64,000 nt of DNA from Alkalibacillus almallahensis (GTDB taxonomy: Bacteria; Bacillota; Bacilli; Bacillales; Alkalibacillaceae): contig NZ_JAASRU010000006.1 in the NCBI RefSeq assembly GCF_011761495.1, positions 1-64,000 on the forward strand. The letters run 5' to 3'. The position numbers and the translations under genes are program-made. Numbering within the stretch: position 1 is the first letter of the stretch; each line of letters starts with the position of its first letter. Shown piece by piece: positions 1-64,000 of this stretch. The notes under the pieces are model-generated. The model saw only the letters and a program-made list of their open reading frames with translations, did not search any database and was not told the origin of the DNA.

Positions 1-100
1 TTTCTTCATTTCGTCTCCGCTTCCTTCCTATTAACAAATAAGAAGAAAAACGAATTGACGACAGGCTATTTTGTTTAGTTTTCAAGGTTCGATGTATTTA
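1..100 (-). other. rRNA leader/spacer-like sequence at left edge
   Basis: Read on the minus strand this stretch holds CCTTGAAAACTAAACAAAA, the type of sequence found in Bacillus rRNA leaders and spacers around processing stems. It lies downstream of the tRNA cluster, so an rRNA operon may continue to the left on the minus strand. No rRNA gene body is visible in the window, so this is inference from one motif. Confidence 0.35.
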
Positions 101-102
101 TA

Positions 103-180
<78 letters not shown>

Positions 181-185
181 ATATA

Positions 186-259
186 TGGAGCGGGTGATGG
201 GAATCGAACCCACAACATCAGCTTGGAAGGCTGAGGTTTTACCATTAAACTACACCCGC
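186..259 (-). tRNA. tRNA-Gly (TCC)
   Basis: Minus-strand cloverleaf with acceptor stem GCGGGTG/CACCCGC, anticodon TCC, T-loop GTTCGATTC and an encoded CCA. It is separated by a few bases from the Ile gene, so the two are co-transcribed. Confidence 0.95.
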
Positions 260-278
260 AAGATCTATTATCTATAAA

Positions 279-355
279 TGGTGCGCCCGAGAGGAGTCGA
301 ACCCCTAGCCTCTTGATCCGTAGTCAAACGCTCTGTCCAATTGAGCTACGGGCGC
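279..355 (-). tRNA. tRNA-Arg (ACG)
   Basis: Minus-strand cloverleaf with acceptor stem GCGCCCG, anticodon stem TTGA/TCAA around loop CTACGGA, giving anticodon ACG (A34 normally edited to inosine), and an encoded CCA. Confidence 0.95.
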
Positions 356-423
356 TTATTGCGACAACCACTATAATATCAAATATAATAAGTGATTGCA
401 AGGATAAAATTAAGTTTGTTAAA

Positions 424-509
<86 letters not shown>

Positions 510-636
510 AAGTGATAGGCTTAGAAAGTTCAATAGATCCTCTTAGAATGACCTTACCCTTATTCTATAAAATCAATCTATTGATTAAAAGACATAAAAA
601 AAGACTTAATTTCATTTATTGAATTGTAAAAAATAT

Positions 637-711
637 TGGCTGGGCCAGTAGGATTCGAACCTACGCATGACGGCACCAAAAGCCGTTGCCTTACCGCTTG
701 GCCATGGCCCA
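637..711 (-). tRNA. tRNA-Gln (TTG)
   Basis: Minus-strand cloverleaf with acceptor stem TGGGCCA/TGGCCCA, anticodon TTG and an encoded CCA. About 125 bp of AT-rich spacer without a recognised gene separates it from the Leu gene. Confidence 0.95.
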
Positions 712-724
712 ACGTAATATAAAA

Positions 725-801
725 TGGCGGTCCGGACGGGACTCGAACCCGCGACCTCCTGCGTGACAGGCAGGCATTCTAACCAACTGAACTACCGGAC
801 C
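725..801 (-). tRNA. tRNA-Asp (GTC)
   Basis: Minus-strand cloverleaf with acceptor stem GGTCCGG/CCGGACC, anticodon GTC between CCTGC and GCAGG, T-loop GTTCGAGTC, encoded CCA. Confidence 0.95.
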
Positions 802-804
802 AAG

Positions 805-876
805 TGACCCGTACGGGATTCGAACCCGTGTTACTGCCGTGAAAGGGCAGTGTCTTAACCACTTGACCAACGGGCC
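805..876 (-). tRNA. tRNA-Glu (TTC)
   Basis: Minus-strand cloverleaf with acceptor stem GGCCCGT/ACGGGTC and anticodon TTC. Unlike its neighbours it has no encoded CCA (the bases there read CTT), so CCA must be added after processing, as for part of the tRNAs of Bacillus. Confidence 0.93.
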
Positions 877-883
877 ATTTTAA

Positions 884-974
884 TGGCGGAGAAGGAGGGA
901 TTTGAACCCTCGCGCCGCTTACGCGACCTGCACCCTTAGCAGGGGTGTCCCTTCAGCCACTTGGGTACTTCTCC
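884..974 (-). tRNA. tRNA-Ser (GCT)
   Basis: Class II tRNA with acceptor stem GGAGAAG/CTTCTCC, anticodon GCT, a long variable arm and an encoded CCA. Confidence 0.95.
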
Positions 975-975
975 A

Positions 976-1050
976 TGGCTCCAGCGGCAGGATTCGAACC
1001 TGCGACCAATCGGTTAACAGCCGATTGCTCTACCTCTGAGCTACGCTGGA
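976..1050 (-). tRNA. tRNA-Asn (GTT)
   Basis: Minus-strand cloverleaf with acceptor stem TCCAGCG/CGCTGGA, anticodon GTT and an encoded CCA. It is the first gene of the cluster, about 30 bp downstream of the proximal promoter. The order Asn-Ser-Glu resembles the trnS cluster next to ydcK in B. subtilis. Confidence 0.95.
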
Positions 1051-1087
1051 ATATTTTCAAAGTGTGAATTGGCTCAATGCAGAAATT

Positions 1088-1116
1088 ATTATAAATTGTT
1101 TCGCCATTCATGTAAA
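1088..1116 (-). promoter_or_regulatory. Proximal SigA promoter of the tRNA cluster
   Basis: On the minus strand TTTACA, 17-bp spacer, TATAAT. The predicted start is about 30 bp before tRNA-Asn. Confidence 0.75.
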
Positions 1117-1196
1117 GTGTTTTTTTACATTTTATTTCGTTTTCAATGTTGCTATTTCATGGTGTAAAACGCTGACGTTTTTCAGCGACATTTAGT

Positions 1197-1225
1197 ATCA
1201 TATAACATCTTTATTTTCCTGTCAA
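1197..1225 (-). promoter_or_regulatory. Distal SigA promoter of the tRNA cluster
   Basis: On the minus strand TTGACA, 17-bp spacer, TATGAT, about 110 bp upstream of the proximal promoter. Tandem strong promoters are typical of rRNA and tRNA operons. A small hairpin (CGCTGA/TCAGCG, 1169-1186) lies between the two. Confidence 0.7.
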
Positions 1226-1317
1226 TTAGTTAAAAAGAAAATAGTATATTTTCGAGTGAACTTTTTGCTCCGTATTTTTGACAGCTTTCATAATGTATCA
1301 TTTAACTAAAATGATTG

Positions 1318-1773
1318 TCAATCACCTGAAACCAATTGTTTAATACGGCCTCCACACTTACCACAACGATATTGTTGTGTGTTAACTCGTCTCTTTCGTT
1401 CAAAGATTAAATCGCAATCTGTACATTTATATTGTAGTCGCTGCTTACTCACTTCTGATGGAAGCTGTTCACAAAACCGCGGGGAATCTGTTTGTTTCAT
1501 TAGCTCACGGAATTCGTGACTACGATGATGAAATGGTTTGCCTTCAATATGTAGGTGATAATGGCAAAGCTCGTGTTTAATAATACCAATCAATGCATCT
1601 TCCCCTAGCTCACCTAAGTATTTGGGGTTAATTTCGATGGTACGAGTCTTAGGAACATAACGTCCACCTGTCGTTCGGAGTCTGCTGTTAAAGATAATGT
1701 GATCTTTGAATGGTTTTTGAAAATAGCGATTAGATAAATCAACTGTGAGTTTGTGCAATCTATGTTCGTCCAA
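1318..1773 (-). CDS. SprT-like zinc metalloprotease-fold protein (YdcK type)
   Basis: A 151-residue SprT family protein. The metalloprotease motif HELCH lies at residues 67-71, followed by further His residues, and a C-terminal zinc ribbon has Cys117, Cys120, Cys137 and Cys140. Family members resemble the protease core of eukaryotic Spartan, but the substrate in bacteria is unknown. The start is a TTG: an in-frame stop lies just upstream and no better start is available. The SD is weak (AAGAGTG). The position beside cmpA and tex and next to the tRNA cluster matches B. subtilis ydcK. Confidence 0.88.
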   Translation of the reverse strand: MDEHRLHKLTVDLSNRYFQKPFKDHIIFNSRLRTTGGRYVPKTRTIEINPKYLGELGEDALIGIIKHELCHYHLHIEGKPFHHRSHEFRELMKQTDSPRFCEQLPSEVSKQRLQYKCTDCDLIFERKRRVNTQQYRCGKCGGRIKQLVSGD

Positions 1774-1811
1774 GGAAAATCACTCTTTTCTAGAATTATC
1801 ATCTTTATATA

Positions 1812-1847
1812 ACCTACATATAATAGAATAAAACGATTGTAGGTGAT
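1812..1847 (+). promoter_or_regulatory. Inverted repeat that can mask the cmpA ribosome binding site
   Basis: ACCTACA (1812-1818) is perfectly complementary to TGTAGGT (1838-1844). The second arm contains most of the SD (AGGTGAT) of cmpA, eight bases before the start codon. In the mRNA the stem would cover the SD. The upstream arm is followed by CATATAAT, which resembles a SigE or SigA -10 box, so the promoter may instead lie within the loop. Confidence 0.4.
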
Positions 1848-1851
1848 GTTT

Positions 1852-1962
1852 ATGCCTAATTGGTTACAGCTACAATTACAACGCGCTTTCGCCAATAAAA
1901 ATAAACGGCAAATAGTGACACTCAATCAATGTTGGTACTATTATAAACTTGATATAGAATAA
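1852..1962 (+). CDS. cmpA: Cortex morphogenetic protein CmpA
   Basis: A 36-residue protein that begins MPNWLQLQLQRAF and has a central LNQCWYYY motif, which is the signature of CmpA. In B. subtilis CmpA is a small sporulation protein of about 37 residues made in the mother cell; it takes part in quality control of coat and cortex assembly by promoting ClpXP-dependent removal of SpoIVA. Its SD is AGGTGAT. It lies between the sprT-like gene and tex, as in other Bacillaceae, and is transcribed towards tex. Its presence marks the organism as a spore former. Confidence 0.85.
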   Translation: MPNWLQLQLQRAFANKNKRQIVTLNQCWYYYKLDIE

Positions 1963-1990
1963 ACCTGCGAACATCCCCGTGCTCGCAGGT
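1963..1990. terminator. Shared terminator-like hairpin between cmpA and tex
   Basis: ACCTGCGA (1963-1970) pairs with TCGCAGGT (1983-1990). It begins right after the cmpA stop codon and lies just downstream of tex on the other strand. The U-tracts are short, so efficiency is uncertain. Confidence 0.6.
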
Positions 1991-1999
1991 CCATTCAAA

Positions 2000-4165
2000 T
2001 TAACTTGTCATCGGAATCATCGTTAGGGCAATGCGCTGTCGTTTCTCATCGACTTCTTCAATCCATACAGTGACGATATCACCAACTGCTACCACATCTA
2101 ACGGATTACGGACAAACTGATTAGACAGTTTTGATACGTGAACTAATCCATCTTGTTTCACGCCAATATCCACAAATGCACCGAAATCCACAACATTCCG
2201 TACTGTTCCTTGTAACTCCATCCCCTGTTCTAAGTCTTCCATGGATAAAACATTCGTTTTCAGTAAAGGTTTGGGCAGTTCATCACGCGGGTCACGATTT
2301 GGTTTTTTCAAATCTTCTACAATATCTTGTAATGTTAAACGACCAACATCTAAACCTTCACCTAATTGCTCTAATGATTTTTCGCCTAATGTTTGGCGAA
2401 TCTCTTCTGTTCCAATGGCTTCTACCGTCATATCATTATTAGCTAATAATTGTTTTGTCACATCATAACTTTCAGGGTGAATGGATGTGCGGTCAAGTGG
2501 TTGATTGCCGTCCAAAATTCTTAAGAAACCAATCGCTTGCTCATATGTTTTATCACCTAGACGCGGTACTTTCTTGATCTGTTTGCGATCTGAAAACCGT
2601 CCATTTTCTTCACGATAAGCGACGATATTATTGGCAACTGTTTTATTTAAGCCTGAAATATATTGTAGTAATGAAGATGACGCTGTATTTACGTTAACAC
2701 CCACTTGGTTTACTGCTGTTTCAACAACAAATTGTAGGGAGTTCGCCAGCTTCTTCTGACTAACATCGTGTTGATACTGACCTACACCGATTGATTTCGG
2801 ATCAATTTTAACAAGCTCACTTAATGGATCTTGCACGCGTCTTGCAATCGAAACCGCTGAACGTTCTTCAACTTGTAAGTCAGGAAACTCTTCCCGGGCT
2901 AATTTTGACGCTGAATACACACTCGCGCCCGCTTCATTTACGATTAAATAAGCGACATCTAGATTATGCTTTTGAATCACATCAGCAATGAACTGTTCCG
3001 TCTCACGTGAAGCTGTCCCATTCCCAATCGCAATTAATTCGATCGGATATTTATTTAAAAACTGCAACACTTTCTTCTCGGCACCTTCTACATCTTTCTT
3101 AGGCGCTGTAGGATACATGACATCTACTTCTTGCATTTGTCCTGTATCTTCGACGACTGACAACTTACAACCTGTACGAAAAGCCGGATCAACGCCTAGA
3201 ATTGTTTTACCTTTTAATGGTGGCTGCAAGAGTAAGTTGCGTAAGTTCTTCGCAAAAATATCAATAGCATGCTCTTCAGCATCGTCCGTTAAAGACGTAC
3301 GGATATCACGCTCGATCGATGGTTGGATTAAACGTTTATAACTATCTTGAATCGCTTCGTCAATGAGTTGTGCCTCTTCTGTATCTTGATTACGAATAAC
3401 CGCTCGTTTAAGATAATCCAACACTTTATCCGCAGGTGGCTCAATTGATACTTTTAGGACTTTTTCTTTTTCGCCACGATTTACTGCCAACACGCGGTGA
3501 GGCACGATTTTACGAATAGGCTCTTCATATTCGTAGTACATCTGATAAATCTCTTGTTCGTCTTCGGCGTTCTTCTTCAACTCAGTTTGAAGTAACCCAT
3601 GATGGTATGTAAATGCACGAATATCATCACGGAATGCCGGTTCATCCGAAATCCACTCAGCTATAATGTCATTAACACCTTGAATGACAGCATCCACATC
3701 AGGCAACTCATTTTCCTCAGAAAGAAAACTCTCTGCCTCCTGGCGTACATTCATACCTTGTTGTGCCCATACTTTTAATGCCAGTGGCTCAAGACCTTTT
3801 TCCTTGGCAATCGTCGCGCGAGTCCGTCGTTTTTGCTTATAAGGGCGGTATAAATCTTCCACTCGCTGCAGTTTTGTTGCTTTCATAATGTCTTGTTTTA
3901 ATTCATCAGTTAGCTTTCCTTGTTCGTTTATTAAACGAATGACTTCTTCTTTTCTTTCGTGTAATTGTTCTTGGTAATCGTAAGTTTCTTGAATCGCTTG
4001 GATTTCTGTTTCATCTAATCCTTTAGTTTGTTCTTTACGGTAACGGGCGATAAACGGGACCGTATTGCCGTCTGATAATAATTGAACAACGGTTTGAACA
4101 ATCGATTGATCTAGTTTTACTTGTTTTGAAACAACATCGATTAGTTGTGTTTTAACTTCTGTCAC
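2000..4165 (-). CDS. tex: Tex-family RNA-binding protein
   Basis: A 721-residue homologue of B. subtilis YdcI and of Tex (toxin expression) proteins, which bind nucleic acids and act around transcription. The N-terminal helical Tex domain is followed by a YqgF/RNase H-like domain, helix-hairpin-helix repeats and a C-terminal S1 domain (motif GTVRNVVDFGAFVDIG). The start is placed at a GTG preceded by GAGGAGG at good spacing; an in-frame TTG 18 bp upstream overlaps that SD and is unlikely. The gene follows rsbX and repeat copy A. It ends at a shared terminator-like hairpin with cmpA. Confidence 0.95.
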   Translation of the reverse strand: MTEVKTQLIDVVSKQVKLDQSIVQTVVQLLSDGNTVPFIARYRKEQTKGLDETEIQAIQETYDYQEQLHERKEEVIRLINEQGKLTDELKQDIMKATKLQRVEDLYRPYKQKRRTRATIAKEKGLEPLALKVWAQQGMNVRQEAESFLSEENELPDVDAVIQGVNDIIAEWISDEPAFRDDIRAFTYHHGLLQTELKKNAEDEQEIYQMYYEYEEPIRKIVPHRVLAVNRGEKEKVLKVSIEPPADKVLDYLKRAVIRNQDTEEAQLIDEAIQDSYKRLIQPSIERDIRTSLTDDAEEHAIDIFAKNLRNLLLQPPLKGKTILGVDPAFRTGCKLSVVEDTGQMQEVDVMYPTAPKKDVEGAEKKVLQFLNKYPIELIAIGNGTASRETEQFIADVIQKHNLDVAYLIVNEAGASVYSASKLAREEFPDLQVEERSAVSIARRVQDPLSELVKIDPKSIGVGQYQHDVSQKKLANSLQFVVETAVNQVGVNVNTASSSLLQYISGLNKTVANNIVAYREENGRFSDRKQIKKVPRLGDKTYEQAIGFLRILDGNQPLDRTSIHPESYDVTKQLLANNDMTVEAIGTEEIRQTLGEKSLEQLGEGLDVGRLTLQDIVEDLKKPNRDPRDELPKPLLKTNVLSMEDLEQGMELQGTVRNVVDFGAFVDIGVKQDGLVHVSKLSNQFVRNPLDVVAVGDIVTVWIEEVDEKRQRIALTMIPMTS

Positions 4166-4261
4166 GTTCGTCTTCCTCCTCAAATCATAATCCTTTTAAA
4201 GTATAACAAAAATCAACGCACATCACATATAGGCCTATAATACAAGGTTTTGTCAAAGTCC

Positions 4262-4546
4262 GTTGTTGTTATTGTGAATCGCTTTCGGTGGACGCTTTCC
4301 ACGGGCACGGCTCGAGCCAGGCAACTACATCGAGTAAGCTTCCTTGGAACTTGCACCGAGAAAGCATGCTTCGAAGCTTTGCTAGAAGACGCAGGTGCAT
4401 CCCTCGGCAACTAAAGGATCTTCGGCTAAATACCGGACGTCCTGTCCGAACGCCGAAGTGACCCACATCCTGTGGGCCTCTGGGGGTCTCGAGACACGTG
4501 CTGTTCCCGTAGGAGTCGCCACCTACGCTCATCACAATACAACAAC
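4262..4546 (+). repeat. Modular hairpin repeat, copy A (modules M1+M2)
   Basis: GC-rich intergenic element with long imperfect terminal arms. The outer arm GTTGTTGTTATTGTGA at the left pairs with TCACAATACAACAAC at the right; further in, GGTGG pairs with CCACC, ACGGG with CCCGT, and CTCGAG with CTCGAG. Inside lie module M1 (about 4320-4405, containing TTGCACC/GGTGCAT and the palindrome GCTTCGAAGC) and module M2 (about 4407-4480, hairpins CTTCGGC/GCCGAAG enclosing CGGAC/GTCCG, then CCCACA/TGTGGG). The open frames crossing it are not conserved between copies. It lies between rsbX and tex, both on the minus strand. The rest of 4166-4632 holds only the rsbX terminator. Confidence 0.9.
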
Positions 4547-4601
4547 TAAGCATTTACCTTAATATTTCTAATCAACGTTAAGATTTAACAGAGACTAATA
4601 C

Positions 4602-4636
4602 AAAAAAAGAGGCAGCACTCTGCTACCTCTTTTTAG
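4602..4636 (-). terminator. Intrinsic terminator of the rsb-sigB operon
   Basis: AAAGAGGTAGCAG pairs with CTGCCTCTTT on the minus strand, followed by a run of T. The stem overlaps the rsbX stop codon. Confidence 0.85.
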
Positions 4637-5238
4637 CCAAGATACTTCATGGCTATTAATGTTGTATCATCTTCCATATACTCATCTTGTTGTAAGTTAA
4701 ACCATTCCACTGTTAAATCCATTGAATTCTGATTGTAGAATTCCTTTGTTAATTGTTGTTCGTTAACACCATCTGAAAACATAAAGAATAAGGCACCTGG
4801 TTCAAGTGGTTTGGTATGAACATGAACTGGTGCATCCACACCTGATAGATAACCAGGAACTGGGATATTCCGTTGTTTTTTACCTTCAGCATTCACCATA
4901 AAAACACTGATATTCCCGACTAAAGCATAAGAAAAAGTGTTTTCATGGTAATTGATTTTCAACAACCCTAAAACACAACCACGTAATTCTTGGCCGAATA
5001 AAACATGATTTGCTTTTTCTATAATCTGTTCTAAAGGCTCATCATGATGGTGTTTAATGACTTCAATGACAGCATCTGCTGATTTCTTTGCAATCTCACC
5101 ACTGCCTAACCCATCTGACAGGGCACAGAAAAAACCATCTTCTGTTTCGTGATAAAAAAAAGAGTCACCTGAGTGATAGTTACCTTTCTTCGGTTTTTGA
5201 AAAGTCGCAACCTCCATACGGTCTCGCTTTTCAATCAA
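4633..5238 (-). CDS. rsbX: RsbX, negative-feedback serine phosphatase of the SigB pathway
   Basis: A 201-residue PP2C-like phosphatase. Motifs include LSDGLGSGEIA near residue 40, the glycine-rich GCVLGLLKI strand and MFSDGVNEQ near residue 150, with a C-terminal DDTTLIAMKY. In B. subtilis RsbX dephosphorylates RsbS and RsbR, which resets the stressosome. It overlaps the sigB stop by four bases (ATGA), so the two are translationally coupled, and it is the last gene of the operon. Confidence 0.93.
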   Translation of the reverse strand: MIEKRDRMEVATFQKPKKGNYHSGDSFFYHETEDGFFCALSDGLGSGEIAKKSADAVIEVIKHHHDEPLEQIIEKANHVLFGQELRGCVLGLLKINYHENTFSYALVGNISVFMVNAEGKKQRNIPVPGYLSGVDAPVHVHTKPLEPGALFFMFSDGVNEQQLTKEFYNQNSMDLTVEWFNLQQDEYMEDDTTLIAMKYLG

Positions 5239-6023
5239 AATAAAACCTCCAAGTCTTCTTCACTCATTGACTCTCTTAATTTCCTTAAGGCACGTCTTTG
5301 CAGGCGTGATACGTGCATTTGCGATAAGCCTAATCGTTCACCAGTTTCTTTTTGGCTTAAATTCTCAAAGTACGTACATTCAAGGATTTCACGTTCACGA
5401 TCACTCAATAATGGTAACATCTTTTCTATAAGCAATTTATGGTCGATTTGTTCATAACCTTCATCTTGTTGCCCTACAAGATCCAATATCGTCACTGTAC
5501 TACCATCCGCATCAGCTTCAATTTGTCTATCAGTTGATAGTGCATTGTAGCTTTTGCTCATTTCCATAGTTTCTAGCACTTCTTCTTCACTAGCATTTAA
5601 ATAATCCGCAATCTCGCGTACAGATGGCGACTCTTGGTGATCAGTCGTCAACTCTTCAACGGCTGCTTTAATTTTCGGGCCCAATTCTTTAATACGTCTA
5701 GGCACATGTACACTCCATGTCTTGTCCCGAATAAACCGCTTGATTTCACCTATAATTGTGGGAACAGCAAATGATTCAAACGATTTACCATAAGAGCCAT
5801 CATATCGTCTGATTGCAGCCATTAAACCTAGCATCCCGACTTGTACTAAGTCTTCATGGATTTCACTGTTCTTAGAGTACTTTTTTGCTAGAGAATGCAC
5901 CAAATTCTCATATTGGTATATGATCCGTTCTTGAATTTCCTCGTCTTCTGGATGGTTATGCAAGTACGTGATGAGTTCGTAAATATCTTCCTCATTATTG
6001 TGTTGTTGAGATTTGGTCGTCAT
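5235..6023 (-). CDS. sigB: RNA polymerase sigma factor SigB (general stress)
   Basis: A 262-residue sigma-70 group 3 factor with sigma region 2 (HEDLVQVGMLGLMAAIRRYD, GKSFESFAVPTIIGEIKRF), region 3 and region 4 (SDREREILECTYFENLSQKETG then GLSQMHVSRLQRRA). It directs transcription of the general stress regulon and is held inactive by RsbW. The start chosen is an ATG with AGGTGGGG six bases upstream; this removes seven residues from the longest reading and gives nearly the length of the B. subtilis protein. It overlaps rsbW by about 29 bases and rsbX by four. Confidence 0.96.
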   Translation of the reverse strand: MTTKSQQHNNEEDIYELITYLHNHPEDEEIQERIIYQYENLVHSLAKKYSKNSEIHEDLVQVGMLGLMAAIRRYDGSYGKSFESFAVPTIIGEIKRFIRDKTWSVHVPRRIKELGPKIKAAVEELTTDHQESPSVREIADYLNASEEEVLETMEMSKSYNALSTDRQIEADADGSTVTILDLVGQQDEGYEQIDHKLLIEKMLPLLSDREREILECTYFENLSQKETGERLGLSQMHVSRLQRRALRKLRESMSEEDLEVLF

Positions 6024-6477
6024 TCTGCCCCACCTCATTTTCATACAAGAACTTCGTCATGATGACAATAACACCATGATTATTGTTAATTTCGACTTTA
6101 TCCATTAGGGCATCAATTAAGAAAAGACCGAAACCTCCTTCTCGCATTTCTTCTACTGAAGTTTCTCCATCATTATATGGACCAATTTGTTCGCGGATTT
6201 CTTTCAAATCAAAACTGCCACCACGATCAGCAATCATGATTTCAATACGATCATCATACATACCAAACCCAATCGTCACTTCACCTGTGTCTTCATCATA
6301 ATAGGCATGGTTTACTGCATTCGTGATCGCTTCGGATGTCGCTACTTTCAAATCCTCAATTTCTTCATAAGAAAAACCCATACGGTTAGCGAGGCCAGAG
6401 ATTGTAAGCCTTAAAACACCAACGAATTCTGATTTAGCCGGCAGTTTCATCTCAACAAAATCGAAAGCTTGCTTCAT
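5995..6477 (-). CDS. rsbW: RsbW, anti-sigma-B factor and serine kinase
   Basis: A 160-residue GHKL-type kinase. The N box reads ATSEAITNAVNHAYY, the G1 box DRGGSFD and the G2 box EGGFGLFLIDALMD. RsbW binds SigB, or phosphorylates the antagonist RsbV; partner choice sets SigB activity. It overlaps rsbV by four bases and sigB by about 29, a tight overlap expected for proteins made in fixed ratio. Confidence 0.95.
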   Translation of the reverse strand: MKQAFDFVEMKLPAKSEFVGVLRLTISGLANRMGFSYEEIEDLKVATSEAITNAVNHAYYDEDTGEVTIGFGMYDDRIEIMIADRGGSFDLKEIREQIGPYNDGETSVEEMREGGFGLFLIDALMDKVEINNNHGVIVIMTKFLYENEVGQNDDQISTTQ

Positions 6478-6803
6478 GTTATTTCACCCTCAACTGTATT
6501 TTCAATATTGATCACTTCATTTAAACCAGTAATATTGAATAATCGATAGACATTCTCTTGTAAATTCACTAACTTAAATTCATGACCTTTTTCTTTCGAT
6601 AATTTCAGCGCACTAATAAAGACGCCTAATCCTGTACTGTCCATGTAACTTACTTTAAGTAAATCAACTTCAACTTTTTGTTTTTCCTCTACTAAACTTA
6701 GTAACTTTTCTTTCAGTTGTGGAGCAGTATAAGCATCGATTTCACCTGATAGTTTTAATACACCCACATCTTGTTCAAGATGATCATCGATATGTAAATT
6801 CAT
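6474..6803 (-). CDS. rsbV: RsbV, anti-anti-sigma factor
   Basis: A 109-residue STAS-domain protein. The phosphoacceptor serine lies in the motif YMDSTGLGVFISA. Unphosphorylated RsbV binds RsbW and frees SigB. Three in-frame ATGs are possible; this one has GGGGGA six bases upstream and gives exactly the length of B. subtilis RsbV. A SigB-type promoter lies just upstream, so rsbV-rsbW-sigB-rsbX can be induced as a unit. Confidence 0.95.
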   Translation of the reverse strand: MNLHIDDHLEQDVGVLKLSGEIDAYTAPQLKEKLLSLVEEKQKVEVDLLKVSYMDSTGLGVFISALKLSKEKGHEFKLVNLQENVYRLFNITGLNEVINIENTVEGEIT

Positions 6804-6838
6804 CATTAATCCCCCATTCTTAATCTCTTTAAGCATTC

Positions 6839-6864
6839 ATACCCGTTTCAGTTATTACTCAAAC
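6839..6864 (-). promoter_or_regulatory. SigB-dependent promoter before rsbV
   Basis: On the minus strand GTTTGA, 14-bp spacer, GGGTAT, close to the SigB consensus GTTTAA-N12-15-GGGTAT. It sits between rsbU and rsbV, exactly where B. subtilis has its autoregulatory SigB promoter. Confidence 0.85.
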
Positions 6865-6867
6865 ATA

Positions 6868-7878
6868 CTAATCTTTTCTTTTTATGACAAGTAACGTGAA
6901 GTCATCACGTAGTTGAAAATCTTGTAGACGTTCAAAATATTTAAACACACCTTCTACAATGCCTTGAGCATCTAGGTGTGCGAACTGATTTATAATATCT
7001 AGAACTTCTTCTTGTTCAATAAAACGTCCATCCACTCTGCATTCAGTCACGCCGTCTGTCAGCAAAATAATTAAATCGCCTGATCGGACGTCAACTTGGC
7101 GTTCTTCATATGAAACTTCACCACTCACGCCTAACAGAAGACCCTTTGCATCAATTTCCTCGAATTCACCTGTATCATACCTTAGTATGTAGCATGGTTC
7201 ATGACCTGCCGAAGAATAATAAAATTGATGGTCAGTTGTATCGTAAAATCCATAAAACATCGTCACGAACATGCCTTCTTCTACGTTACGACCGACCACT
7301 CGATTCAAGGAATCTAATACACGTTGTGGATTGATTTCGTTCTCTGAAAAACTTTCCATCGCAAACTTAATCATCGACATGCAAAAAGCAGCTGGAACGC
7401 CTTTTCCGATTACATCTGCAATGGCGATCCCGATATTTCCATCTTCATCTTTAATAAAATGATGATAATCTCCGTTCATTTCTTTTGCTGGTACTGATTT
7501 CACCCCAATGTCAACTTTTTCATCAGATGGTACAGTAGTTTTCAACAATGTTTCTTGCATATTAGCCGCTACACCAATTTCCGAACGTAATTCGATTTGT
7601 TTCTCTCTAAGAACTTGATGTTCTTGGTAAGCTAAGCCATAAGCAATCATTGTTTCAATCAAAAACTGGAATGAATCACGCACACGTTCGCCCATATTAG
7701 GCATGACTTCTTCCAAAGCTTCATAATGTACATTTACGATTTCGTCTGGAGATATATTTTGTTGAATCGATTGTTTACTGAATTGTTCAGCTTGATATAA
7801 AATGGCTTCATCACGCGTTTGTAAATATTGCGATAATAACTCTTTATAGTTCTGCATATCAGATTCGATTGAGCTCAA
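6868..7878 (-). CDS. rsbU: RsbU, environmental-stress PP2C phosphatase
   Basis: A 336-residue protein. Residues 1 to about 85 form the RsbT-binding helical domain; the rest is a PP2C domain with DVIGKGVPAAF, SSAGHEPCYI, LLTDGVTEC and a final DDFTLLVIKRK. When bound by RsbT it dephosphorylates RsbV. The start is a TTG six bases after a strong AGGAGGGG; no ATG with an SD fits the N-terminus. The gap to rsbT is 12 bases. Confidence 0.95.
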   Translation of the reverse strand: MSSIESDMQNYKELLSQYLQTRDEAILYQAEQFSKQSIQQNISPDEIVNVHYEALEEVMPNMGERVRDSFQFLIETMIAYGLAYQEHQVLREKQIELRSEIGVAANMQETLLKTTVPSDEKVDIGVKSVPAKEMNGDYHHFIKDEDGNIGIAIADVIGKGVPAAFCMSMIKFAMESFSENEINPQRVLDSLNRVVGRNVEEGMFVTMFYGFYDTTDHQFYYSSAGHEPCYILRYDTGEFEEIDAKGLLLGVSGEVSYEERQVDVRSGDLIILLTDGVTECRVDGRFIEQEEVLDIINQFAHLDAQGIVEGVFKYFERLQDFQLRDDFTLLVIKRKD

Positions 7879-7890
7879 AACGTACCCCTC

Positions 7891-8292
7891 CTACCGAGCC
7901 CACTTAATCGCGGTCACCTTGGTTCCATTTTCATCAGATTCTAGATCAAAATGGTCCATCAAACGCTTAACGCCAGGTAAACCAGCGCCTAAGCCGCCCG
8001 ATGTTGAGTAACCGTCTCTCATAACGGCACTTAAATCTTTAATACCAGGGCCTTGATCTTGTGCTATAATCTTTAAACCAACTTTAGGGATGTCACGCAC
8101 TTCTTCAAATGTAATTTCACCTTCTTCAGTGTACAAATAAATGTTACGTGCTAATTCTGAGATAGCCGTCGCAATTCGAGCTTGATCAACCGAACCAAAA
8201 CCTAGGTCTTGCGACACTTGTCTGCCTGCTTGTCTTGCACCGACAATATCCCATTCTTGCTTAATAACAACAGAGGATAGAGTTCCCTTCAT
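7891..8292 (-). CDS. rsbT: RsbT, stressosome switch kinase
   Basis: A 133-residue GHKL kinase with the N box ISELARNIYLY and the G1 motif DQGPGI. It phosphorylates RsbS and RsbR in the stressosome, then leaves to activate RsbU. The start is an ATG overlapping the rsbS stop by one base (TGATG), with GGAGG seven bases away; the in-frame GTG one codon before is too close to the SD. Length equals that of B. subtilis RsbT. Confidence 0.94.
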   Translation of the reverse strand: MKGTLSSVVIKQEWDIVGARQAGRQVSQDLGFGSVDQARIATAISELARNIYLYTEEGEITFEEVRDIPKVGLKIIAQDQGPGIKDLSAVMRDGYSTSGGLGAGLPGVKRLMDHFDLESDENGTKVTAIKWAR

Positions 8293-8651
8293 CACTTCTC
8301 CTCCAATTCTTGTCTTAACTTAATAATACCCTGCTCCAGATCGAGTGCAGTCGGTACCTCCTTTAAATATATGCCTAGTTCAATTAATGTCATCGACACC
8401 GCTGGTTGGACACCAGTAAATACGACTTTAGCACCCATCAAATCAGCCATGGAAACGACATCCCCAAATACTTTTGCGATAAATGAATCTACGACTTCGA
8501 CTGATGTTAAGTCGATTACTACACCTGACGCACCAGTATCATGTATTTTACCTAGTAAGTCTTCTTGGAATTTCATAGCTGTTTGGTCATCTAATTCAAT
8601 TTGAATGGAAACTAATAAATAATTATGGAGTTTTAGAATAGGTACACGCAA
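8292..8651 (-). CDS. rsbS: RsbS, stressosome scaffold
   Basis: A 119-residue single STAS domain, with the expected phosphoserine in [18 protein letters not shown]. RsbS builds the stressosome core with RsbR and sequesters RsbT. The start appears to be a TTG behind AAGGAG; the N-terminus [17 protein letters not shown] fits the family. It lies five bases after rsbR. Confidence 0.93.
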
Positions 8652-8656
8652 CTCAA

Positions 8657-9523
8657 TTACTCCTTCCCGACTGAATCTAATATTTCTTCAATATCTTCTG
8701 ATCTAGAATCCTTTGAGACGATTTGTTGCTCTGTCATTTGAAGAGCTGTCTCGAATCCTTTCTTAAGTGAGCTTTTCGTTGGGAATTGACTTAAATCAAT
8801 ACCTAGATTCACAATAGTCTGCGCAATTTCTGGACGAATGCCAACTAAAATACAGGTTGCTCCGAGCAATCTTACCGCTTCAGCTGCTTGAATAATATGG
8901 TGCGCGACCATCGTATCGACTACAGGAACTCCCGTAATATCAATTAATACAACGTCTGTGCGATTTTTTACGACACCATTTAATAAATTTTCCATGATTA
9001 GTTTCGCGCGGTCAGTATCAATCGTACCTACTAATGGCATAACCGTAATCTCGTCCATTACAGGAATAAGTGGCGCTGATAATTCTTCTAACGCTAATTT
9101 CTGCATCGATAGAATATTGTTCCAATTAGTCGAATATTGATTCATTAATCGAATCTTCAGTGGATCAATCCAATTGTTCACACGTTCCATTACTTCAACA
9201 AATTCGTCCTTTTTATCAGTTTCTAATTGATCAAGTACGAACTTAGTACTTTCCGTACGAAACGCTTGAAGTCCTTCAGCAATGTAACCAAACGGCCAAC
9301 CTAAATTAACAACCTTCTCAGCAAATTGATCTAAAGCTTCAAGTTGATTATTCTCTTCTTTCAAGCTCTGCATGACAACTTCAGCAAATTCTTTATTCAT
9401 TTGCTCAACCATGTCACCAGAAATTGTTGATGTGTAATCTTGTAATGAGTCGTTCTCCAACTGACTAATCCAGCGATCAATTAACTGATCACTATTCTCT
9501 AATACAACTTCTTTTACGTTCAT
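8657..9523 (-). CDS. rsbR: RsbR, stressosome sensor protein
   Basis: A 288-residue protein. The N-terminal half is an all-helical globin-like sensor domain; the C-terminal STAS domain has [17 protein letters not shown] and [17 protein letters not shown], holding the two threonines that RsbT phosphorylates in the B. subtilis protein. The start is the ATG of MNVKEVV with GGAGG about 12 bases upstream; the 13 codons before it run through the SD and are unlikely to be translated. It is the first gene of the rsb operon. No second rsbR paralogue is in the window. Confidence 0.92.
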
Positions 9524-9710
9524 GTCGTTCCAATACCTCCATAAATAGACTATTATTATCAATTTACCATTAAATTATATCATTTTCTACATTTTTCAGA
9601 AAATTTAAGCCTTTTACGCACTTGTGCTTATTATATCTTTAATTTCAAGAAACATAAAGTCATGACAGCTAATTACATAAAATAGCCAATAATCATGTAC
9701 CACCATACAC

Positions 9711-9744
9711 ATGAAAAACCACCTATTGCAAACAATAGGTGGTT
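9711..9744 (-). terminator. Intrinsic terminator after mazF
   Basis: AACCACCTATTG and CAATAGGTGGTT form a perfect 12-bp stem with a four-base loop; on the minus strand it is followed by TTTTTC. It separates mazEF from the rsb operon, so the latter should have its own promoter in 9530-9700. Confidence 0.88.
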
Positions 9745-9755
9745 CATATGATGAA

Positions 9756-10106
9756 TTATAAATCCATAAGTCCAAGGCTAATTTGCAAGGCGTCATCGAC
9801 TTGTCCCATCAAAAATTCGTCTAACGTTGTAATTTGATCAGTTAAACGCTGTTTGTCGATTGTTCGTATTTGTTCCAGCAAAATAACCGAATCTCGTTCA
9901 AATTCGTACTTTTCAGAGTCAATTTCGACGTGTGTCGGTAGTTTTGCTTTTTGTATTTGTGCTGTAATTGCTGCTACGATGACGGTTGGACTAAAACGAT
10001 TTCCAATATTGTTTTGTATAATAAGAACCGGGCGAACACCGCCTTGTTCAGATCCTACTACGGGCGTCAAGTCTGCGTAGTAGACATCGCCTCGTTTAAC
10101 GTACAA
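9756..10106 (-). CDS. mazF: MazF/NdoA endoribonuclease toxin
   Basis: A 116-residue PemK/MazF toxin close to B. subtilis Ndo[12 protein letters not shown], the basic loop [14 protein letters not shown], and the C-terminal [15 protein letters not shown]. NdoA cleaves mRNA at UACAU; the same specificity is likely here but not shown. The start is TTG behind GGGGTG. It follows mazE by five bases and lies directly before the rsb operon, the usual arrangement in Bacillaceae. Confidence 0.95.
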
Positions 10107-10111
10107 GTTAT

Positions 10112-10393
10112 TTACACCCCACTCACTAAGCGCTCAAGAGTGGTTTCAGCCTCCTCTTCAGCTTGGAAAGCTTCAGATGCGATATCTAAGTTGATATTTT
10201 TCATTTCTACGTAACCACGGCGCATCTTTTCTTTGATTTGACGTTTCTTCTCTTCTTTGACGTAGCTGTGAACAGCCTGCAAAATGAGTTCTTGATGATT
10301 AGAGTGATCTTGCTCTGAGCCAACTAATTCATCGCACTCATTAAGTAAAGACATCGGCAGTTCGACAACCACCTCTTGTGAATTATCAGACAT
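10112..10393 (-). CDS. mazE: MazE/NdoAI-type antitoxin
   Basis: A 93-residue ribbon-helix-helix antitoxin with the N-terminal [17 protein letters not shown] and an acidic C-terminal tail ([17 protein letters not shown]), which in the family lies over the toxin active site. It is upstream of and coupled to mazF. A short inverted repeat (TTCGTAA...TTACGAA) lies in the 107 bp between alr and mazE and could be an operator. Confidence 0.9.
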
Positions 10394-10500
10394 CCTTACA
10401 CCCCCAACAATTTACGAACAGCAAATCTGTAAGTAGCATAACATTATTCGCTAAGTTTCGTAAAGCGAAATTACGAATAAAATGGGATTTTGACGCTATT

Positions 10501-11625
10501 TCATCTATTCACGTTATGATAAACTCTCGGAACACGCTGGTTAATCATACAAGGAATTTCATAGTTGATTGTATCTGAATGCCTTGCCACATCGTCTGTT
10601 GTGACAGCGTTCCCTTGTTGTTCACCAATAATAACTACTGGTGTGTCAACTGGAAAATGTTGATCAAGTTTCACCATAAATTGGTCCATGCAGACCCGGC
10701 CAACAATCGGATATTTATTGCCGTTTACTAGAACATGAAATCCTTGTAATTTACGAATCCAGCCATCACCATATCCCAATGGAACCGTACCAATCCATTC
10801 TTTCTCCCGAGCGGTATAAGTCGCTCCATAACTAATCGTTTCACCTGGTTCAATTTGTTTAACATGGATCAATCGGCTCTGTAGTGAAAATGCGGGTTTT
10901 AATGGAATCTTAGTTTCATCGCGTACTAGATCAGAAGGATACAAGCCATACATACCAATCCCAAACCGAACAGCGTCATACATTGATTCCGGAAAACGCA
11001 TTGCTCCCGCTGAATTACCTAGATGAACTTCTATTTCATCAGTCAAGTAATCTTGGAATTCTGTGATATATTGCTGAAAGCGTGTCATTTGCGTTTCTAG
11101 CAAGAGTCGTTCGTCTTCATCAGCTGTTGCAAGATGAGAATAGACCCCTTTTAAAACTAAGGATGTTGATTTCATCGTTGTTAATAAAGCATACGCTTCA
11201 TCAGCCGACTTTATACCTTGACGGTTCATACCTGTATCAATTTTAAGGTGAACGTGTAACGGTTCATCCAAGTATTGATCTGCTTTTAAAACCCATTCCG
11301 ATTGAAAGATTGTCACCATTAAATTGTGTTCTGCCGCAACAGGTGCTTGTTCCGGACGAATCCTACCCAATATAAGAATCGGTACTTCTGGAAACTGTTT
11401 TCGTAAATGGACCGCTTCATCAAGCAAAGCAACCGCAAGTTGATCAGCCCCCGCTTCCAAAGCCGCTTGCGCTACTTCAACATCACCATGTCCATAAGCA
11501 TTAGCCTTAACTACAGCGTATACTTTTTTAGGTGATGGATATCGGTTCTTCATTTGCTTCATATTAAACCGGATCGCGTCTAAATCAATATCAGCCCACG
11601 TATCACGGTAAAATGATTGCGTCAT
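10501..11625 (-). CDS. alr: Alanine racemase
   Basis: A 374-residue fold-type III PLP enzyme that converts L- to D-alanine for peptidoglycan. The PLP lysine is Lys40 in VVKANAYGHG, and the C-terminal domain has SYGATYTA with the second catalytic tyrosine, followed by GYGDGW and VGRVCMDQ. Same strand as mazEF, with the lipoprotein gene upstream, as in B. subtilis. Confidence 0.96.
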   Translation of the reverse strand: MTQSFYRDTWADIDLDAIRFNMKQMKNRYPSPKKVYAVVKANAYGHGDVEVAQAALEAGADQLAVALLDEAVHLRKQFPEVPILILGRIRPEQAPVAAEHNLMVTIFQSEWVLKADQYLDEPLHVHLKIDTGMNRQGIKSADEAYALLTTMKSTSLVLKGVYSHLATADEDERLLLETQMTRFQQYITEFQDYLTDEIEVHLGNSAGAMRFPESMYDAVRFGIGMYGLYPSDLVRDETKIPLKPAFSLQSRLIHVKQIEPGETISYGATYTAREKEWIGTVPLGYGDGWIRKLQGFHVLVNGNKYPIVGRVCMDQFMVKLDQHFPVDTPVVIIGEQQGNAVTTDDVARHSDTINYEIPCMINQRVPRVYHNVNR

Positions 11626-11706
11626 CTAGGACCCTTCTTTTTCTTGAATGTTTGTTATTGATATTATCTACCGCTAAATTGCAGGCTGTCAATCACGAAC
11701 CTTCCT

Positions 11707-11735
11707 AAAATAAAAACCCGCCTTAAAGACGGGTT
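11707..11735 (-). terminator. Intrinsic terminator after the YdcC-like gene
   Basis: On the minus strand AACCCGTCTTTAAGGCGGGTT followed by TTTATTTT. It separates the lipoprotein gene from alr. Confidence 0.85.
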
Positions 11736-11751
11736 GATCTAATCACTCGCT

Positions 11752-12771
11752 TTACTTCACAACTTGTTGATCAACAGATTGAGCCACTTGAATCATTTCA
11801 TCTACAGTTAATGAGTCACTCGCGATCACAAAGCGGTTTCCTTCATATTGCCATTCAAGTGAATGATTATTTAAATGACCAACAGCAAACCCTAAATCAA
11901 CCATGTCACCACTTGCAGTAACAGGGACTTGCAGGCTTGTCGGATAGGATTCGAATTGTTCTTGAACGATAGTGAATGGTTTCTCGCCTTCATAAGACAT
12001 CATGACGCGTTCACCATTTTCAAATTCAATAACTTCTTCCTTCGCTAATTCGACACCTTCTGGGACGAAATTAGGTTTGTAAACAGTCGCTTCTTGTTCC
12101 TCTAATTCTGTCATCGTCGGAACACTGACTGCTCCTTCAGATAAATTCTCATCTGTATCAAATTCACGATCTTCAATATCTGTATTGAATTCAAATGATT
12201 CGAAGTCAACTTCTACCATTGTTTCACCGTTTTGATCTTGTACACGAACTAAAGCGGGCTTGTACGAGTCCTTATGGAAATAGACTTCTTGATACGGTAA
12301 TTGTTGATTACCTTTGTAATTCGTTTTGACCTTAAATACATAGTAGTTATCTGTCATTTGGAATTCTCGGTCACGATCATTCAAAACGTCATTCACAAGC
12401 GATGTGTACATATACGGCTGACTATGTTGATTAGGCCAATCGTTTTGAAATTTGTAGCTCTTGTTAATCGAAGGAGTTAATACAAAGACACCTTCATCAT
12501 TTCTGAGAATCACTTGATTTCCTTTTTCATCTTCAGCATTGTTCATAACCACTTTGAAATAATCATCAGCCTTATGCATGACGTCCACTTCATATTGCTC
12601 TGGCTCATCTCCAGTCGACATCGTCATACTAGCTTTCCCTTTAAAGCTTGACATGTCAGCTACTTGGTCGTCTAATGCTTGTAAGACATCATCCACTGTC
12701 TCCTCACCACAGGCAGTCAATACCATTACGGCAACCACCGCAGTTACAAAGAGCATTAGTTTTCTTTTCAT
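11752..12771 (-). CDS. Outer-membrane-sorting-like lipoprotein (YdcC type)
   Basis: A 339-residue lipoprotein with a signal peptide and lipobox VLTAC (Cys21). The mature part resembles the LolA-like fold (a long beta-rich first half beginning QALDDQVADMSSFKGKASM) and a C-terminal DUF4367-like region. Its role in Gram-positive cells is not known. Synteny with ydcC, between acpS and alr, supports the assignment. The start ATG is followed by the basic MKRK signal start. Confidence 0.85.
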   Translation of the reverse strand: MKRKLMLFVTAVVAVMVLTACGEETVDDVLQALDDQVADMSSFKGKASMTMSTGDEPEQYEVDVMHKADDYFKVVMNNAEDEKGNQVILRNDEGVFVLTPSINKSYKFQNDWPNQHSQPYMYTSLVNDVLNDRDREFQMTDNYYVFKVKTNYKGNQQLPYQEVYFHKDSYKPALVRVQDQNGETMVEVDFESFEFNTDIEDREFDTDENLSEGAVSVPTMTELEEQEATVYKPNFVPEGVELAKEEVIEFENGERVMMSYEGEKPFTIVQEQFESYPTSLQVPVTASGDMVDLGFAVGHLNNHSLEWQYEGNRFVIASDSLTVDEMIQVAQSVDQQVVK

Positions 12772-12916
12772 GCAAACAACTCCTCCGTCTCATTGTTTTA
12801 TGGCTTGTATCATAGAAACAAGCAATCTATTCAGTTGCGGTGACAATGTGCACATCAGACCTTTTTGTTACCCGCAATACACTATATGAGACAAGGAGTT
12901 GGAATATGCAGACGAG

Positions 12917-13282
12917 CTATGAAGTCTCTTCAATAATTACTTGAGCTATGACATAGTGATCACTATGGGATAGCGAAACATGGACATGTTGACTATAAAC
13001 GCCATTAATATAAATTATAGGCCGTCCAGTACCATTAGAAAGTAATTCTATCGATTGGAATGAAACATCTTTTCCTATGCCACACCCCGCTGCCTTACTA
13101 TATGCTTCTTTCGCAGCAAATCGTCCAGCAATAAACTCTAATCTACGCTTTTCATTTGTATAATGTGATAACACGCTTCGTTCTCTTTCAGTTAATACGC
13201 GTTCGATCAGGCGAGGTTGTCGCCATAATAACGTTTGAATCCGTTTCGTTTCAGTCAAATCAACACCAATACCTTGGATCAT
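12917..13282 (-). CDS. acpS: Holo-[acyl-carrier-protein] synthase
   Basis: A 121-residue AcpS that transfers 4'-phosphopantetheine to acyl carrier protein. The magnesium-binding motifs are GIGVDLTE at the N-terminus and FAAKEAYSKA in the middle. Its start overlaps the 5' flank of the divergent rhomboid gene. Confidence 0.93.
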   Translation of the reverse strand: MIQGIGVDLTETKRIQTLLWRQPRLIERVLTERERSVLSHYTNEKRRLEFIAGRFAAKEAYSKAAGCGIGKDVSFQSIELLSNGTGRPIIYINGVYSQHVHVSLSHSDHYVIAQVIIEETS

Positions 13283-13373
13283 GATTGTTCACCTGTCTTT
13301 CTTATTGCAAGATTGGCAAAAGATTAGTATTCTTAAAGGAAATAATGTGTTTAATAAAGCGAGGCTAACAAGG

Positions 13374-13970
13374 ATGTTTTTCGTACGAACAGAGAGCTTT
13401 AAGCAATTTCTTAAATTTTACCCAGTGATATCAACCCTTGTAGCAATCCATATCATTGTCTTCATGATATCAAGTCTATCTATGCCTTTCCGAGAACTCA
13501 TCGTTGGTTCGAACTTACCGATCTTACTTGACCAACAATACTGGCGGCTTGTCACGCCAATTTTCACACACTTTGAACCCATGCATCTATTATTTAACAC
13601 GTTTAGTTTAATTATTTTCGGGCCTGCCTTAGAGGTCATGCTCGGTCGGATTAAATTCATTTTAGCATATCTTGCAGTTGGCATAATGGCTAATGTCGTG
13701 ACACTATTTTTAGCAGAGATGACTTATGCTCATGTAGGTGCTTCAGGCGCTATTTTTGGCTTGTTCGGTATTTACTTATTTTTATTATTAATGCGCCCCG
13801 AATTAATTGATGCTAATAGTCGCCAAATCATTATTGTGATCATTATTGTTGGGGTTGTCTTAACATTTAGACCTGGCATTAATATTTACGCTCATATTTT
13901 TGGCTTAATCGGAGGTTTAGCACTCGGTCCGATTTTGTTCGCTCGTTATAAAGGGCATTTCCGCATTTAA
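13374..13970 (+). CDS. Rhomboid family intramembrane serine protease (YdcA type)
   Basis: A 198-residue membrane protein of about six helices. The catalytic serine lies in HVGASGAIFG and the histidine in the last helix (YAHIFGLIGG); the first loop has HFEPMHLLFN. Rhomboids cleave membrane proteins within the bilayer; the substrate is unknown. The start is the ATG with GAGG nine bases upstream; longer readings into the divergent acpS are unlikely. Divergent from acpS as B. subtilis ydcA. Confidence 0.9.
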   Translation: MFFVRTESFKQFLKFYPVISTLVAIHIIVFMISSLSMPFRELIVGSNLPILLDQQYWRLVTPIFTHFEPMHLLFNTFSLIIFGPALEVMLGRIKFILAYLAVGIMANVVTLFLAEMTYAHVGASGAIFGLFGIYLFLLLMRPELIDANSRQIIIVIIIVGVVLTFRPGINIYAHIFGLIGGLALGPILFARYKGHFRI

Positions 13971-13997
13971 GTTGAATCACAGATAAGGAGTGACACG

Positions 13998-14927
13998 ATG
14001 AACAAACAAACAATTGCACCTTATATAGCGATTGTGATCGGCGTTTTAGCTGTTTCCACCTCTGCTATATTTGTTCGACTCGCTGATGCTCCATCGTCAA
14101 TCACTGCCAACTACCGCTTATTACTAGCTGTGATTATTATGTTACCGTATGTATTATTAAGAAACATCGGTGAATTCCGCAATATATCTAAGCGTGATTG
14201 GATTTACTCAGCTGCTGCAGGTGTGTTTTTAGCTTTTCATTTCATCTTATGGTTTGAATCACTCAATCATACATCTGTTGCCAGTTCAGTTGTTCTTGTG
14301 ACGACACAACCCATTTTCGCATTCATTGGAACGTATTTATTCTTCAAAGAACGATTTACTAGCGGGGCAGTTCTGAGCATGTTAATCGCCTTCACAGGTA
14401 GCGCGATCATTAGTTGGGGTGATTTTCAAATTAGTGGTTGGGCGCTCTTCGGTAATTTCCTTGCCTTAATGGGAGCAATCGCGGTTACAGGTTATTTCTT
14501 ATTCGGACAAAACGTTCGCCAACGCCTATCACTGATGACCTATACTTTTATCGTCTATGGTATTAGCTCTGTTACGTTAATTTTGTATAATCTAGTACTA
14601 TCTCAACCATTTACAGGGTATTCTAATGATACATGGCTCGTCTTTCTAGCATTAGCTATTATTCCAACATTCTTTGGCCATACTTTATTCAATTGGGCGA
14701 TTAAATGGGTGAGCGCTTCAACGATTACGATGGGGATTTTATTTGAACCTGTCGGCGCCTCAGTCTTGGCCTATTTCGTACTAGGAGAACTGGTCACGTG
14801 GTCACAATTTTTAGGTGGTTCCATAGTTATTGTTGGTTTAATGTTATTTATTATTAGTACATCAAAGAAACGAAAGGTTAAAGTAATTAACGAAAGACAA
14901 AATAAGCAATTAAATAGAGGTGAATAA
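13998..14927 (+). CDS. DMT-superfamily (EamA) transporter
   Basis: A 309-residue protein with ten predicted helices in two EamA repeats (residues about 8-140 and 150-290) and a positively charged tail KKRKVK. EamA proteins export small metabolites; the substrate cannot be read from sequence. It follows the rhomboid by 27 bp and runs into the DegV gene, so the three may be one operon. Confidence 0.88.
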   Translation: MNKQTIAPYIAIVIGVLAVSTSAIFVRLADAPSSITANYRLLLAVIIMLPYVLLRNIGEFRNISKRDWIYSAAAGVFLAFHFILWFESLNHTSVASSVVLVTTQPIFAFIGTYLFFKERFTSGAVLSMLIAFTGSAIISWGDFQISGWALFGNFLALMGAIAVTGYFLFGQNVRQRLSLMTYTFIVYGISSVTLILYNLVLSQPFTGYSNDTWLVFLALAIIPTFFGHTLFNWAIKWVSASTITMGILFEPVGASVLAYFVLGELVTWSQFLGGSIVIVGLMLFIISTSKKRKVKVINERQNKQLNRGE

Positions 14928-14928
14928 A

Positions 14929-15789
14929 ATGTCTTTTCAACTAATGGTCGATGGCGGTGTTGATCTGCCACAAGGTTTCGCAGACAAGTTTAACGTCAAA
15001 ACAATCCCACTTAACATTCATTTTAGTGATGGCGTCTATAAAGCAGGCGTCGATTTAACGACAGAACAATTTTACGAAAAACTTGGTGACACAGATGATT
15101 TAGCCAAAACATCAGCACCAAGCCCGAACGATTTCTATGAAGCTTTCAAATCTGTTGATCCAAACACTCCGATTCTATTATTATCCTTATCCAAGAATAT
15201 CAGCGCCACTTATCAAAACGCTGTTATCGGACGGGATATGTTACTTGAAGAGGATGCAGATCGACAAATCGAGATTGTTAATACCACAAGTGCTTCATGT
15301 GGAATGGCTCTCTTATTAAATGAAGTTATTAAACTCAAAATGAAACAGTTTGAGTTTCAAGACATTGTTAACCAAACACGACAAAATGCTGAACGCACAG
15401 TGACGCTTTTCTCCCTTAGAACGGTTGAAAATTTAATTAAAGGCGGACGTCTCGATCGTTTTCGCGGTGCTATTGCTAAAACATTAAATATCAAATTACT
15501 TATGCGCGCCTCTGAAGAAGGTGAAATTGAAGTTACTGAAAAAATACGTGGCGAGAAGAAAGCACTTCGTCGTTTAGTCGATCAAATTGGCGAATATACT
15601 AAATCACTTGAAGGCAAAACAATTGTCATGTCACAAAGCCGTTGTGAATCAAAAGCCAAGCAAATTATGGACCAAATTAGAGACCGTTATCATCAAGATG
15701 AAGAGTACATCGTTGAAATGGGTCCACTCATTGCCAATTATGCTGGTGAAGGCGGACTTGTTATTTCCTTCTTACGTGATGATCAATAA
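14929..15789 (+). CDS. DegV family fatty-acid-binding protein
   Basis: A 286-residue DegV protein. Family motifs seen are VDGGVDLP, TSAPSPNDF, LSLSKNISATYQNA and the lipid-binding region ENLIKGGRLDR. FakB-type DegV proteins present fatty acids to the kinase FakA, but no fakA is nearby, so the exact role is open. The start is the ATG one base after the upstream stop, with AGAGGTG as SD; a GTG nine bases earlier overlaps the SD. Confidence 0.9.
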   Translation: MSFQLMVDGGVDLPQGFADKFNVKTIPLNIHFSDGVYKAGVDLTTEQFYEKLGDTDDLAKTSAPSPNDFYEAFKSVDPNTPILLLSLSKNISATYQNAVIGRDMLLEEDADRQIEIVNTTSASCGMALLLNEVIKLKMKQFEFQDIVNQTRQNAERTVTLFSLRTVENLIKGGRLDRFRGAIAKTLNIKLLMRASEEGEIEVTEKIRGEKKALRRLVDQIGEYTKSLEGKTIVMSQSRCESKAKQIMDQIRDRYHQDEEYIVEMGPLIANYAGEGGLVISFLRDDQ

Positions 15790-15793
15790 ATAA

Positions 15794-15828
15794 AGCACGA
15801 CGAGCCTTTCCTCGTCGTGCTCTTTTTA
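15794..15828 (+). terminator. Intrinsic terminator after degV
   Basis: AGCACGACGAG and CTCGTCGTGCT form an 11-bp stem with loop CCTTTC, followed by CTTTTTAT. The convergent MFS gene ends five bases away and may share it. Confidence 0.9.
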
Positions 15829-15832
15829 TATC

Positions 15833-17317
15833 TTATTCAGATTTTGGTGCTGGAGAAATAAAGGCAAATATGGCGGCCAACACTGGTAAGGTTAAGGATA
15901 TTAATAAAATCTCAGAATAGCCACCCAGCCAATCATAAAATATACCGAATGGAAGTGGGCCTAAAGCTGAACCAACAACCATTACAGATTGCGCTACACT
16001 ACGAATACTTCCTAAATGTTGTTTACCAAAATAGTTCGGCCAGACAATATTCAGTGTAATCCGCTCAAAACCATGAGCAATTCCCCAAATGACGCCATAA
16101 ATAATAAAGGCGATATTCGTTTGTGTCTGCCATAACCATAGGATCGCAACGATATGCACCACAAATGTCATCGATAACACAATATTAACTTTAAACTTGT
16201 CCACTAAATAACCTGTTACAAATGTAATCGGAAAACCAACAATGGCCATTAATGATAGAACAATCGCGGATAATTCAACAGATAGGCCCTTTCCTTCAGA
16301 AATAGAGACAAGATGAAAAGTAATACCTGTGTTGGTCAGAGCTGGCACACTAACACAGAATAAAATCATCCAAAAAGCTCGTGTTTTGGCCGCTTCACGT
16401 AACGTCCAGCTTACTTCACGGTCTTCGTTTTCAGGTTGTGAACGCTCATGTTCCTCTGGCGATTCATCTAATTGTTTCACTTTGAATTGACGGTGACGCA
16501 TTACATAAAAAGCCGTAATCACTAGGGCAGTAAACAATAGAATTCGCCAAAAGGCTGATGGTAACCAACCTATCCAATCTATAAATGCTGTCTCAATGGT
16601 CGGAATTAAAGTGATTAACACTAATAATGCCACACCAATTAAAGCAAACGAAGGTAACCGTGACGGATAACGACGATGCCCTTTATGCGGAGTCGATCCA
16701 TCAATAACTTCACCAATATCTGCCGGTTTATTACGAACAATGAGTAAGACAGCTGGAATAAATATGAGAGCAATAGCTCCACCCCAAATTAACCAAACCG
16801 TTCGCCAATCAAACGTTTGAATTAAAAAGGTGTTAAGGGGTGGAATTAAAGCTGCGCCTGCGAAACCACCAATTGTCATCACGCTCAATGCACGTCCACG
16901 CTTATGCATAAACCATTGTGGCACCAAGGTATTGGGTAATAAAGTCATCGATCCTTGTCCAAAAATCCTCAACATGAAGAAACCAAAGAACATCATAACT
17001 GGCCCTACAATCATGGCATTCCAAACCGTCGCAAATGCTAGTGATGAACCTATGACTAACATCATAATTCTTTGACCATATAAGTCTGTTAATTTACCAA
17101 TTGTAAACAACAGAAATCCCGCACACAGTGTCGCGGCTGAATAAAGCCCTGACACTAGCGATCGCGAATAATCAAAATCCTCTATGTAATATTCAATAAA
17201 AATCGATATGGCATATGTTTGGCCTGGGCCTGAGAAAAATACGCCCAGCGCAGAGACGACTACAATAAGCCAACCATAATAGAACGGTGTTTTAATAGGT
17301 GGTTGATTCTTCATCAT
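15833..17317 (-). CDS. MFS transporter (monocarboxylate/OFA-like)
   Basis: About 494 residues with twelve predicted helices and a charged central loop (DESPEEHERSQPENEDREV). The N-terminal half has GKLTDLYGQR, the family's loop 2-3 motif. It resembles the OFA/monocarboxylate group, but the substrate is unknown. The start is the ATG six bases after AAGG; other ATGs nearby are possible. It is monocistronic between terminators. Confidence 0.85.
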   Translation of the reverse strand: MMKNQPPIKTPFYYGWLIVVVSALGVFFSGPGQTYAISIFIEYYIEDFDYSRSLVSGLYSAATLCAGFLLFTIGKLTDLYGQRIMMLVIGSSLAFATVWNAMIVGPVMMFFGFFMLRIFGQGSMTLLPNTLVPQWFMHKRGRALSVMTIGGFAGAALIPPLNTFLIQTFDWRTVWLIWGGAIALIFIPAVLLIVRNKPADIGEVIDGSTPHKGHRRYPSRLPSFALIGVALLVLITLIPTIETAFIDWIGWLPSAFWRILLFTALVITAFYVMRHRQFKVKQLDESPEEHERSQPENEDREVSWTLREAAKTRAFWMILFCVSVPALTNTGITFHLVSISEGKGLSVELSAIVLSLMAIVGFPITFVTGYLVDKFKVNIVLSMTFVVHIVAILWLWQTQTNIAFIIYGVIWGIAHGFERITLNIVWPNYFGKQHLGSIRSVAQSVMVVGSALGPLPFGIFYDWLGGYSEILLISLTLPVLAAIFAFISPAPKSE

Positions 17318-17410
17318 GATCATCCTTCTTTCGATTGTAATCATTCGTAACCCTAATTAGTTTAACATAGATGCTTTACTTATGAACCCTCTATGAAGAT
17401 GATAGATTAA

Positions 17411-17450
17411 CAAAAAATACGCCGCATTTGACTAAGCTTTGCGGCGCATT
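17411..17450 (-). terminator. Intrinsic terminator after the YppG-like gene
   Basis: On the minus strand AATGCGCCGCA and TGCGGCGTATT form the stem, followed by TTTTTG. Confidence 0.85.
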
Positions 17451-17454
17451 GGAC

Positions 17455-17742
17455 TTATTCATTCGGGCGAACAAATGTAGATAAAGTTTTAACTATAGGC
17501 GATACTTGTTGGCTCAGATGAACCACTTGCCCTAATGTTTTTAATACTTTATCAAGATCTATTTCACCGTCTTCTTTTTGGAAATAATGCCACAGCCATT
17601 CCATCTGATTCGTACTAACCATTGAGTCATTCGGTAAATATGGCGCTTCCATTTGTGTCTGGTATCCCCATTCAGCATAAACAGTCGGATCGTAATAATA
17701 TACGACCGGACTCTGCCATCCGTTATATACATTGGGAGACAT
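17455..17742 (-). CDS. YppG-like small protein
   Basis: A 95-residue protein. The N-terminal half is rich in Tyr, Pro and Gln (VVYYYDPTVYAEWGYQ), and the C-terminus reads LDKVLKTLGQVVHLSQQVSPIVKTLSTFV, the pattern of YppG-like proteins (spore coat associated in B. subtilis). The start is the ATG of MSPNVYNG behind GGTGGTAGG. No partner gene is visible. Confidence 0.65.
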   Translation of the reverse strand: MSPNVYNGWQSPVVYYYDPTVYAEWGYQTQMEAPYLPNDSMVSTNQMEWLWHYFQKEDGEIDLDKVLKTLGQVVHLSQQVSPIVKTLSTFVRPNE

Positions 17743-17810
17743 CGACCTACCACCTTTCACCTAAGAAGCCTTGATACTCACATTATATGAAGGACACAAG
17801 TAGGTGTGCG

Positions 17811-18281
17811 TCACGAATCCTCATGCATATGGTTTTCCGCAGAACGACCAAGTTTCTTCATAAGCGAAATCGCTTCTCGTTTTTCCTCTTCTGTCAATCC
17901 ATCCATAAACTGCTCGATTGCTTGCCAATGTTTCGGAAAAATTTCGTTCAGCAAGTCTCGGCCAGCTTCTGTAATTTCAGCATAAGTCACGCGACGATCA
18001 TTCGGTGACGGCACTCGAGTTAGCCAGCCTTTTGCTTCTAAGTTATTCACGACATATGTAATACTCCCGCTAGTTAGAAGGATCCGTTCGCCGATCTTTT
18101 GTAAGGGTTGACGTCCTCGGTGATAAAGCAATTCTAATAAGGCAAATTCACTAGGGTTCAAGCCATAGCGTGTCATATCATGTTGTGCTAAATGATTTAG
18201 CGTTCCCGATGCTTTTGATAAAACGACAAATAATTTAAGTGACGGGTCTTCTTTGCGGACTTTATATTCTTCTTCATTCAT
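17811..18281 (-). CDS. MarR-family transcriptional regulator
   Basis: About 156 residues with a winged helix: FALLELLYHRGRQPLQKIGERILLTSGSITYVVNNLEAKGWL and the wing RVPSPNDRRVTYAEIT. MarR proteins are dimeric repressors that often sense phenolic compounds or oxidants. The target is not obvious; the YppG-like gene follows on the same strand and repeat copy B lies upstream. Three ATGs near the start are possible; the one after GATGAGG is used. Confidence 0.9.
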   Translation of the reverse strand: MNEEEYKVRKEDPSLKLFVVLSKASGTLNHLAQHDMTRYGLNPSEFALLELLYHRGRQPLQKIGERILLTSGSITYVVNNLEAKGWLTRVPSPNDRRVTYAEITEAGRDLLNEIFPKHWQAIEQFMDGLTEEEKREAISLMKKLGRSAENHMHEDS

Positions 18282-18382
18282 CCTCATCATCCTTTATCTA
18301 TGTTACATTAATTATAGATTTTTCCTACGCACCCGTCAAAAACATTTGGCAATTATTTGAACTAATCGGTTTATTAAGGTTC

Positions 18383-18670
18383 GTTGTTGATATTGTGATC
18401 CGCTTTCGGTGGACGCTTTCCACGGGCACGGCTCGAGCCAGGCAACTACATCGAATAAGCTTCTTTGGAACTTGCACCGAGGAAGCCTACTTCGAAGCAC
18501 TACTAGAAGACGCAGGTGCATTCCTCGGCCGAAAAGCGTGGCCTGTGGGGTCTCGAGACACGTGCTGTTCCCGTGACGACCTGGATGGTCTAATGTCGAC
18601 GTTGGTCACAGGACGTGACCGCTTTTAGTCGACCAGGAGTCGCCACCTTCGCTTCTCACAATTCAACAAC
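18383..18670 (+). repeat. Modular hairpin repeat, copy B (modules M1+M4+M3)
   Basis: Outer arm GTTGTTGATATTGTGA pairs with TCACAATTCAACAAC. As in copy A the next arms hold CCACGGGCACGG and CTCGAG. It carries M1 like copy A, the short module M4 (GGCC, loop GAAAAGCGT, GGCC) in place of M2, and the 60-bp module M3 inserted after TTCCCGT: hairpins GACC/GGTC and GGTCAC/GTGACC inside GTCGAC/GTCGAC. This is the only copy in a divergent promoter region (marR and methyltransferase). Nothing else is seen in 18282-18755 apart from AT-rich flanks. Confidence 0.9.
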
Positions 18671-18755
18671 TAAGTGCTAAACCTTTGCAACAAAAAACGC
18701 TAAAATTTATAGAACCAAACTAATGAACAACCCTTATAAACAAGGAGGAACAATC

Positions 18756-19373
18756 ATGATTGAAGATACAGGTGAACGTGTCATCCCTAAAATGATGGAT
18801 CCTTTAAATCCGCTACTTTTAGAACATATTGCACGCTACCAATTTGCTTTGCCATATTTACACGGACGCGTCCTTGATTTATCGTGCGGGGCTGGTTATG
18901 GCAGTCATATGATAGCAAAACGACGCAAAAAACAAGTCGACGAAGTAGTCGGTGTGGATCTTGATTCTGAGATCATCCAGTACGCAAAGGGTGAATATTA
19001 TCACCCGAAAACACAATTTGTGGTTGAGAATGCGATTGATGAGACGTTAGTTGATCGATACGGCACTTTCGATGCAATTGTTAGCTTTGAAACCATTGAA
19101 CATATAGCTGAAGAACAAGCCTTACTCGATAATTACAAACGATTACTAAAGCCTGGTGGCACATTAATCGTGTCTACTCCATTCGGTCAGGGACGTGGCA
19201 TGCCAGTCGGCTCACCGTTTCATGTCCATCAATTAACCATCGCAGAATTCCAAGATCTATTTTCTGATTATAATCATGTAGAATTTTACTACCAAAACGG
19301 TGTCCTAATAGAACCAGGACGTGAAGGTGTACACTATCCACTAGGGATTGCTGTTGCTCAATCGACACAATAA
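18756..19373 (+). CDS. Class I SAM-dependent methyltransferase
   Basis: A 205-residue methyltransferase. Motif I is [12 protein letters not shown], the acidic strand-2 end is [10 protein letters not shown], motif IV lies in [13 protein letters not shown], and motif VI follows at [16 protein letters not shown]. The substrate is unknown. The start is the ATG seven bases after AAGGAGG. Confidence 0.88.
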
Positions 19374-19383
19374 GACAAAAGTT

Positions 19384-19447
19384 CTAAAAAACGGATTTAC
19401 TTTCCATGACTTTATTATTATACTAAAAACAATAATAACCGTTTTAG
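19384..19447 (+). promoter_or_regulatory. hemAT promoter flanked by an inverted repeat
   Basis: TTTACT (19396-19401), 17-bp spacer, TATACT (19419-19424). CTAAAAAACGG just upstream and CCGTTTTAG just downstream form an inverted repeat enclosing the promoter; the right arm runs into the SD TTAGGAG. It could be an operator pair, but no regulator is known. Confidence 0.55.
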
Positions 19448-19458
19448 GAGTGTCCATT

Positions 19459-20754
19459 ATGTTTAAACGTCAGAAGCAAGCAGCACCTGTTCTAAATCCA
19501 GAAAACTACTTAAATGAAGTCAAAATGAATGCTCATCAAGAAGTAGACTTAAAGAAGCAATTAAAAATGGTGAACCTAACATCATATGATCTTGCAACCC
19601 TAAAGTCACTCAAACCTCTTGTGTCAGAGCATATTGAATCCATTGTTGCACAGTTTTATGCCAATATTGAGCATGAACCTTCTTTAATGAAAATCATTGA
19701 GACTAATAGTTCCGTTGAACGACTAAAACAAACTCTAACCCGTCACATTCAAGAAATGTTCAACGGGGTAATTGATGATTCTTTCGTAGAGCAACGTAAG
19801 TATATTGCTTATGCTCATGTCAAAATTGGACTCATGCCTAAATGGTATTTATGTGCCTTTCAAGACTTATTGAATTCTTTTCACGAGATTTATTTCGACC
19901 ACTTTGAGCATGTGGATGATATTCGCATCGCCCTATCTGCAACATCTAAAATCTTAAACATTGAACAACAACTTGTTTTAGAAACATTTGAACAAGAAAA
20001 CAACCGAGAACGTCAAGAACATAACAATCGCCAGCAAGCTCTGATTGAGGAAATTGAACGTATGTCAGATGAGCTCGTCGCTGTTTCTAATCAAACAGAC
20101 GAAGCAACCAAACAATTACTAGAGCATTCGAATGAGATCCATTCATTCTCTCAAACAACAGTTGAAACAGCTTCAACCGTTGAAGATCAATCCTCAACAG
20201 GCAAAGCTGACTTAGAACAACAGTTAGTTCAAATTGATTACATAGAAGATCAAATGAATGCCATTTATCGAGATATGGCAGAACTTGAACAAGCATCATC
20301 TAAAATCAACGAAATGCTTAACTTTATTACAGATGTATCAGAGCAAACGAATCTCTTATCTTTAAACGCCTCCATCGAAGCTGCACGGGCGGGTGAATTA
20401 GGTAAAGGCTTTGCGGTGGTAGCAGAAGAAGTGAAGAAACTATCGGAACAGACGCGAGGTTCAATTGATCATATTACCGAATTAATCGAAACGACAAATA
20501 ATCAAATTAATCGTGTGTCAGAAAGGGTCTCTGAAACGACTAATCATATCCAAAAGAATAGCGAAAGCATGAAACGTATGGATGCTTTCTTCGATGGCAT
20601 TCTATCAAATACACATGAGAGTAAAGCCCTTAATGATGAAATGGGTAACAAATTAGCGCATATTAACGAGATTATTCAGCAACTAAGCGAATCTTATAGT
20701 GAAGTCAATGAATCAGCTGAACAACTCGCGCAATTAGCTAAAGAACATCATTAG
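19459..20754 (+). CDS. hemAT: HemAT-like globin-coupled chemoreceptor
   Basis: A 431-residue soluble oxygen sensor. Residues up to about 185 form the globin domain, with the proximal haem histidine near residue 120 ([13 protein letters not shown]) and the family motif [15 protein letters not shown]. The rest is a methyl-accepting signalling domain with the hairpin tip [31 protein letters not shown]. In B. subtilis HemAT drives aerotaxis through CheW/CheA. There are no membrane segments. The start is the ATG after TTAGGAG. Confidence 0.93.
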
Positions 20755-20800
20755 CAAGCATAAAAATAGGTTGGGACTAGCCCTTATAATGCAAAGTAAA

Positions 20801-20838
20801 ACCCGAACGATTTAATTGAAATAATAAAACGTTCGGGT
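20801..20838 (+). terminator. Hairpin downstream of hemAT
   Basis: ACCCGAACG (20801-20809) pairs with CGTTCGGGT (20830-20838) across a 20-base AT-rich loop; a weak T-rich tract follows. Just upstream is GGTTGGGACTAG, a type of sequence I have seen in intergenic elements of Bacilli. It may terminate hemAT or be part of the adjoining repeat. Confidence 0.5.
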
Positions 20839-20852
20839 GTTCTACTTGTATA

Positions 20853-21044
20853 ACGCTCCATCAAAATGCTTCGCTTTCCGCGGGCACGGCTCAAGCCTCC
20901 TCGGAAACTAATGGAACTTCGGCTAACTACCGGACGTCGTGTCCGAACGCCGAAGTGACCCACATCCTGTGGGCCTCTGGGGGTCTTGAGACTCGTGCTG
21001 TTCCCGCAGGAGTCTTCGCATTTTGATTCCGCTTCATAAGTGCT
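20853..21044 (+). repeat. Modular hairpin repeat, copy C (module M2 only)
   Basis: Shortest copy. Its outer arm differs from A, B and E: ATCAAAATGC (20860-20869) pairs perfectly with GCATTTTGAT (21018-21027). Inner arms are GCGGG/CCCGC and CTCAAG/CTTGAG, where A has ACGGG/CCCGT and CTCGAG/CTCGAG. M2 is almost identical to that of copy A. M1 and M3 are absent, so this copy shows the basic architecture. Flanks CGCTCCATCAAA and CTTCATAAGTGC are shared with copy D. Apart from this and the hemAT hairpin the 20755-21129 gap is empty. Confidence 0.9.
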
Positions 21045-21129
21045 TAACTGTTATGATTTCAAACATTCATTTTTGTACAATTAAACAACCTTTTGTTACA
21101 GCTTCTTTTCATTTTTTACTTCATAATTC

Positions 21130-21459
21130 TTATAACCTTCGTTCAAATCGTAGCCAACTATATAATCGGTATAAAGGATACAGTAAAACTAATACATACG
21201 CTATAGTTGGGACTTCAATAATAAAGATAAACAACACATATAACACTAAAAAGATTGCCGTCATGATGTTCGCATAACGCCCGTTAAACGGTGTTGCATC
21301 AAAAAACATTGAGGCTGATTCTTTCTTCTTTTCTACGCGCTTCTGGAAGCAGTCTTCATGAAACGGCCTAACAAGCATTTTAATGTTAGCCGTTCTTAAA
21401 TTTTCTCGTTCGGTAATTGGTTTATTACACCAATAACAGGTGATTGGTTTATTTCCCAT
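21130..21459 (-). CDS. Small membrane protein with N-terminal zinc-binding motif
   Basis: A 109-residue protein that I do not recognise by name. The N-terminus has CYWCNKPI, then HEDC, the arrangement of a treble-clef or LIM-like zinc site. Residues about 60-100 form two hydrophobic helices with a basic end (WLRFERR). The start is the ATG after GAGGGGAAGAG. It has no close neighbour on its strand. Confidence 0.65.
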   Translation of the reverse strand: MGNKPITCYWCNKPITERENLRTANIKMLVRPFHEDCFQKRVEKKKESASMFFDATPFNGRYANIMTAIFLVLYVLFIFIIEVPTIAYVLVLLYPLYRLYSWLRFERRL

Positions 21460-21557
21460 CGCTCTTCCCCTCATTCTATAGGCAAATCAATTGAATTTTC
21501 TCTTAATATCTAAAACAATTATAATCATAACTTATTTTGCAAAGGGTGTCATGTATC

Positions 21558-22553
21558 ATGTTAAAACTAAGTGTACTCGATCAATCACCATTATTACATA
21601 ATCACACGTCACAAGAAGCCTTACAGCAAACCTTAACTTTAGCACAACACGCTGATGAGTTAGGTTATACACGTTTTTGGATGAGCGAACACCATAGTAC
21701 AACGAGCTTAGCTGGGTCAGCACCTGAGATGCTCGTCCCTACGGTTGCTGCTCACACAAAGCGCATTCGTGTCGGCACAGGTGGCGTTCTGCTTCCGCAT
21801 TACAGCCCATTTAAAGTGGCCGAACAATTTCGCGTTTTAGAAGCTATGTATCCAAATCGAATTGATTTAGGAATTGGCCGAGCACCAGGGGGACAACCTG
21901 GCGTTAATTATGCGCTCAATCGTGGTCAATATCCCGACACCAAAAATTATTCGACTGATGCTGGACATTTAATCGATTATTTATTGGGTCATGATCCACA
22001 GGGTTATCAGGTTAAAGCAACACCAATGAGTCCAACAACACCACCAGTATGGATGTTAGGTTCAAGTGGTTCCAGCGCTCAAGTGGCGGGCGAACTCGGT
22101 ACATCTTATAATTTCGCCCAATTTATTAACCCTGAAGATGGCCGTGATGCTGTCGAGCGCTATTATGACCATTTCATTCCGTCACCACTCCAGGAAGAAC
22201 CATACGCAAGTATTGCCGTGTTCGTCGTCGTTGGTGATACAGATGAAGAAGCTGAATACTATGCTTCGAGTTTGGATACTGCCTTACTAATGGCTGATCA
22301 AGGTCAACGACGCGATCATTTTCCAAACCCTGAAGAAGCCAGTCAAATGACGTTTAATCATTTCGAACAAAAACGAATTGTCGAAAATCGTGGCAGGATG
22401 ATTCTGGGAAATGTCGAAAGTGTTAAACAACAGCTTATCGACTTAGCAAGCCATTATCAAGTTAGTGAAGTCATGATTAATTCAATTGTCGCGCCATTCG
22501 AACAGCGACTAGCAGCTTATGAAAAGATCGCACACGCTTTTCACTTATCTTAA
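21558..22553 (+). CDS. LLM-class flavin-dependent oxidoreductase
   Basis: A 331-residue luciferase-like monooxygenase (MsnO8 group): LSVLDQSPL, YTRFWMSEHHSTTSLAGSAPE, RIDLGIGRAPG and PPVWMLGSSGSSAQVA are typical. It would use reduced FMN; the substrate is unknown. The start is the ATG of MLKLSVLDQ behind AAAGGGTG. The VOC gene follows after 15 bp, so they probably form an operon. Confidence 0.92.
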   Translation: MLKLSVLDQSPLLHNHTSQEALQQTLTLAQHADELGYTRFWMSEHHSTTSLAGSAPEMLVPTVAAHTKRIRVGTGGVLLPHYSPFKVAEQFRVLEAMYPNRIDLGIGRAPGGQPGVNYALNRGQYPDTKNYSTDAGHLIDYLLGHDPQGYQVKATPMSPTTPPVWMLGSSGSSAQVAGELGTSYNFAQFINPEDGRDAVERYYDHFIPSPLQEEPYASIAVFVVVGDTDEEAEYYASSLDTALLMADQGQRRDHFPNPEEASQMTFNHFEQKRIVENRGRMILGNVESVKQQLIDLASHYQVSEVMINSIVAPFEQRLAAYEKIAHAFHLS

Positions 22554-22568
22554 ATTGGAGGGATTTAT

Positions 22569-23234
22569 GTGACAGCTTTTGACCATCTTGTCATACACTC
22601 TTTCAATCCGAAGCAACATAAAGAACTATTCTCGCAAGTTCATCAATTACAAGGAACAGCTGGCGGAAAGCACGATGCTTGGGGGACTCATAATCATTTA
22701 GCCTTTATGCAAAATGATTGTTATATTGAATGGCTTGGAGTTGATGATGAAACGATTGCGAGATCATCCGAAAATCCACTGATTCAATCAACCATTCAAG
22801 CGTACGACCAAAAGCATGAGGGCCCGTTTCAATTCGCTTTACGAGTCAATCATTTAGATGACATCATGAATCGTTTAACACAAGAGCAAGTGTCATTTGC
22901 GGGACCTTTTCCTGGACAACGAACCAAACCAGACGGATCAGAATTAGCTTGGCGCATGTTATTTCCAATGGATGAATCACTTAATAGACCGCTCCCCTTC
23001 TTAATAGAATGGGACGTTGACATTAATCGACCAGGGGATTCCAGTTTGATTAACCAGCGATCGTTCTCAAACATTGAAATTGGTGTCAATGATCCTGGAC
23101 GTTTTTTAGATACTCTAGCAATCATTGAACCTAGTTGTCGGCAAGACGATCATATTATTCTAGATAATGGTCAAATTTCAGTCGATACTGGTAATCATTT
23201 GGTAGCCCAGTTTGAACATATTACATTTAAATAA
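22569..23234 (+). CDS. VOC-fold (glyoxalase-like) protein
   Basis: A 221-residue protein matching the Glyoxalase_3-like family: FDHLVIHSFN at the start, GGKHDAWGTHNHLAFM and YIEWLGVDD. The two halves each look like a VOC module. No substrate is known. The start is GTG: the ATG three bases upstream is out of frame and meets TGA at once. SD is GGAGG. It lies between the flavin oxidoreductase and the deacetylase lipoprotein. Confidence 0.8.
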   Translation: MTAFDHLVIHSFNPKQHKELFSQVHQLQGTAGGKHDAWGTHNHLAFMQNDCYIEWLGVDDETIARSSENPLIQSTIQAYDQKHEGPFQFALRVNHLDDIMNRLTQEQVSFAGPFPGQRTKPDGSELAWRMLFPMDESLNRPLPFLIEWDVDINRPGDSSLINQRSFSNIEIGVNDPGRFLDTLAIIEPSCRQDDHIILDNGQISVDTGNHLVAQFEHITFK

Positions 23235-23244
23235 AGGATAACTT

Positions 23245-24072
23245 ATGAAACAGATTATACTATTAATAGGGGGATGCTTTCTGTTGAGTGCTTGCTCTGA
23301 TACGCTACCAGCTGACATGCATCCAGAAATAGCCCCATCCACTCATGAAAAAGAATCATTACAATTACAAGACCATTCTATAACCATTAATCACTATGAC
23401 CGCACCCCTTCTGAATGGGGTGAATTTGTTAGTGGCGTTAAAACTCAACTCGATACCAATCAAAAACAAATGGCCTTAACATTTGATGCTTGTGGTGGTG
23501 CGCATGGCAGTGGCTATGATCAGGCACTCATGGATTACCTAATCGAACAAGAGATTCCAGCGACGTTGTTTATGAACAAACGCTGGATTGAAGAGAATCC
23601 TGAGACCTTCAAACAACTAGCCAATAACCCATTATTTCAAATCGAAAATCACGGCACTCATCATAAACCTCTCTCTGTAACAGGAGAAGAAGCTTATGGA
23701 ATTAACGGTACGGAAGATGCACAAGCAGCATATGACGAAGTGATGGTCAACCAAGATCATATATCCTCCATAACTGGAGAAGAACCGTCATATTTTCGTT
23801 CCGGAACAGCTCATTACGACGATGTCGCCGTTGATCTTGTAGAAGCCTTAGGGTTGGAAGTCGTTAACTACGACATTCTCGGTGACGCTGGTGGAACTTA
23901 CTCTAGCGATGAAGTTGAGGAATCCCTTTTACAAGCCGAAGCAGGCTCAATCGCATTATTACACATGAACCAGCCATCAAGCGGAACTAGTGGTGGTGTT
24001 CAAGCCGCCATTCCCCAATTACAAAATGATGGATTTGAATTCGTTAAATTGGATGAAGCAAACCTTAAATAA
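23245..24072 (+). CDS. Polysaccharide deacetylase-like lipoprotein
   Basis: A 275-residue lipoprotein (lipobox LLSAC, Cys near 17). The NodB domain has TFDACGG with the catalytic Asp, the zinc motif ENHGTHHKPL (H...H), SYFRSGTAHYDDV and the C-terminal LLHMNQP. It probably deacetylates a cell-wall or exopolysaccharide GlcNAc; the substrate is not known. In the usual TFDDG motif the second Asp is replaced by Ala-Cys, as in a subgroup of wall deacetylases. Confidence 0.85.
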   Translation: MKQIILLIGGCFLLSACSDTLPADMHPEIAPSTHEKESLQLQDHSITINHYDRTPSEWGEFVSGVKTQLDTNQKQMALTFDACGGAHGSGYDQALMDYLIEQEIPATLFMNKRWIEENPETFKQLANNPLFQIENHGTHHKPLSVTGEEAYGINGTEDAQAAYDEVMVNQDHISSITGEEPSYFRSGTAHYDDVAVDLVEALGLEVVNYDILGDAGGTYSSDEVEESLLQAEAGSIALLHMNQPSSGTSGGVQAAIPQLQNDGFEFVKLDEANLK

Positions 24073-24135
24073 TTGCTTCTTACGCATTTCAAGAACTATA
24101 TATGCTAAAAATGCATTTAGATTTTGATGTAAGAT

Positions 24136-24170
24136 AAAACAGCTCAGTTCAATTTTACTGAGCTGTTTCT
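24136..24170 (+). terminator. Intrinsic terminator after the deacetylase gene
   Basis: AAACAGCTCAG and CTGAGCTGTTT form an 11-bp stem with a ten-base loop. The stem ends in TTT, and runs of A on the other side make it usable by the convergent small gene too. Confidence 0.85.
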
Positions 24171-24184
24171 TATATCTAATTTTA

Positions 24185-24349
24185 TTATTTTGTATCGTTA
24201 CACTGTAAACAAAGGATTTTATGATTCTTCGCCCAGCTCTTTAAATTTGTTATACCATTTAACTCCCCTGCTTCAACTATAATCGCTATCTTATCAGTTG
24301 ATTCAATTTCTTTATTGCAATGACTACACTTAATCTTTGATGAAAACAT
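24185..24349 (-). CDS. Small zinc-ribbon-like protein
   Basis: A 54-residue reading frame with a clear SD (GGAGAG, five bases before ATG). It has CSHC at residues 8-11 and CLQC at 47-50, a four-cysteine zinc site as in rubredoxin-like or ribbon proteins. The middle reads STDKIAIIVEAGELNG. I do not recognise a family. It ends next to the terminator it shares with the deacetylase gene. Confidence 0.6.
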   Translation of the reverse strand: MFSSKIKCSHCNKEIESTDKIAIIVEAGELNGITNLKSWAKNHKILCLQCNDTK

Positions 24350-24435
24350 ACAAACTCTCCTTAATATACTTATTTAACATAACAAACAAAATCCGAACTA
24401 GGTGGACGCCCAAATTCTATATGTCAGTATTTTAT

Positions 24436-24534
24436 TTAAAATAACTTTTCAATTAGCTTACTTGCTACACCACTTAGAAAAACAGTTACACCAATAACTA
24501 TTGCAAGTATTTTTGCCTTCTTACTAAGTGTCAT
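24436..24534 (-). CDS. Possible 32-residue membrane peptide
   Basis: The frame starts MTLSKKAKILAIVIGV and has one hydrophobic helix with lysines on both sides. Its SD is weak (GTTGGAATG). It sits between the 54-residue gene and the four-helix membrane protein gene on the same strand. It may be a real small membrane peptide or chance. Confidence 0.3.
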   Translation of the reverse strand: MTLSKKAKILAIVIGVTVFLSGVASKLIEKLF

Positions 24535-24684
24535 ATGAATCATTCCAACTTTCATCATTTAGCATCATAAAAATTATCGCTACTTAACATATACTAATTT
24601 TTGCAAAGGCTTTTCTTTGCTAAATTAATGCAAATTCTAGTTGCTGCACATATGATCGAACAATTTATAAAGGTGTCTGTCTAG

Positions 24685-25086
24685 TTATGGTGCAAATCCA
24701 TAAAACATCAGTATAAATATAAAGGGTAGAACAAACCCTATTCCTGCTAATAGAACAAGCCAAAGTATAGACATCATTATTTTTGCCCAAATTGATTCAA
24801 AAACTTTATTAGTGAATTTAAATAACTTATATCCCAATAAAATAAACAGAGGAATGAAATATAAATACAAAAATACATACACCCAGTCAAACTTTTTATC
24901 GAAACCACCGTCAATGGGATCGTGGGACAACTGATAGGTTGATGATATATAGTTTAATCCAATTATGAATACAATCGATAATAAAGAAAAATATATGAGA
25001 AATGTGAACTTGATGCTATTCCTTTCGTTTCTCAGCAAAACATACATCAGTCCCAAAAAGATAATCAAAAAAATGATTTTAAACAT
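24685..25086 (-). CDS. Hypothetical integral membrane protein
   Basis: A 133-residue protein with four predicted transmembrane helices and little else; no family is recognised. The start is the ATG of MFKIIFLI after GAGGAGG; the longer reading would begin inside the SD. Base composition is more AT-rich than in the neighbouring genes, as are the two small genes downstream, so this 1-kb block could be a recent arrival. Confidence 0.65.
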   Translation of the reverse strand: MFKIIFLIIFLGLMYVLLRNERNSIKFTFLIYFSLLSIVFIIGLNYISSTYQLSHDPIDGGFDKKFDWVYVFLYLYFIPLFILLGYKLFKFTNKVFESIWAKIMMSILWLVLLAGIGFVLPFIFILMFYGFAP

Positions 25087-25356
25087 TTGATCCTCCTCTC
25101 CGTCGTAATAACTTTGTTTTTTCAACAATATGATTCTATTGTGTTTTTACTGTTTAATGATCAAGCCATTCAAATGAAACCATTAATTCCAGTATTTAGA
25201 ATTATCTTAACATAAATAAGTATCCTTAACGTATTAAGCTTTTGCTTTTTTCCCCACTGTATGTAAACGACTTAATAATATGGGTCGTTTTTTTTGATTT
25301 TTCTGTATCTATTTGTTAAAGTGAGTATATAATAAAACGTAGTAAATTTATCTGAA

Positions 25357-25371
25357 TTATAATACTTTGAA
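25357..25371 (+). promoter_or_regulatory. PerR-box-like sequence before the peroxiredoxin gene
   Basis: TTATAATACTTTGAA matches the Per box TTATAATNATTATAA perfectly in the left half and in four of seven positions on the right. It overlaps the region just before the SD. A candidate only. Confidence 0.25.
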
Positions 25372-25385
25372 GGAGCGATTGTTTT

Positions 25386-26039
25386 ATGAGTGAAGAGCAA
25401 GAGTATCAAATGCCACGTATTGGTGATGATGCCCCTTATTTTGAAGTGCAAACCACACAAGGTCCGATTAAATCAACTGATTACAAAGGAAAATGGCTTG
25501 TGCTATTCTCACACCCAGCGGATTTTACACCTGTTTGCACAACAGAGTTTGTCGCATTCCAAGAAATCTTACCTGAACTTAAGGAATTGAACACAGAGCT
25601 ACTTGGTCTAAGTATCGACAGTAATCAATCTCACCTTGCGTGGGTTCGAAATATTGAAGAAAATTTCAATGTTAAAATCGAGTTTCCTGTAATTGCTGAC
25701 TTAAGTAAAGATGTGGCTAAAAAATACGGCATGATCCATCCGAATGACAGTGGTACTGAAGCAAACCGTGCGGTATTCGTCATTGACGATCAACAGAAGA
25801 TTAAATCCATCATTTATTACCCGTTAACAACAGGGCGTAATATGGCTGAGATTGTCCGTTTAGTTAAAGCACTACAAACAACAGCTAAGCACCAAGTTTC
25901 AACACCAGCAAATTGGACTCCAGGCGATCAAGTCCTCGTTCCACCACCTGCTACTCAACAAGATGCAGATGCTCGAGTGAACGATGACAGTGTTGAAGTG
26001 ATTGACTGGTATTTAGCGAAAAAAGATTTAAATGAATAA
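25386..26039 (+). CDS. 1-Cys type peroxiredoxin (Prx6/AhpC-TSA)
   Basis: A 217-residue peroxiredoxin. The peroxidatic cysteine lies in HPADFTPVCTTEF and there is no other cysteine. The C-terminal region (LVKALQTTAKHQVSTPANWTPGD) is of the Prx6 type, which makes up a long dimer arm. It reduces peroxides with an external thiol. The SD is AAGGAGCG and the gene ends at a strong terminator. Confidence 0.92.
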   Translation: MSEEQEYQMPRIGDDAPYFEVQTTQGPIKSTDYKGKWLVLFSHPADFTPVCTTEFVAFQEILPELKELNTELLGLSIDSNQSHLAWVRNIEENFNVKIEFPVIADLSKDVAKKYGMIHPNDSGTEANRAVFVIDDQQKIKSIIYYPLTTGRNMAEIVRLVKALQTTAKHQVSTPANWTPGDQVLVPPPATQQDADARVNDDSVEVIDWYLAKKDLNE

Positions 26040-26049
26040 TGTTTGATTT

Positions 26050-26083
26050 AATCGCGCAACTTGGATGTTGCGCGATTTTTTTG
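26050..26083 (+). terminator. Intrinsic terminator after the peroxiredoxin gene
   Basis: AATCGCGCAAC and GTTGCGCGATT pair in an 11-bp stem with loop TTGGAT, followed by TTTTTTG. Confidence 0.92.
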
Positions 26084-26190
26084 TTGAATTTATTTCTAGT
26101 TTCGAAATTTTCTTCACTCGAACTAATGAGTATGCTATACTATCGTTGTATTATTTAGAAAATTATGAAACTAAACAGGAGGTTCGTTGC

Positions 26191-27987
26191 ATGCCACAAA
26201 CAAGTTATCCGATTGTCTGGGATTTAGAGACATTTTTTAAAGGGGGCAGTGATTCTAAAGAGCTGCGCCAACATTTAGATGAGGTTAAAGACCGTCTAAA
26301 AACATATTCAGCAAAACTAAATCAATTTGAGACCCCAACATCGAGTTCTGAAGCTGATGACATTGCTTCACTTATAGAAGAAGGTTCAAATGTTAGCCAA
26401 CACATTCGTCAGGCTGGTGCTTTTATTACGTGCTTAGAAGCTCAAGATATGACGGATCATAAAGCAAGTACCCTTCGCAGTGAAGTGATGGAACTAAACG
26501 CCACTTATGGCGCAGCTGTTAACCGTTTCAAGCAAAAGCTAGCCCAAACTGAAGCGTCCGTTTGGCAAGAATTACTTAAACACGAGCAATTAGCTGACCT
26601 TTCATTTGTCTTAAATGAATGGCGTGAAGCGGCACAAGAACAGCTATCAGAAGATGAAGAGTCCTTAATTACAGCTCTGTCTGTTGATGGTTATCATGCC
26701 TGGGGTCAGATGTATAACACCATTGTTGGTGAAATGACTGTTAACGTGACAGTCGACGGTGAAGAAAAGGAATTATCAGTCGGGCAAGCCAATAACTTAC
26801 TTTCACATGAAGACCCAAATGTCCGTAAACAAGTCTATGAAAAGCTTGAAGCTGCTTGGAAAGAGAAAGAATCACTATTTGCGAACACATTAAACCATTT
26901 AGCTGGTTTCCGCTTAAACGTTTATGACAAACGTGGTTGGGACAATGTGTTAAAAGAACCCCTCGATATTAACCGTATGCAACAAGAGACGCTTGATGCG
27001 ATGTGGGGTGCCATCACGAAACACAAACAACCTTTTGTTGATTTCTTATACCGTAAAGCAAACTTACTAGGTAAAGAGAAACTGGAGTGGTACGACTTAG
27101 GTGCACCAACTCAAGAAAACACTCAGACTCTATCTTATGATGAAGGTGCTCAGTTTATTTTGAAACACTTTAAGCAGTTTAGCCCGAAACTAGCTGATTT
27201 TGCAGAGCATGCTTTTGAAAATGGATGGATTGAAGCTGAGGACCGTTCAGGAAAACGCCCTGGTGGTTTCTGTACTGGATTCCCACTAAGCGAAGAATCA
27301 CGAATCTTCATGACTTACAGTGGTTCTATGTCTAACGTCGCTACCTTAGCACATGAACTTGGTCACGCTTTCCATACACATGCTTTAAAGCCCGTTCATC
27401 CATTAAATCGTCGCTATGCCATGAACGTTGCTGAGACAGCTTCGACCTTCGCCGAAATGATCGTAGCTGATGCATCTGTTAAAGAAGCTGAGTCTGATCA
27501 AGATAAAATTGCGTTATTAGAAGATAAGTTACAACGAAGCGTAGCGTTTTTCATGAATATCCATTCTCGCTTTTTATTTGAGACTCGTTTTTACGCAGAA
27601 CGTAAAAATGGATTCGTCCCAGCTGAGCGATTGAATGAATTAACGGATCAAGCACAGCGTGAAGCTTATCAAGACGCTGTACGGTCTACGAGTCCAAGCT
27701 ATTGGTCTAACAAACTACATTTCCATATTACGGGCGTGCCTTTTTACAACTTCCCGTATACATTCGGTTATCTATTCTCACTTAGTATCTATGCGAGAGC
27801 ACTTGAAGAAGGCGTGAGCTATGAAGACAAGTACATGGCATTATTGCAGGATACGGCTCGAATGAGTGTTGAAGATTTAGCCATGAAACACTTAGGTGAG
27901 GATATTACGAAAGAAGCGTTCTGGGAAAAAGGCATTGAGCTTTGTAAACGAGACGTTGAGGAATACCTCGATCTAACATCTAAATAA
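26191..27987 (+). CDS. pepF: Oligoendopeptidase F-type M3 metallopeptidase
   Basis: A 598-residue M3B peptidase. The zinc motif HELGHAFH lies near residue 388, with the third ligand in ETASTFAEM. The C-terminus has the conserved FYNFPYTFGYLFSLSIYA. It degrades oligopeptides in the cytoplasm. The start is the ATG of MPQTSYPIVWDL with AGGAGG upstream; the longer frame crosses the preceding terminator. Confidence 0.94.
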   Translation: MPQTSYPIVWDLETFFKGGSDSKELRQHLDEVKDRLKTYSAKLNQFETPTSSSEADDIASLIEEGSNVSQHIRQAGAFITCLEAQDMTDHKASTLRSEVMELNATYGAAVNRFKQKLAQTEASVWQELLKHEQLADLSFVLNEWREAAQEQLSEDEESLITALSVDGYHAWGQMYNTIVGEMTVNVTVDGEEKELSVGQANNLLSHEDPNVRKQVYEKLEAAWKEKESLFANTLNHLAGFRLNVYDKRGWDNVLKEPLDINRMQQETLDAMWGAITKHKQPFVDFLYRKANLLGKEKLEWYDLGAPTQENTQTLSYDEGAQFILKHFKQFSPKLADFAEHAFENGWIEAEDRSGKRPGGFCTGFPLSEESRIFMTYSGSMSNVATLAHELGHAFHTHALKPVHPLNRRYAMNVAETASTFAEMIVADASVKEAESDQDKIALLEDKLQRSVAFFMNIHSRFLFETRFYAERKNGFVPAERLNELTDQAQREAYQDAVRSTSPSYWSNKLHFHITGVPFYNFPYTFGYLFSLSIYARALEEGVSYEDKYMALLQDTARMSVEDLAMKHLGEDITKEAFWEKGIELCKRDVEEYLDLTSK

Positions 27988-28000
27988 TAGGATCAAACCT

Positions 28001-28043
28001 AAAAAAGGCCAGACAATTGCAAAATGCTTTGTCTGGCCTTTTC
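28001..28043. terminator. Bidirectional terminator between pepF and the GNAT gene
   Basis: AAAAGGCCAGACAA pairs with TTGTCTGGCCTTTT; runs of A and T on the two sides let it serve both convergent genes. Confidence 0.9.
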
Positions 28044-28051
28044 AATTTAGT

Positions 28052-28558
28052 TTATGAGGAATGAATCTTCTTTTCGTAATAATAGAATGGTTCGGGAAAC
28101 TGCCCATGGTATTGTTTATCTACTAACGTATAATTGCCTTTTTGAAATAGTCTCAGAGCCGCTTCATTTTCCCCGTTAGTATCCGTACGAATGTAAGGAA
28201 TATCACGCTGAGCGGCTAATTGTTCAGCATACTCGTAGAAAGCCAACCCTACTCCCTTTTGTCTCGCTTGTGGCGATACAGCGACACGTTTCAAACAGAG
28301 AAATGCATCAGCTTCTGACCAAGCAATTTCATGATACTCTTCATGTCCTTTGTTACTAATACATGCCACACCAATAATTTGCTGATCTTGTTCAAACACG
28401 TACAGCTCTTGATTATGTAAGTCTTTTTCATAGTGTTCACGAAGCGGATACGTCTCTCCCCATTGTGTTAAGCCAGCCTGAGCCATCACTTGTTTAGCCT
28501 CTCCGACAATCTCTTCTATTTGATCTAAGTCTCGCTCTGTTGCCTCTCTTATCATCAT
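28052..28558 (-). CDS. GNAT family N-acetyltransferase
   Basis: About 168 residues. The acetyl-CoA-binding motif is VSPQARQKGVGLAFYEYAEQ, followed by RTDTNGENEAALRLFQKGNYT. The acceptor is unknown. Two adjacent ATGs after AAAGGTG may serve as start; the first is used. Convergent with pepF, divergent from cadC. Confidence 0.88.
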   Translation of the reverse strand: MMIREATERDLDQIEEIVGEAKQVMAQAGLTQWGETYPLREHYEKDLHNQELYVFEQDQQIIGVACISNKGHEEYHEIAWSEADAFLCLKRVAVSPQARQKGVGLAFYEYAEQLAAQRDIPYIRTDTNGENEAALRLFQKGNYTLVDKQYHGQFPEPFYYYEKKIHSS

Positions 28559-28619
28559 GATCACCTTTAACTTTTTCCATTAGTTTATCATATCACCACG
28601 CTAAAGTGAACGGTTGCGC

Positions 28620-28671
28620 TTGACATTCAAACACTCATTTGAATATAATACAATCAAATACTGGTTTGAAT
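28620..28671 (+). promoter_or_regulatory. cadCA promoter with two CadC-type operators
   Basis: TTGACA, 18-bp spacer, TATAAT. The spacer is almost filled by the palindrome ATTCAAACACTCATTTGAAT (28625-28644), like the ArsR/SmtB-type cad operator. A second, weaker half-site pair, TCAAATACTGGTTTGA (28654-28669), lies just downstream over the transcription start. Binding would block RNA polymerase directly. Confidence 0.82.
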
Positions 28672-28689
28672 GAAAGAAGGCGACTTATT

Positions 28690-29052
28690 ATGAAATTAAC
28701 GAATTGCACGTCCGAAATCACAGATGAACAGTTAACCCATATTCATAAACAAGTTAGTCAAACAGAAACGCCATCCGTTGCTCAATTATTCAAAGTGCTT
28801 GCTGACCCTACACGCGTTAAAATCGCCCAAGCGTTAACAATTGAAGACGAACTCTGTGTTTGTGATGTGGCAGCTGTCACTGAAACATCTGTTGCGACAG
28901 CATCACATCATTTAAGAACATTAAAACAACACGGGCTCACCAAAACCCGTAAACACGGAAAAAATAGTTATTATTCTTTGGATGATCATCATGTCGTCCA
29001 ACTTATCCAAGTAGCTGTTGAACATCAACACGAACAGGAGGCCTTATCATGA
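28690..29052 (+). CDS. cadC: CadC-like ArsR/SmtB metal-sensing repressor
   Basis: A 120-residue winged-helix repressor. The DNA-recognition helix is in TSVATASHHLRTLKQHGLT. Cysteines for the N-terminal metal site are Cys6, Cys56 and Cys58 (ELCVCD); the Cys11 of staphylococcal CadC has no equivalent. The C-terminal helix has the DxH-N10-HxxE pattern of the CadC second metal site. It should repress cadCA and release DNA on binding Cd, Pb or Zn. The start is the ATG of MKLTNCTSE with AGAAGG upstream; cadA overlaps by four bases. Confidence 0.92.
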   Translation: MKLTNCTSEITDEQLTHIHKQVSQTETPSVAQLFKVLADPTRVKIAQALTIEDELCVCDVAAVTETSVATASHHLRTLKQHGLTKTRKHGKNSYYSLDDHHVVQLIQVAVEHQHEQEALS

Positions 29053-31142
29053 CGCAAGAAACCTATTACGTACAAGGGATGACTTGTTCTTCATGTGCTA
29101 AAACGTTCGAAGACAATGTTAAAGAGATTAAGTCTGTTGAAGACGCTGAAGTTAACTTCGGCGCCTCCAAGATTACGGTTTATGGTGAAGCGTCAATTAA
29201 TGACCTCGAGAAAGCCGGTTCATTCGAAAAATTAGCCGTTTCTAAAGAATACAACAAACAATCATTTGATCTCATGCAAACCTTGAAATCAAACTGGCAT
29301 TTAGTCACGTCATTCATTTTGCTTCTAATTGGATTAGTCACATTAAATCAATTAGGTGAAGAACACATCGTTACAAGAACAATCTTCCTGGGTTCAATAG
29401 CAATCGGCGGATATTCGTTACTTCAGACTGGTGTACGTAATCTAATCAAGTGGCGTTTCGATATGAAAACACTGATGACCATTGCCGTCATTGGCGCTGT
29501 CATTATTGGCGAATGGGTTGAAGGAGCTGTTGTTGTCATATTATTTGCGATCAGCGAATGGCTCGAGGAATTCTCAATCGACCGCGCACGTTCGTCGATC
29601 CAATCACTCATGGATTTAGCACCTGATACAGCCACCGTCAAACGAAACGGGCAAAATGAAGTCGTCAATGTCAAAAACATCGAAGTTGGCGAGACTATCA
29701 TCATTAAACCCGGTGAGAAAATTCCTGTTGATGGCGTTGTCTCAATAGGCGAAAGTTCGATTAATCAAGCAGCTATTACAGGTGAGTCTGTTCCTGTCTA
29801 TAAAGCTGAGGATGAAAATGTATTCGCTGGTACCCTCAATGAAGAAGGCTATTTAGAAATCACGGCGCAAAAGCGTGCGGATCAATCAACGCTAGCCAAA
29901 ATTATTCATCTCGTTGAAGAAGCTCAAAATGAAAAAGCCCCTGCACAGCAGTTAATCGACCGATTCGCGGCTTATTACACACCACTTATTATGGTTATTG
30001 CCCTTGGCGTTGCGACGATTCCACCGCTCGCATTTGGTTTAAGTTTTGAAACCTGGCTATATCAAGGCCTGGCCGTTCTAGTCGTTGGTTGTCCATGTGC
30101 CCTTGTGATTTCCACGCCTGTTGCGATTGTCACAGCAATTGGAAGCGCTGCCCGTAACGGCGTGCTTGTTAAAGGGGGCTCATTCTTAGAAACTCTCGGT
30201 CGAATTAAAGCGATTGCGTTTGACAAAACAGGAACCATTACACAAGGGAAGCCTGTTGTTCAACAATATGAACTCTTCAGTGATCAAGTATCATCAGAGC
30301 GATTTTTCCAGTTAGCTAGCGCTCTAGAAATGAAATCTCAACATCCATTAGCACAGTCGATTATTGATTATACAGATAACCAATTCGAAATAAACGAAAC
30401 GCTCACCGTTGAATCTTTTCAATCCTTAACAGGGAAAGGTGTTCAAGGGACAATCAATGGCACTCACTATAGGATTGGAAGCCCTGAAATCTTCGAGCTA
30501 ACTGAAAATCAACAAGCTAGAATCCAAGAAGCACAGGAACAAGGTTACACTGTGATTATTTTAGGTGATCAAGAACGTTCACTTGGCTTTATTAATATCG
30601 CTGATCCATTACGTTCTATTGCTAAAGACATGATTGAACAATTACAAGAAGCCCAATTAACTGAAACGATTTTATTAACAGGTGACCATGATCGAACAGC
30701 TCAATCAATCAGTCAACAGGTTGGTATACACCAATATATCGCCAAACTATTGCCAAAAGATAAACGGACGCAAATTCAACAATTACAACAGAGACATGGG
30801 ACTGTTGCGATGGTAGGTGATGGTGTCAATGATGCGCCGGCCCTTGCGACTGCTGATGTCGGCATTGCGATGGGAAGTGCTGGAACCGACACAGCATTAG
30901 AAACAGCCGATGTCGCCTTAATGGGAGACGATTTAACAAACCTCCCTTACACCGTGAAGTTAAGTCGGAAAACGTTAAGAATCATCAAACAAAACATCGT
31001 CTTTGCTTTAAGTACCAAAGCTCTTGCTTTACTACTCGTCATCCCAGGATGGCTCACATTGTGGATTGCGATATTAGCTGACATGGGAGCAACATTACTC
31101 GTTACACTCAACGCCTTACGTCTCATGAAGCAGAATAAGTAA
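29049..31142 (+). CDS. cadA: CadA-type heavy-metal-translocating P-type ATPase
   Basis: A 697-residue P1B ATPase for Zn, Cd or Pb export. There is one N-terminal metal-binding domain with GMTCSSC (Cys13, Cys16). The translocation motif CPC is at residues 348-350, the phosphorylation motif DKTGT at 392, the SEHPL-equivalent reads QHPLAQ, and GDGVNDAPA completes the ATP hinge. It is translationally coupled to cadC. Repeat copy D lies downstream. Confidence 0.95.
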   Translation: MTQETYYVQGMTCSSCAKTFEDNVKEIKSVEDAEVNFGASKITVYGEASINDLEKAGSFEKLAVSKEYNKQSFDLMQTLKSNWHLVTSFILLLIGLVTLNQLGEEHIVTRTIFLGSIAIGGYSLLQTGVRNLIKWRFDMKTLMTIAVIGAVIIGEWVEGAVVVILFAISEWLEEFSIDRARSSIQSLMDLAPDTATVKRNGQNEVVNVKNIEVGETIIIKPGEKIPVDGVVSIGESSINQAAITGESVPVYKAEDENVFAGTLNEEGYLEITAQKRADQSTLAKIIHLVEEAQNEKAPAQQLIDRFAAYYTPLIMVIALGVATIPPLAFGLSFETWLYQGLAVLVVGCPCALVISTPVAIVTAIGSAARNGVLVKGGSFLETLGRIKAIAFDKTGTITQGKPVVQQYELFSDQVSSERFFQLASALEMKSQHPLAQSIIDYTDNQFEINETLTVESFQSLTGKGVQGTINGTHYRIGSPEIFELTENQQARIQEAQEQGYTVIILGDQERSLGFINIADPLRSIAKDMIEQLQEAQLTETILLTGDHDRTAQSISQQVGIHQYIAKLLPKDKRTQIQQLQQRHGTVAMVGDGVNDAPALATADVGIAMGSAGTDTALETADVALMGDDLTNLPYTVKLSRKTLRIIKQNIVFALSTKALALLLVIPGWLTLWIAILADMGATLLVTLNALRLMKQNK

Positions 31143-31213
31143 ATTATTTTGGCTCGAGCATTATAATCTTAATTGTATAATAAGCGACTGTTTAATATTT
31201 ATTCGTTATAATA

Positions 31214-31491
31214 GAGCACTTATGAAGCGGAATCAAAACACGTAGACGCCTGCGGGAACAGCACGCGTCTCGAGACCCCGGAAGCCCCGCTTTTGGGCTG
31301 AGGGATGCACCTGCGTCTTCTAGCAAAGCTTCGAAGTAGGCTTCCTCGGTGCAAGTAACAAAGAAGCTTATTCGATGAAGTTGCCTGGCTCGAGCCGTGC
31401 CCCGGTAAAGGAAACACGGCGATTGCATTAGCAGAGCCGATGTTGAGCTTATGTCACGTAGAACCAAGCGAAGTGCTTTGATGGAGCGTTA
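31214..31491 (-). repeat. Modular hairpin repeat, copy D (inverted; M1+M4 plus extra insert)
   Basis: Oriented opposite to the other copies. The outer arm ATCAAAACAC pairs with GTGCTTTGAT (one mismatch). It has CTCGAG arms, M1 (about 31305-31390) and M4 in the form GCCC/GGGC instead of GGCC/GGCC. Between CTCGAG and the outer arm there is a unique insert of about 80 bp (31393-31470) that holds GCCGTG/CACGGC. It lies between the convergent cadA and hisC. Apart from this copy and the hisC terminator the 31143-31572 gap holds nothing else. Confidence 0.88.
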
Positions 31492-31500
31492 TTTAAGCAA

Positions 31501-31545
31501 AAAAACCTAAGGATTTACTTCTCAATTAAATCCTTAGGGTTTTAA
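31501..31545 (-). terminator. Intrinsic terminator of the his operon
   Basis: On the minus strand AACCCTAAGGATTTA pairs with TAAATCCTTAGGTTT, followed by a T run. Confidence 0.9.
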
Positions 31546-31572
31546 TTTACTTTATGAGGTTTTGCCTTAATC

Positions 31573-32631
31573 TCATGAGATAAGTGATTGAATGATATCA
31601 ATCAAACGCTTCATTTCGTCATCTGTTCCAACTGAAATTCGAACATAACCTTCTAATCCTGGCTTATTAAAATAGCGAATATATACCCCTCGAGCTTTTA
31701 ATTGTTGATATAAGGTTTCGGCTTCAATTCCCCTTGGCTTAACAAATAGAAAGTTGGCTTTAGAATTCGATACCCAAAATCCTAACTCCTTTAAGTCATG
31801 CTTTACCCATTCACGCGATTTGACGATGGCTTGCAGAGTCTCAGCATAATACGGTTCATCAGCTAATGCCGCTTCAGCTCCAGCTAAAGAAACACGATTC
31901 ATCGTATAAGAGTTAAACGAATTCTTAATCCGTTCTAACCCTTCAATTAACGCTACATCACCTACCGCGTAACCAACTCTTAGCCCTGCTAAAGCGTGCG
32001 ATTTAGATAACGTCTTCGTCACTAATAGATTCGGATATTGCGTGGTTAGACTTATAGCGGATTCTGCTCCAAATTCTACATAAGCCTCATCTACAATCAC
32101 CACTTGATTGGGATTATGAGCGACAATAGTTTCGACTTCTTCGCGCGATAACGCTAAACCAGTCGGCGCATTCGGATTAGGAAAAATAACGCCGCCAACT
32201 GATCGCTTAAATCCTTCAACATCAATCGATAAATCATCTTGTAATGGTATTTGTTGAAAAGGAATATCATAGAGATTCGCATAAACAGGATAAAAGCTAT
32301 ACGTAATCTCTGGCATCTTAATCGCTTCATTCGGGTCGAAAAACGCTTGAAACGCAAACGCTAGCACTTCGTCTGAACCGTTTCCAACAAAGACTTTATT
32401 GACATCCACACTTTCTCGTTTAGCAATCACTGTTTTTAAGCGATCCGCTGTAGGGCTTGGGTATTTCTTCAAATCAGCATTGATCGACTGTTCCATAGCC
32501 TCAAGCGCAAGAGGTGATGGTGGAAATGGATTCTCGTTTGTATTTAACTTAATAACATTGGCATCACTAGGTTGCTCCCCTGGTACATAAGGCTTCGCTT
32601 CTCGAGCTGTCCGACTCCAGAATTTACTCAT
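31573..32631 (-). CDS. hisC: Histidinol-phosphate aminotransferase
   Basis: A 352-residue class I PLP aminotransferase. The PLP lysine is in [17 protein letters not shown], with NPNAPTG for the cofactor pocket and [14 protein letters not shown] at the end. It makes histidinol phosphate from imidazole acetol phosphate. It overlaps hisI by eight bases and is the last gene of the operon. In B. subtilis hisC lies in the trp region, so its placement here is a difference. Confidence 0.95.
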
Positions 32632-33256
32632 TGGAATCCCCTTTCATCCGTTCGGTCAAAACGGCTTTAACGTCATCTGTACTCAAACCACGCTCAGCCA
32701 TTAACACAAGCGTATGATAGGTTAAATCTGCTATTTCCATCGCTAGATTTTCATTATCTTGATTTTTGGCTCCGATAATGACTTCTCCTGCTTCTTCACT
32801 TACTTTCTTCAGGATTTTATCAACGCCTTCATCAAATAGATAATTCGTATATGAATTTGCTTGAGGATGGTCACGCCGGTTTTGAATAGATTCAAAGACA
32901 CGTTCAACTATTTGAGAATCAACCGTTGATGGCTCACCTAAGTCCACTTCGCGGTAAAAGCAGCTCTTCTCACCTGTGTGACAAGCTGGGCCAGTTTGTT
33001 CAACTTTTACAAGTAGAGCATCTTGATCACAATCGTAGTATAATTGTTTAACATGCTGCTCATTTCCAGATGTTGCCCCTTTTTGCCATAATTCTTCGCG
33101 GCTACGGCTATAAAACCATGTTCGCTTGGTTTCGATTGTTTTATTTAACGACGTTTCGTTCATATACGCTAGCATTAATACCTCACCTGTTCGCACGTCT
33201 TGTACGATGGCTGGGACAAGGCCTTGTTCGTCGAATTGAATATTTAATGATTCCAC
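32624..33256 (-). CDS. hisI: Bifunctional phosphoribosyl-AMP cyclohydrolase / phosphoribosyl-ATP pyrophosphatase
   Basis: A 210-residue HisIE fusion. Residues about 1-105 are HisI, with [26 protein letters not shown] carrying the zinc and magnesium ligands; residues about 115-205 are HisE with [12 protein letters not shown] and [13 protein letters not shown]. It does the second and third steps of histidine synthesis. The start is GTG, seven bases after AGGGTG, six bases from the hisF stop. Confidence 0.95.
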
Positions 33257-33262
33257 CTATGA

Positions 33263-34021
33263 TCACCCTAACCTAATCGGAAGTTCATGATTATATAAAT
33301 ACTGTTTTAGATCGCTTAATTCTATTTCATTAAAATGAAAGACAGAAGCGGCTAAGGCTGCGTCTGCTTTTCCATTCGTTAATACATCGAGGAAATGTTC
33401 TTCTTTACCTGCACCACCTGAAGCAACAACAGGGATGTTAACGTGGTCACTTAACTGAGCCATCACATCGCTTCGATAGCCTTGTTTAACGCCATCAGTA
33501 TCCATGACATTTAAAACAATCTCGCCAGCGCCACGTTTTTCCCCTTCTATGGCCCATTCGATTAACTTCTTACCCGTGTTCTCTCGGCCGCCTTTCACAA
33601 AGACGTACCATTCACCGTCCGCTTCTTTCGCATCAATCGATAAAACAACGCATTGATTGCCAAAACGGACAGATGCTTCATCGATCAGATCTGGATTCGT
33701 GACAGCCGCACTATTGATCGACACTTTATCAGCACCAGCTTGAAGAACAGCCCGAAAATCATCGACCGTTCGAATGCCGCCGCCGACTGTAAATGGAATG
33801 TGAACTTCTTCTGATACACGTTCGACCACGTCTAAGAAAATATCGCGTTTTTCATGGGAAGCCGTTATATCATAGAATACTAATTCATCAGCACCTAGTT
33901 CACTGTACCGCTTACCTAACTCAACCGGGTCAGCCACATCTTGAATATCAGTGAACTTCTTGCCTTTTACCACACGGCCATCTTGTACGTCTAAACATGG
34001 GACAATGCGTTTGGCTAACAT
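33263..34021 (-). CDS. hisF: Imidazole glycerol phosphate synthase, cyclase subunit
   Basis: A 252-residue (beta/alpha)8 barrel beginning [20 protein letters not shown], with catalytic Asp in CLDV and in [12 protein letters not shown]. It pairs with HisH. It overlaps hisA by seven bases. Confidence 0.97.
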
Positions 34022-34734
34022 GTTGATGGCTCCTTCATAATCGCTGCTAGATTCACTTTGTTTTCATATAACGCCTTTCCAACAATCGCACCGTAAAGTT
34101 TCACGTCATTAAGCGCGCGTATATCTTTTAAGGAAGTCACACCACCTGATGCGATGACATTAAGCGACGTGGCCTCATTCATTTCGTAAAGCGCATCGAT
34201 ATTGGGTCCTTGGAGCATGCCGTCTTTAGCAATGTCAGTATAAACAATCGTTTTGATTCCATAAGACTGCATCTGGACAGCAAAGTCAACCGCTTCTAAT
34301 TCAGACGTTTCGATCCAACCGTCCGTTGCTACATAACCATCACGTGCATCAATCGAAACGACAACACGGTCACCACCAAATTGTGCGGCTGCTTCTTTAG
34401 CAAACGCCGGATCCTTCACGGCCGCCGTCCCTAATATAACTCGCGTCACGCCTTTATCTAATAATGTTTGAATACGCTCTAAATCGCGCACGCCTCCGCC
34501 AACTTGAACTGGAATATTGACGTGACTCACAATTTGTTCGATTACCTGGCCGTTCTCAGAAGGGTCCCCTTTAGCTGCATCCAAATCGACTAGGTGTAAG
34601 TAGCTCGCGCCATCACGTTCCCACTGTTCCGCCATCTCAATAGGATCACCATAAACGGTTTCATCGTTATAGTCACCTTGCTTTAAACGAACGCATTGTC
34701 CGTTTCGTAAATCAATCGCAGGAAAAATTCTCAT
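34015..34734 (-). CDS. hisA: ProFAR isomerase
   Basis: A 239-residue barrel enzyme homologous to His[19 protein letters not shown] at the start, catalytic Asp in AIDL and [11 protein letters not shown]. It opens the ribose ring of ProFAR (Amadori rearrangement). It overlaps hisH by four bases. Confidence 0.97.
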
Positions 34735-35336
34735 TGCACCATCTCCCCGAAATTTTTTAGTAATTGCATTCCGACACGCGAGCTTTTCTCTGGATGGTAT
34801 TGCATCCCCATCACGTGACCTCGTTTCACAGCTGACGTGAACGACTTTCCATAAACCGTTTCATGTAAAATATCTGCTTCATGTGTCGCTTGAGCATAAT
34901 AGGAATGAACAAAGTAAACATAGTCCTCATCTTGAACACCTTCATTAAGCGATGTCATTTGTTTTAATGCTAACTGATTCCAACCCATATGCGGGACTTT
35001 CACATCGTCAGAAAACCGAACAATCTCACCCTCTATCAAGCCTAAACCAGCATGTTCACCGTGTTCATAACTTTTGTCGAACAACAATTGCATCCCTAAA
35101 CAAATCCCTAAAAGAGGCGTTCCCTTGTCTACTTCTTGTTTAATTGTATCGACAAAACCACTTGCTTCAAGGCGTTTCATCGCTTCACCAAAAGCACCAA
35201 CACCAGGCAAAATCATCCCGTCTGCTTGAGCTAGATCACTTGGATCATCCGTAACGAATGCATCAATTTCTAATAGTTTTAATGCGTGTTTCACATTTTT
35301 TAAATTACCTGCTCCGTAATCAATAATGGCTATCAT
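34731..35336 (-). CDS. hisH: Imidazole glycerol phosphate synthase, glutamine amidotransferase subunit
   Basis: A 201-residue class I amidotransferase with the nucleophile Cys in LLGICLGMQLLF, and His and Glu in MGMQYHPEKSS. It supplies ammonia to HisF. The SD is AAGGAG. Confidence 0.96.
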   Translation of the reverse strand: MIAIIDYGAGNLKNVKHALKLLEIDAFVTDDPSDLAQADGMILPGVGAFGEAMKRLEASGFVDTIKQEVDKGTPLLGICLGMQLLFDKSYEHGEHAGLGLIEGEIVRFSDDVKVPHMGWNQLALKQMTSLNEGVQDEDYVYFVHSYYAQATHEADILHETVYGKSFTSAVKRGHVMGMQYHPEKSSRVGMQLLKNFGEMVQ

Positions 35337-35347
35337 GGCTGTACTCC

Positions 35348-35938
35348 TTACTCTGATAACGTTCCTTTTGTAGAAGGGACGGATCCGTCTCCATGTTTAA
35401 TCGTGACCGCTTCATTTAATACGCGACCAAATCCTTTAAAAATCGATTCAATGATATGGTGATTATTCGAGCCGTGCATCAATTTAATGTGTAAAGTCAC
35501 ACCCGCTTGATTGATAAACGCACGGAAGAATTCCTCAACGAGTTCTGTATCAAACGCCCCTACTTTTTCACCTAAGCCATCTACATCAAAAACGAGATAT
35601 GGACGATTGGACACATCGATTGACACTAAGCTTAAAGCTTCATCCATAGGTGTAAAATCAGACGCATATCGGGTAATCCCAGCTTTATCACCTAGCGCTT
35701 GCTTAAACGCCTGGCCTAAGACAATCCCGACATCTTCCACGGTATGATGATCATCTACAGACGTATCGCCATCAGCACTTACGGTTAAATCAAAAGACCC
35801 GTGTGCGGCAAATAGCGTTAACATATGATCTAAAAAACCAACACCTGTCTCAATATGAATGTCTTGTTTGCCATCTAATCCGTAAGCTAAACTAATCGCC
35901 GTTTCACTTGTTTCTCGTTTAATCGTTGCTTGGCGCAT
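35348..35938 (-). CDS. hisB: Imidazoleglycerol-phosphate dehydratase
   Basis: A 196-residue enzyme with two similar halves: GFLDHMLTLFAAHG, DDHHTVEDVGI, then the second set HGSNNHHIIESIFKG. The histidines bind two manganese ions. It is the monofunctional form, so histidinol phosphatase must come from another gene; hisJ lies upstream. Confidence 0.97.
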   Translation of the reverse strand: MRQATIKRETSETAISLAYGLDGKQDIHIETGVGFLDHMLTLFAAHGSFDLTVSADGDTSVDDHHTVEDVGIVLGQAFKQALGDKAGITRYASDFTPMDEALSLVSIDVSNRPYLVFDVDGLGEKVGAFDTELVEEFFRAFINQAGVTLHIKLMHGSNNHHIIESIFKGFGRVLNEAVTIKHGDGSVPSTKGTLSE

Positions 35939-35952
35939 ATGATAACCTCCCC

Positions 35953-37239
35953 TTATTCATTAAATCGAATCCGGACCGACTCTCTATGACCATCAAGCCC
36001 TTCTTGATCAGCAAATCGCTCAACTTGATGTCTCACTTGGTTTAACGCACTTTCTGTATAATAAATCACGCTAGATTTTTTCATGAAATCATAAACCCCG
36101 AGCGGCGAGGAAAATTTAGCTGTGCCATTTGTCGGCAATGTATGATTCGGCCCAGCGAAGTAATCACCGAGTGGCTCTGGTGTATAGTGTCCTAGAAAAA
36201 TAGCACCCGCATGTTTCACATGAGCTAACCATTCGAACGGTTCAGCTATTTGTAATTCCAAATGTTCTGGTGCCCAGGCATTCACGAATTCCATCGCTGT
36301 CTCCAATTCTGACACAACATAAATCCCGCCTTGTTGCTGAATCGACTCTTGTAAAATAGCCTGGCGAGCACGTTTTTTCATCTGTCCCTCTACTTCTCGT
36401 TGTATGGCTGATGCGATCGCTTCACTTGTCGTTACAGCGACAGCCGATGCGAGTTCATCGTGTTCAGCTTGTGCGATTAAATCGGCAGCAACAAAAGCTG
36501 CGTCTGCCGTTTCATCTGCTATAACACACACTTCGCTCGGTCCAGCAATCATATCAATGCCTACATCACCAAAGACATACTTTTTGGCACGTGCTACGTA
36601 CGCATTCCCTGGCCCGACAATTTTATCAACAGCCTGGACTATTTCCGTACCATAAGCTAAGGTTGCCACACCATGAGCGCCTCCAACTTTTAAAATCTGA
36701 CTTGCGCCCGCCAAATCAGCAGCAACTAATGTCATCGGATTGATCGTTCCATCAGGTTGTACTGGCGTTGTCACGATAATATCACTTACCCCTGCTACAA
36801 CAGCCGGCATGATATTCATCAGAACCGTCGACGGATAGGCAGCTTTCCCACCTGGGACATAAACGCCTACACGCTCAATTGGCGTCACCTGTTGGCCTAA
36901 CCACGTCCCTTGCGCATCTGTCGAATACCATGAAGTCTCTTTCTGTTTAGCATGATAATCTTTAATATTTGCTTTCGCTTCGTTTAGGACGTCGATCATA
37001 TCCTCACTTACGATTTGATAGGCTTCCTCTATTTCTTCTTGTGTCACGATATAATCGGTTAGATGAACGCCATCTAATTGATGGATATAATGTTTAACCG
37101 CTTCATCGCCATCTTGTCTAATCGCTTGTACGATCGTTTTAACACGGGCATCAATCTCATCGTATTGAACAGCGTCTCGACTTTTGCGATTCTTGATAAT
37201 TTGAGGAATATCATTTGTTTGGATACGATTAATTTCCAT
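35953..37239 (-). CDS. hisD: Histidinol dehydrogenase
   Basis: A 428-residue zinc enzyme that does the last two oxidations of the pathway. Motifs are VGVYVPGGKAAYPSTVLM, GAHGVATLAYGT, GPGNAYVARAKKYVFG and GPSEVCVIADE. The start is the ATG of MEINRIQ, which overlaps the end of hisG and gives the family length; an ATG 24 bases upstream is possible but less likely. Confidence 0.95.
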   Translation of the reverse strand: MEINRIQTNDIPQIIKNRKSRDAVQYDEIDARVKTIVQAIRQDGDEAVKHYIHQLDGVHLTDYIVTQEEIEEAYQIVSEDMIDVLNEAKANIKDYHAKQKETSWYSTDAQGTWLGQQVTPIERVGVYVPGGKAAYPSTVLMNIMPAVVAGVSDIIVTTPVQPDGTINPMTLVAADLAGASQILKVGGAHGVATLAYGTEIVQAVDKIVGPGNAYVARAKKYVFGDVGIDMIAGPSEVCVIADETADAAFVAADLIAQAEHDELASAVAVTTSEAIASAIQREVEGQMKKRARQAILQESIQQQGGIYVVSELETAMEFVNAWAPEHLELQIAEPFEWLAHVKHAGAIFLGHYTPEPLGDYFAGPNHTLPTNGTAKFSSPLGVYDFMKKSSVIYYTESALNQVRHQVERFADQEGLDGHRESVRIRFNE

Positions 37240-37882
37240 TTGTGACACGTCCTTTTTCATCAACGATTGATTTGACTTGATCGATCACTGGACGAATGGC
37301 TGTACCTTTTGTCTTGAAACTGGCTTTGTTCACAACGAGTCGTGCGCTAATGGATAGCATCGTCTCGATTACTTCAAGATTGTTTTCCTTAAGCGTACTC
37401 CCAGTTTCTACAATATCAACAATGACATCACTCAAACCGACTAATGGTGCTAATTCAACCGAACCGTTTAATTTTATGGTTTCTACTTGGCGTCCTTGTG
37501 CTTGGAAATAGTCATTGGTAATCTTCGGATATTTCGTTCCAATGGTAAGTGGTTGATGAGCAGACAATTCCGTGCCTGGTTGACCAGCCACTGCAAATTC
37601 ACAACGACCAAACCCTAAATCAATCACTTCAAACACATCTGCACCTGCTTCAAGCAATGTGTCTTTTCCAGCAACACCTATATCAGCAGCCCCATTTTCT
37701 ACATAAGTACCCACATCCATCGCCTTGACTAAAATCAGTTCATAGTTTCCGTCATCACTTATAAACGTTAATTTACGTGTTTTTTCATAGTAAGATGAAA
37801 ATGATATACCGATTTGTTCAAGTAGTTCTAGACTTAAATCAGCCAAGCGGCCTTTAGCGAGAGCAATTTTAATCGTTTCCAT
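37229..37882 (-). CDS. hisG: ATP phosphoribosyltransferase, short catalytic subunit
   Basis: A 217-residue short-form HisG that starts IKIALAKGRL and has VDIVETGSTLKENNL as the PRPP loop. The short form lacks the regulatory domain and needs HisZ, which is encoded just upstream and overlaps by 14 bases. Confidence 0.96.
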   Translation of the reverse strand: METIKIALAKGRLADLSLELLEQIGISFSSYYEKTRKLTFISDDGNYELILVKAMDVGTYVENGAADIGVAGKDTLLEAGADVFEVIDLGFGRCEFAVAGQPGTELSAHQPLTIGTKYPKITNDYFQAQGRQVETIKLNGSVELAPLVGLSDVIVDIVETGSTLKENNLEVIETMLSISARLVVNKASFKTKGTAIRPVIDQVKSIVDEKGRVTNGN

Positions 37883-39113
37883 TCGTTAAACCTACCTTTT
37901 CAAAAACGTCATCTAGTTGGTGATAAGGTTCCTGTTCTCCGTTCATATTCATCGTTTGATTCACAACATCGATGACTAATTCAGCCTGATTGATTGAATC
38001 TTGATCAGAAGCTAACGTCGTCACGACATTGTATTCGCGTAGCTGTTGGGCTAACTCCATCGCTGTTTTAATCGTGTCATCATTCGTCATAACCACAGCT
38101 TGTGTTGGTCTCGGTAATGAGACAGCTTGCTGTTGTTTGACGATTCTTAACAAGTCATCGATATATACGCCAAAACCAATGGCACTTGTTTTGAGGTTAA
38201 AATACGTCATCAATTGGTCATAACGTCCACCTTGAATCACTGGTTTACCATACCCTTCGATATAACCTTGAAACATAACCCCTGTATAATAATTCAAATG
38301 ATTAACTAAACCAAGATCAATCGATACATCTTCAGCATAACCTAATTCATCCAGACGCTCCACTAAACGGGTTAAATGATCTAAAGCTTGCGTCATTTCA
38401 CTGTTTAAGACGAGCGTCGTCGCTTGTTTTAATACATCACTAGGTTTACCAAATAATTGCGGTAATTGAAGTAACGCTTGCTTCACCGTTTCTGATACAT
38501 TTAATTCATCCAATAAATCACTTAGTTCATATTCATTTTTCGCTTCCAACTTCGCCTGTATTTGCGCTTCCGCTTCAGCATCTAAATCTGTTTCACTCAT
38601 CAAAGCCCGGAAGAAACTTGCTTGACCTAGTTCGAGTTGAATAGCGTTTAAGCCAGTATGTTTCAATGATTTAATCGCTAAGACAACCATATCTAAATCA
38701 TTTAATTCACGACCATCGTCAAACCATTCAACGCCGACTTGGGAAAAGGAGCGAGACGTTCGGTCTGATTCACCACTTTCCATCCGAAAAATATTCGTGA
38801 CGTAATACATTTTATTTAATAATGGTGCATCTGACGTCGCCTGTGAGGCCATGCGTGCAATCGGAACCGTGGCATCAGGCCTTAATACAAGCACTTTACC
38901 ATCACGATCAATTAATTTAATCATTTGATCGTCATCCATTGTTCCGGGTATATTTTTAAATAAATCATAATACTCAAATGTTGGTGTCTGGATCGGCTGA
39001 CACCCATACACATGATAAAGTTGTTTAAGTCGATCTATTAATGTTTGTTTTAATTCATAATCCTGTGCGTATAAATCAGTTACCCCTTGTGGCAACGGTT
39101 GATTCAATGCCAT
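37869..39113 (-). CDS. hisZ: ATP phosphoribosyltransferase regulatory subunit
   Basis: A 414-residue class II aminoacyl-tRNA synthetase paralogue: LPQGVTDLYAQDYELK, motif 2-like VTNIFRMESGESDRTSRSFSQVGVEWF, and YTGVMFQGYIEGYGKPVIQGGRYDQL. It forms the HisG-HisZ complex and senses histidine. The start is the ATG of MALNQPLP after AAAGGGTG. First gene of the operon. Confidence 0.95.
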   Translation of the reverse strand: MALNQPLPQGVTDLYAQDYELKQTLIDRLKQLYHVYGCQPIQTPTFEYYDLFKNIPGTMDDDQMIKLIDRDGKVLVLRPDATVPIARMASQATSDAPLLNKMYYVTNIFRMESGESDRTSRSFSQVGVEWFDDGRELNDLDMVVLAIKSLKHTGLNAIQLELGQASFFRALMSETDLDAEAEAQIQAKLEAKNEYELSDLLDELNVSETVKQALLQLPQLFGKPSDVLKQATTLVLNSEMTQALDHLTRLVERLDELGYAEDVSIDLGLVNHLNYYTGVMFQGYIEGYGKPVIQGGRYDQLMTYFNLKTSAIGFGVYIDDLLRIVKQQQAVSLPRPTQAVVMTNDDTIKTAMELAQQLREYNVVTTLASDQDSINQAELVIDVVNQTMNMNGEQEPYHQLDDVFEKVGLTNGND

Positions 39114-39173
39114 ATAAACACCCTTTATCACTCTATTTATTTATCACTTTATCAGAATAAAGTTATGTAAAAT

Positions 39174-39202
39174 ATTTTAACGATTGCCCTATTAACTGTC
39201 AA
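39174..39202 (-). promoter_or_regulatory. SigA promoter of the his operon
   Basis: On the minus strand TTGACA, 17-bp spacer, TAAAAT, about 60 bp before hisZ. On the other strand TTGCCC-N18-TACAAT (39186-39215) may drive hisJ, so the divergent promoters would overlap. No T-box leader is seen: the leader is too short. Confidence 0.75.
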
Positions 39203-39237
39203 GCCATTACAATGAGATTGATAGAAAGGATGAGACC

Positions 39238-40023
39238 ATGTTTGATAATCATATGCATTCGAATTTTTCAGCTGACTGCGACGCACCCATGGAAGACATG
39301 ATTGAAGCGGGTATCAAGCGCGGGGTCAAGGAATTGTCATTCACCGAACACATTGACTATGACTACCCTGATCCGACGATTCACTTCGACGTTAATTTAG
39401 ATCAATATGAACAAAAAATACGTGAGATGCAACAGACATACGGTAAGCAAATCACGATTCAAAAAGGAATTGAGCTTGGCTTTCAACCTCATTTAACGGA
39501 GCGTTATCAACAATTATTACAAGAACATTCCTTTGATTTTATAATTGGCTCAATGCATACGACTGACCATAAAGACTTACATTCCGGACGCTTATTCGAA
39601 GGCCAATCATTAAATGAGGCCTACGAAAAATACTACACCGAATTATATGAATGCGCTAAAGCATTTGAACAATTTAGTATTTTAGGCCATATTGATTTAG
39701 TCACTCGTTATAAATATGAACCTGGCGTCTATCATTTTCATGACGTAATCGAAGAAATTTTTAAAGTCATTATTCCACGCGGCCAAGGGATTGAGATTAA
39801 TACATCTGGGTACAAGTACGGCATGGACCGTGTTCACCCAACCCGTGACATTCTGCAATTGTATTACGATATGGGCGGCGAAATTATCACAGTTGGTTCG
39901 GATGCTCACAAACCTGAGCGCGTTGGGGATCACATCGAATCAAGTTATGAACTACTGCGCGACGTCGGCTTTAACTATGTTGCCACATTCGAGCAACAAA
40001 AACCGCAATTTCATAAATTATAG
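39238..40023 (+). CDS. hisJ: Histidinol-phosphatase, PHP family
   Basis: A 261-residue PHP-domain phosphatase: DNHMHSNFSADC supplies the first metal ligands, then SFTEHIDYD, GSMHTTD, LGHIDLVTRY and GSDAHKPERVGDHI. It removes phosphate from histidinol phosphate. Divergent from the his operon, it supplies the step that monofunctional HisB lacks. The SD is GAAAGGATGAG. Confidence 0.93.
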   Translation: MFDNHMHSNFSADCDAPMEDMIEAGIKRGVKELSFTEHIDYDYPDPTIHFDVNLDQYEQKIREMQQTYGKQITIQKGIELGFQPHLTERYQQLLQEHSFDFIIGSMHTTDHKDLHSGRLFEGQSLNEAYEKYYTELYECAKAFEQFSILGHIDLVTRYKYEPGVYHFHDVIEEIFKVIIPRGQGIEINTSGYKYGMDRVHPTRDILQLYYDMGGEIITVGSDAHKPERVGDHIESSYELLRDVGFNYVATFEQQKPQFHKL

Positions 40024-40035
40024 AGACGAAGCAGA

Positions 40036-40190
40036 AGTTGCTCATTTATTATAAGAGTTCGCACTTTTAAATTGGATCGCGCTCAATTATATTGAATCCC
40101 GCTCAATTATGAATCATTGCGCCCAATTATTGGACGAGTCGCACATTTATTTGTACAACTCGCACAATTGTAAACAACTTACACAACAGT
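40036..40190 (+). repeat. Degenerate tandem repeat with a 20-bp period
   Basis: Eight units, each built around a GCNCAATTAT-like core. Successive cores begin at 40040, 40061, 40081, 40101, 40121, 40141, 40162 and 40181, that is, spacings of 21, 20, 20, 20, 20, 21 and 19. Units agree in about half of their positions; the core GCTCAATTAT is the most constant. It lies just after hisJ and before the terminator. Confidence 0.75.
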
Positions 40191-40198
40191 CTGATACA

Positions 40199-40243
40199 AA
40201 AAACTGGGCTCATCCTACTTGCATAGGGTAAGCCCAGTTTTCT
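40199..40243. terminator. Bidirectional terminator between hisJ and popT
   Basis: AAAACTGGGCT pairs with AGCCCAGTTTT, with a 20-base loop that may itself fold. A and T runs on both sides serve the convergent genes. Confidence 0.88.
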
Positions 40244-40247
40244 GTAT

Positions 40248-41063
40248 TTATGCTTGATGTTCTAATTTACCTAATAAGGCCGCCACATAGAGCCCTACAC
40301 CGATCAGCGCGATACTCATGACATTTAAAACAATACTTGGTTGAAAACCTGGATAAATCACGACCACAGAACCAACAACGAGTCCAATAATTAGCGCATA
40401 CGTCTGGTAAAAATAGTGCGATAAGAAATACCGAATAATTTTACTCATCACAAGTAACCCAAATCCAATCCCGAGCGCTAGTGGAATCAGTCCTTGAATT
40501 ACAATATCTTCTAACACGTATGTAAATGTCGGATACATGCCAACGAGTAGTAATAGCAACGAGCCGCTGATTCCCGGTAAGATCATCGCAGAACTCGCTA
40601 ACCAACCTGATAAAAATAACAAGACATATGTGCGAGCATCAAACGTCGTAATCGGTTCACCTGCAGCTTCTTGAAAAAATGCTGTCGAAGCGATCAATAC
40701 AGCAGCTAGTCCAAACAATAAGTAATGCTTGCGGCCAAAAGTTCTTTTAAAATCAGCCTTTTTCAATAACATCGGAATAATGCCAATAATTAAACCAATA
40801 AATAAAAATAAGATTTGATTCGGATAATGGTCAAGTAACCAATTAATCACATTCGCTAATGTGAATATAGCCAGTAATACGCCCAATCCGAGTGGAATCA
40901 AAAACCCAAGATGTTTCTTCCAGTCACGTGTTAAAACACCATTAATCGCTTCAATTAGCCGTTCATAAATACCTAAAATAACAGCAATCGTTCCACCACT
41001 TATTCCAGGGACAATATCACTGATCCCCATAATAATACCTCTATATAAATTCCGCCATTCCAT
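40248..41063 (-). CDS. popT: DUF368 / PopT-type undecaprenyl phosphate transporter
   Basis: A 271-residue polytopic membrane protein of DUF368. The paired motifs SDIVPGISGGTIAVILGIYE (first half) and MILPGISGSLLLLLVGMY (second half) are the family signature. Some DUF368 proteins were shown to recycle undecaprenyl phosphate across the membrane (PopT) and matter most at alkaline pH. Function here is inferred from that family. Confidence 0.85.
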   Translation of the reverse strand: MEWRNLYRGIIMGISDIVPGISGGTIAVILGIYERLIEAINGVLTRDWKKHLGFLIPLGLGVLLAIFTLANVINWLLDHYPNQILFLFIGLIIGIIPMLLKKADFKRTFGRKHYLLFGLAAVLIASTAFFQEAAGEPITTFDARTYVLLFLSGWLASSAMILPGISGSLLLLLVGMYPTFTYVLEDIVIQGLIPLALGIGFGLLVMSKIIRYFLSHYFYQTYALIIGLVVGSVVVIYPGFQPSIVLNVMSIALIGVGLYVAALLGKLEHQA

Positions 41064-41140
41064 ACAAACGTCAACTCCTATTCCATGTTACATACCTTCA
41101 CCTATTCTATTATACATAACATGGTCGTTGGAAGATGCCC

Positions 41141-41905
41141 TTATAATAAAATTTGTGGAATATCTTTGACAGGATGACGAACAATTTCGGGCTTCGTTTG
41201 ATAAACCGCTTCTAATGTCTCGGTATTCAAGATATCATCACTCGCCCCTTGCTTCACGATTTCGCCTTGATTAAGCAAAATGAGTCGATCACAGTACTGT
41301 GCAGCAAGATTCAAATCATGTAACACCATCAGTACCGTTAAACCTGTTCGCTCTTGCCACGCCTTTACGATATTTAAGACTTCCGTTTGATATCCAATAT
41401 CTAAAAAGGATGTTGGTTCATCGAGTAATAATAAATCAGGATCCTGAACCATTGCCTTCGCAATCGCAACGCGTTGACGTTCACCACCACTCAATGTATC
41501 AAGCATTTGATCTTTTAAGTTCATTAATCCTGTCATAGTTAACACATGATCAACCCGGCTTAAATCATCTGCACTTTCACGTTGGAAAAATTTCAAGTGT
41601 GGATAACATCCCATCATCACCGTTTCATAAACCGTCATAGGATATGGCGCGAGCCCATCTTGTGTCAAAACAGATACGCGTTGAGCCTTTTTCTTATGCG
41701 ACCACCGTTTCACGTTTTGGCCAAACAATAGCACTTGCCCATCTGTCACTTCATACATCCCGGAAATTAATTTCATTAATGTTGATTTTCCGGCACCATT
41801 AGGTCCAATTAAACCAACACACTGCCCCGCTTCCACATCAAAGGATACATCAGAAACAAGTGTCTGCTCATCAACGGTTTTCGATACATGTTGTAAGGAA
41901 AGCAT
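41141..41905 (-). CDS. btuD: B12/iron-type ABC transporter, ATP-binding protein
   Basis: A 254-residue ATPase with Walker A GPNGAGKSTL, signature LSGGERQRVAIAKAM, Walker B LLLLDEPTSFLD and the switch His in MVLHDLNLAAQYCD. FecCD-partner family. With the two genes upstream it forms a complete importer under the cobalamin riboswitch, so B12 or a corrinoid is the likely substrate. Confidence 0.9.
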   Translation of the reverse strand: MLSLQHVSKTVDEQTLVSDVSFDVEAGQCVGLIGPNGAGKSTLMKLISGMYEVTDGQVLLFGQNVKRWSHKKKAQRVSVLTQDGLAPYPMTVYETVMMGCYPHLKFFQRESADDLSRVDHVLTMTGLMNLKDQMLDTLSGGERQRVAIAKAMVQDPDLLLLDEPTSFLDIGYQTEVLNIVKAWQERTGLTVLMVLHDLNLAAQYCDRLILLNQGEIVKQGASDDILNTETLEAVYQTKPEIVRHPVKDIPQILL

Positions 41906-41916
41906 ATCGATTCCTC

Positions 41917-42960
41917 CTAAAAGTACTCGCGTTTTGCCTGACGCAATAAATAAATGAAAAATGGTGCACCTAAAAAGGCTGTAATCACACCGAGTGGCAA
42001 CTCTCTTGGTGCTAATAACACACGCGCTAATGTATCAGCACCAACAAGAAAGATCGCACCACCAATAATCGATAAAGGCAAGATTAATCGGTAGTCAGAT
42101 CCAACGATTAGCCGAATCATATGGGGTACGACTAGTCCGACAAAACCAATCGCACCTGAGACGGCGACAGCTGCACCTGTCATAAGAGATGCCAAGACTA
42201 ATAGGACAAATCGGGTTCGTTCGACAGATACACCAGAATGATACGCTACTTCTTCACCTAGTCCAAGCATGTTAAGTTCTCGCGTGAACATCATGGCCAC
42301 AATTGCTGTTAGTGCAATCACTGGTATAACAACCGCATTATAACTCCAATCCGTCAATGTCAGACTACCCATCATCCAAAACACAATCGTCTGCAATTTC
42401 TCATTCGCTAATGACATAACTAATGATAAACAGGCACCTAGAAATGCTTGAACAACTACTCCTGCTAAGATAATCGTTTCCATTCTGACCTTTTGACCGA
42501 TTCGAGCAATTGAATAAACAATCATTAACGTTGCAAACCCACAAATGAACGCAACGACAGGTAATGTCATCTGCCCGATCCATACCATTTGAATCCCAAA
42601 AACAAATGTCATCGCTGCCCCAAAAGATGCGCCAGAAGAAACACCTAATATAAATGGGTCAGCAAGTGGATTACGAAGCACCCCTTGGTAAAGCGCACCT
42701 GCCAGTGCTAAGGCTGCACCCACAACGGCCGCAAGTAAAATCCGTGGCATTCGCAAATCTAACACAATTGTCTCTGTTGAATCAGGCCAATCACGTTCGA
42801 TCCACCCGTCTATTATAGGAACATGTGACAAGATGACGCGCCAAACATTAACAAAAGAGATTTGGGCTGATCCAAGTGATACGGATAAAGCCATCAATAT
42901 CACTAAACCTATTAATAAACTGATTATCGTTAACCATAAAGTCGAACGTTTCGCCATCAT
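41917..42960 (-). CDS. btuC: B12 ABC transporter permease (FecCD family)
   Basis: About 347 residues with ten predicted helices. Family motifs LRMPRILLAAVVGAALALAGALYQ, NPLADPFILGVSSGA and FVGLVVPHMIRLIVG are present. Start ATG chosen five bases after a GGA; an ATG six bases upstream or three bases downstream is also possible. Gaps to btuD and btuF are 11 and 21 bases. Confidence 0.92.
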   Translation of the reverse strand: MMAKRSTLWLTIISLLIGLVILMALSVSLGSAQISFVNVWRVILSHVPIIDGWIERDWPDSTETIVLDLRMPRILLAAVVGAALALAGALYQGVLRNPLADPFILGVSSGASFGAAMTFVFGIQMVWIGQMTLPVVAFICGFATLMIVYSIARIGQKVRMETIILAGVVVQAFLGACLSLVMSLANEKLQTIVFWMMGSLTLTDWSYNAVVIPVIALTAIVAMMFTRELNMLGLGEEVAYHSGVSVERTRFVLLVLASLMTGAAVAVSGAIGFVGLVVPHMIRLIVGSDYRLILPLSIIGGAIFLVGADTLARVLLAPRELPLGVITAFLGAPFFIYLLRQAKREYF

Positions 42961-42981
42961 CAACATCCATTCATTTTACGT

Positions 42982-43992
42982 TTATTCCATTTCTTCTGGA
43001 TACAAGATCTCTGCCAGTCTTTCCACACCTTGTGCCAACCGTGGTCCAGGTCGTGATAGAAGACTGTTTTTGATGTCATATATTTCTTCATTTTGAACGG
43101 CTGAGATACTATCCCAACCATCACGATTCATAATGGTCTCATGTGCTCCCTCAGTCGTTTGACCGTAAGTTGTAACAATAACATCTGGATTTTGCTCAAT
43201 AACGACCTCTTCACTTACTTGTGGCCAACCTTCTTGATCGCCTATAATATTCTTACCGCCGGCTAACGTTAGGACCTCATGTAAGAAGGATCCTTCACCG
43301 CCAGAAAACAGTTCTGGCCCTACTTCAATCCACACTTTTTTACGTTCTTCTTCTGGAATATTACTTACAGTATCTTGAACGTCACTGACCGTTGTCTTCA
43401 TATCATCAATGACTTCTTGAGCTTGATTTGTTTGACCAGTTGCTTGACCAACCATTTCAATATCTTGATAAACCTCGTCTAAACTCTGAGAACCTATGAC
43501 TAACACTTTTAATCCAGCATCACGCATAGCTTGAATGTCGTCAGCATTTTCAACATCTGCGACGACTAAGTCTGGTTCTAAACTAACAATTTTTTCGATA
43601 TTTAGATTCATATCCCCAACGGTTTCCACGTCGGATACTTCTTCTGGATAATCTGCCCATTCAGACACACCATCTACTTTATCACCAGCACCTACTGAAT
43701 AAACAATTTCCGTCGCACTTGGAATAACCGATACGACTGACTCAGGTTCTTCTTCAATCGTAACTTCAGTATCTGTTCGATCGGTTAACGTTACGGGATA
43801 CGACTGCTCCTCAGATTCACTTGAACCATCGGATTCACTGGATTCTTCAGATTCATTTTCGCTTGTCTCTTCTCCACTGTTTTCTCCATTACTTGCTTCT
43901 TCGGACCCCTCATCGCTCTGGCAAGCTGTTAACCCGACAACTAACACGATTAATAACGTGAGAAGCCATTTTTTTAAGTTGCTTTGCATCAT
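42982..43992 (-). CDS. btuF: B12-binding lipoprotein of the ABC transporter
   Basis: A 336-residue lipoprotein: lipobox GLTAC, then an acidic Ser/Glu-rich linker (residues about 28-65), and a periplasmic-binding fold of the BtuF/FhuD class (ESVVSVIPSATEIVYSVGAGDKVDGVSEWADYP). It would capture cobalamin at the cell surface and hand it to BtuC. First gene after the riboswitch; SD GGAAG, eight bases before ATG. Confidence 0.92.
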   Translation of the reverse strand: MMQSNLKKWLLTLLIVLVVGLTACQSDEGSEEASNGENSGEETSENESEESSESDGSSESEEQSYPVTLTDRTDTEVTIEEEPESVVSVIPSATEIVYSVGAGDKVDGVSEWADYPEEVSDVETVGDMNLNIEKIVSLEPDLVVADVENADDIQAMRDAGLKVLVIGSQSLDEVYQDIEMVGQATGQTNQAQEVIDDMKTTVSDVQDTVSNIPEEERKKVWIEVGPELFSGGEGSFLHEVLTLAGGKNIIGDQEGWPQVSEEVVIEQNPDVIVTTYGQTTEGAHETIMNRDGWDSISAVQNEEIYDIKNSLLSRPGPRLAQGVERLAEILYPEEME

Positions 43993-44015
43993 CTTTACCG
44001 CTTCCTTTCTATCAT

Positions 44016-44062
44016 TAAAAAATGCGCCTATTTCCTTCGTGGATCGAAGAAAACAAGCGCAT
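44016..44062 (-). terminator. Riboswitch-controlled terminator before btuF
   Basis: On the minus strand ATGCGC/GGCGCAT with inner stem TTTCTTCG/CGAAGGAAA, then TTTTTT. The 3' half of the inner stem can pair instead with TTTCCTTCG located right after the riboswitch (44117-44125), giving an antiterminator. The structure ends about 24 bases before btuF. Confidence 0.8.
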
Positions 44063-44133
44063 GTCGCTTTACTATATATAAATCATCCGATTGATATATA
44101 GCGTTCCCTTTGACCCCGAAGGAAATCAGCTAA

Positions 44134-44299
44134 AATATATAGGCAGGTCTCCTGGCTCAGGATCTTAGCGTCTAACCCCTTCCCGTCGATTCGACAGTGG
44201 TTTGGTTAGTTGCTCCCCTACACAGTGGCGGGACCGCGCCGGATTCACACCGGACTTCCCTATTAAGTGAATGCTCGTCATCATTCACACCTATATATT
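44134..44299 (-). promoter_or_regulatory. Cobalamin (AdoCbl) riboswitch
   Basis: On the minus strand the conserved pieces come in order: GGGAAGTCCGGTGTGAATCC, then GGTCCCGCCACTGT, GGGGTTAGACGC and the B12 box GAGCCAGGAGACCTGCC. The closing stem P1 pairs AATATATAGG with CCTATATATT (44134-44143 with 44290-44299). Together with the terminator downstream it should switch off btuFCD when B12 is plentiful. Confidence 0.96.
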
Positions 44300-44385
44300 C
44301 TATTGATTAAGTTAATCTATTTTAATCTTAAGCTGAAACAACATGAACGTCAAACAAATTTTGTTATTTTCTTGAGATTTAACTT

Positions 44386-44410
44386 TAAAAAATAACTCGC
44401 CGTCCGATAT
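44386..44410 (+). promoter_or_regulatory. SigD-like promoter before the BMP-chemoreceptor operon
   Basis: TAAA, 13-bp spacer, TCCGATAT, compared with TAAA-N15-GCCGATAT for the motility sigma factor. The -10 matches in seven of eight positions; the spacer is two bases short. The downstream chemoreceptor gene makes a SigD promoter plausible. Confidence 0.35.
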
Positions 44411-44469
44411 TAATCTAGTAAGAAATATCGATGAAATTCGACATATTTAACAAGTTTAGGAGGTTGTTT

Positions 44470-45417
44470 ATGAAACGAATCAAAATCACTGTTCTTCTGC
44501 TATTCGCGCTAATGATGACAGTCGCCTGTTCATCAAACGGTGAGGATATAGACTCAAGTGAGGACACCCTAAGTGCTGGGCTTCTCGTCACAGAAAGCGG
44601 TATTGGTGATAATGCCTTTAGTGACTTAGCCTTCCAAGGATTAACACAAGCACGAGATGAATTAGATGTGGTTTTTGATTACCGCGAACCATTAGATGAG
44701 AACTATGAAGAGAAACTTCAGGAACTCATCGACCAAGATCATGATGTCATTTTTGGTCTAAGCTTCACAACTTCTCCAGCGATTAAAGCTAAGGCAGAAG
44801 AATATCCAGACCAACAATTTGTCGTGATTGATGACACGATTGACCTACCAAATGTAACGTCAATTACCTTTAAAGAAGATGAAGGAAGCCGTCTTATTGG
44901 ATTAATTGCAGGGATGCGCACCGATAGTGACGTCGTTGGATTTATCGGTGGTGTCGAAAGCGACGTAATCCAGAAATTCGAAGATGGCTTTAAACAAGGT
45001 GTTCAAGAAGCAAATCCAGATGCTGAGATTTTAACTGAATACGCGGGTTCATTCGATGACGACCAATTAGGGGCTGAGATTGCAAGCGACATGATTGATG
45101 AAGGTGCCGATTACATATTCCCATCTGCAGGTTTTACTGGAACAGGTGCTTTACAAGAAGCACAAAGTCAGGGCATTCATGCATTTGGTGTCGATACGGA
45201 CCAATACACGATTGCTGAAGATGCCGTTGTTTCATCCATGGTCAAGAACGTCAATATTGCCATTTATAATGTAATGGAACAGCTCAGTAACGGTGAATCA
45301 CTAGAAGGAAATCACCGCGAATTAGGACTAGAAGAAGAAGGCGTTGGTTTAGCGCCAATTCGCGTCATAGAGCTAACGGATCAACAACAACAGACCTTAG
45401 ATGATGCACAAAATTAA
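44470..45417 (+). CDS. BMP-family substrate-binding lipoprotein
   Basis: A 315-residue lipoprotein (lipobox MTVAC) of the BMP/Med class, whose members bind nucleosides or similar compounds for ABC importers. Motifs are GIGDNAFSDLAFQGL, FVVIDDTIDLPNVTSITFKEDEGSRLIGLIAG, VGFIGGVES and IFPSAGFTGTGALQEA. No ABC transporter genes are next to it; instead a chemoreceptor gene follows after 19 bp. The start is the ATG after AGGAGG. Confidence 0.88.
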   Translation: MKRIKITVLLLFALMMTVACSSNGEDIDSSEDTLSAGLLVTESGIGDNAFSDLAFQGLTQARDELDVVFDYREPLDENYEEKLQELIDQDHDVIFGLSFTTSPAIKAKAEEYPDQQFVVIDDTIDLPNVTSITFKEDEGSRLIGLIAGMRTDSDVVGFIGGVESDVIQKFEDGFKQGVQEANPDAEILTEYAGSFDDDQLGAEIASDMIDEGADYIFPSAGFTGTGALQEAQSQGIHAFGVDTDQYTIAEDAVVSSMVKNVNIAIYNVMEQLSNGESLEGNHRELGLEEEGVGLAPIRVIELTDQQQQTLDDAQN

Positions 45418-45436
45418 TCCGGAAAGGAGTCTTTGA

Positions 45437-47086
45437 ATGTCCATTAAAAAACGATTGTACATAATGACATTGACACCGCTTATATTGAGTTTACTAATCG
45501 TGTCATTTATTGCTTATCAGATGATTAATTTACAAGATTCATCACAAGATGACATTGATGTCTTACTTGAAAGTAAAGATATCTATTCTCAGCTTCAATC
45601 TACTGAACAGGCTTTGTCTACTTACTTCTACAGCCCTTCTGCAGCAACGAAACAAGAGGCTGAATTGCAAGTAGAGCAAACAAATGAAACAATTCAAGGG
45701 ATTATGGATTTAGTTGAGACAGAGGAGCAACAACGCTGGGCTAGCCAAGCTCAAGAAAAGTATTCAAATTGGCAAACAGCAACCAATGAAGCGCTTGAAT
45801 CCGAAAACATGAACAACGTCCAACAACAAGCATTAAGAACGGCAGGTCTTGTGAATGATGCTTACATGTTAGAGCGTGCGAGTAATAATTGGTATGATCA
45901 GAATATCGAAGAACAACAAAATATGATTAGTGGATTACTGACGATTATTTTAATCGCAAGTATTATCCTGATTATCTTCACGTTGTTCTTAACCCTTAGA
46001 TTATCGAACCGCATTGCTAACCCACTACAAGCGTTATCACGACAAGCACAAGAAGCGGCTTCTGGTAAACTATCATTAGACATCGACGTTGATGAGAAAG
46101 AAAAAGATGAGGTCGGTCAGCTTAAGCGTTCATTTAAGACCATGATTGAAAACTTAAAGGACACCGTCGAATCCATCCATTCTATAAATCGACGTGTAGA
46201 CGACTTTAGTACACAACTAAATGATGAAATTAAAAGCTTAACAGAAGGTAGTGAACAAGTCGCCAGTTCTACCGACGAACTAGCACAAGGTAGCCAATCC
46301 ATTTCTAACGATGTGCAAGATGCGGTCACACTTGTTGAAAATATGCAACATGACTTTGAAGCGAATGCTGAAGAAAGTGATGCAGCAAACGAAGAAAGTA
46401 CCCATGCACAACAAGCGGTCCAAGACGGGCATAAAGCACTTGTTTCGCAGAAAACGATTATGGATCAGAACCAGGAAGCGATGGCGGAAGTTCGTTCATC
46501 AGTAGAACAATTCACACATTACACGGAACAGATTGAGCAAGCTGTTGCCCTTGTAAACGATATTGCTGAACAAACGAACTTACTTGCTTTAAATGCAGCG
46601 ATCGAAGCTGCGCGTGCTGGTGAACACGGTAAAGGTTTCGCCGTTGTAGCTGATGAAGTTCGTAAATTAGCTGATCAATCAACCTCAGCGACAGATGATA
46701 TTAAACAAATGGTTGATCAAATTCGCCAAGGTGTCGATAAAATCAATGTTCAAACAGAAGAAACAACACGTCTAAGCGAAGAACAAGTGAATGCAGTCGA
46801 TACATCTGAGCAATCGTTTAATAATATCGCTGAGCACGTCAGTCAAATCTATGATCGTCTAGAGAGACTATCACACAATATGAACGAATCACGTAAGCAA
46901 TCTGAGCAAATCACCGCAACAATGGAAAGCATTAGTTCTGTTACTGAAGAAACAGCCGCAGGTACTGAAGAAATTTCAGCTTCAGCAAGCGAACAACAAA
47001 ATGCCTTCCAAAAACTACAACAAGAAGCGGAGAAGCTTGAAATGATGATTGAAGAATTAAATGAAAAAACCTCACATTTTCATTAA
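45437..47086 (+). CDS. Transmembrane methyl-accepting chemotaxis protein
   Basis: A 549-residue receptor. Helix 1 spans about residues 9-31, followed by an extracytoplasmic four-helix-type sensor of about 135 residues, helix 2 (about 165-187), HAMP ([23 protein letters not shown]) and the signalling domain with tip [31 protein letters not shown]. It shares an operon with the BMP lipoprotein, which may be its ligand-binding partner. Confidence 0.93.
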
Positions 47087-47093
47087 ATAAATC

Positions 47094-47138
47094 TATCCCT
47101 TTCGACAACATAGTAGTTAAGTCGAAAGGGATTTTTTA
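47094..47138 (+). terminator. Intrinsic terminator after the chemoreceptor gene
   Basis: ATCCCTTTCGAC pairs with GTCGAAAGGGAT, followed by TTTTTAC. Confidence 0.9.
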
Positions 47139-47233
47139 CATTTGCTACCTTTTTGCTTACAATATTATTTGAAGGTAAAATCATACAATTGTTTTATAAC
47201 AGACTATCCTACCCAGATAAATTAGGTGAAAAA

Positions 47234-48478
47234 ATGTTTAATGTTAGTTCATTCATTCAATATCATAGGACAAATCAAGGTTTATCCCAACGAGATCTCG
47301 CAGAAGGAATATGCTCAATCTCTTATTTGAGTAAAATAGAGAACGCTACGATTGAACCGAGCCAGGATTTATTTAATGAGTTATGCGAGCGATTGGGTGT
47401 GTCACTTGAATCTTTTAATAAAATGACTAACTATGCTATTGAAGACGAAATCATGTGGCTTTATAAACTTATTTCGAAAAAGAATTTCAATGAAGCAAGT
47501 TCCTACTATCAATTTTTAAAAAACCAATTAACTCCTTTTCACCATGAAAAAATCATCCATTTATTTAAGTTAATCGAACTTTATTATTTTATTGAAATGA
47601 AAGATGACCGAGTTAATTACTATGAAATAGATGAGCTATTACGAATGGAATCAAGCTTCGAGGAAGAAAAACGCTACTACTTTCTTAAAATCATGGGCGT
47701 TTACTATATTCACCTTGCTTATCCTCACCAAGCGATTCTTTATCTCATCGATGCTGAACAAGTCCTAACGCGTTATGCGATGAAAGGTCCTGACTTGTAT
47801 TACTTAATTGCTGCTACTTACACCAGATTATCTGAACCTGCCCGCAGCAATCACTATTGTCAAATTGCTAAAGAACAATATATCAATGTGTTTATGTATC
47901 CCAAAATTACCAATTGTTACATCTTATTCGGCATCAATTATACATTATTGCAAGCATTTGATATTGCAGAACGCTATTTCTTTCAAGTCTTAAACTCAAG
48001 ACCGATGATGGATTCAGATCATGTAACGGCCAATGTACAGTATAATATTGGCTTCATGTATTGTGAGAAACAAGACTGGGAACGAGCGTTGAACTACTTA
48101 CATCAAGCTTTTTCAGGATTTTATTCTACTTTTGAAAAGCTCCATTGTGTTCAACTGATCGCAAAAGCTTATCATCATTTGCAGGAATATAACGAAGCCA
48201 TGTCGTATATTGAATATGGTAAACAATTAAGTGATCAAATTGGTGACCAGAAAATTCGTTGTTTATTATGGCTGTTAGAACATCGAATTTATGATACCCT
48301 TCACACAACACAGTTTACTAATGAAGCTGAACAATATTGGCTTAATTATTTGGTTGAACGAGGAGAAAATAGAACACTAAAACAACTATATTTCTTCCTT
48401 GCAGAGTCACTAGTCAGTCAAAATCGCGACAGTGAAGCAATTACGTATTACAAAAAGTTGATGCAAATAGGCATCTAA
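47234..48478 (+). CDS. HTH-TPR transcriptional regulator (RRNPP-like)
   Basis: A 414-residue protein. Residues about 6-60 form an XRE helix-turn-helix (IQYHRTNQGLSQRDLAEGICSISYLSKIENATIEPS) and the rest is a chain of TPR-like helical repeats rich in Tyr and Phe. This is the build of PlcR, NprR and other RRNPP regulators that sense short peptides. No gene for a small secreted peptide is seen beside it. The start is the ATG after TTAGGTG. Confidence 0.85.
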   Translation: MFNVSSFIQYHRTNQGLSQRDLAEGICSISYLSKIENATIEPSQDLFNELCERLGVSLESFNKMTNYAIEDEIMWLYKLISKKNFNEASSYYQFLKNQLTPFHHEKIIHLFKLIELYYFIEMKDDRVNYYEIDELLRMESSFEEEKRYYFLKIMGVYYIHLAYPHQAILYLIDAEQVLTRYAMKGPDLYYLIAATYTRLSEPARSNHYCQIAKEQYINVFMYPKITNCYILFGINYTLLQAFDIAERYFFQVLNSRPMMDSDHVTANVQYNIGFMYCEKQDWERALNYLHQAFSGFYSTFEKLHCVQLIAKAYHHLQEYNEAMSYIEYGKQLSDQIGDQKIRCLLWLLEHRIYDTLHTTQFTNEAEQYWLNYLVERGENRTLKQLYFFLAESLVSQNRDSEAITYYKKLMQIGI

Positions 48479-48500
48479 ACTATTAAAAGTGAGGGATTCT

Positions 48501-49274
48501 ATGTCTAATCTCGTGTTATTAACCGAAGAAGATCATGTGACGACTATTACCTTGAATCGTCCTGAACAAGTGAATGCTTTAAACGAAGAAATGTTAAGTG
48601 CTTTAGCTGAACGCTTAAATGAAGCATTCCATAATGATTCTAAGATTGTCGTCTTAGAAGCGAATGGGAAAGCGTTTTCAGCAGGTGGCGATTTAAACAT
48701 GATGATAAATTCAGATGCTGGCGGGCATTTCGAAAACATTATGAACACCATTGAGGACATTGTCTTAACCCTTTATCAAATGCCTAAAATCACGATCGCT
48801 GCTCTGAAAGGTTCAGCTGCTGGATTAGGTCTTAGTTTAACACTTGCTTGTGACTACGTTTTAGCTAAATCAGATGCTAAAGTCGCTATGAATTTTATCG
48901 GAATAGGGTTGATTCCTGATGGCGGCGGCCATTTCTTCATGCAACAGCGTATTGGAACCGTACGCGCGAAGCAAACCATCTGGGAAGGTAAACGATTAGA
49001 GGCTGATGAGGCAAAAGGATTAGGTTTAGTTGACTTTGTGATCAACTCTGATATGGATCAAGTGGTTAACCAATATATTGATAAATTGAAGAAGTCACCA
49101 ATCCTAGCGATGATTGAATCAAAAATGATTTATCATCACCAATCGATTGATCAACTCAAATCATTCTTGGCTGCTGAGACAAAAGGTCAGACGGCTATGC
49201 GACAAACTTCAGATCACCAAGAAGGTGTTGATGCGTTTCTTAATAAGCGCCATCCAAATTTCACTTGGGAGTAA
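48501..49274 (+). CDS. Enoyl-CoA hydratase/isomerase family protein
   Basis: A 257-residue crotonase. The oxyanion-hole motifs are AFSAGGDLNMM and ALKGSAAGLGLSLTLACD. Of the two catalytic glutamates of classical hydratases, the positions around IGIGLIPDGGGHFFM show Asp in the second, as in isomerase-like members. Not in a fatty-acid operon, so its role is open. It follows the HTH-TPR gene after 22 bp. Confidence 0.88.
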   Translation: MSNLVLLTEEDHVTTITLNRPEQVNALNEEMLSALAERLNEAFHNDSKIVVLEANGKAFSAGGDLNMMINSDAGGHFENIMNTIEDIVLTLYQMPKITIAALKGSAAGLGLSLTLACDYVLAKSDAKVAMNFIGIGLIPDGGGHFFMQQRIGTVRAKQTIWEGKRLEADEAKGLGLVDFVINSDMDQVVNQYIDKLKKSPILAMIESKMIYHHQSIDQLKSFLAAETKGQTAMRQTSDHQEGVDAFLNKRHPNFTWE

Positions 49275-49295
49275 GATCAAATTAATTCCTTAATA

Positions 49296-49348
49296 AAAAT
49301 CCCTTAGCCTTCATACCCGTATGTATGAGTTGGCTAAGGGATTTTAAT
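49296..49348. terminator. Terminator after the enoyl-CoA hydratase gene
   Basis: AAAATCCCTTAGCC pairs with GGCTAAGGGATTTT; an inner stem CATAC/GTATG extends it. A and T runs allow use in both directions. Confidence 0.88.
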
Positions 49349-49406
49349 ATAGACTCTAATTTGTTGGTGTAGATACACAATGTAGTTAAGCATTGGGATA
49401 GAGTCC

Positions 49407-49612
49407 GTTGGCTACAAGCGCTCCGCTTACGGTGGATGCTTGCCGCGGGCACGGCTCGAGCTTCCTCGGCCAAAAATGCGTGGCCTGCGGGATCTCGAGA
49501 CGCGTGCTTTTCCCGTGACGGCCCGGACGGCCTAATGTCGACATTGGTCACAGGACGTGACCGCTTTTAGTTGACCAGGCGTCACCACCTACGCTCCTCG
49601 CTTGAAGCCAAC
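49407..49612 (+). repeat. Modular hairpin repeat, copy E (modules M4+M3)
   Basis: The outer arm GTTGGCTACAAGCG pairs with CGCTTGAAGCCAAC, a sequence different from copies A and B yet equally self-complementary. Inner arms include GCGGG/CCCG and CTCGAG/CTCGAG. It lacks M1, has M4 (GGCC/GGCC) and M3 with GGCC/GGCC where copy B has GACC/GGTC. It lies between the convergent enoyl-CoA hydratase and mtlD genes. The rest of the 49275-49751 gap shows only the terminator and AT-rich sequence. Confidence 0.9.
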
Positions 49613-49751
49613 TTAGCACATTGTTCGCGTACGTTGAAAAGTTTTATAGTCCCATAAAAATAAAAATATACAAGACCAAACAGCACAGATGAGAAGTATT
49701 TTTAAAGAAGCACCCTAACATTAGACTTAGAGCTTAAATATATTCCAAAAC

Positions 49752-50894
49752 TCAGTTATCTAACTCGTCCATTATATAATCATAAAGTGGTTCGTCTGGG
49801 CTTAGGCCACACACGTCTTCTAAGACTTGTGCATAACCAGATTCTTGAACCGTTTGTTGTAATTCCACCGCTTCAGCGTCTGCTTCGTTACTATAGTTTA
49901 GGGCACTCAGAATCACTTTAATCAAATATTTAGGAGCCTCATTAAACAATTCCACATACTGAAGAGCTGGGCGAATCAAGCGATCTTTCTCTCCTAATTT
50001 ACGCTTCGGTCCACGTGCTACTCTCGTAATCTCATCGTTTAAATAAGGGTTTTTAAAGCGATTAACAATCTTCTTACGATACTTCTTATGCGTCGCGCCA
50101 TCAAAGCCATATAATTGAATGAGGACATGTCCTGTTTCTTGTAGAGCGCCATTCACAGTCGTTATAATCTCCTGATCTTGGGTTGCCTCCTTAATGGTGT
50201 CATATCCAAATTGGTCACCTAGATAAGCAATCGCTGCATGACCTGTATTAACCGTAAATAATTTGCGTTCAATATATGATGTTAAATCTTCAACATAAGT
50301 GATTCCTTTTATATCTGGAACCTCACCTTTCACATCATTTCGTGAGACCACCCATTCAAAATAAGGCTCAACTGTAACGGCTAACAGATCCTCATTTTCT
50401 TGATTAGGGACAATGCGATCAACAGCAGCATCTGGAAACCCTACCCGCTCTTCTAACAACGCATGATACTCTTGTGGCAAATGTTCTAGCACTTTTTCTT
50501 TGAGTAATGAGCTGCCACCGATCATATTCTCACAGGCGATGACATTCAGGTAATCGTTCTTTTCATCAAACCGTTTCACTAAGCCTTCAGCAATATTTCG
50601 GGCAATAATCGGAAGTACTTGCGGTCCAACGGCAGTTGTGACGATATCTGCTTTAGCAATATTTTCACTTACTTCTTCTGGCTGTTCAGTACTGACAATA
50701 CCTGAAATATTGCTCACAATTTTCTCTTGCTCTTCTTCTCCTGCTAAAATCACAGGATATTGCTTGCGTTCATTAATTTCCTGAATAATAGTTTCATTAA
50801 CATCGACGAACACGGTATGGTAATTCGCATCAGAGAGCAACGTCCCAATGAATCCCCGACCAATATTACCAGCGCCAAAATGCACAGCTAGCAT
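49752..50894 (-). CDS. mtlD: Mannitol-1-phosphate 5-dehydrogenase
   Basis: A 380-residue NAD-dependent enzyme that converts mannitol 1-phosphate to fructose 6-phosphate. The Rossmann motif is AVHFGAGNIGRGFIG, with the catalytic region TVNTGHAAIAYLG. The start ATG overlaps the mtlF stop by one base. Last gene of the mtl operon. Confidence 0.96.
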   Translation of the reverse strand: MLAVHFGAGNIGRGFIGTLLSDANYHTVFVDVNETIIQEINERKQYPVILAGEEEQEKIVSNISGIVSTEQPEEVSENIAKADIVTTAVGPQVLPIIARNIAEGLVKRFDEKNDYLNVIACENMIGGSSLLKEKVLEHLPQEYHALLEERVGFPDAAVDRIVPNQENEDLLAVTVEPYFEWVVSRNDVKGEVPDIKGITYVEDLTSYIERKLFTVNTGHAAIAYLGDQFGYDTIKEATQDQEIITTVNGALQETGHVLIQLYGFDGATHKKYRKKIVNRFKNPYLNDEITRVARGPKRKLGEKDRLIRPALQYVELFNEAPKYLIKVILSALNYSNEADAEAVELQQTVQESGYAQVLEDVCGLSPDEPLYDYIMDELDN

Positions 50895-51328
50895 TAATTA
50901 ACGCCTCCTAAAATCGTTAGAATTTCGTCTTTTGTTTCAGCGTTGATCAACTTTTGAATATTTTCTTCTTCAGAACAAACGAGTGCAATTTTAGATAGGA
51001 TCTCTAAGTGCTCATTTCCTTTACCTGCGATACCGATTAAAATATTGACCTCGTTCCCGTCAAAGTCTACACCATCCGGTACAATCACAACAGATAGACC
51101 CGTCTCATTAACGGTTGATTTCGCATCCTCTGTACCATGAGGAATCGCGACTTGATTGCCAATATAAGTCGTAGATACTTCTTCACGTTCTAACATTTTG
51201 TCAATGTAACTCGCTTCTACATACCCTTGATCATTTAAAATCTGCCCTGCATATCGCACAGCTTCCTCTTTACTATTTAGTTCTGCATTTAATACAATAT
51301 TGTCTTTCGTTAAAATATCATTAGCCAT
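50894..51328 (-). CDS. mtlF: Mannitol PTS enzyme IIA
   Basis: A 144-residue IIA protein of the fructose-mannitol family. The phosphoryl histidine is in NQVAIPHGTEDAK. It passes phosphate from HPr to the IIB domain of MtlA. The start is the ATG of MANDILTK behind AAGGGAAG. Confidence 0.95.
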   Translation of the reverse strand: MANDILTKDNIVLNAELNSKEEAVRYAGQILNDQGYVEASYIDKMLEREEVSTTYIGNQVAIPHGTEDAKSTVNETGLSVVIVPDGVDFDGNEVNILIGIAGKGNEHLEILSKIALVCSEEENIQKLINAETKDEILTILGGVN

Positions 51329-51364
51329 TGTCATTCTTCCCTTCTATTTGATGTTAAGAGTCGC

Positions 51365-53419
51365 TTAAGTCAATTGCTCCACTAAATAAGCTTTGATTAT
51401 TTCTTCCTCTTGAGACTCGAAAACAGAAATCGCTTGATCATCCTTAACGAGTAATTCACTAATCGAACTTAGAACTTCTAATTCATATTGACCAACAGAT
51501 TCTGGTGAGATCATAACCATCATGTGCTTCATTTCCATCCAGTGATCGTCCATTCCCTTTACCTTAATAGGCGTCTGTAATGGATAAATTGTTAAGGAAG
51601 GCTTCACAACCTCATGATTCCGTGTATGAAATAACGCTAAAGATGTGTTGGGGATTCCGACCCCACCGCTATTCAACCTTTTTAACAACTGATCTGAAAC
51701 AACTTGATCATCGCGGATCACATCCTGATCAAGCAATAATTCACAAACCTTTTTCACCGTTTGTTCTAAACTTAATGTTTCCTGAATCGGATCAACTGAA
51801 ACATCATCAATAATGGGGAGTAGATGATGTTTCAGTTCAGAAGCTTCTACTTCAGCACTATGAGCCGATCCTGCTTCAGATTGATTCCTTCTTCCTACAT
51901 TTCGACTCACGCGTTGTTTATGAATAAAACGATTAATCTCACGAATGTCATCTTGGTCTAACATAGGTGATACCAGCACATATTCATAAGACATGTTTTG
52001 AATGGGGACAGTTGATACCACAAAATCATATTTCTCTAAGTCTAAGCGTTCGATATCAAACAAAGAACCATGGTCAACTGAACTGATCTCCGTAAATTGT
52101 TGATTAATTTTAGTCGCTAACATTTTCGATGTGCCGATCCCACTCGAACACACAACTAATACATCAAAACGTACATCCTCTTCCATCTTTAGCATCGTCG
52201 AGGCGAAGTGTAATACTAAATACGCCACCTCTTCTTTTGGAAAAGTTAAATGAGGAAAAACTTGATGAACTCCCTCTTCAATAATCTCGAATAAGACAGG
52301 GTGATCGGTTTCAATTTGTGATGCTAAGGGGTTTTTAATATTCATCCCTTGCGATAAACGGAAAACAGCAGGTTTTAAATGAGCCACCAAATCATTTAAA
52401 ATCTGATCTTGCTCAAATACAAACCGCTCCATTCTGCGATTAACAAAATCAATTAATTCTTTAGCTTTAAAAGCCATATCAAGTGAAGATTCTTCTAGCA
52501 AATAATCATGATCATAACGCAACTTTGCCCCTAGAAGATGCATCGTGATATACCCAATTTCATCACGAGGGATCGTCATATCAAACGCCTTCTCTAGCTT
52601 TTCTATCATCTTTTGAGCTATTTGAAACTCTCTCGAATCTTCTAACTCGGTCAAATACGCCTGATCAAATTGAATCGTCTCACCTTTTTGTAATCGTTCC
52701 ATAGCCAACGCTAAGTGAACAATCAAACCAATGTACGCATTGTCTGCTAGTTCGTACGGTAAATCCGCATTCGTTTGATTGACCGCTTCTTTAACCCGCG
52801 ATAATTTATCATGTTCGACTAAATCAAGAAGACGATGCGAAATCGAATTCATCTGTTGCGAGTCTTGCTCTATATGTTTACTTAACAAATGAATGAGCTC
52901 TGATTCATCGACATGTTTAGATATGAAATAACTCATCGCTGAGCGTTTTTGCTTTTCTTCACCATCAATCTTCACGCCATACCCTCGCTTACGAATTAAA
53001 CTTAACTCGTATTGCTCTAATACAGGCTGCAAATAATCGAGGTCATGACTAACCGTCGCAATGGTAACCTGTAGTTCATTCGCCAATGCATACAATTTAA
53101 TCGGGTCTTGAGCTTCTAATAACGTCGTCAGTATAATAGATTGTCTCTCTTCGGGTGTGTAATCAGTGTGCTCAAGTTGTAAAATCGCATGCTTCAACCG
53201 TTCTTGATCATCTTTGTCTCCTGATAACTCAACGCCCACACCAGATTTCTTATGAATCGTTAAGTGATAATCTTGAATGATTGATTCAAGATTATTTAAA
53301 TCACGGTGAACCGTTCTGACACTAACATCTAATTCTTCTGACAACTGATTAACAGGAATTGGTTCATCGTAAGATAAGAGTGTCTCAATTAATTTACGCT
53401 CACGACCAGAAATGTACAC
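51365..53419 (-). CDS. mtlR: MtlR, PRD-type transcriptional activator of the mannitol operon
   Basis: A 684-residue regulator. In order: two N-terminal HTH regions (NQLSEELDVSVRTVHRDLNNLE and ANELQVTIATVSHDLDYLQ), two PTS regulation domains, a IIB-like domain with Cys in VVCSSGIGTSKMLA, and a C-terminal IIA-like domain. PTS phosphorylation at the PRD His residues activates it and phosphorylation of the IIB/IIA parts tunes it. The start is GTG after AAGGGGGTG. The gene order mtlA-R-F-D is that of Geobacillus stearothermophilus. Confidence 0.95.
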   Translation of the reverse strand: MYISGRERKLIETLLSYDEPIPVNQLSEELDVSVRTVHRDLNNLESIIQDYHLTIHKKSGVGVELSGDKDDQERLKHAILQLEHTDYTPEERQSIILTTLLEAQDPIKLYALANELQVTIATVSHDLDYLQPVLEQYELSLIRKRGYGVKIDGEEKQKRSAMSYFISKHVDESELIHLLSKHIEQDSQQMNSISHRLLDLVEHDKLSRVKEAVNQTNADLPYELADNAYIGLIVHLALAMERLQKGETIQFDQAYLTELEDSREFQIAQKMIEKLEKAFDMTIPRDEIGYITMHLLGAKLRYDHDYLLEESSLDMAFKAKELIDFVNRRMERFVFEQDQILNDLVAHLKPAVFRLSQGMNIKNPLASQIETDHPVLFEIIEEGVHQVFPHLTFPKEEVAYLVLHFASTMLKMEEDVRFDVLVVCSSGIGTSKMLATKINQQFTEISSVDHGSLFDIERLDLEKYDFVVSTVPIQNMSYEYVLVSPMLDQDDIREINRFIHKQRVSRNVGRRNQSEAGSAHSAEVEASELKHHLLPIIDDVSVDPIQETLSLEQTVKKVCELLLDQDVIRDDQVVSDQLLKRLNSGGVGIPNTSLALFHTRNHEVVKPSLTIYPLQTPIKVKGMDDHWMEMKHMMVMISPESVGQYELEVLSSISELLVKDDQAISVFESQEEEIIKAYLVEQLT

Positions 53420-53563
53420 TGATTCACACCCCCTTCTGACATTTCATCTAAATGCCCACTATTATTGTAACTACCCTAAAACTGCTTAAGCAATTCAATC
53501 TTCTTGCTATTTAGACATAATCATTGTTGTCATCATTAAACAACTTAATTATTTAATGCGCAT

Positions 53564-53612
53564 AGAAAAATCGTGGAAATCACTCTAGAAAGGCTATTCC
53601 ACGATTTTTTGT
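53564..53612 (-). terminator. Terminator after mtlA
   Basis: AAAAATCGTGGAA pairs with TTCCACGATTTTT, with T runs on the minus strand. It lies between mtlA and mtlR, so it may lower expression of mtlR-F-D relative to mtlA. Confidence 0.8.
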
Positions 53613-53616
53613 TAGA

Positions 53617-55080
53617 TTATTGCTTTTTAATAGTTTCAACTAACTCATCATATTTAGGACTATTCAAGAAGTTTTCTACTGAAATATGATAAGCACCTGG
53701 CATTTTCGTTCTAGCACGATCAGTAAGGTCTTTATGCGTGATAATAATATCAGCATCACCAGGCAATTCATTAATGGCTGTATTATTTACCTCAATACCT
53801 TCAATGTCAGCTTTTTTGAATTTGTCTTTTAAGAGCGAAGCGCCCATCGCACTTGAGCCCATACCTGCATCACACGCAAAGATGACTTTATTAACGTTCT
53901 CAGGCACTTCAGCAGGCTCCTCTTCGGATTGATGGTCTTCGTTTGTTTCATCAGATTGAGCTGATTGTTGATCTTGTTTTAACTGTCCAGAGACCGAACT
54001 CTCTTTACCTTTAAGTGATTCCATTTGGTTAGTTGCATTCTCTAACTCTTCAGAGCCATCAGTCTTACTCGCTTTCAGAATAACAGAAGCAATTAAGAAT
54101 GAAACAGCTGCTGCAACAATCACACCTAATAAGACACCTAAATGATCACCTCTAGGAGTCATTGCCATTAAAGCAAAAATACTACCTGGAGATGGCGTTG
54201 CTGTTAAACCAACATCCATGATACTAAAGGTGAATACACCACTTACACCACCAGCTACTACCGCTAATAACAATGATGGTTTCATTAAAATATAAGGGAA
54301 ATAGATTTCATGAATACCGCCAAAGAATTGGATAATAGTCGCACCAGAGGCAGAACTTCTTGCCATTCCTGTACCAAACACAACAAATGCTAGTAAAACA
54401 CCTAAACCAGGTCCTGGGTTCGTTTCTAATAAGAAGAGAATAGACTTCCCGGTTTCAGATGATTCTTCTAAACCTAACGGGCTTAAAATACCGTGGTTTA
54501 TCGCATTGTTTAAGAACAGAACTTTACCTGGTTCAATAATGATATTCGCCAATGGCAATAATCCTGCATTCACTAACACTTCAACGCCTGATGCTAACAC
54601 TTGGTTTAATGCAGAAACTAATGGGCCAAAGACTTTCAATGCCAATCCTGCTAATATTGCACCTAATATACCTGCTGAGAAGTTATTATAAAGCATTTCA
54701 AATCCTGAGCGAATACGATGTTGAAACGCCTCGTCCATTTTACGAGTGATATAACCACCGAGTGGACCTAGGATCATAGCACCTAAGAGCATGGTAATGT
54801 CTGTACCCACAACAGCACCAATTGTCGCTGTTGCACCAACTACGCCACCTCGGCCACCGTGTATCATTTTACCGCCGGTATAACCAATTAAAAGCGGTAA
54901 TAAATAGGTGATCATCGGTCCTACGAGCTGAGCCAATGATTCATTTGGAATCCAACCGTCCGGAATGAATAAGGCCGTGATTAAGCCCCATGCAATAAAA
55001 GCTGCGATGTTCGGCATAATCATACCACTTAAATAACTACCGAAACGTTGAATCTTTTCGCGCACACTATTTTGTGCCAT
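53617..55080 (-). CDS. mtlA: Mannitol PTS enzyme IICB
   Basis: A 487-residue permease. The membrane IIC domain covers about residues 1-340 (GSYLSGMIMPNIAAFIAWGLITALF; GGIHEIYFPYILMKP), then an acidic Gln/Glu-rich linker, and a IIB domain with phospho-Cys in IFACDAGMGSSAMGAS. It takes up and phosphorylates mannitol. IIA is separate (mtlF). Confidence 0.96.
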   Translation of the reverse strand: MAQNSVREKIQRFGSYLSGMIMPNIAAFIAWGLITALFIPDGWIPNESLAQLVGPMITYLLPLLIGYTGGKMIHGGRGGVVGATATIGAVVGTDITMLLGAMILGPLGGYITRKMDEAFQHRIRSGFEMLYNNFSAGILGAILAGLALKVFGPLVSALNQVLASGVEVLVNAGLLPLANIIIEPGKVLFLNNAINHGILSPLGLEESSETGKSILFLLETNPGPGLGVLLAFVVFGTGMARSSASGATIIQFFGGIHEIYFPYILMKPSLLLAVVAGGVSGVFTFSIMDVGLTATPSPGSIFALMAMTPRGDHLGVLLGVIVAAAVSFLIASVILKASKTDGSEELENATNQMESLKGKESSVSGQLKQDQQSAQSDETNEDHQSEEEPAEVPENVNKVIFACDAGMGSSAMGASLLKDKFKKADIEGIEVNNTAINELPGDADIIITHKDLTDRARTKMPGAYHISVENFLNSPKYDELVETIKKQ

Positions 55081-55145
55081 ACTTTTTCCTCCTCAAGTTA
55101 CTTATAAAATGATTTTAACTGAATCTAATATGATTGCTAATGTCT

Positions 55146-55174
55146 ATGGTAAAGCGTTTTCATTACCTTCACAA
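55146..55174 (-). promoter_or_regulatory. mtlA promoter with cre-like site
   Basis: On the minus strand TTGTGA, 17-bp spacer, TACCAT. The spacer and -10 region hold TGAAAACGCTTTAC (55149-55162), matching the cre consensus TGWAANCGNTNWCA in 12 of 14 positions, so CcpA would block the promoter. Confidence 0.65.
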
Positions 55175-55193
55175 TCTTCTCTTAAAGCATTTT

Positions 55194-55213
55194 TGACAAC
55201 ATGAATGTTGACA
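55194..55213 (-). promoter_or_regulatory. Candidate MtlR operator
   Basis: On the minus strand TGTCAACATTCATGTTGTCA, a near-perfect inverted repeat centred about 30 bp upstream of the -35 box, a fitting place for an activator. Confidence 0.5.
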
Positions 55214-55216
55214 CCA

Positions 55217-55249
55217 TTAAAAAAGTACAGGTCTAGACCTGTACTTTTA
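55217..55249 (-). terminator. Terminator after the FMN reductase gene
   Basis: AAAAGTACAGGTCTAGACCTGTACTTTT, split as two perfect halves AAAAGTACAGGTCT and AGACCTGTACTTTT, with extra T on the minus strand. Confidence 0.85.
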
Positions 55250-55283
55250 GGGGAAATATCTATCAATTTCATCATTTAGCAAC

Positions 55284-55847
55284 TTAAGAGTATAAATGAT
55301 CGCCTTCTTTAATCGCCTGACTCATCGGTAAATAATGTGAAAATACACGAGCCATTTCATAAATGCGATGTTTTACACCTTCCGCAATTAATTCATTAGT
55401 ATGGGAGAATTGAGACGAATCGGTATAGACATAATTAGGCGTGATTAAACACTTAAAGTAATCAAAAACAGGTTTCAGTTGGTTCTCGATCACTAAATGA
55501 TGTTGTACCGTTCCACCATTCGCCATAAGTGAGACGGGTTTGTAGCGCATCGATTGAGGTGACACAAGATCGAGAGCATTTTTTAGCGAACCTGGAATAG
55601 ACCCTTGGAAAATAGGCGTCGCCACAATAAAACCATCCGCTTCTTCCAATTTTTTAATCAACGATTGTGTCACTTCAGAATAATCTTCTAATCCCCGCCC
55701 GTCTGCAAAATCGACAGGATATTGTTCTAAATCTATAGATTCAATTTCAATTTCGTTTGATATATTTTTTAAATGTTGCTCCGCTTCTAATAAAAGCGTC
55801 TTTGTCTTTGAGCCAACCATAGTTCCATTCAATAATACAACTTTCAC
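55284..55847 (-). CDS. NADPH-dependent FMN reductase
   Basis: A 187-residue flavodoxin-like reductase. It begins VVLLNGTMVGSKTKTLL (phosphate-binding loop) and has the motif GFIVATPIFQGSIPGSLKNALD. It reduces FMN or a related flavin or azo or quinone substrate. The start is GTG with GGGAGGGG upstream; the longer reading runs through the SD. Confidence 0.88.
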   Translation of the reverse strand: MKVVLLNGTMVGSKTKTLLLEAEQHLKNISNEIEIESIDLEQYPVDFADGRGLEDYSEVTQSLIKKLEEADGFIVATPIFQGSIPGSLKNALDLVSPQSMRYKPVSLMANGGTVQHHLVIENQLKPVFDYFKCLITPNYVYTDSSQFSHTNELIAEGVKHRIYEMARVFSHYLPMSQAIKEGDHLYS

Positions 55848-55975
55848 TAATACCCCTCCCATTAGGATCTTGACTTTATTTTAACCCTTTGTGACAGCCT
55901 TTTCAAATTGATGAAATAGTGCTTTTAGTCTGTTTGTTAAAAATTTTTAGATTCTTTTCAGGCATGTCATCAAAC

Positions 55976-56030
55976 TGTTATACATTTGTACAAGCACTGT
56001 GATTGACCTGTTACTTGTAACTGTTATACT
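55976..56030 (+). promoter_or_regulatory. Promoter of the 3D-domain gene with a WalR-like box
   Basis: TTGACC, 16-bp spacer, TATACT. TGTTAT-N5-TGTACA (55976-55992) upstream resembles the WalR box TGTWAH-N5-TGTWAH with one mismatch. Such boxes control wall-turnover genes such as yocH in B. subtilis. Confidence 0.45.
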
Positions 56031-56098
56031 ACCCCTCGGGCTCAAAAAAGAAAACCAAAGTCCTATTGTCAATTTGTTCAATTTACGGAGGTATGAAC

Positions 56099-56797
56099 AT
56101 GAATAAAACTATTGTACTAATGCTTGGTGCAGGGATCCTGATTGCCACTCTATTAGTAGCATTTGATTCTAATATAAAAGACGCTAATTCAAGCCAAGAT
56201 ACAGATGCAGAAAACACAGAAGAAACAGATTCATCGAAGACAAGCTCAAATAACTACCAAGCCATTTCAACACATCTCTCATCAAAAGAGAGCATTACTG
56301 TTGTGAAATCAGAATCTAAAACAAAAGTAGCTAACAAACAATCTAGTAATCAAGCTGATAACGAAGAAAAAGAATCAAAACAAAACAATGAGCAACAATC
56401 TCAAGAGTCAAACCAAAATAATAACCAAGAACAACAAACACAAGAAACAAAGCAACAAGATAATTCTGGTGAGGTTCAACATGTCAGTGAATCCAATGAT
56501 GTGAAAGAAAGAATGTATATGGAAGCAACTGCTTACACAGCATATTGTGATGGTTGCAGTGGTATAACAAAAACAGGTATAGACCTACGTGCTAATCCAA
56601 ATCAAAAAGTCATTGCCGTTGATCCGAACATCATTCCATTAGGGGCTAAAGTCTGGGTTGAAGGCTATGGTACAGCTATAGCAGGAGATACAGGCGGCGC
56701 CATAAAAGGTAACCGCATTGATGTGTTTATGGCTAACGAAGCAGATGCGAACCGATTCGGAAGAAGACAAGTTCAAATCAAGATATTAGAATACTAA
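56099..56797 (+). CDS. 3D-domain cell-wall protein
   Basis: A 232-residue protein. An N-terminal membrane helix (IVLMLGAGILIATLLVAF) is followed by about 120 residues of low-complexity Gln/Asn/Ser/Glu linker and a C-terminal 3D domain: MEATAYTAYCDGCSGITKTG, VIAVDPNIIPLG and AGDTGGAIKGNRIDVF with the three Asp. 3D domains resemble lytic transglycosylase MltA and occur in wall hydrolases. The start is the second of two ATGs after GGAGGT. Confidence 0.9.
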   Translation: MNKTIVLMLGAGILIATLLVAFDSNIKDANSSQDTDAENTEETDSSKTSSNNYQAISTHLSSKESITVVKSESKTKVANKQSSNQADNEEKESKQNNEQQSQESNQNNNQEQQTQETKQQDNSGEVQHVSESNDVKERMYMEATAYTAYCDGCSGITKTGIDLRANPNQKVIAVDPNIIPLGAKVWVEGYGTAIAGDTGGAIKGNRIDVFMANEADANRFGRRQVQIKILEY

Positions 56798-56803
56798 TGA
56801 ACG

Positions 56804-56844
56804 TAGCCAGTTAAGGAATCGATTTCTTAACTGGTTTTATTTTT
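56804..56844 (+). terminator. Terminator after the 3D-domain gene
   Basis: AGCCAGTTAAG pairs with CTTAACTGGTT, followed by TTATTTTT. Confidence 0.88.
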
Positions 56845-56871
56845 ATGCTATTTATTATTCATGTGACTTAG

Positions 56872-56945
56872 TTCAACTTTGAAGAAGCTTGATTCATCTT
56901 TTGGGGTGGTTGATTCAACTTTTAAGGTTCTTGATTCAAAAAAAG
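56872..56945 (+). repeat. Degenerate tandem repeat with an exact 21-bp period
   Basis: TTCA starts at 56872, 56893, 56914 and 56935, each 21 bases apart. Units read TTCAACTTTGAAGAAG, TTCATCTTTTGGGGTG and TTCAACTTTTAAGGTT, each ending in CTTGA or GTTGA. It lies between two terminators in the convergent gap of the 3D-domain and ohr genes. Confidence 0.75.
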
Positions 56946-56973
56946 GTCTGTGGCTCGAACAGCCACAGACCTT
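56936..56973 (-). terminator. Terminator after ohr
   Basis: AAGGTCTGTGGCT pairs with AGCCACAGACCTT around CGAAC, followed on the minus strand by a T run. Confidence 0.9.
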
Positions 56974-56987
56974 CTTATTACACATTT

Positions 56988-57404
56988 TTATTTAACAACC
57001 GCTTCTAACTCTACATCAATGTTATCGCGCGTTGCTTTAGAGTATGGACAAACTTTATGCGCTTCTTTCATCAATTCGTCCGCTTCATCTTGAGAAACAC
57101 CACTAATTTCAGAAATCAGTTTCACACCAACTTTGAAGCCACCATCAGATTCATCTTTCATGAAACTAACTTCACCGTGTGTTGTTGATTCAATGTCTTT
57201 CTTTTGATTCTTAGCAACTAAGTTAAGAGCCCCGTCATAGCATGCTGCATAACCGGCTGCGAATAATTGTTCAGGGTTTGTCCCTGTTTCATCCGTATTC
57301 TCTGTCGGCATAACTACGTTTAAATCAATCACGCCATCTTCTGACTTAACGTGACCACCACGTCCGCCTTGTGCTGTTGCTTTTGTTGTAAATAAATGAC
57401 TCAT
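56988..57404 (-). CDS. ohr: Organic hydroperoxide resistance protein (Ohr/OsmC)
   Basis: A 138-residue thiol peroxidase. The two redox cysteines are in GYAACYDGALN and HKVCPYSKATR, and GGRGGHVKSEDGVIDLNVVMP is typical of the Ohr branch. It reduces organic and fatty-acid hydroperoxides. No ohrR is adjacent. A GGGTAT lies upstream (57441-57446) but without a matching SigB -35. Confidence 0.94.
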   Translation of the reverse strand: MSHLFTTKATAQGGRGGHVKSEDGVIDLNVVMPTENTDETGTNPEQLFAAGYAACYDGALNLVAKNQKKDIESTTHGEVSFMKDESDGGFKVGVKLISEISGVSQDEADELMKEAHKVCPYSKATRDNIDVELEAVVK

Positions 57405-57479
57405 ATTTAAACACTCCTTTATATAAAGTCTATCTAATCTATACCCGAAAAATCAAATTTTCATGCATGCAATATTATA

Positions 57480-59531
57480 TTAATTTAATAATTTTTCTTG
57501 ATAGGAAGTATTCCAGTCCATCAATTCATGAGCTGAGATCGGCTTTCCGAAATAGAAACCTTGAATTTCGTCAGCAGAGGTTTGTCTAATAATATCAAGC
57601 TCTTCAACTTCTTCAACACCCTCAATAACAACACCAAGGGATAAAGTTGAACCGAGATCAATCACCTCCGTTAAAAATTGTTGAGCTAATGAGTCTTCTA
57701 TAACCCCTTCTAAAAAGGACTTATCAATTTTCATCTTATCGATTGGGAGTTTACGCAAATAAGTTAACGATGAAAAACCTGTCCCAAAGTCGTCTAAAGC
57801 AATCGTTGCTCCTAATTCACGCAGGCTTTTCATTGTCATGAGTGCCACTTTTTCCTCTTCAATTATACTTGATTCTGTGATTTCAAATTCTAGTAAACTT
57901 GGATTAACCTGATATTTCTCAATAATACGTTCAACATCAACAACAAAGGTATCTTCTATAAGTGTTCGGTTTGATAAATTAATAGCCACTTTACCCACAT
58001 CAAATCCTGCCCACTGCCATTCCTTGATTTGTTTACAAACATGTTCGATAAGCCATAATGTAATAGGATGAATGTCGCCTGTTTTTTCTGCAATCGGAAT
58101 AAATTGTCCTGGCGAAATAAACCCAAGTTGTCGATCATTCCAGCGTATTAAAGCTTCAACTCCAATGAAATCGTTGCTATGATTCGCAATTTTTGGTTGA
58201 TACTTCACGACTAGTTCTTCATCATATTCAATTAAACGTAATCGTTCCAATAGTTTTTCTCGGAGACCTTCGCTGTGTGTTGTACCTTGGTAAAATGCAA
58301 AATCATTAATTAAATCCAAGCCCTTTGTATTAATGACAGCATAAGCCTGATCGACTAATTCTAATGCATCTTTCGTTGTTTTTGGTTTAGATGCCAAAGC
58401 TACACTAACATTAAGTCCTGCAACAGTCTCACTTTGACATCGATTAATTAAGTCTTTAGAGAAAACTCCTAATTTTTTTGATATAGTAAATTCACTAGCA
58501 ATGACACCGATTTTTTGATTACTAATTCGATAAATTAAAAATTCACGTCTAGAGAATATCTGTCGATAGGCTTGTTTAATTAAATCAATTAAAACTTTGA
58601 TTGTTTCATCACCTTGTTGATAACTATACTTATTATTAATTGTATCGAGATCATGTAGATGAATGACCGCAAGACCAATCTCATTCATATTCTTAAATTG
58701 ATTCATTTGTTGATTAAAAACTTTACGGTTAGGTAGATTGGTCAATGGATCGTATAATTCCAGTCGCCTTTTTAATTGACGGTCAAACATAGTACTAAAT
58801 ATTGAGAAAAAGACGATAGCCAACACACCCACTACAACACTCGAGATGAGAATACCAAACAGTTCATGCGTCCCTTGAGCCTCTAGAACTACAGGATCTG
58901 CCTCAAATGACGTCGCATACATACCCGTATAATGCATACTAGATATCCCGAAACCTAATAAACTCGCAATCGCCACTTTATTAAGAAACTTCATGCGTTC
59001 AGGTTGGTTAATCAATATGAGAAGCGCAATTAATGAAATAGCTACCGCTAGTATGATAGAGAGAAAGACATAGCCAGCATGATAGTCCATGGTGACATTA
59101 GGTATTCGCATCGCTTCCATACCTAAATAATGCATAGATGCAATCCCTATCCCCATAATCATAGCAGCGATCAGCATATGTAAGTACTTACGCTTACGGT
59201 AATAAACCATCCAAAAAGCTAATAATGCAGCAAAAATCGCTGGCAAAACGGACAAAATGGTTAATATAGGATCATACGTCATCGGCACGCCTAATTGATA
59301 AGCGCTCATGGCAATAAAGTGCATCGACCAAATACCAGCTCCCATCGTCAATGACGCTAAACCAATCCAAAAATAAGGATGAATTAGACCACTATGATAT
59401 AAACGCTCATTTAAGGACAATGCTGCATAAGAGGCAATAATCGCAATCAGAATTGATAAACTTACTAAAAACTGATTGTATGTACCATTGATTGTTACTG
59501 TCATGATCAAATTATAGTCTAATAAACCCAT
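57480..59531 (-). CDS. MHYT sensor with degenerate GGDEF and EAL domains
   Basis: A 683-residue membrane protein. Residues about 1-230 hold seven helices with the MHYT motifs MHFIAM, MHYLGM and MHYTGM, thought to bind copper and sense a gas. The GGDEF domain is degenerate: YDPLTNLPNRKVF is kept but the active-site loop reads ISNQKIG. The EAL domain is intact (GVEALIRW, INLSNR, DDFGTGFSSLTYL, MKIDKSF, QGFYFGKP), so it is likely a c-di-GMP phosphodiesterase. The start has GAGGAAT upstream. Confidence 0.93.
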   Translation of the reverse strand: MGLLDYNLIMTVTINGTYNQFLVSLSILIAIIASYAALSLNERLYHSGLIHPYFWIGLASLTMGAGIWSMHFIAMSAYQLGVPMTYDPILTILSVLPAIFAALLAFWMVYYRKRKYLHMLIAAMIMGIGIASMHYLGMEAMRIPNVTMDYHAGYVFLSIILAVAISLIALLILINQPERMKFLNKVAIASLLGFGISSMHYTGMYATSFEADPVVLEAQGTHELFGILISSVVVGVLAIVFFSIFSTMFDRQLKRRLELYDPLTNLPNRKVFNQQMNQFKNMNEIGLAVIHLHDLDTINNKYSYQQGDETIKVLIDLIKQAYRQIFSRREFLIYRISNQKIGVIASEFTISKKLGVFSKDLINRCQSETVAGLNVSVALASKPKTTKDALELVDQAYAVINTKGLDLINDFAFYQGTTHSEGLREKLLERLRLIEYDEELVVKYQPKIANHSNDFIGVEALIRWNDRQLGFISPGQFIPIAEKTGDIHPITLWLIEHVCKQIKEWQWAGFDVGKVAINLSNRTLIEDTFVVDVERIIEKYQVNPSLLEFEITESSIIEEEKVALMTMKSLRELGATIALDDFGTGFSSLTYLRKLPIDKMKIDKSFLEGVIEDSLAQQFLTEVIDLGSTLSLGVVIEGVEEVEELDIIRQTSADEIQGFYFGKPISAHELMDWNTSYQEKLLN

Positions 59532-59670
59532 CTAATATTCCTCACAATTTCTTGTAACATCTATCCATATTTTAATACAGTTAAGACAAAATGACTATGA
59601 TATTTCGACAAAATTCGTAACATTAACTGCACCACTACATGCTTTACCTGTCGCCACTTGATTTTAGCCA

Positions 59671-59704
59671 ATAAAAAAGACAGCAAACTAAACCGTTCGC
59701 TGCC
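59671..59704 (-). terminator. Terminator after aarF
   Basis: On the minus strand GGCAGCGAAC pairs with GTTTGCTGTC (with G-U pairs), followed by TTTTTT. Confidence 0.75.
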
Positions 59705-59724
59705 ATTAACTTTCTAATATTAAT

Positions 59725-61404
59725 TTAAAACCTGCCTGACCTCATAATTGAATATAACATCCAAAGAAACATTAATAATGCTATCACAAACCCAATTTCA
59801 ATCGCAGGAATACTCCAAACCATGGAATGTTGTTCGTTTAATGCAGAACCAATCATTAACCCGACCATAATCAAACTAAACGCTAATAACACAATACTGA
59901 ATGATAATCGATTACTCACTTGATCTAATTTCCGCATAAATGTGTCTGCTTTAGAGAAATTCATCTCAATCGGAACTTTGCGTTTCTTAGCCATAGCATT
60001 AATCTCTTGTAAGACTTCTGGTAAATCTTCGACAGCCTCTCCATATTCACCTAATTGGTCAAATATCTTCTCAGCTGTTCGTTTCGGGTTGTACTTTTGA
60101 CGAAGTAAGTCTCGCCCGTATGGCTCAGCAATCGCAAACATATCCAGATCAGGCGCAAGCGTTTCAATGACTGATTCCATGGTGAACATCGTCTTGCCCA
60201 CTAACGATAAGTCAGGTTGAATATAGATTTGATGTTGCTGAGCAATCTTATACATATCCGTGATCGATTCACCAATGCTAATATCTTTTAATGGGACATC
60301 ATAATACTTGATCATGAGCTGATCAATATCTCTTCTTAGAGACGATTCATCTAGATGATCTGGTGCAATTCCTAGTTTCTTAATTGTCTTCACGATTTTA
60401 TTAGCATCTTGGCGCACAATCGCAATGACCAATGAAGCCAATCTCGATTTCATATCACGGGACAGCCTTCCAACTAACCCAAAATCCATTAAAGCGATTT
60501 GTTGATCTTCAGTTATAAAGAAGTTTCCTTGATGAGGATCCGCATGAAATAATCCATCTTTAAAAATTTGATGATACAGGGCTTGGATCATGTTTTCCGC
60601 AATCGTATCAAGGTCAAAATTCGCTTCTTTCATCTCATCAACTTGGTTTAGCTTATACCCCTCTACAAATTCCATCGTTAACACACGCTTAGAGGAGTAA
60701 TCCCAATAGATATCAGGAATTTTAATTGTATCCCATTCCTCGAATTGCTTGCGCATTAAATCAGCATTTAATCCTTCTGTTTCATAATTAAGTTCATCAA
60801 TAATAGCACTCTTAAATTCTTCTAACACACCTGTAACTTGATACTGCCCGGCCCAATCAAAACGACGTTCAGCACGTTTGGCTAACTCTTCTAAAATTTC
60901 AAGGTCTGTATGTATTTGTTCGAACACGCCTGGCCTACGCACCTTAACCGCAACACGTTGACCATTAGGTAATGTCGCTTCATGTACTTGACCAATAGAC
61001 GCTACACCAATTGGTTCAGGGTTGAATTCATCAAATAAATCTTCAACACGTTCCCCGAAATCTTGCTCGATCATCATTTGAACATCTTCGAATGAAAATG
61101 GTTCTAGCTCATCCTGTAAATAAGACAATTCACGAATGACATCTTTAGGTAATAAATCAGGACGCATACTAGCAATTTGGCCAACCTTAATAAACGTCGG
61201 GCCTAGCTCTTCTAAAAATGACCGTAGTCTCATCCCTAATTGTTGGGATGTTTCACTATGTCGTTGGTTAACATACACGCGACGTGGTAAAGAAAACACT
61301 TGATCAAGCCCTACTTCTTTTACGAAGTATCCAAAGCCATTTCGTGCTAGTGCTGCTGCTATTTCTCTATACCGCCGCATGTGCTTCATTCGTTTACCAA
61401 TCAT
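59725..61404 (-). CDS. ABC1/AarF/UbiB-family atypical kinase
   Basis: A 559-residue protein. The family KxGQ motif is in FIKVGQIASMRPDLLP, the Ala-rich loop equivalent in ASIGQVHEATL, then VAVKVRRPG, FHADPHQGNF and LMDFGLVG. Two C-terminal helices anchor it in the membrane. UbiB proteins act in quinone or lipid metabolism; the role in Bacilli is unclear. It follows the phasin-like gene and is probably co-transcribed. Confidence 0.92.
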   Translation of the reverse strand: MIGKRMKHMRRYREIAAALARNGFGYFVKEVGLDQVFSLPRRVYVNQRHSETSQQLGMRLRSFLEELGPTFIKVGQIASMRPDLLPKDVIRELSYLQDELEPFSFEDVQMMIEQDFGERVEDLFDEFNPEPIGVASIGQVHEATLPNGQRVAVKVRRPGVFEQIHTDLEILEELAKRAERRFDWAGQYQVTGVLEEFKSAIIDELNYETEGLNADLMRKQFEEWDTIKIPDIYWDYSSKRVLTMEFVEGYKLNQVDEMKEANFDLDTIAENMIQALYHQIFKDGLFHADPHQGNFFITEDQQIALMDFGLVGRLSRDMKSRLASLVIAIVRQDANKIVKTIKKLGIAPDHLDESSLRRDIDQLMIKYYDVPLKDISIGESITDMYKIAQQHQIYIQPDLSLVGKTMFTMESVIETLAPDLDMFAIAEPYGRDLLRQKYNPKRTAEKIFDQLGEYGEAVEDLPEVLQEINAMAKKRKVPIEMNFSKADTFMRKLDQVSNRLSFSIVLLAFSLIMVGLMIGSALNEQHSMVWSIPAIEIGFVIALLMFLWMLYSIMRSGRF

Positions 61405-61426
61405 GGAATGCCTCCATCGCTATTAA

Positions 61427-61735
61427 TTAGGACTCTTCGTTCGTATCATGTTTCGCTTCTAATTCAGCAATACGTTTTTCTAATTGATCATAATCTTCAC
61501 GTGTCGGTATGTTCAATTCATGTAGATACGACTTAAGCTTATCATGAACTTTTTGATCCAGTTCTTCTTGCCGTTGTTCACCTTTTTGACGAACTTCATT
61601 TAATAAATTGGTTAATTCTGATTTGGATAACTCACCTTTATCATACATTTCATCTAATACTTTATCCACTTGCTCTTTACTTGCCTGTGCTAATCCCAAA
61701 CCTAATGATAATCCTTTTTTAAAAGTATCACGCAT
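61427..61735 (-). CDS. Phasin-family-like coiled-coil protein
   Basis: A 102-residue helical protein: KKGLSLGLGLAQASKEQVDKVLDEM, then LSKSELTNLLNEVRQKGEQR, and a C-terminal coiled coil. This pattern matches the PhaF/phasin regulator-like proteins common beside aarF in Bacilli. The link to polyhydroxyalkanoate is doubtful here, since no pha gene is nearby. SD is AGGAGGT. Confidence 0.75.
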   Translation of the reverse strand: MRDTFKKGLSLGLGLAQASKEQVDKVLDEMYDKGELSKSELTNLLNEVRQKGEQRQEELDQKVHDKLKSYLHELNIPTREDYDQLEKRIAELEAKHDTNEES

Positions 61736-61777
61736 AAATTGTACCTCCTAATCGTCCATTTAAGTTCTCATTTACCA

Positions 61778-61803
61778 TTACCCTGAAATTTATTCATAAA
61801 AAC
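61778..61803 (-). promoter_or_regulatory. Candidate SigB promoter before the phasin-like/aarF pair
   Basis: On the minus strand GTTTTT, 14-bp spacer, GGGTAA, about 43 bp before the start codon. The spacer equals that of the rsbV promoter in this window. Confidence 0.5.
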
Positions 61804-61843
61804 TTATGTATATGGAGAGGTTTATATAAAGCCTAGAAGATAC

Positions 61844-61880
61844 AAAAAAAGGTGTGTAGCTAAAGCTACACACCTTTTTA
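61844..61880 (-). terminator. Terminator after the cold-shock gene
   Basis: AAAAGGTGTGTAGC and GCTACACACCTTTT form a 14-bp stem with a four-base loop and T runs. Confidence 0.92.
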
Positions 61881-61889
61881 ATCAGTCTA

Positions 61890-62087
61890 TTACTGAGCAA
61901 CAACGTTTGCTGCTTGTGGTCCACGGTCGCCTTCAACAATTTCGAATTCAACTGTTTGGCCGTCTTCTAATGTTTTGAAACCTTCCGCTTGGATAGCTGA
62001 GAAGTGTACGAATACATCGTCACCGTCTTGGCGCTCGATAAATCCGAAACCTTTTTCTGAATTAAACCATTTAACTGTACCTGTCAT
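61890..62087 (-). CDS. Cold-shock protein (CspB type)
   Basis: A 65-residue nucleic-acid chaperone with RNP1 KGFGFI and RNP2 VFVHFSAI. It starts [15 protein letters not shown] behind AAGGAGG. The long frame upstream is not translated: it corresponds to the 5' leader. Confidence 0.96.
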
Positions 62088-62293
62088 ATATAATGACCTC
62101 CTTAATTGTGTTGACAAAAATTGAATCTCGTTACTTACGACATCAATTAAGAGAGGCCTTTCAGTAATCATCGATATCAATCATTTGTTCAACTCTTACT
62201 TTACACACTTCTGAACTAAATTGCAACCCCAAACCCTTTAAAATACAAAAACTTTTTTAGAACACCCTATAAAACATGCGTTAATAACACTTT

Positions 62294-62322
62294 ATAACAA
62301 TCATATTACATTTTATTTTCAA
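62294..62322 (-). promoter_or_regulatory. Promoter of the cold-shock gene with a long leader
   Basis: On the minus strand TTGAAA, 17-bp spacer, TGTTAT. It implies a leader of about 200 bases, as for csp mRNAs that are controlled through leader structure. Confidence 0.6.
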
Positions 62323-62335
62323 GCAGGGTTTTGGC

Positions 62336-62364
62336 TTGTACTAGTCTAAACCCTCTGCTACAAT
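62336..62364 (+). promoter_or_regulatory. Promoter of the SurA-N lipoprotein gene
   Basis: TTGTAC, 17-bp spacer, TACAAT, 45 bp before the start codon, back to back with the csp promoter. Confidence 0.7.
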
Positions 62365-62408
62365 TCACTAACGAAACATTTTATAAACAGCAAAGGATGT
62401 GTATTAAC

Positions 62409-63239
62409 ATGAAAAAGACGCTTTTACTCTTCGTATTAGCGATTCTCGCCAGCGTAATGGTCGCTTGCGGCGGTGATAATAACGATGAAGGCGATTCAAG
62501 CAACTCAGAAAATGAAGGTACATCAGAAGAAGAAAGTAACAATGAAAATGGTAACAGTAATGAAGAAAATAGTAATAGCGAAGATGGTAGCAGTGAAGAA
62601 TCATCTAACGGCGAAGGTAACTCTGAATCATCAAGCAAAGGTGTTTCAGACGTTGGTGAAGATGAAGTCGTCGCAACTGTTGGTGGAGAAGACATCTTAG
62701 GTTCTCGTCTACTTCAAGCTGAACAAACACTAAGTTCACGCTATCAAATGATGGGACAAGATCCTAGTAAGAACGCTGGCGCAATTCGTGATGCAGCTAT
62801 GAATCAGGTTGTTAACTCAAAAGTAATTGAACTAGCAGCACTTGAGGCTGGTCTTGAACCTTCTGAAGAAGAAGTGACTAAAGAAGTTGACTCACAAATT
62901 AGTTCAATGAAAGAAAAAAATAAGCTTGAATCTAAAGATGCTGTATACGAGCAACTTGGTATGAGCAAAGAAGAGGTAAAAAGTCAAATTCGGTCATCTT
63001 TATTAATCCAAAACTATTTGGATGAAAACATGGAAGAACCAAATGTTTCAGATGAAGACATTCAAAAAGCGTATGAAGACTACAAATCACAAATGAAACA
63101 AGCGGATCAAGAAGCAGAAAGTTTAGAAAAAATGCGTAGTAAATTAAAATCACAAGTCAAACAACAAAAACAACGTGAACAACAACAAACGTTAATTGAA
63201 AATCTAAAAGAAGACACTGAAGTTAACGTTAAAATTTAA
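62409..63239 (+). CDS. SurA N-terminal domain lipoprotein without a PPIase domain
   Basis: A 276-residue lipoprotein (lipobox VMVAC), then about 70 residues rich in Ser, Asn, Glu and Gly, and a SurA/PrsA-like chaperone region: DEVVATVGGEDILGSRLL, AMNQVVNSKVIELAALEAGLEPSEEEV and a C-terminal helix. In PrsA a parvulin prolyl isomerase domain would sit between these; here the chain passes directly from NVSDEDIQKAYEDY to the last helix. It is likely an extracytoplasmic folding factor of the holdase kind. Confidence 0.87.
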   Translation: MKKTLLLFVLAILASVMVACGGDNNDEGDSSNSENEGTSEEESNNENGNSNEENSNSEDGSSEESSNGEGNSESSSKGVSDVGEDEVVATVGGEDILGSRLLQAEQTLSSRYQMMGQDPSKNAGAIRDAAMNQVVNSKVIELAALEAGLEPSEEEVTKEVDSQISSMKEKNKLESKDAVYEQLGMSKEEVKSQIRSSLLIQNYLDENMEEPNVSDEDIQKAYEDYKSQMKQADQEAESLEKMRSKLKSQVKQQKQREQQQTLIENLKEDTEVNVKI

Positions 63240-63244
63240 TTAAT

Positions 63245-63284
63245 TAAAAAGGCTACTCCGAAAAGTCGGAGTAGCCTTTTTTTA
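63245..63284 (+). terminator. Terminator after the SurA-N gene
   Basis: AAAAAGGCTACTCCG pairs with CGGAGTAGCCTTTTT around AAAAGT, followed by more T. The convergent dehydrogenase gene ends beside it. Confidence 0.92.
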
Positions 63285-64000
63285 TTAATATTGATACGAT
63301 TGTCCGCCATCAATTGGAATGACTGAAGCATTAATAAAGTTAGCTTGATCAGAGAGTAAGAAAGCGACTAAATATCCGACTTCTTCAGGTTTACCAAACC
63401 GCTTCATTGGGTTAGGCTCAACAAACTGTTCGCCAACTTTTTCCCAGTTATCCGGATCGATCTGTTTTAAGGACCCTTCAACCATTGGCGTCATAATCGC
63501 TCCTGGTGCAATAGCTTTAATGCTAACGCCATATTGACCATATTCAATACCTGAGTTTTTCGTTAAGCCTACAACACCATGTTTACTTGCCGCATAACCA
63601 GATTGATTACCAACTCCACGAATACCTCCTACTGAGGCTGTGTTAACAATTGAACCAGATTCTTGTTTCTTCATCACTTCTAGTACATATTTCATGCCAT
63701 AGAAAACACCGTTCAAATTGATATTAACAACTTTCTCAAATTCATCAGAACCATAATCCTGTGTTAAGTTTTGCTTCCCTTCGATTCCTGCATTATTAAA
63801 GAATCCATCAATTTGTTTAAATGTTTCTACTGTTTGATTAACGTAATTCTTAACTTCATCTTCATTGGAGACATCTGCTCTAATAACGAGTACTTCAACT
63901 GAAGGCGCTACTTCTTGAACTTTCGCTTTTGTCTCATCCAATGCTTCTTGATTAAGGTCTACTAAAGAAAGGCTCGCCCCCTCTTTTGCAACTTGAACTG
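63285..64000 (-). CDS. Short-chain dehydrogenase/reductase, 5' end outside the window
   Basis: The frame stays open to the right edge and continues with QVAKEGASLSLVDLNQEAL, so the N-terminal cofactor motif TGxxxGxG lies outside. Seen here are the NNAG motif (FFNNAGIEGK), the active site Ser (NTASVGGIRG), YxxxK (YAASKHG) and the C-terminal FINASVIPIDGGQSYQY. Substrate unknown. Confidence 0.93.
   Translation of the reverse strand, partial: VQVAKEGASLSLVDLNQEALDETKAKVQEVAPSVEVLVIRADVSNEDEVKNYVNQTVETFKQIDGFFNNAGIEGKQNLTQDYGSDEFEKVVNINLNGVFYGMKYVLEVMKKQESGSIVNTASVGGIRGVGNQSGYAASKHGVVGLTKNSGIEYGQYGVSIKAIAPGAIMTPMVEGSLKQIDPDNWEKVGEQFVEPNPMKRFGKPEEVGYLVAFLLSDQANFINASVIPIDGGQSYQY

Follow-up and report, generated by a model that had tools for sequence, protein, structure and literature searches.

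Introduction

BOX elements of Streptococcus pneumoniae and S. suis are composite repeats built of modules, and in S. suis two outer types are described around the same inner boxB (PMC3049150). They are reported to be MITE-like, to possess terminal repeats and duplications, and to be inserted in one another, all of which recalls the elements analyzed here. However, boxB varies in tandem number, whereas in our elements different modules occupy different fixed loops. In further contrast to BOX, the outer shells match two transposon families, and one shell, that of type II, is found where counterpart genomes have terminator-like hairpins. The layout boxA – tandem boxB array – boxC was absent from the copies read, in which each module is present once and at its own site.

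Two families of insertion sequences are relevant to the outer shells. Wan and colleagues reported that IS1272 transposes by replacing inverted repeats without target duplication (PMC5678879). Type II resembles the IS1272/IS1182 family described there in two respects: its ends match an IS1182-family element, and it takes the place of hairpins of unrelated sequence, with no duplication of the target. The IS1272 paper concerns a full insertion sequence, whereas the mobile unit here is gene-less, about 280–420 bp long, and carries a modular hairpin cargo; neither "MITE" nor "terminator" occurs in that main text. MITEs of the IS1595 family share with our elements the terminal repeats, the 8-bp duplication, the absence of a transposase and the high copy number, but here a conserved hairpin core is combined with optional modules, and the same core is also found in other shells.

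Stem-loop repeats and RNA candidates of related bacilli form the remaining background. Bhal-1 of Bacillus halodurans is an intergenic stem-loop repeat of 74 bp in 36 copies (PMC2267715), and it was compared with our elements by that description only. Bacillaceae-1 (RF01690) is listed as an RNA candidate, and not as cis-regulatory, in PMC2864571; two of our modules, M2 and M3, reach its curated score. Sequence-string and keyword searching of the open-access literature returned no description of the composite element. Two known transposon families account for most of its mobility; what is new is the modular cargo, which crosses between shells.

Results

The window, a 64-kb stretch of DNA, contains the five repeat copies (A to E) of the original prediction, as confirmed by a repeat search and by reading of the sequence (Table 1). 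The copies are richer in GC than their surroundings (0.54–0.62, against 0.393 for the window) and have no transposase inside them, both as first noted, and the description of a modular set in which optional and alternative hairpins occupy fixed sites was borne out. The coordinates first given were too short: the real ends lie outside them, and all five elements are longer. An independent scan returned the same modules for A (M1 and M2), B (M1 and M3), C (M2) and E (M3) but not for D, which consists of M1 and a further module, M6, that had not been told apart. What had been called the exchangeable module M4 is the apex that the minimal element ordinarily carries. Four modules had been claimed, and at least six optional ones were found (M1, M2, M3, M5, M6 and M7), with M7 sitting within M3. 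The single outer scaffold ascribed to all copies holds for a common core but not for the outer arms, which form three shells: A and B belong to type I, C and D to type II, and E to type III. The ends of type II have decayed in part, and those of C and D cannot be placed to the exact base. The window has further Rfam matches to a cobalamin riboswitch and a cspA thermoregulator, both on the minus strand (44125-44309 and 61846-62166).

Table 1. Features of the five element copies in the 64-kb window
Feature	Position	Strand	Remarks
Copy A, left 8-bp target duplication TAATACAA	4238..4245		identical to 4596-4603; common to congener G005
Copy A, full type I element	4246..4595	+	terminal inverted repeats 4246-4261 and 4580-4595
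Copy A, module M1	4319..4402	+	
Copy A, module M2	4408..4484	+	RF01690 at 4410-4476, 80.2 bits (cut-off 35)
Copy A, right 8-bp target duplication TAATACAA	4596..4603		perfect match to the left one
Copy B, left target duplication GAACTAAT	18359..18366		
Copy B, full type I element	18367..18716	+	
Copy B, module M1	18440..18523	+	
Copy B, plain apex (originally M4)	18527..18543	+	
Copy B, module M3	18574..18634	+	RF01690 on minus strand, 18577-18644, 44.3 bits
Copy B, right target duplication AAACTAAT	18717..18724		7/8 match to the left one
Copy C, type II element	20768..21105	+	G005 and G002 have a terminator-like hairpin there
Copy C, terminator-like hairpin adjoining the 5' terminal repeat	20801..20838	+	read from the sequence and folded
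Copy C, module M2	20905..20981	+	RF01690 at 20907-20973, 74.2 bits
Copy D, type II element, ends approximate	31151..31574	-	G005, G002, G004 and G001 have a terminator-like hairpin there
Copy D, module M1	31303..31386	-	
Copy D, module M6	31404..31465	-	
Copy E, type III element, ends approximate	49352..49734	+	absent from the orthologous site of G005
Copy E, module M3	49516..49576	+	RF01690 on minus strand, 49519-49586, 35.7 bits

Throughout the genome (2.71 Mb), the core pattern GGKCTCGAGACNCGTGCTNTTCCCG with up to three mismatches had 87 matches, 40 forward and 47 reverse. The reversed control of this 25-base pattern had none, which excludes chance. The module catalogue comprises 85 copies, the remaining two being C and E in the window. 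Sorted by their outer arms, 67 of these are type I, 14 type II and 4 type III; with copy E, the last represent a third outer shell of the same core, for whose right end a fuzzy search gave no consistent partner. Optional modules are lacking altogether in 47 of the 85 copies, and the module-bearing ones display 18 different non-empty sets built of the six modules. M2 and the plain apex are alternatives to each other, and each is conserved. On a tree of the scaffold, the changes of M1, M2, M5 and M7 were near the shuffled expectation (for M1, 14 changes against a shuffled mean of 13.8) and those of M3 were slightly fewer (17 against 19.7; 21 of 200 shuffles were as low or lower). The scattering of modules on this tree, which consists of 96 nearly invariant columns and resolves little, is weak evidence; with the changes mostly near the shuffled expectation, the modules were rejected as tree-inherited states. 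Another tree, in which M2 appeared as a single change, was discarded because the apex columns had been included. L144 and L145, a pair of sister copies, differ in M5 and at 2 of the 96 scaffold columns. Origins from phages and plasmids were also rejected: copy B matched none of the 50,697 records of phages searched and a single one of the 72,556 records of plasmids.

Type I elements extend from GGCTCTGTTAAAGT to ACTTTAACAGAGCC, with inverted repeats at the ends. The flanking 8 bp were identical in 13 of the 56 testable copies, a match that mismatched pairs reach in 0.1%, and perfect matches at lengths of 7 and 9 were seen in one copy each; the other 11 of the 67 copies were left out of this test because an end did not match. 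The earlier statement that there is no clear target duplication was therefore wrong for type I. In relatives, both type I ends were found around IS1595-type genes at four loci, with PF12762 above its cut-off in all of them. Three (L284, L287 and L291) have perfect 8-bp duplications and the fourth (L293) matches at 5 of 8 positions; the duplication length of the family was thus measured here on relatives and not taken from a paper. NF033547 of NCBIfam (cut-off 75), run on L291 and on L289 of congener G001, names both IS1595 (210.3 and 202.6 bits, respectively). The gene at L289 is intact and has a matching right end; the left end was looked for and not found. Terminal inverted repeats like those of the autonomous element, together with a duplication of the same length, mark type I as a probable MITE of the IS1595 family. 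In 60 genomes, the present one included, PF12762 had matches at E ≤ 0.001 in 14 and over the curated cut-off in 11. The present genome gave no credible match (best E, 0.21); an intact autonomous IS1595 partner was not found in its sequence, whose shortest contigs read as N, only decayed relics with type I ends. Compared by tblastn with the transposase of L291, the relic at C8:80465-81368 showed 62.5% identity over 64 aa and 74.3% over 35 aa, and that at C6:173637-174281 showed 90.9% over 22 aa with an IS1595 transposase. Pfam gave nothing above cut-off for two relic peptides, and the relic was placed by tblastn instead. ISL3 was rejected as the source of the type I ends, PF01610 being without a match in this genome. 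Empty orthologous sites were found for two type I copies: copy B and the copy at C6:76.7k are both absent from congener G005, which has a further small indel at the former locus, and copy B is also absent from G002, G003 and G004. Separately, G001 (L301, C25:27300-27660) has, directly after a terminator-like hairpin, a type I element that lacks the core; it measures about 105 bp, has IS1595-type ends and is flanked on either side by TTTAGTTT; it is a possible minimal type I form without the GC-rich core.

The end sequence of type II, GAGGCTGGGACAAAA, was present in 33 of 60 genomes, again including the present one, and its reversed control in 0 of 60. At L331 it begins an element whose gene belongs to the IS1182 family (NF033551, 355.6 bits; cut-off 270), and at L344 a matching right end accompanies a transposase fragment that is similar by eye. 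No IS1182 transposase was found in 181 loci of the present genome (529 kb with overlaps) or in the window; ends matching type II lie at two of its contig starts. Comparison with counterpart genomes revealed a terminator-like hairpin at the place of the element in all five comparable loci, namely C, D, 85.8k and 140.7k of this genome and 16.4k of G005. The hairpin is also present in G001, G002 and G004 at locus D, in G001 to G004 at locus 16.4k, and in G001 and G002 at locus C, where G003 carries a type II element that may be either inherited or of independent origin. At 85.8k and 16.4k the outer A and T tracts have clearly been retained; at the other loci this is less clear, and at copy D they are not clearly kept. 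No target duplication was seen by eye at type II copies. Here the original statement overlooked a different behavior, the replacement of terminator-like hairpins. Shared terminal repeats and a replaced inverted repeat are the features found in type II that point to a MITE of the IS1182 family, and the replacement matches the inverted-repeat-replacing mode published for IS1272 (PMC5678879). In other genera, the GAGGCTGGGACAAAA shell was observed around quite different inner hairpins of about 72 to 445 bp (L309, L324, L336, L337 and L338).

The turnover of the elements was assessed by comparing a 177-kb contig of this genome with G005, the aligned blocks being 88.6–93.5% identical. Among the 11 copies on the contig, 8 are absent from G005, 1 (copy A) is shared and 2 lie opposite unrelated insertions. 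Conversely, a 200-kb stretch of G005 holds six copies: A is shared, two stand opposite other insertions, those at 16.4k and 100.1k are absent from our contig, and the sixth falls outside the region compared. The sites at 148.4k and 85.8k were rejected as shared copies; the insertion point, orientation or shell differs, so they represent independent events. Copy A has the same ends, duplication and flanks in both genomes and a different apex, with 151/163 and 114/120 identical bases on either side of the replaced part. Module M2 of our copy is missing from G005, which has there the plain apex GGCCGAAAAGCGTGGCC that is also the apex of copy B. Since the ends, duplication and flanks are common and the apex is not, modules exchange in place; with one family apex replaced by another, a single deletion would not account for the difference. 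Modules appear to be gained, lost and swapped between copies in place, and this one orthologous locus shows a swap directly, the comparison giving no direction for it. As a separate observation, a short tandem repeat of between four and five copies of the unit ATACGGCGAGTTGCTTGCTCC adjoins a terminator-like hairpin at G000:C6:104250-104350; the compared G005 stretch has one unit.

The core is widespread in the order. The pattern GAGCCTCCTCGN{8,38}TGYGGGGTCT was found in 137 of 249 genomes (62 of 106 genera), our genome included, at up to 203 places per genome, with a reversed control of 0. An exact 26-mer marked at least 80 stretches in Alkalibacillus, Allobacillus, Salibacterium, Tenuibacillus, Filobacillus, Piscibacillus and Aquisalibacillus. 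At loci of these seven genera, 52 of the 64 counted copies were plain, in a sample whose search pattern excludes M1 and M5 at tagged copies; M3 was present in four genera, M2 in Alkalibacillus and M7 in Tenuibacillus. RF01690 was detected in 63 of 120 genomes, ours included. Reading by eye revealed Bacillaceae-1-like units at other positions of the core. Among 30 core-pattern loci, such a unit is at the M3 site in L350, and in L357 and L360 it lies on the 5' arm with the M5 and M1 sites to either side; among 17 RF01690 loci, one (L385) clearly carries the unit in reverse orientation where a related core has its apex. Clusters of RF01690 units about 100–500 bp apart were noted in three genomes of other genera (G092, G119 and G136).

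Discussion

Taken together, these results make it probable that the elements are gene-less MITEs in which one hairpin core is housed in several shells and carries a recombining modular cargo. A GC-rich hairpin core common to all copies is set in at least three outer shells. The type I shell has IS1595-family ends, and its copies inserted with an 8-bp target duplication, presumably moved in trans by an IS1595-family transposase. The type II shell has IS1182-family ends, and its copies occupy the place of terminator-like hairpins, as inverted-repeat-replacing transposition predicts; they may themselves act as terminators. The extra hairpin modules occupy four loop positions of the core, one nesting in another, and are swapped most likely by recombination or gene conversion among the many near-identical cores.

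An alternative is that we are dealing with genes for structured RNAs or with cis-regulatory RNAs, whose modules are functional domains maintained by selection, with M2 acting as the sRNA Bacillaceae-1. The structure of the elements is compatible with this idea. The 34 plain type I copies are predicted from their alignment to form one long hairpin of 51 pairs, in which 1723 of 1734 cells are paired, and 10 of the 51 modeled pairs show changes on both sides. For module-bearing copies, folding gives a comparable stem from which side hairpins branch (z-scores of −2.93 for B, −4.00 for A and −4.73 for C). Furthermore, M2 reaches the RF01690 cut-off of 35 and M3 matches RF01690 in reverse; to this extent, for single modules alone, the repeat is a known named one. 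However, the both-sided changes may reflect either selection or palindrome repair. The matches to RF01690 found in this genome, 34 in number (150 of 304 candidates were scored), without exception lie within 120 bp of a core match, inside or beside element cores, whereas PMC2864571 lists the family as an RNA candidate. The copies also stand in both orientations to their neighbors: in a rough assignment from open frames alone, covering 48 of the 67 type I copies with both sides assigned, 14 were ++, 22 −−, 8 convergent (+−) and 4 divergent (−+). Considering also the absence of most copies on one contig from a close congener, we regard the RNA explanation as improbable. The finding is also a caution that a match to RF01690 can, in this genome at least, denote a module of a transposon instead of an RNA gene in its own right. 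The view that a single full-length ancestor gave rise to every copy through the random loss of modules is weaker still, and we give it very little credence. Within the 67 type I copies, M1 with M3 (Fisher P 0.012) and M2 with M3 (0.021) occur together above expectation, which speaks for this view; these are two of ten pairs tested, with uncorrected P values. Against it, the 47 plain copies, the 18 module sets and the swap of apex for apex at locus A indicate that the modules do not differ merely by random deletion. The conserved alternation of M2 and plain apex, the mostly plain copies of the seven-genus sample with its exclusion of M1 and M5 at tagged copies, and the Bacillaceae-1-like units that, as read by eye, other genera have at different core positions or in reverse orientation argue in the same direction.

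It is also conceivable, with a likelihood a little short of even, that type II copies are host terminators that have been taken over, the element surviving by replacing the terminator that it destroyed. The replacement of a terminator-like hairpin at every comparable locus speaks for this possibility. So do the inverted terminal repeats and inner terminator-like hairpin of type II, and the gene context by the same rough method, in which the 12 of 14 type II copies with both neighbors assigned comprised 7 convergent, 5 in line and 0 divergent. These 12 copies are few, however, and termination is predicted from sequence. Moreover, a take-over leaves type I unexplained and would be an addition to the transposon reading, not its replacement.

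Within the reading of the elements as MITEs with exchangeable cargo, the presence of the same hairpin cargo in shells matching two IS families is unusual, as the insertion habits of these families are quite different (8-bp duplication versus hairpin replacement). Such shell-crossing cargo makes module exchange testable by the comparison of strains. The type II elements further suggest that mobile DNA can take over the place of a terminator located downstream of a gene. More speculatively, and in our opinion unlikely, a Bacillales-wide pool of hairpins might circulate between independent transposon families, with Bacillaceae-1 units being mobile and entering the loops of other hairpins in either direction by IS1272-like hairpin targeting. 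If this were true, a single hairpin-exchange system would include terminators, MITE cores and the "RNA family" as parts that can stand in for one another.

Finally, a small extra open frame was observed beside the transposase or its remains in an IS1595-family element and relics, with lengths of 96 aa (L227), 82 aa (L228) and 119 aa (L289).
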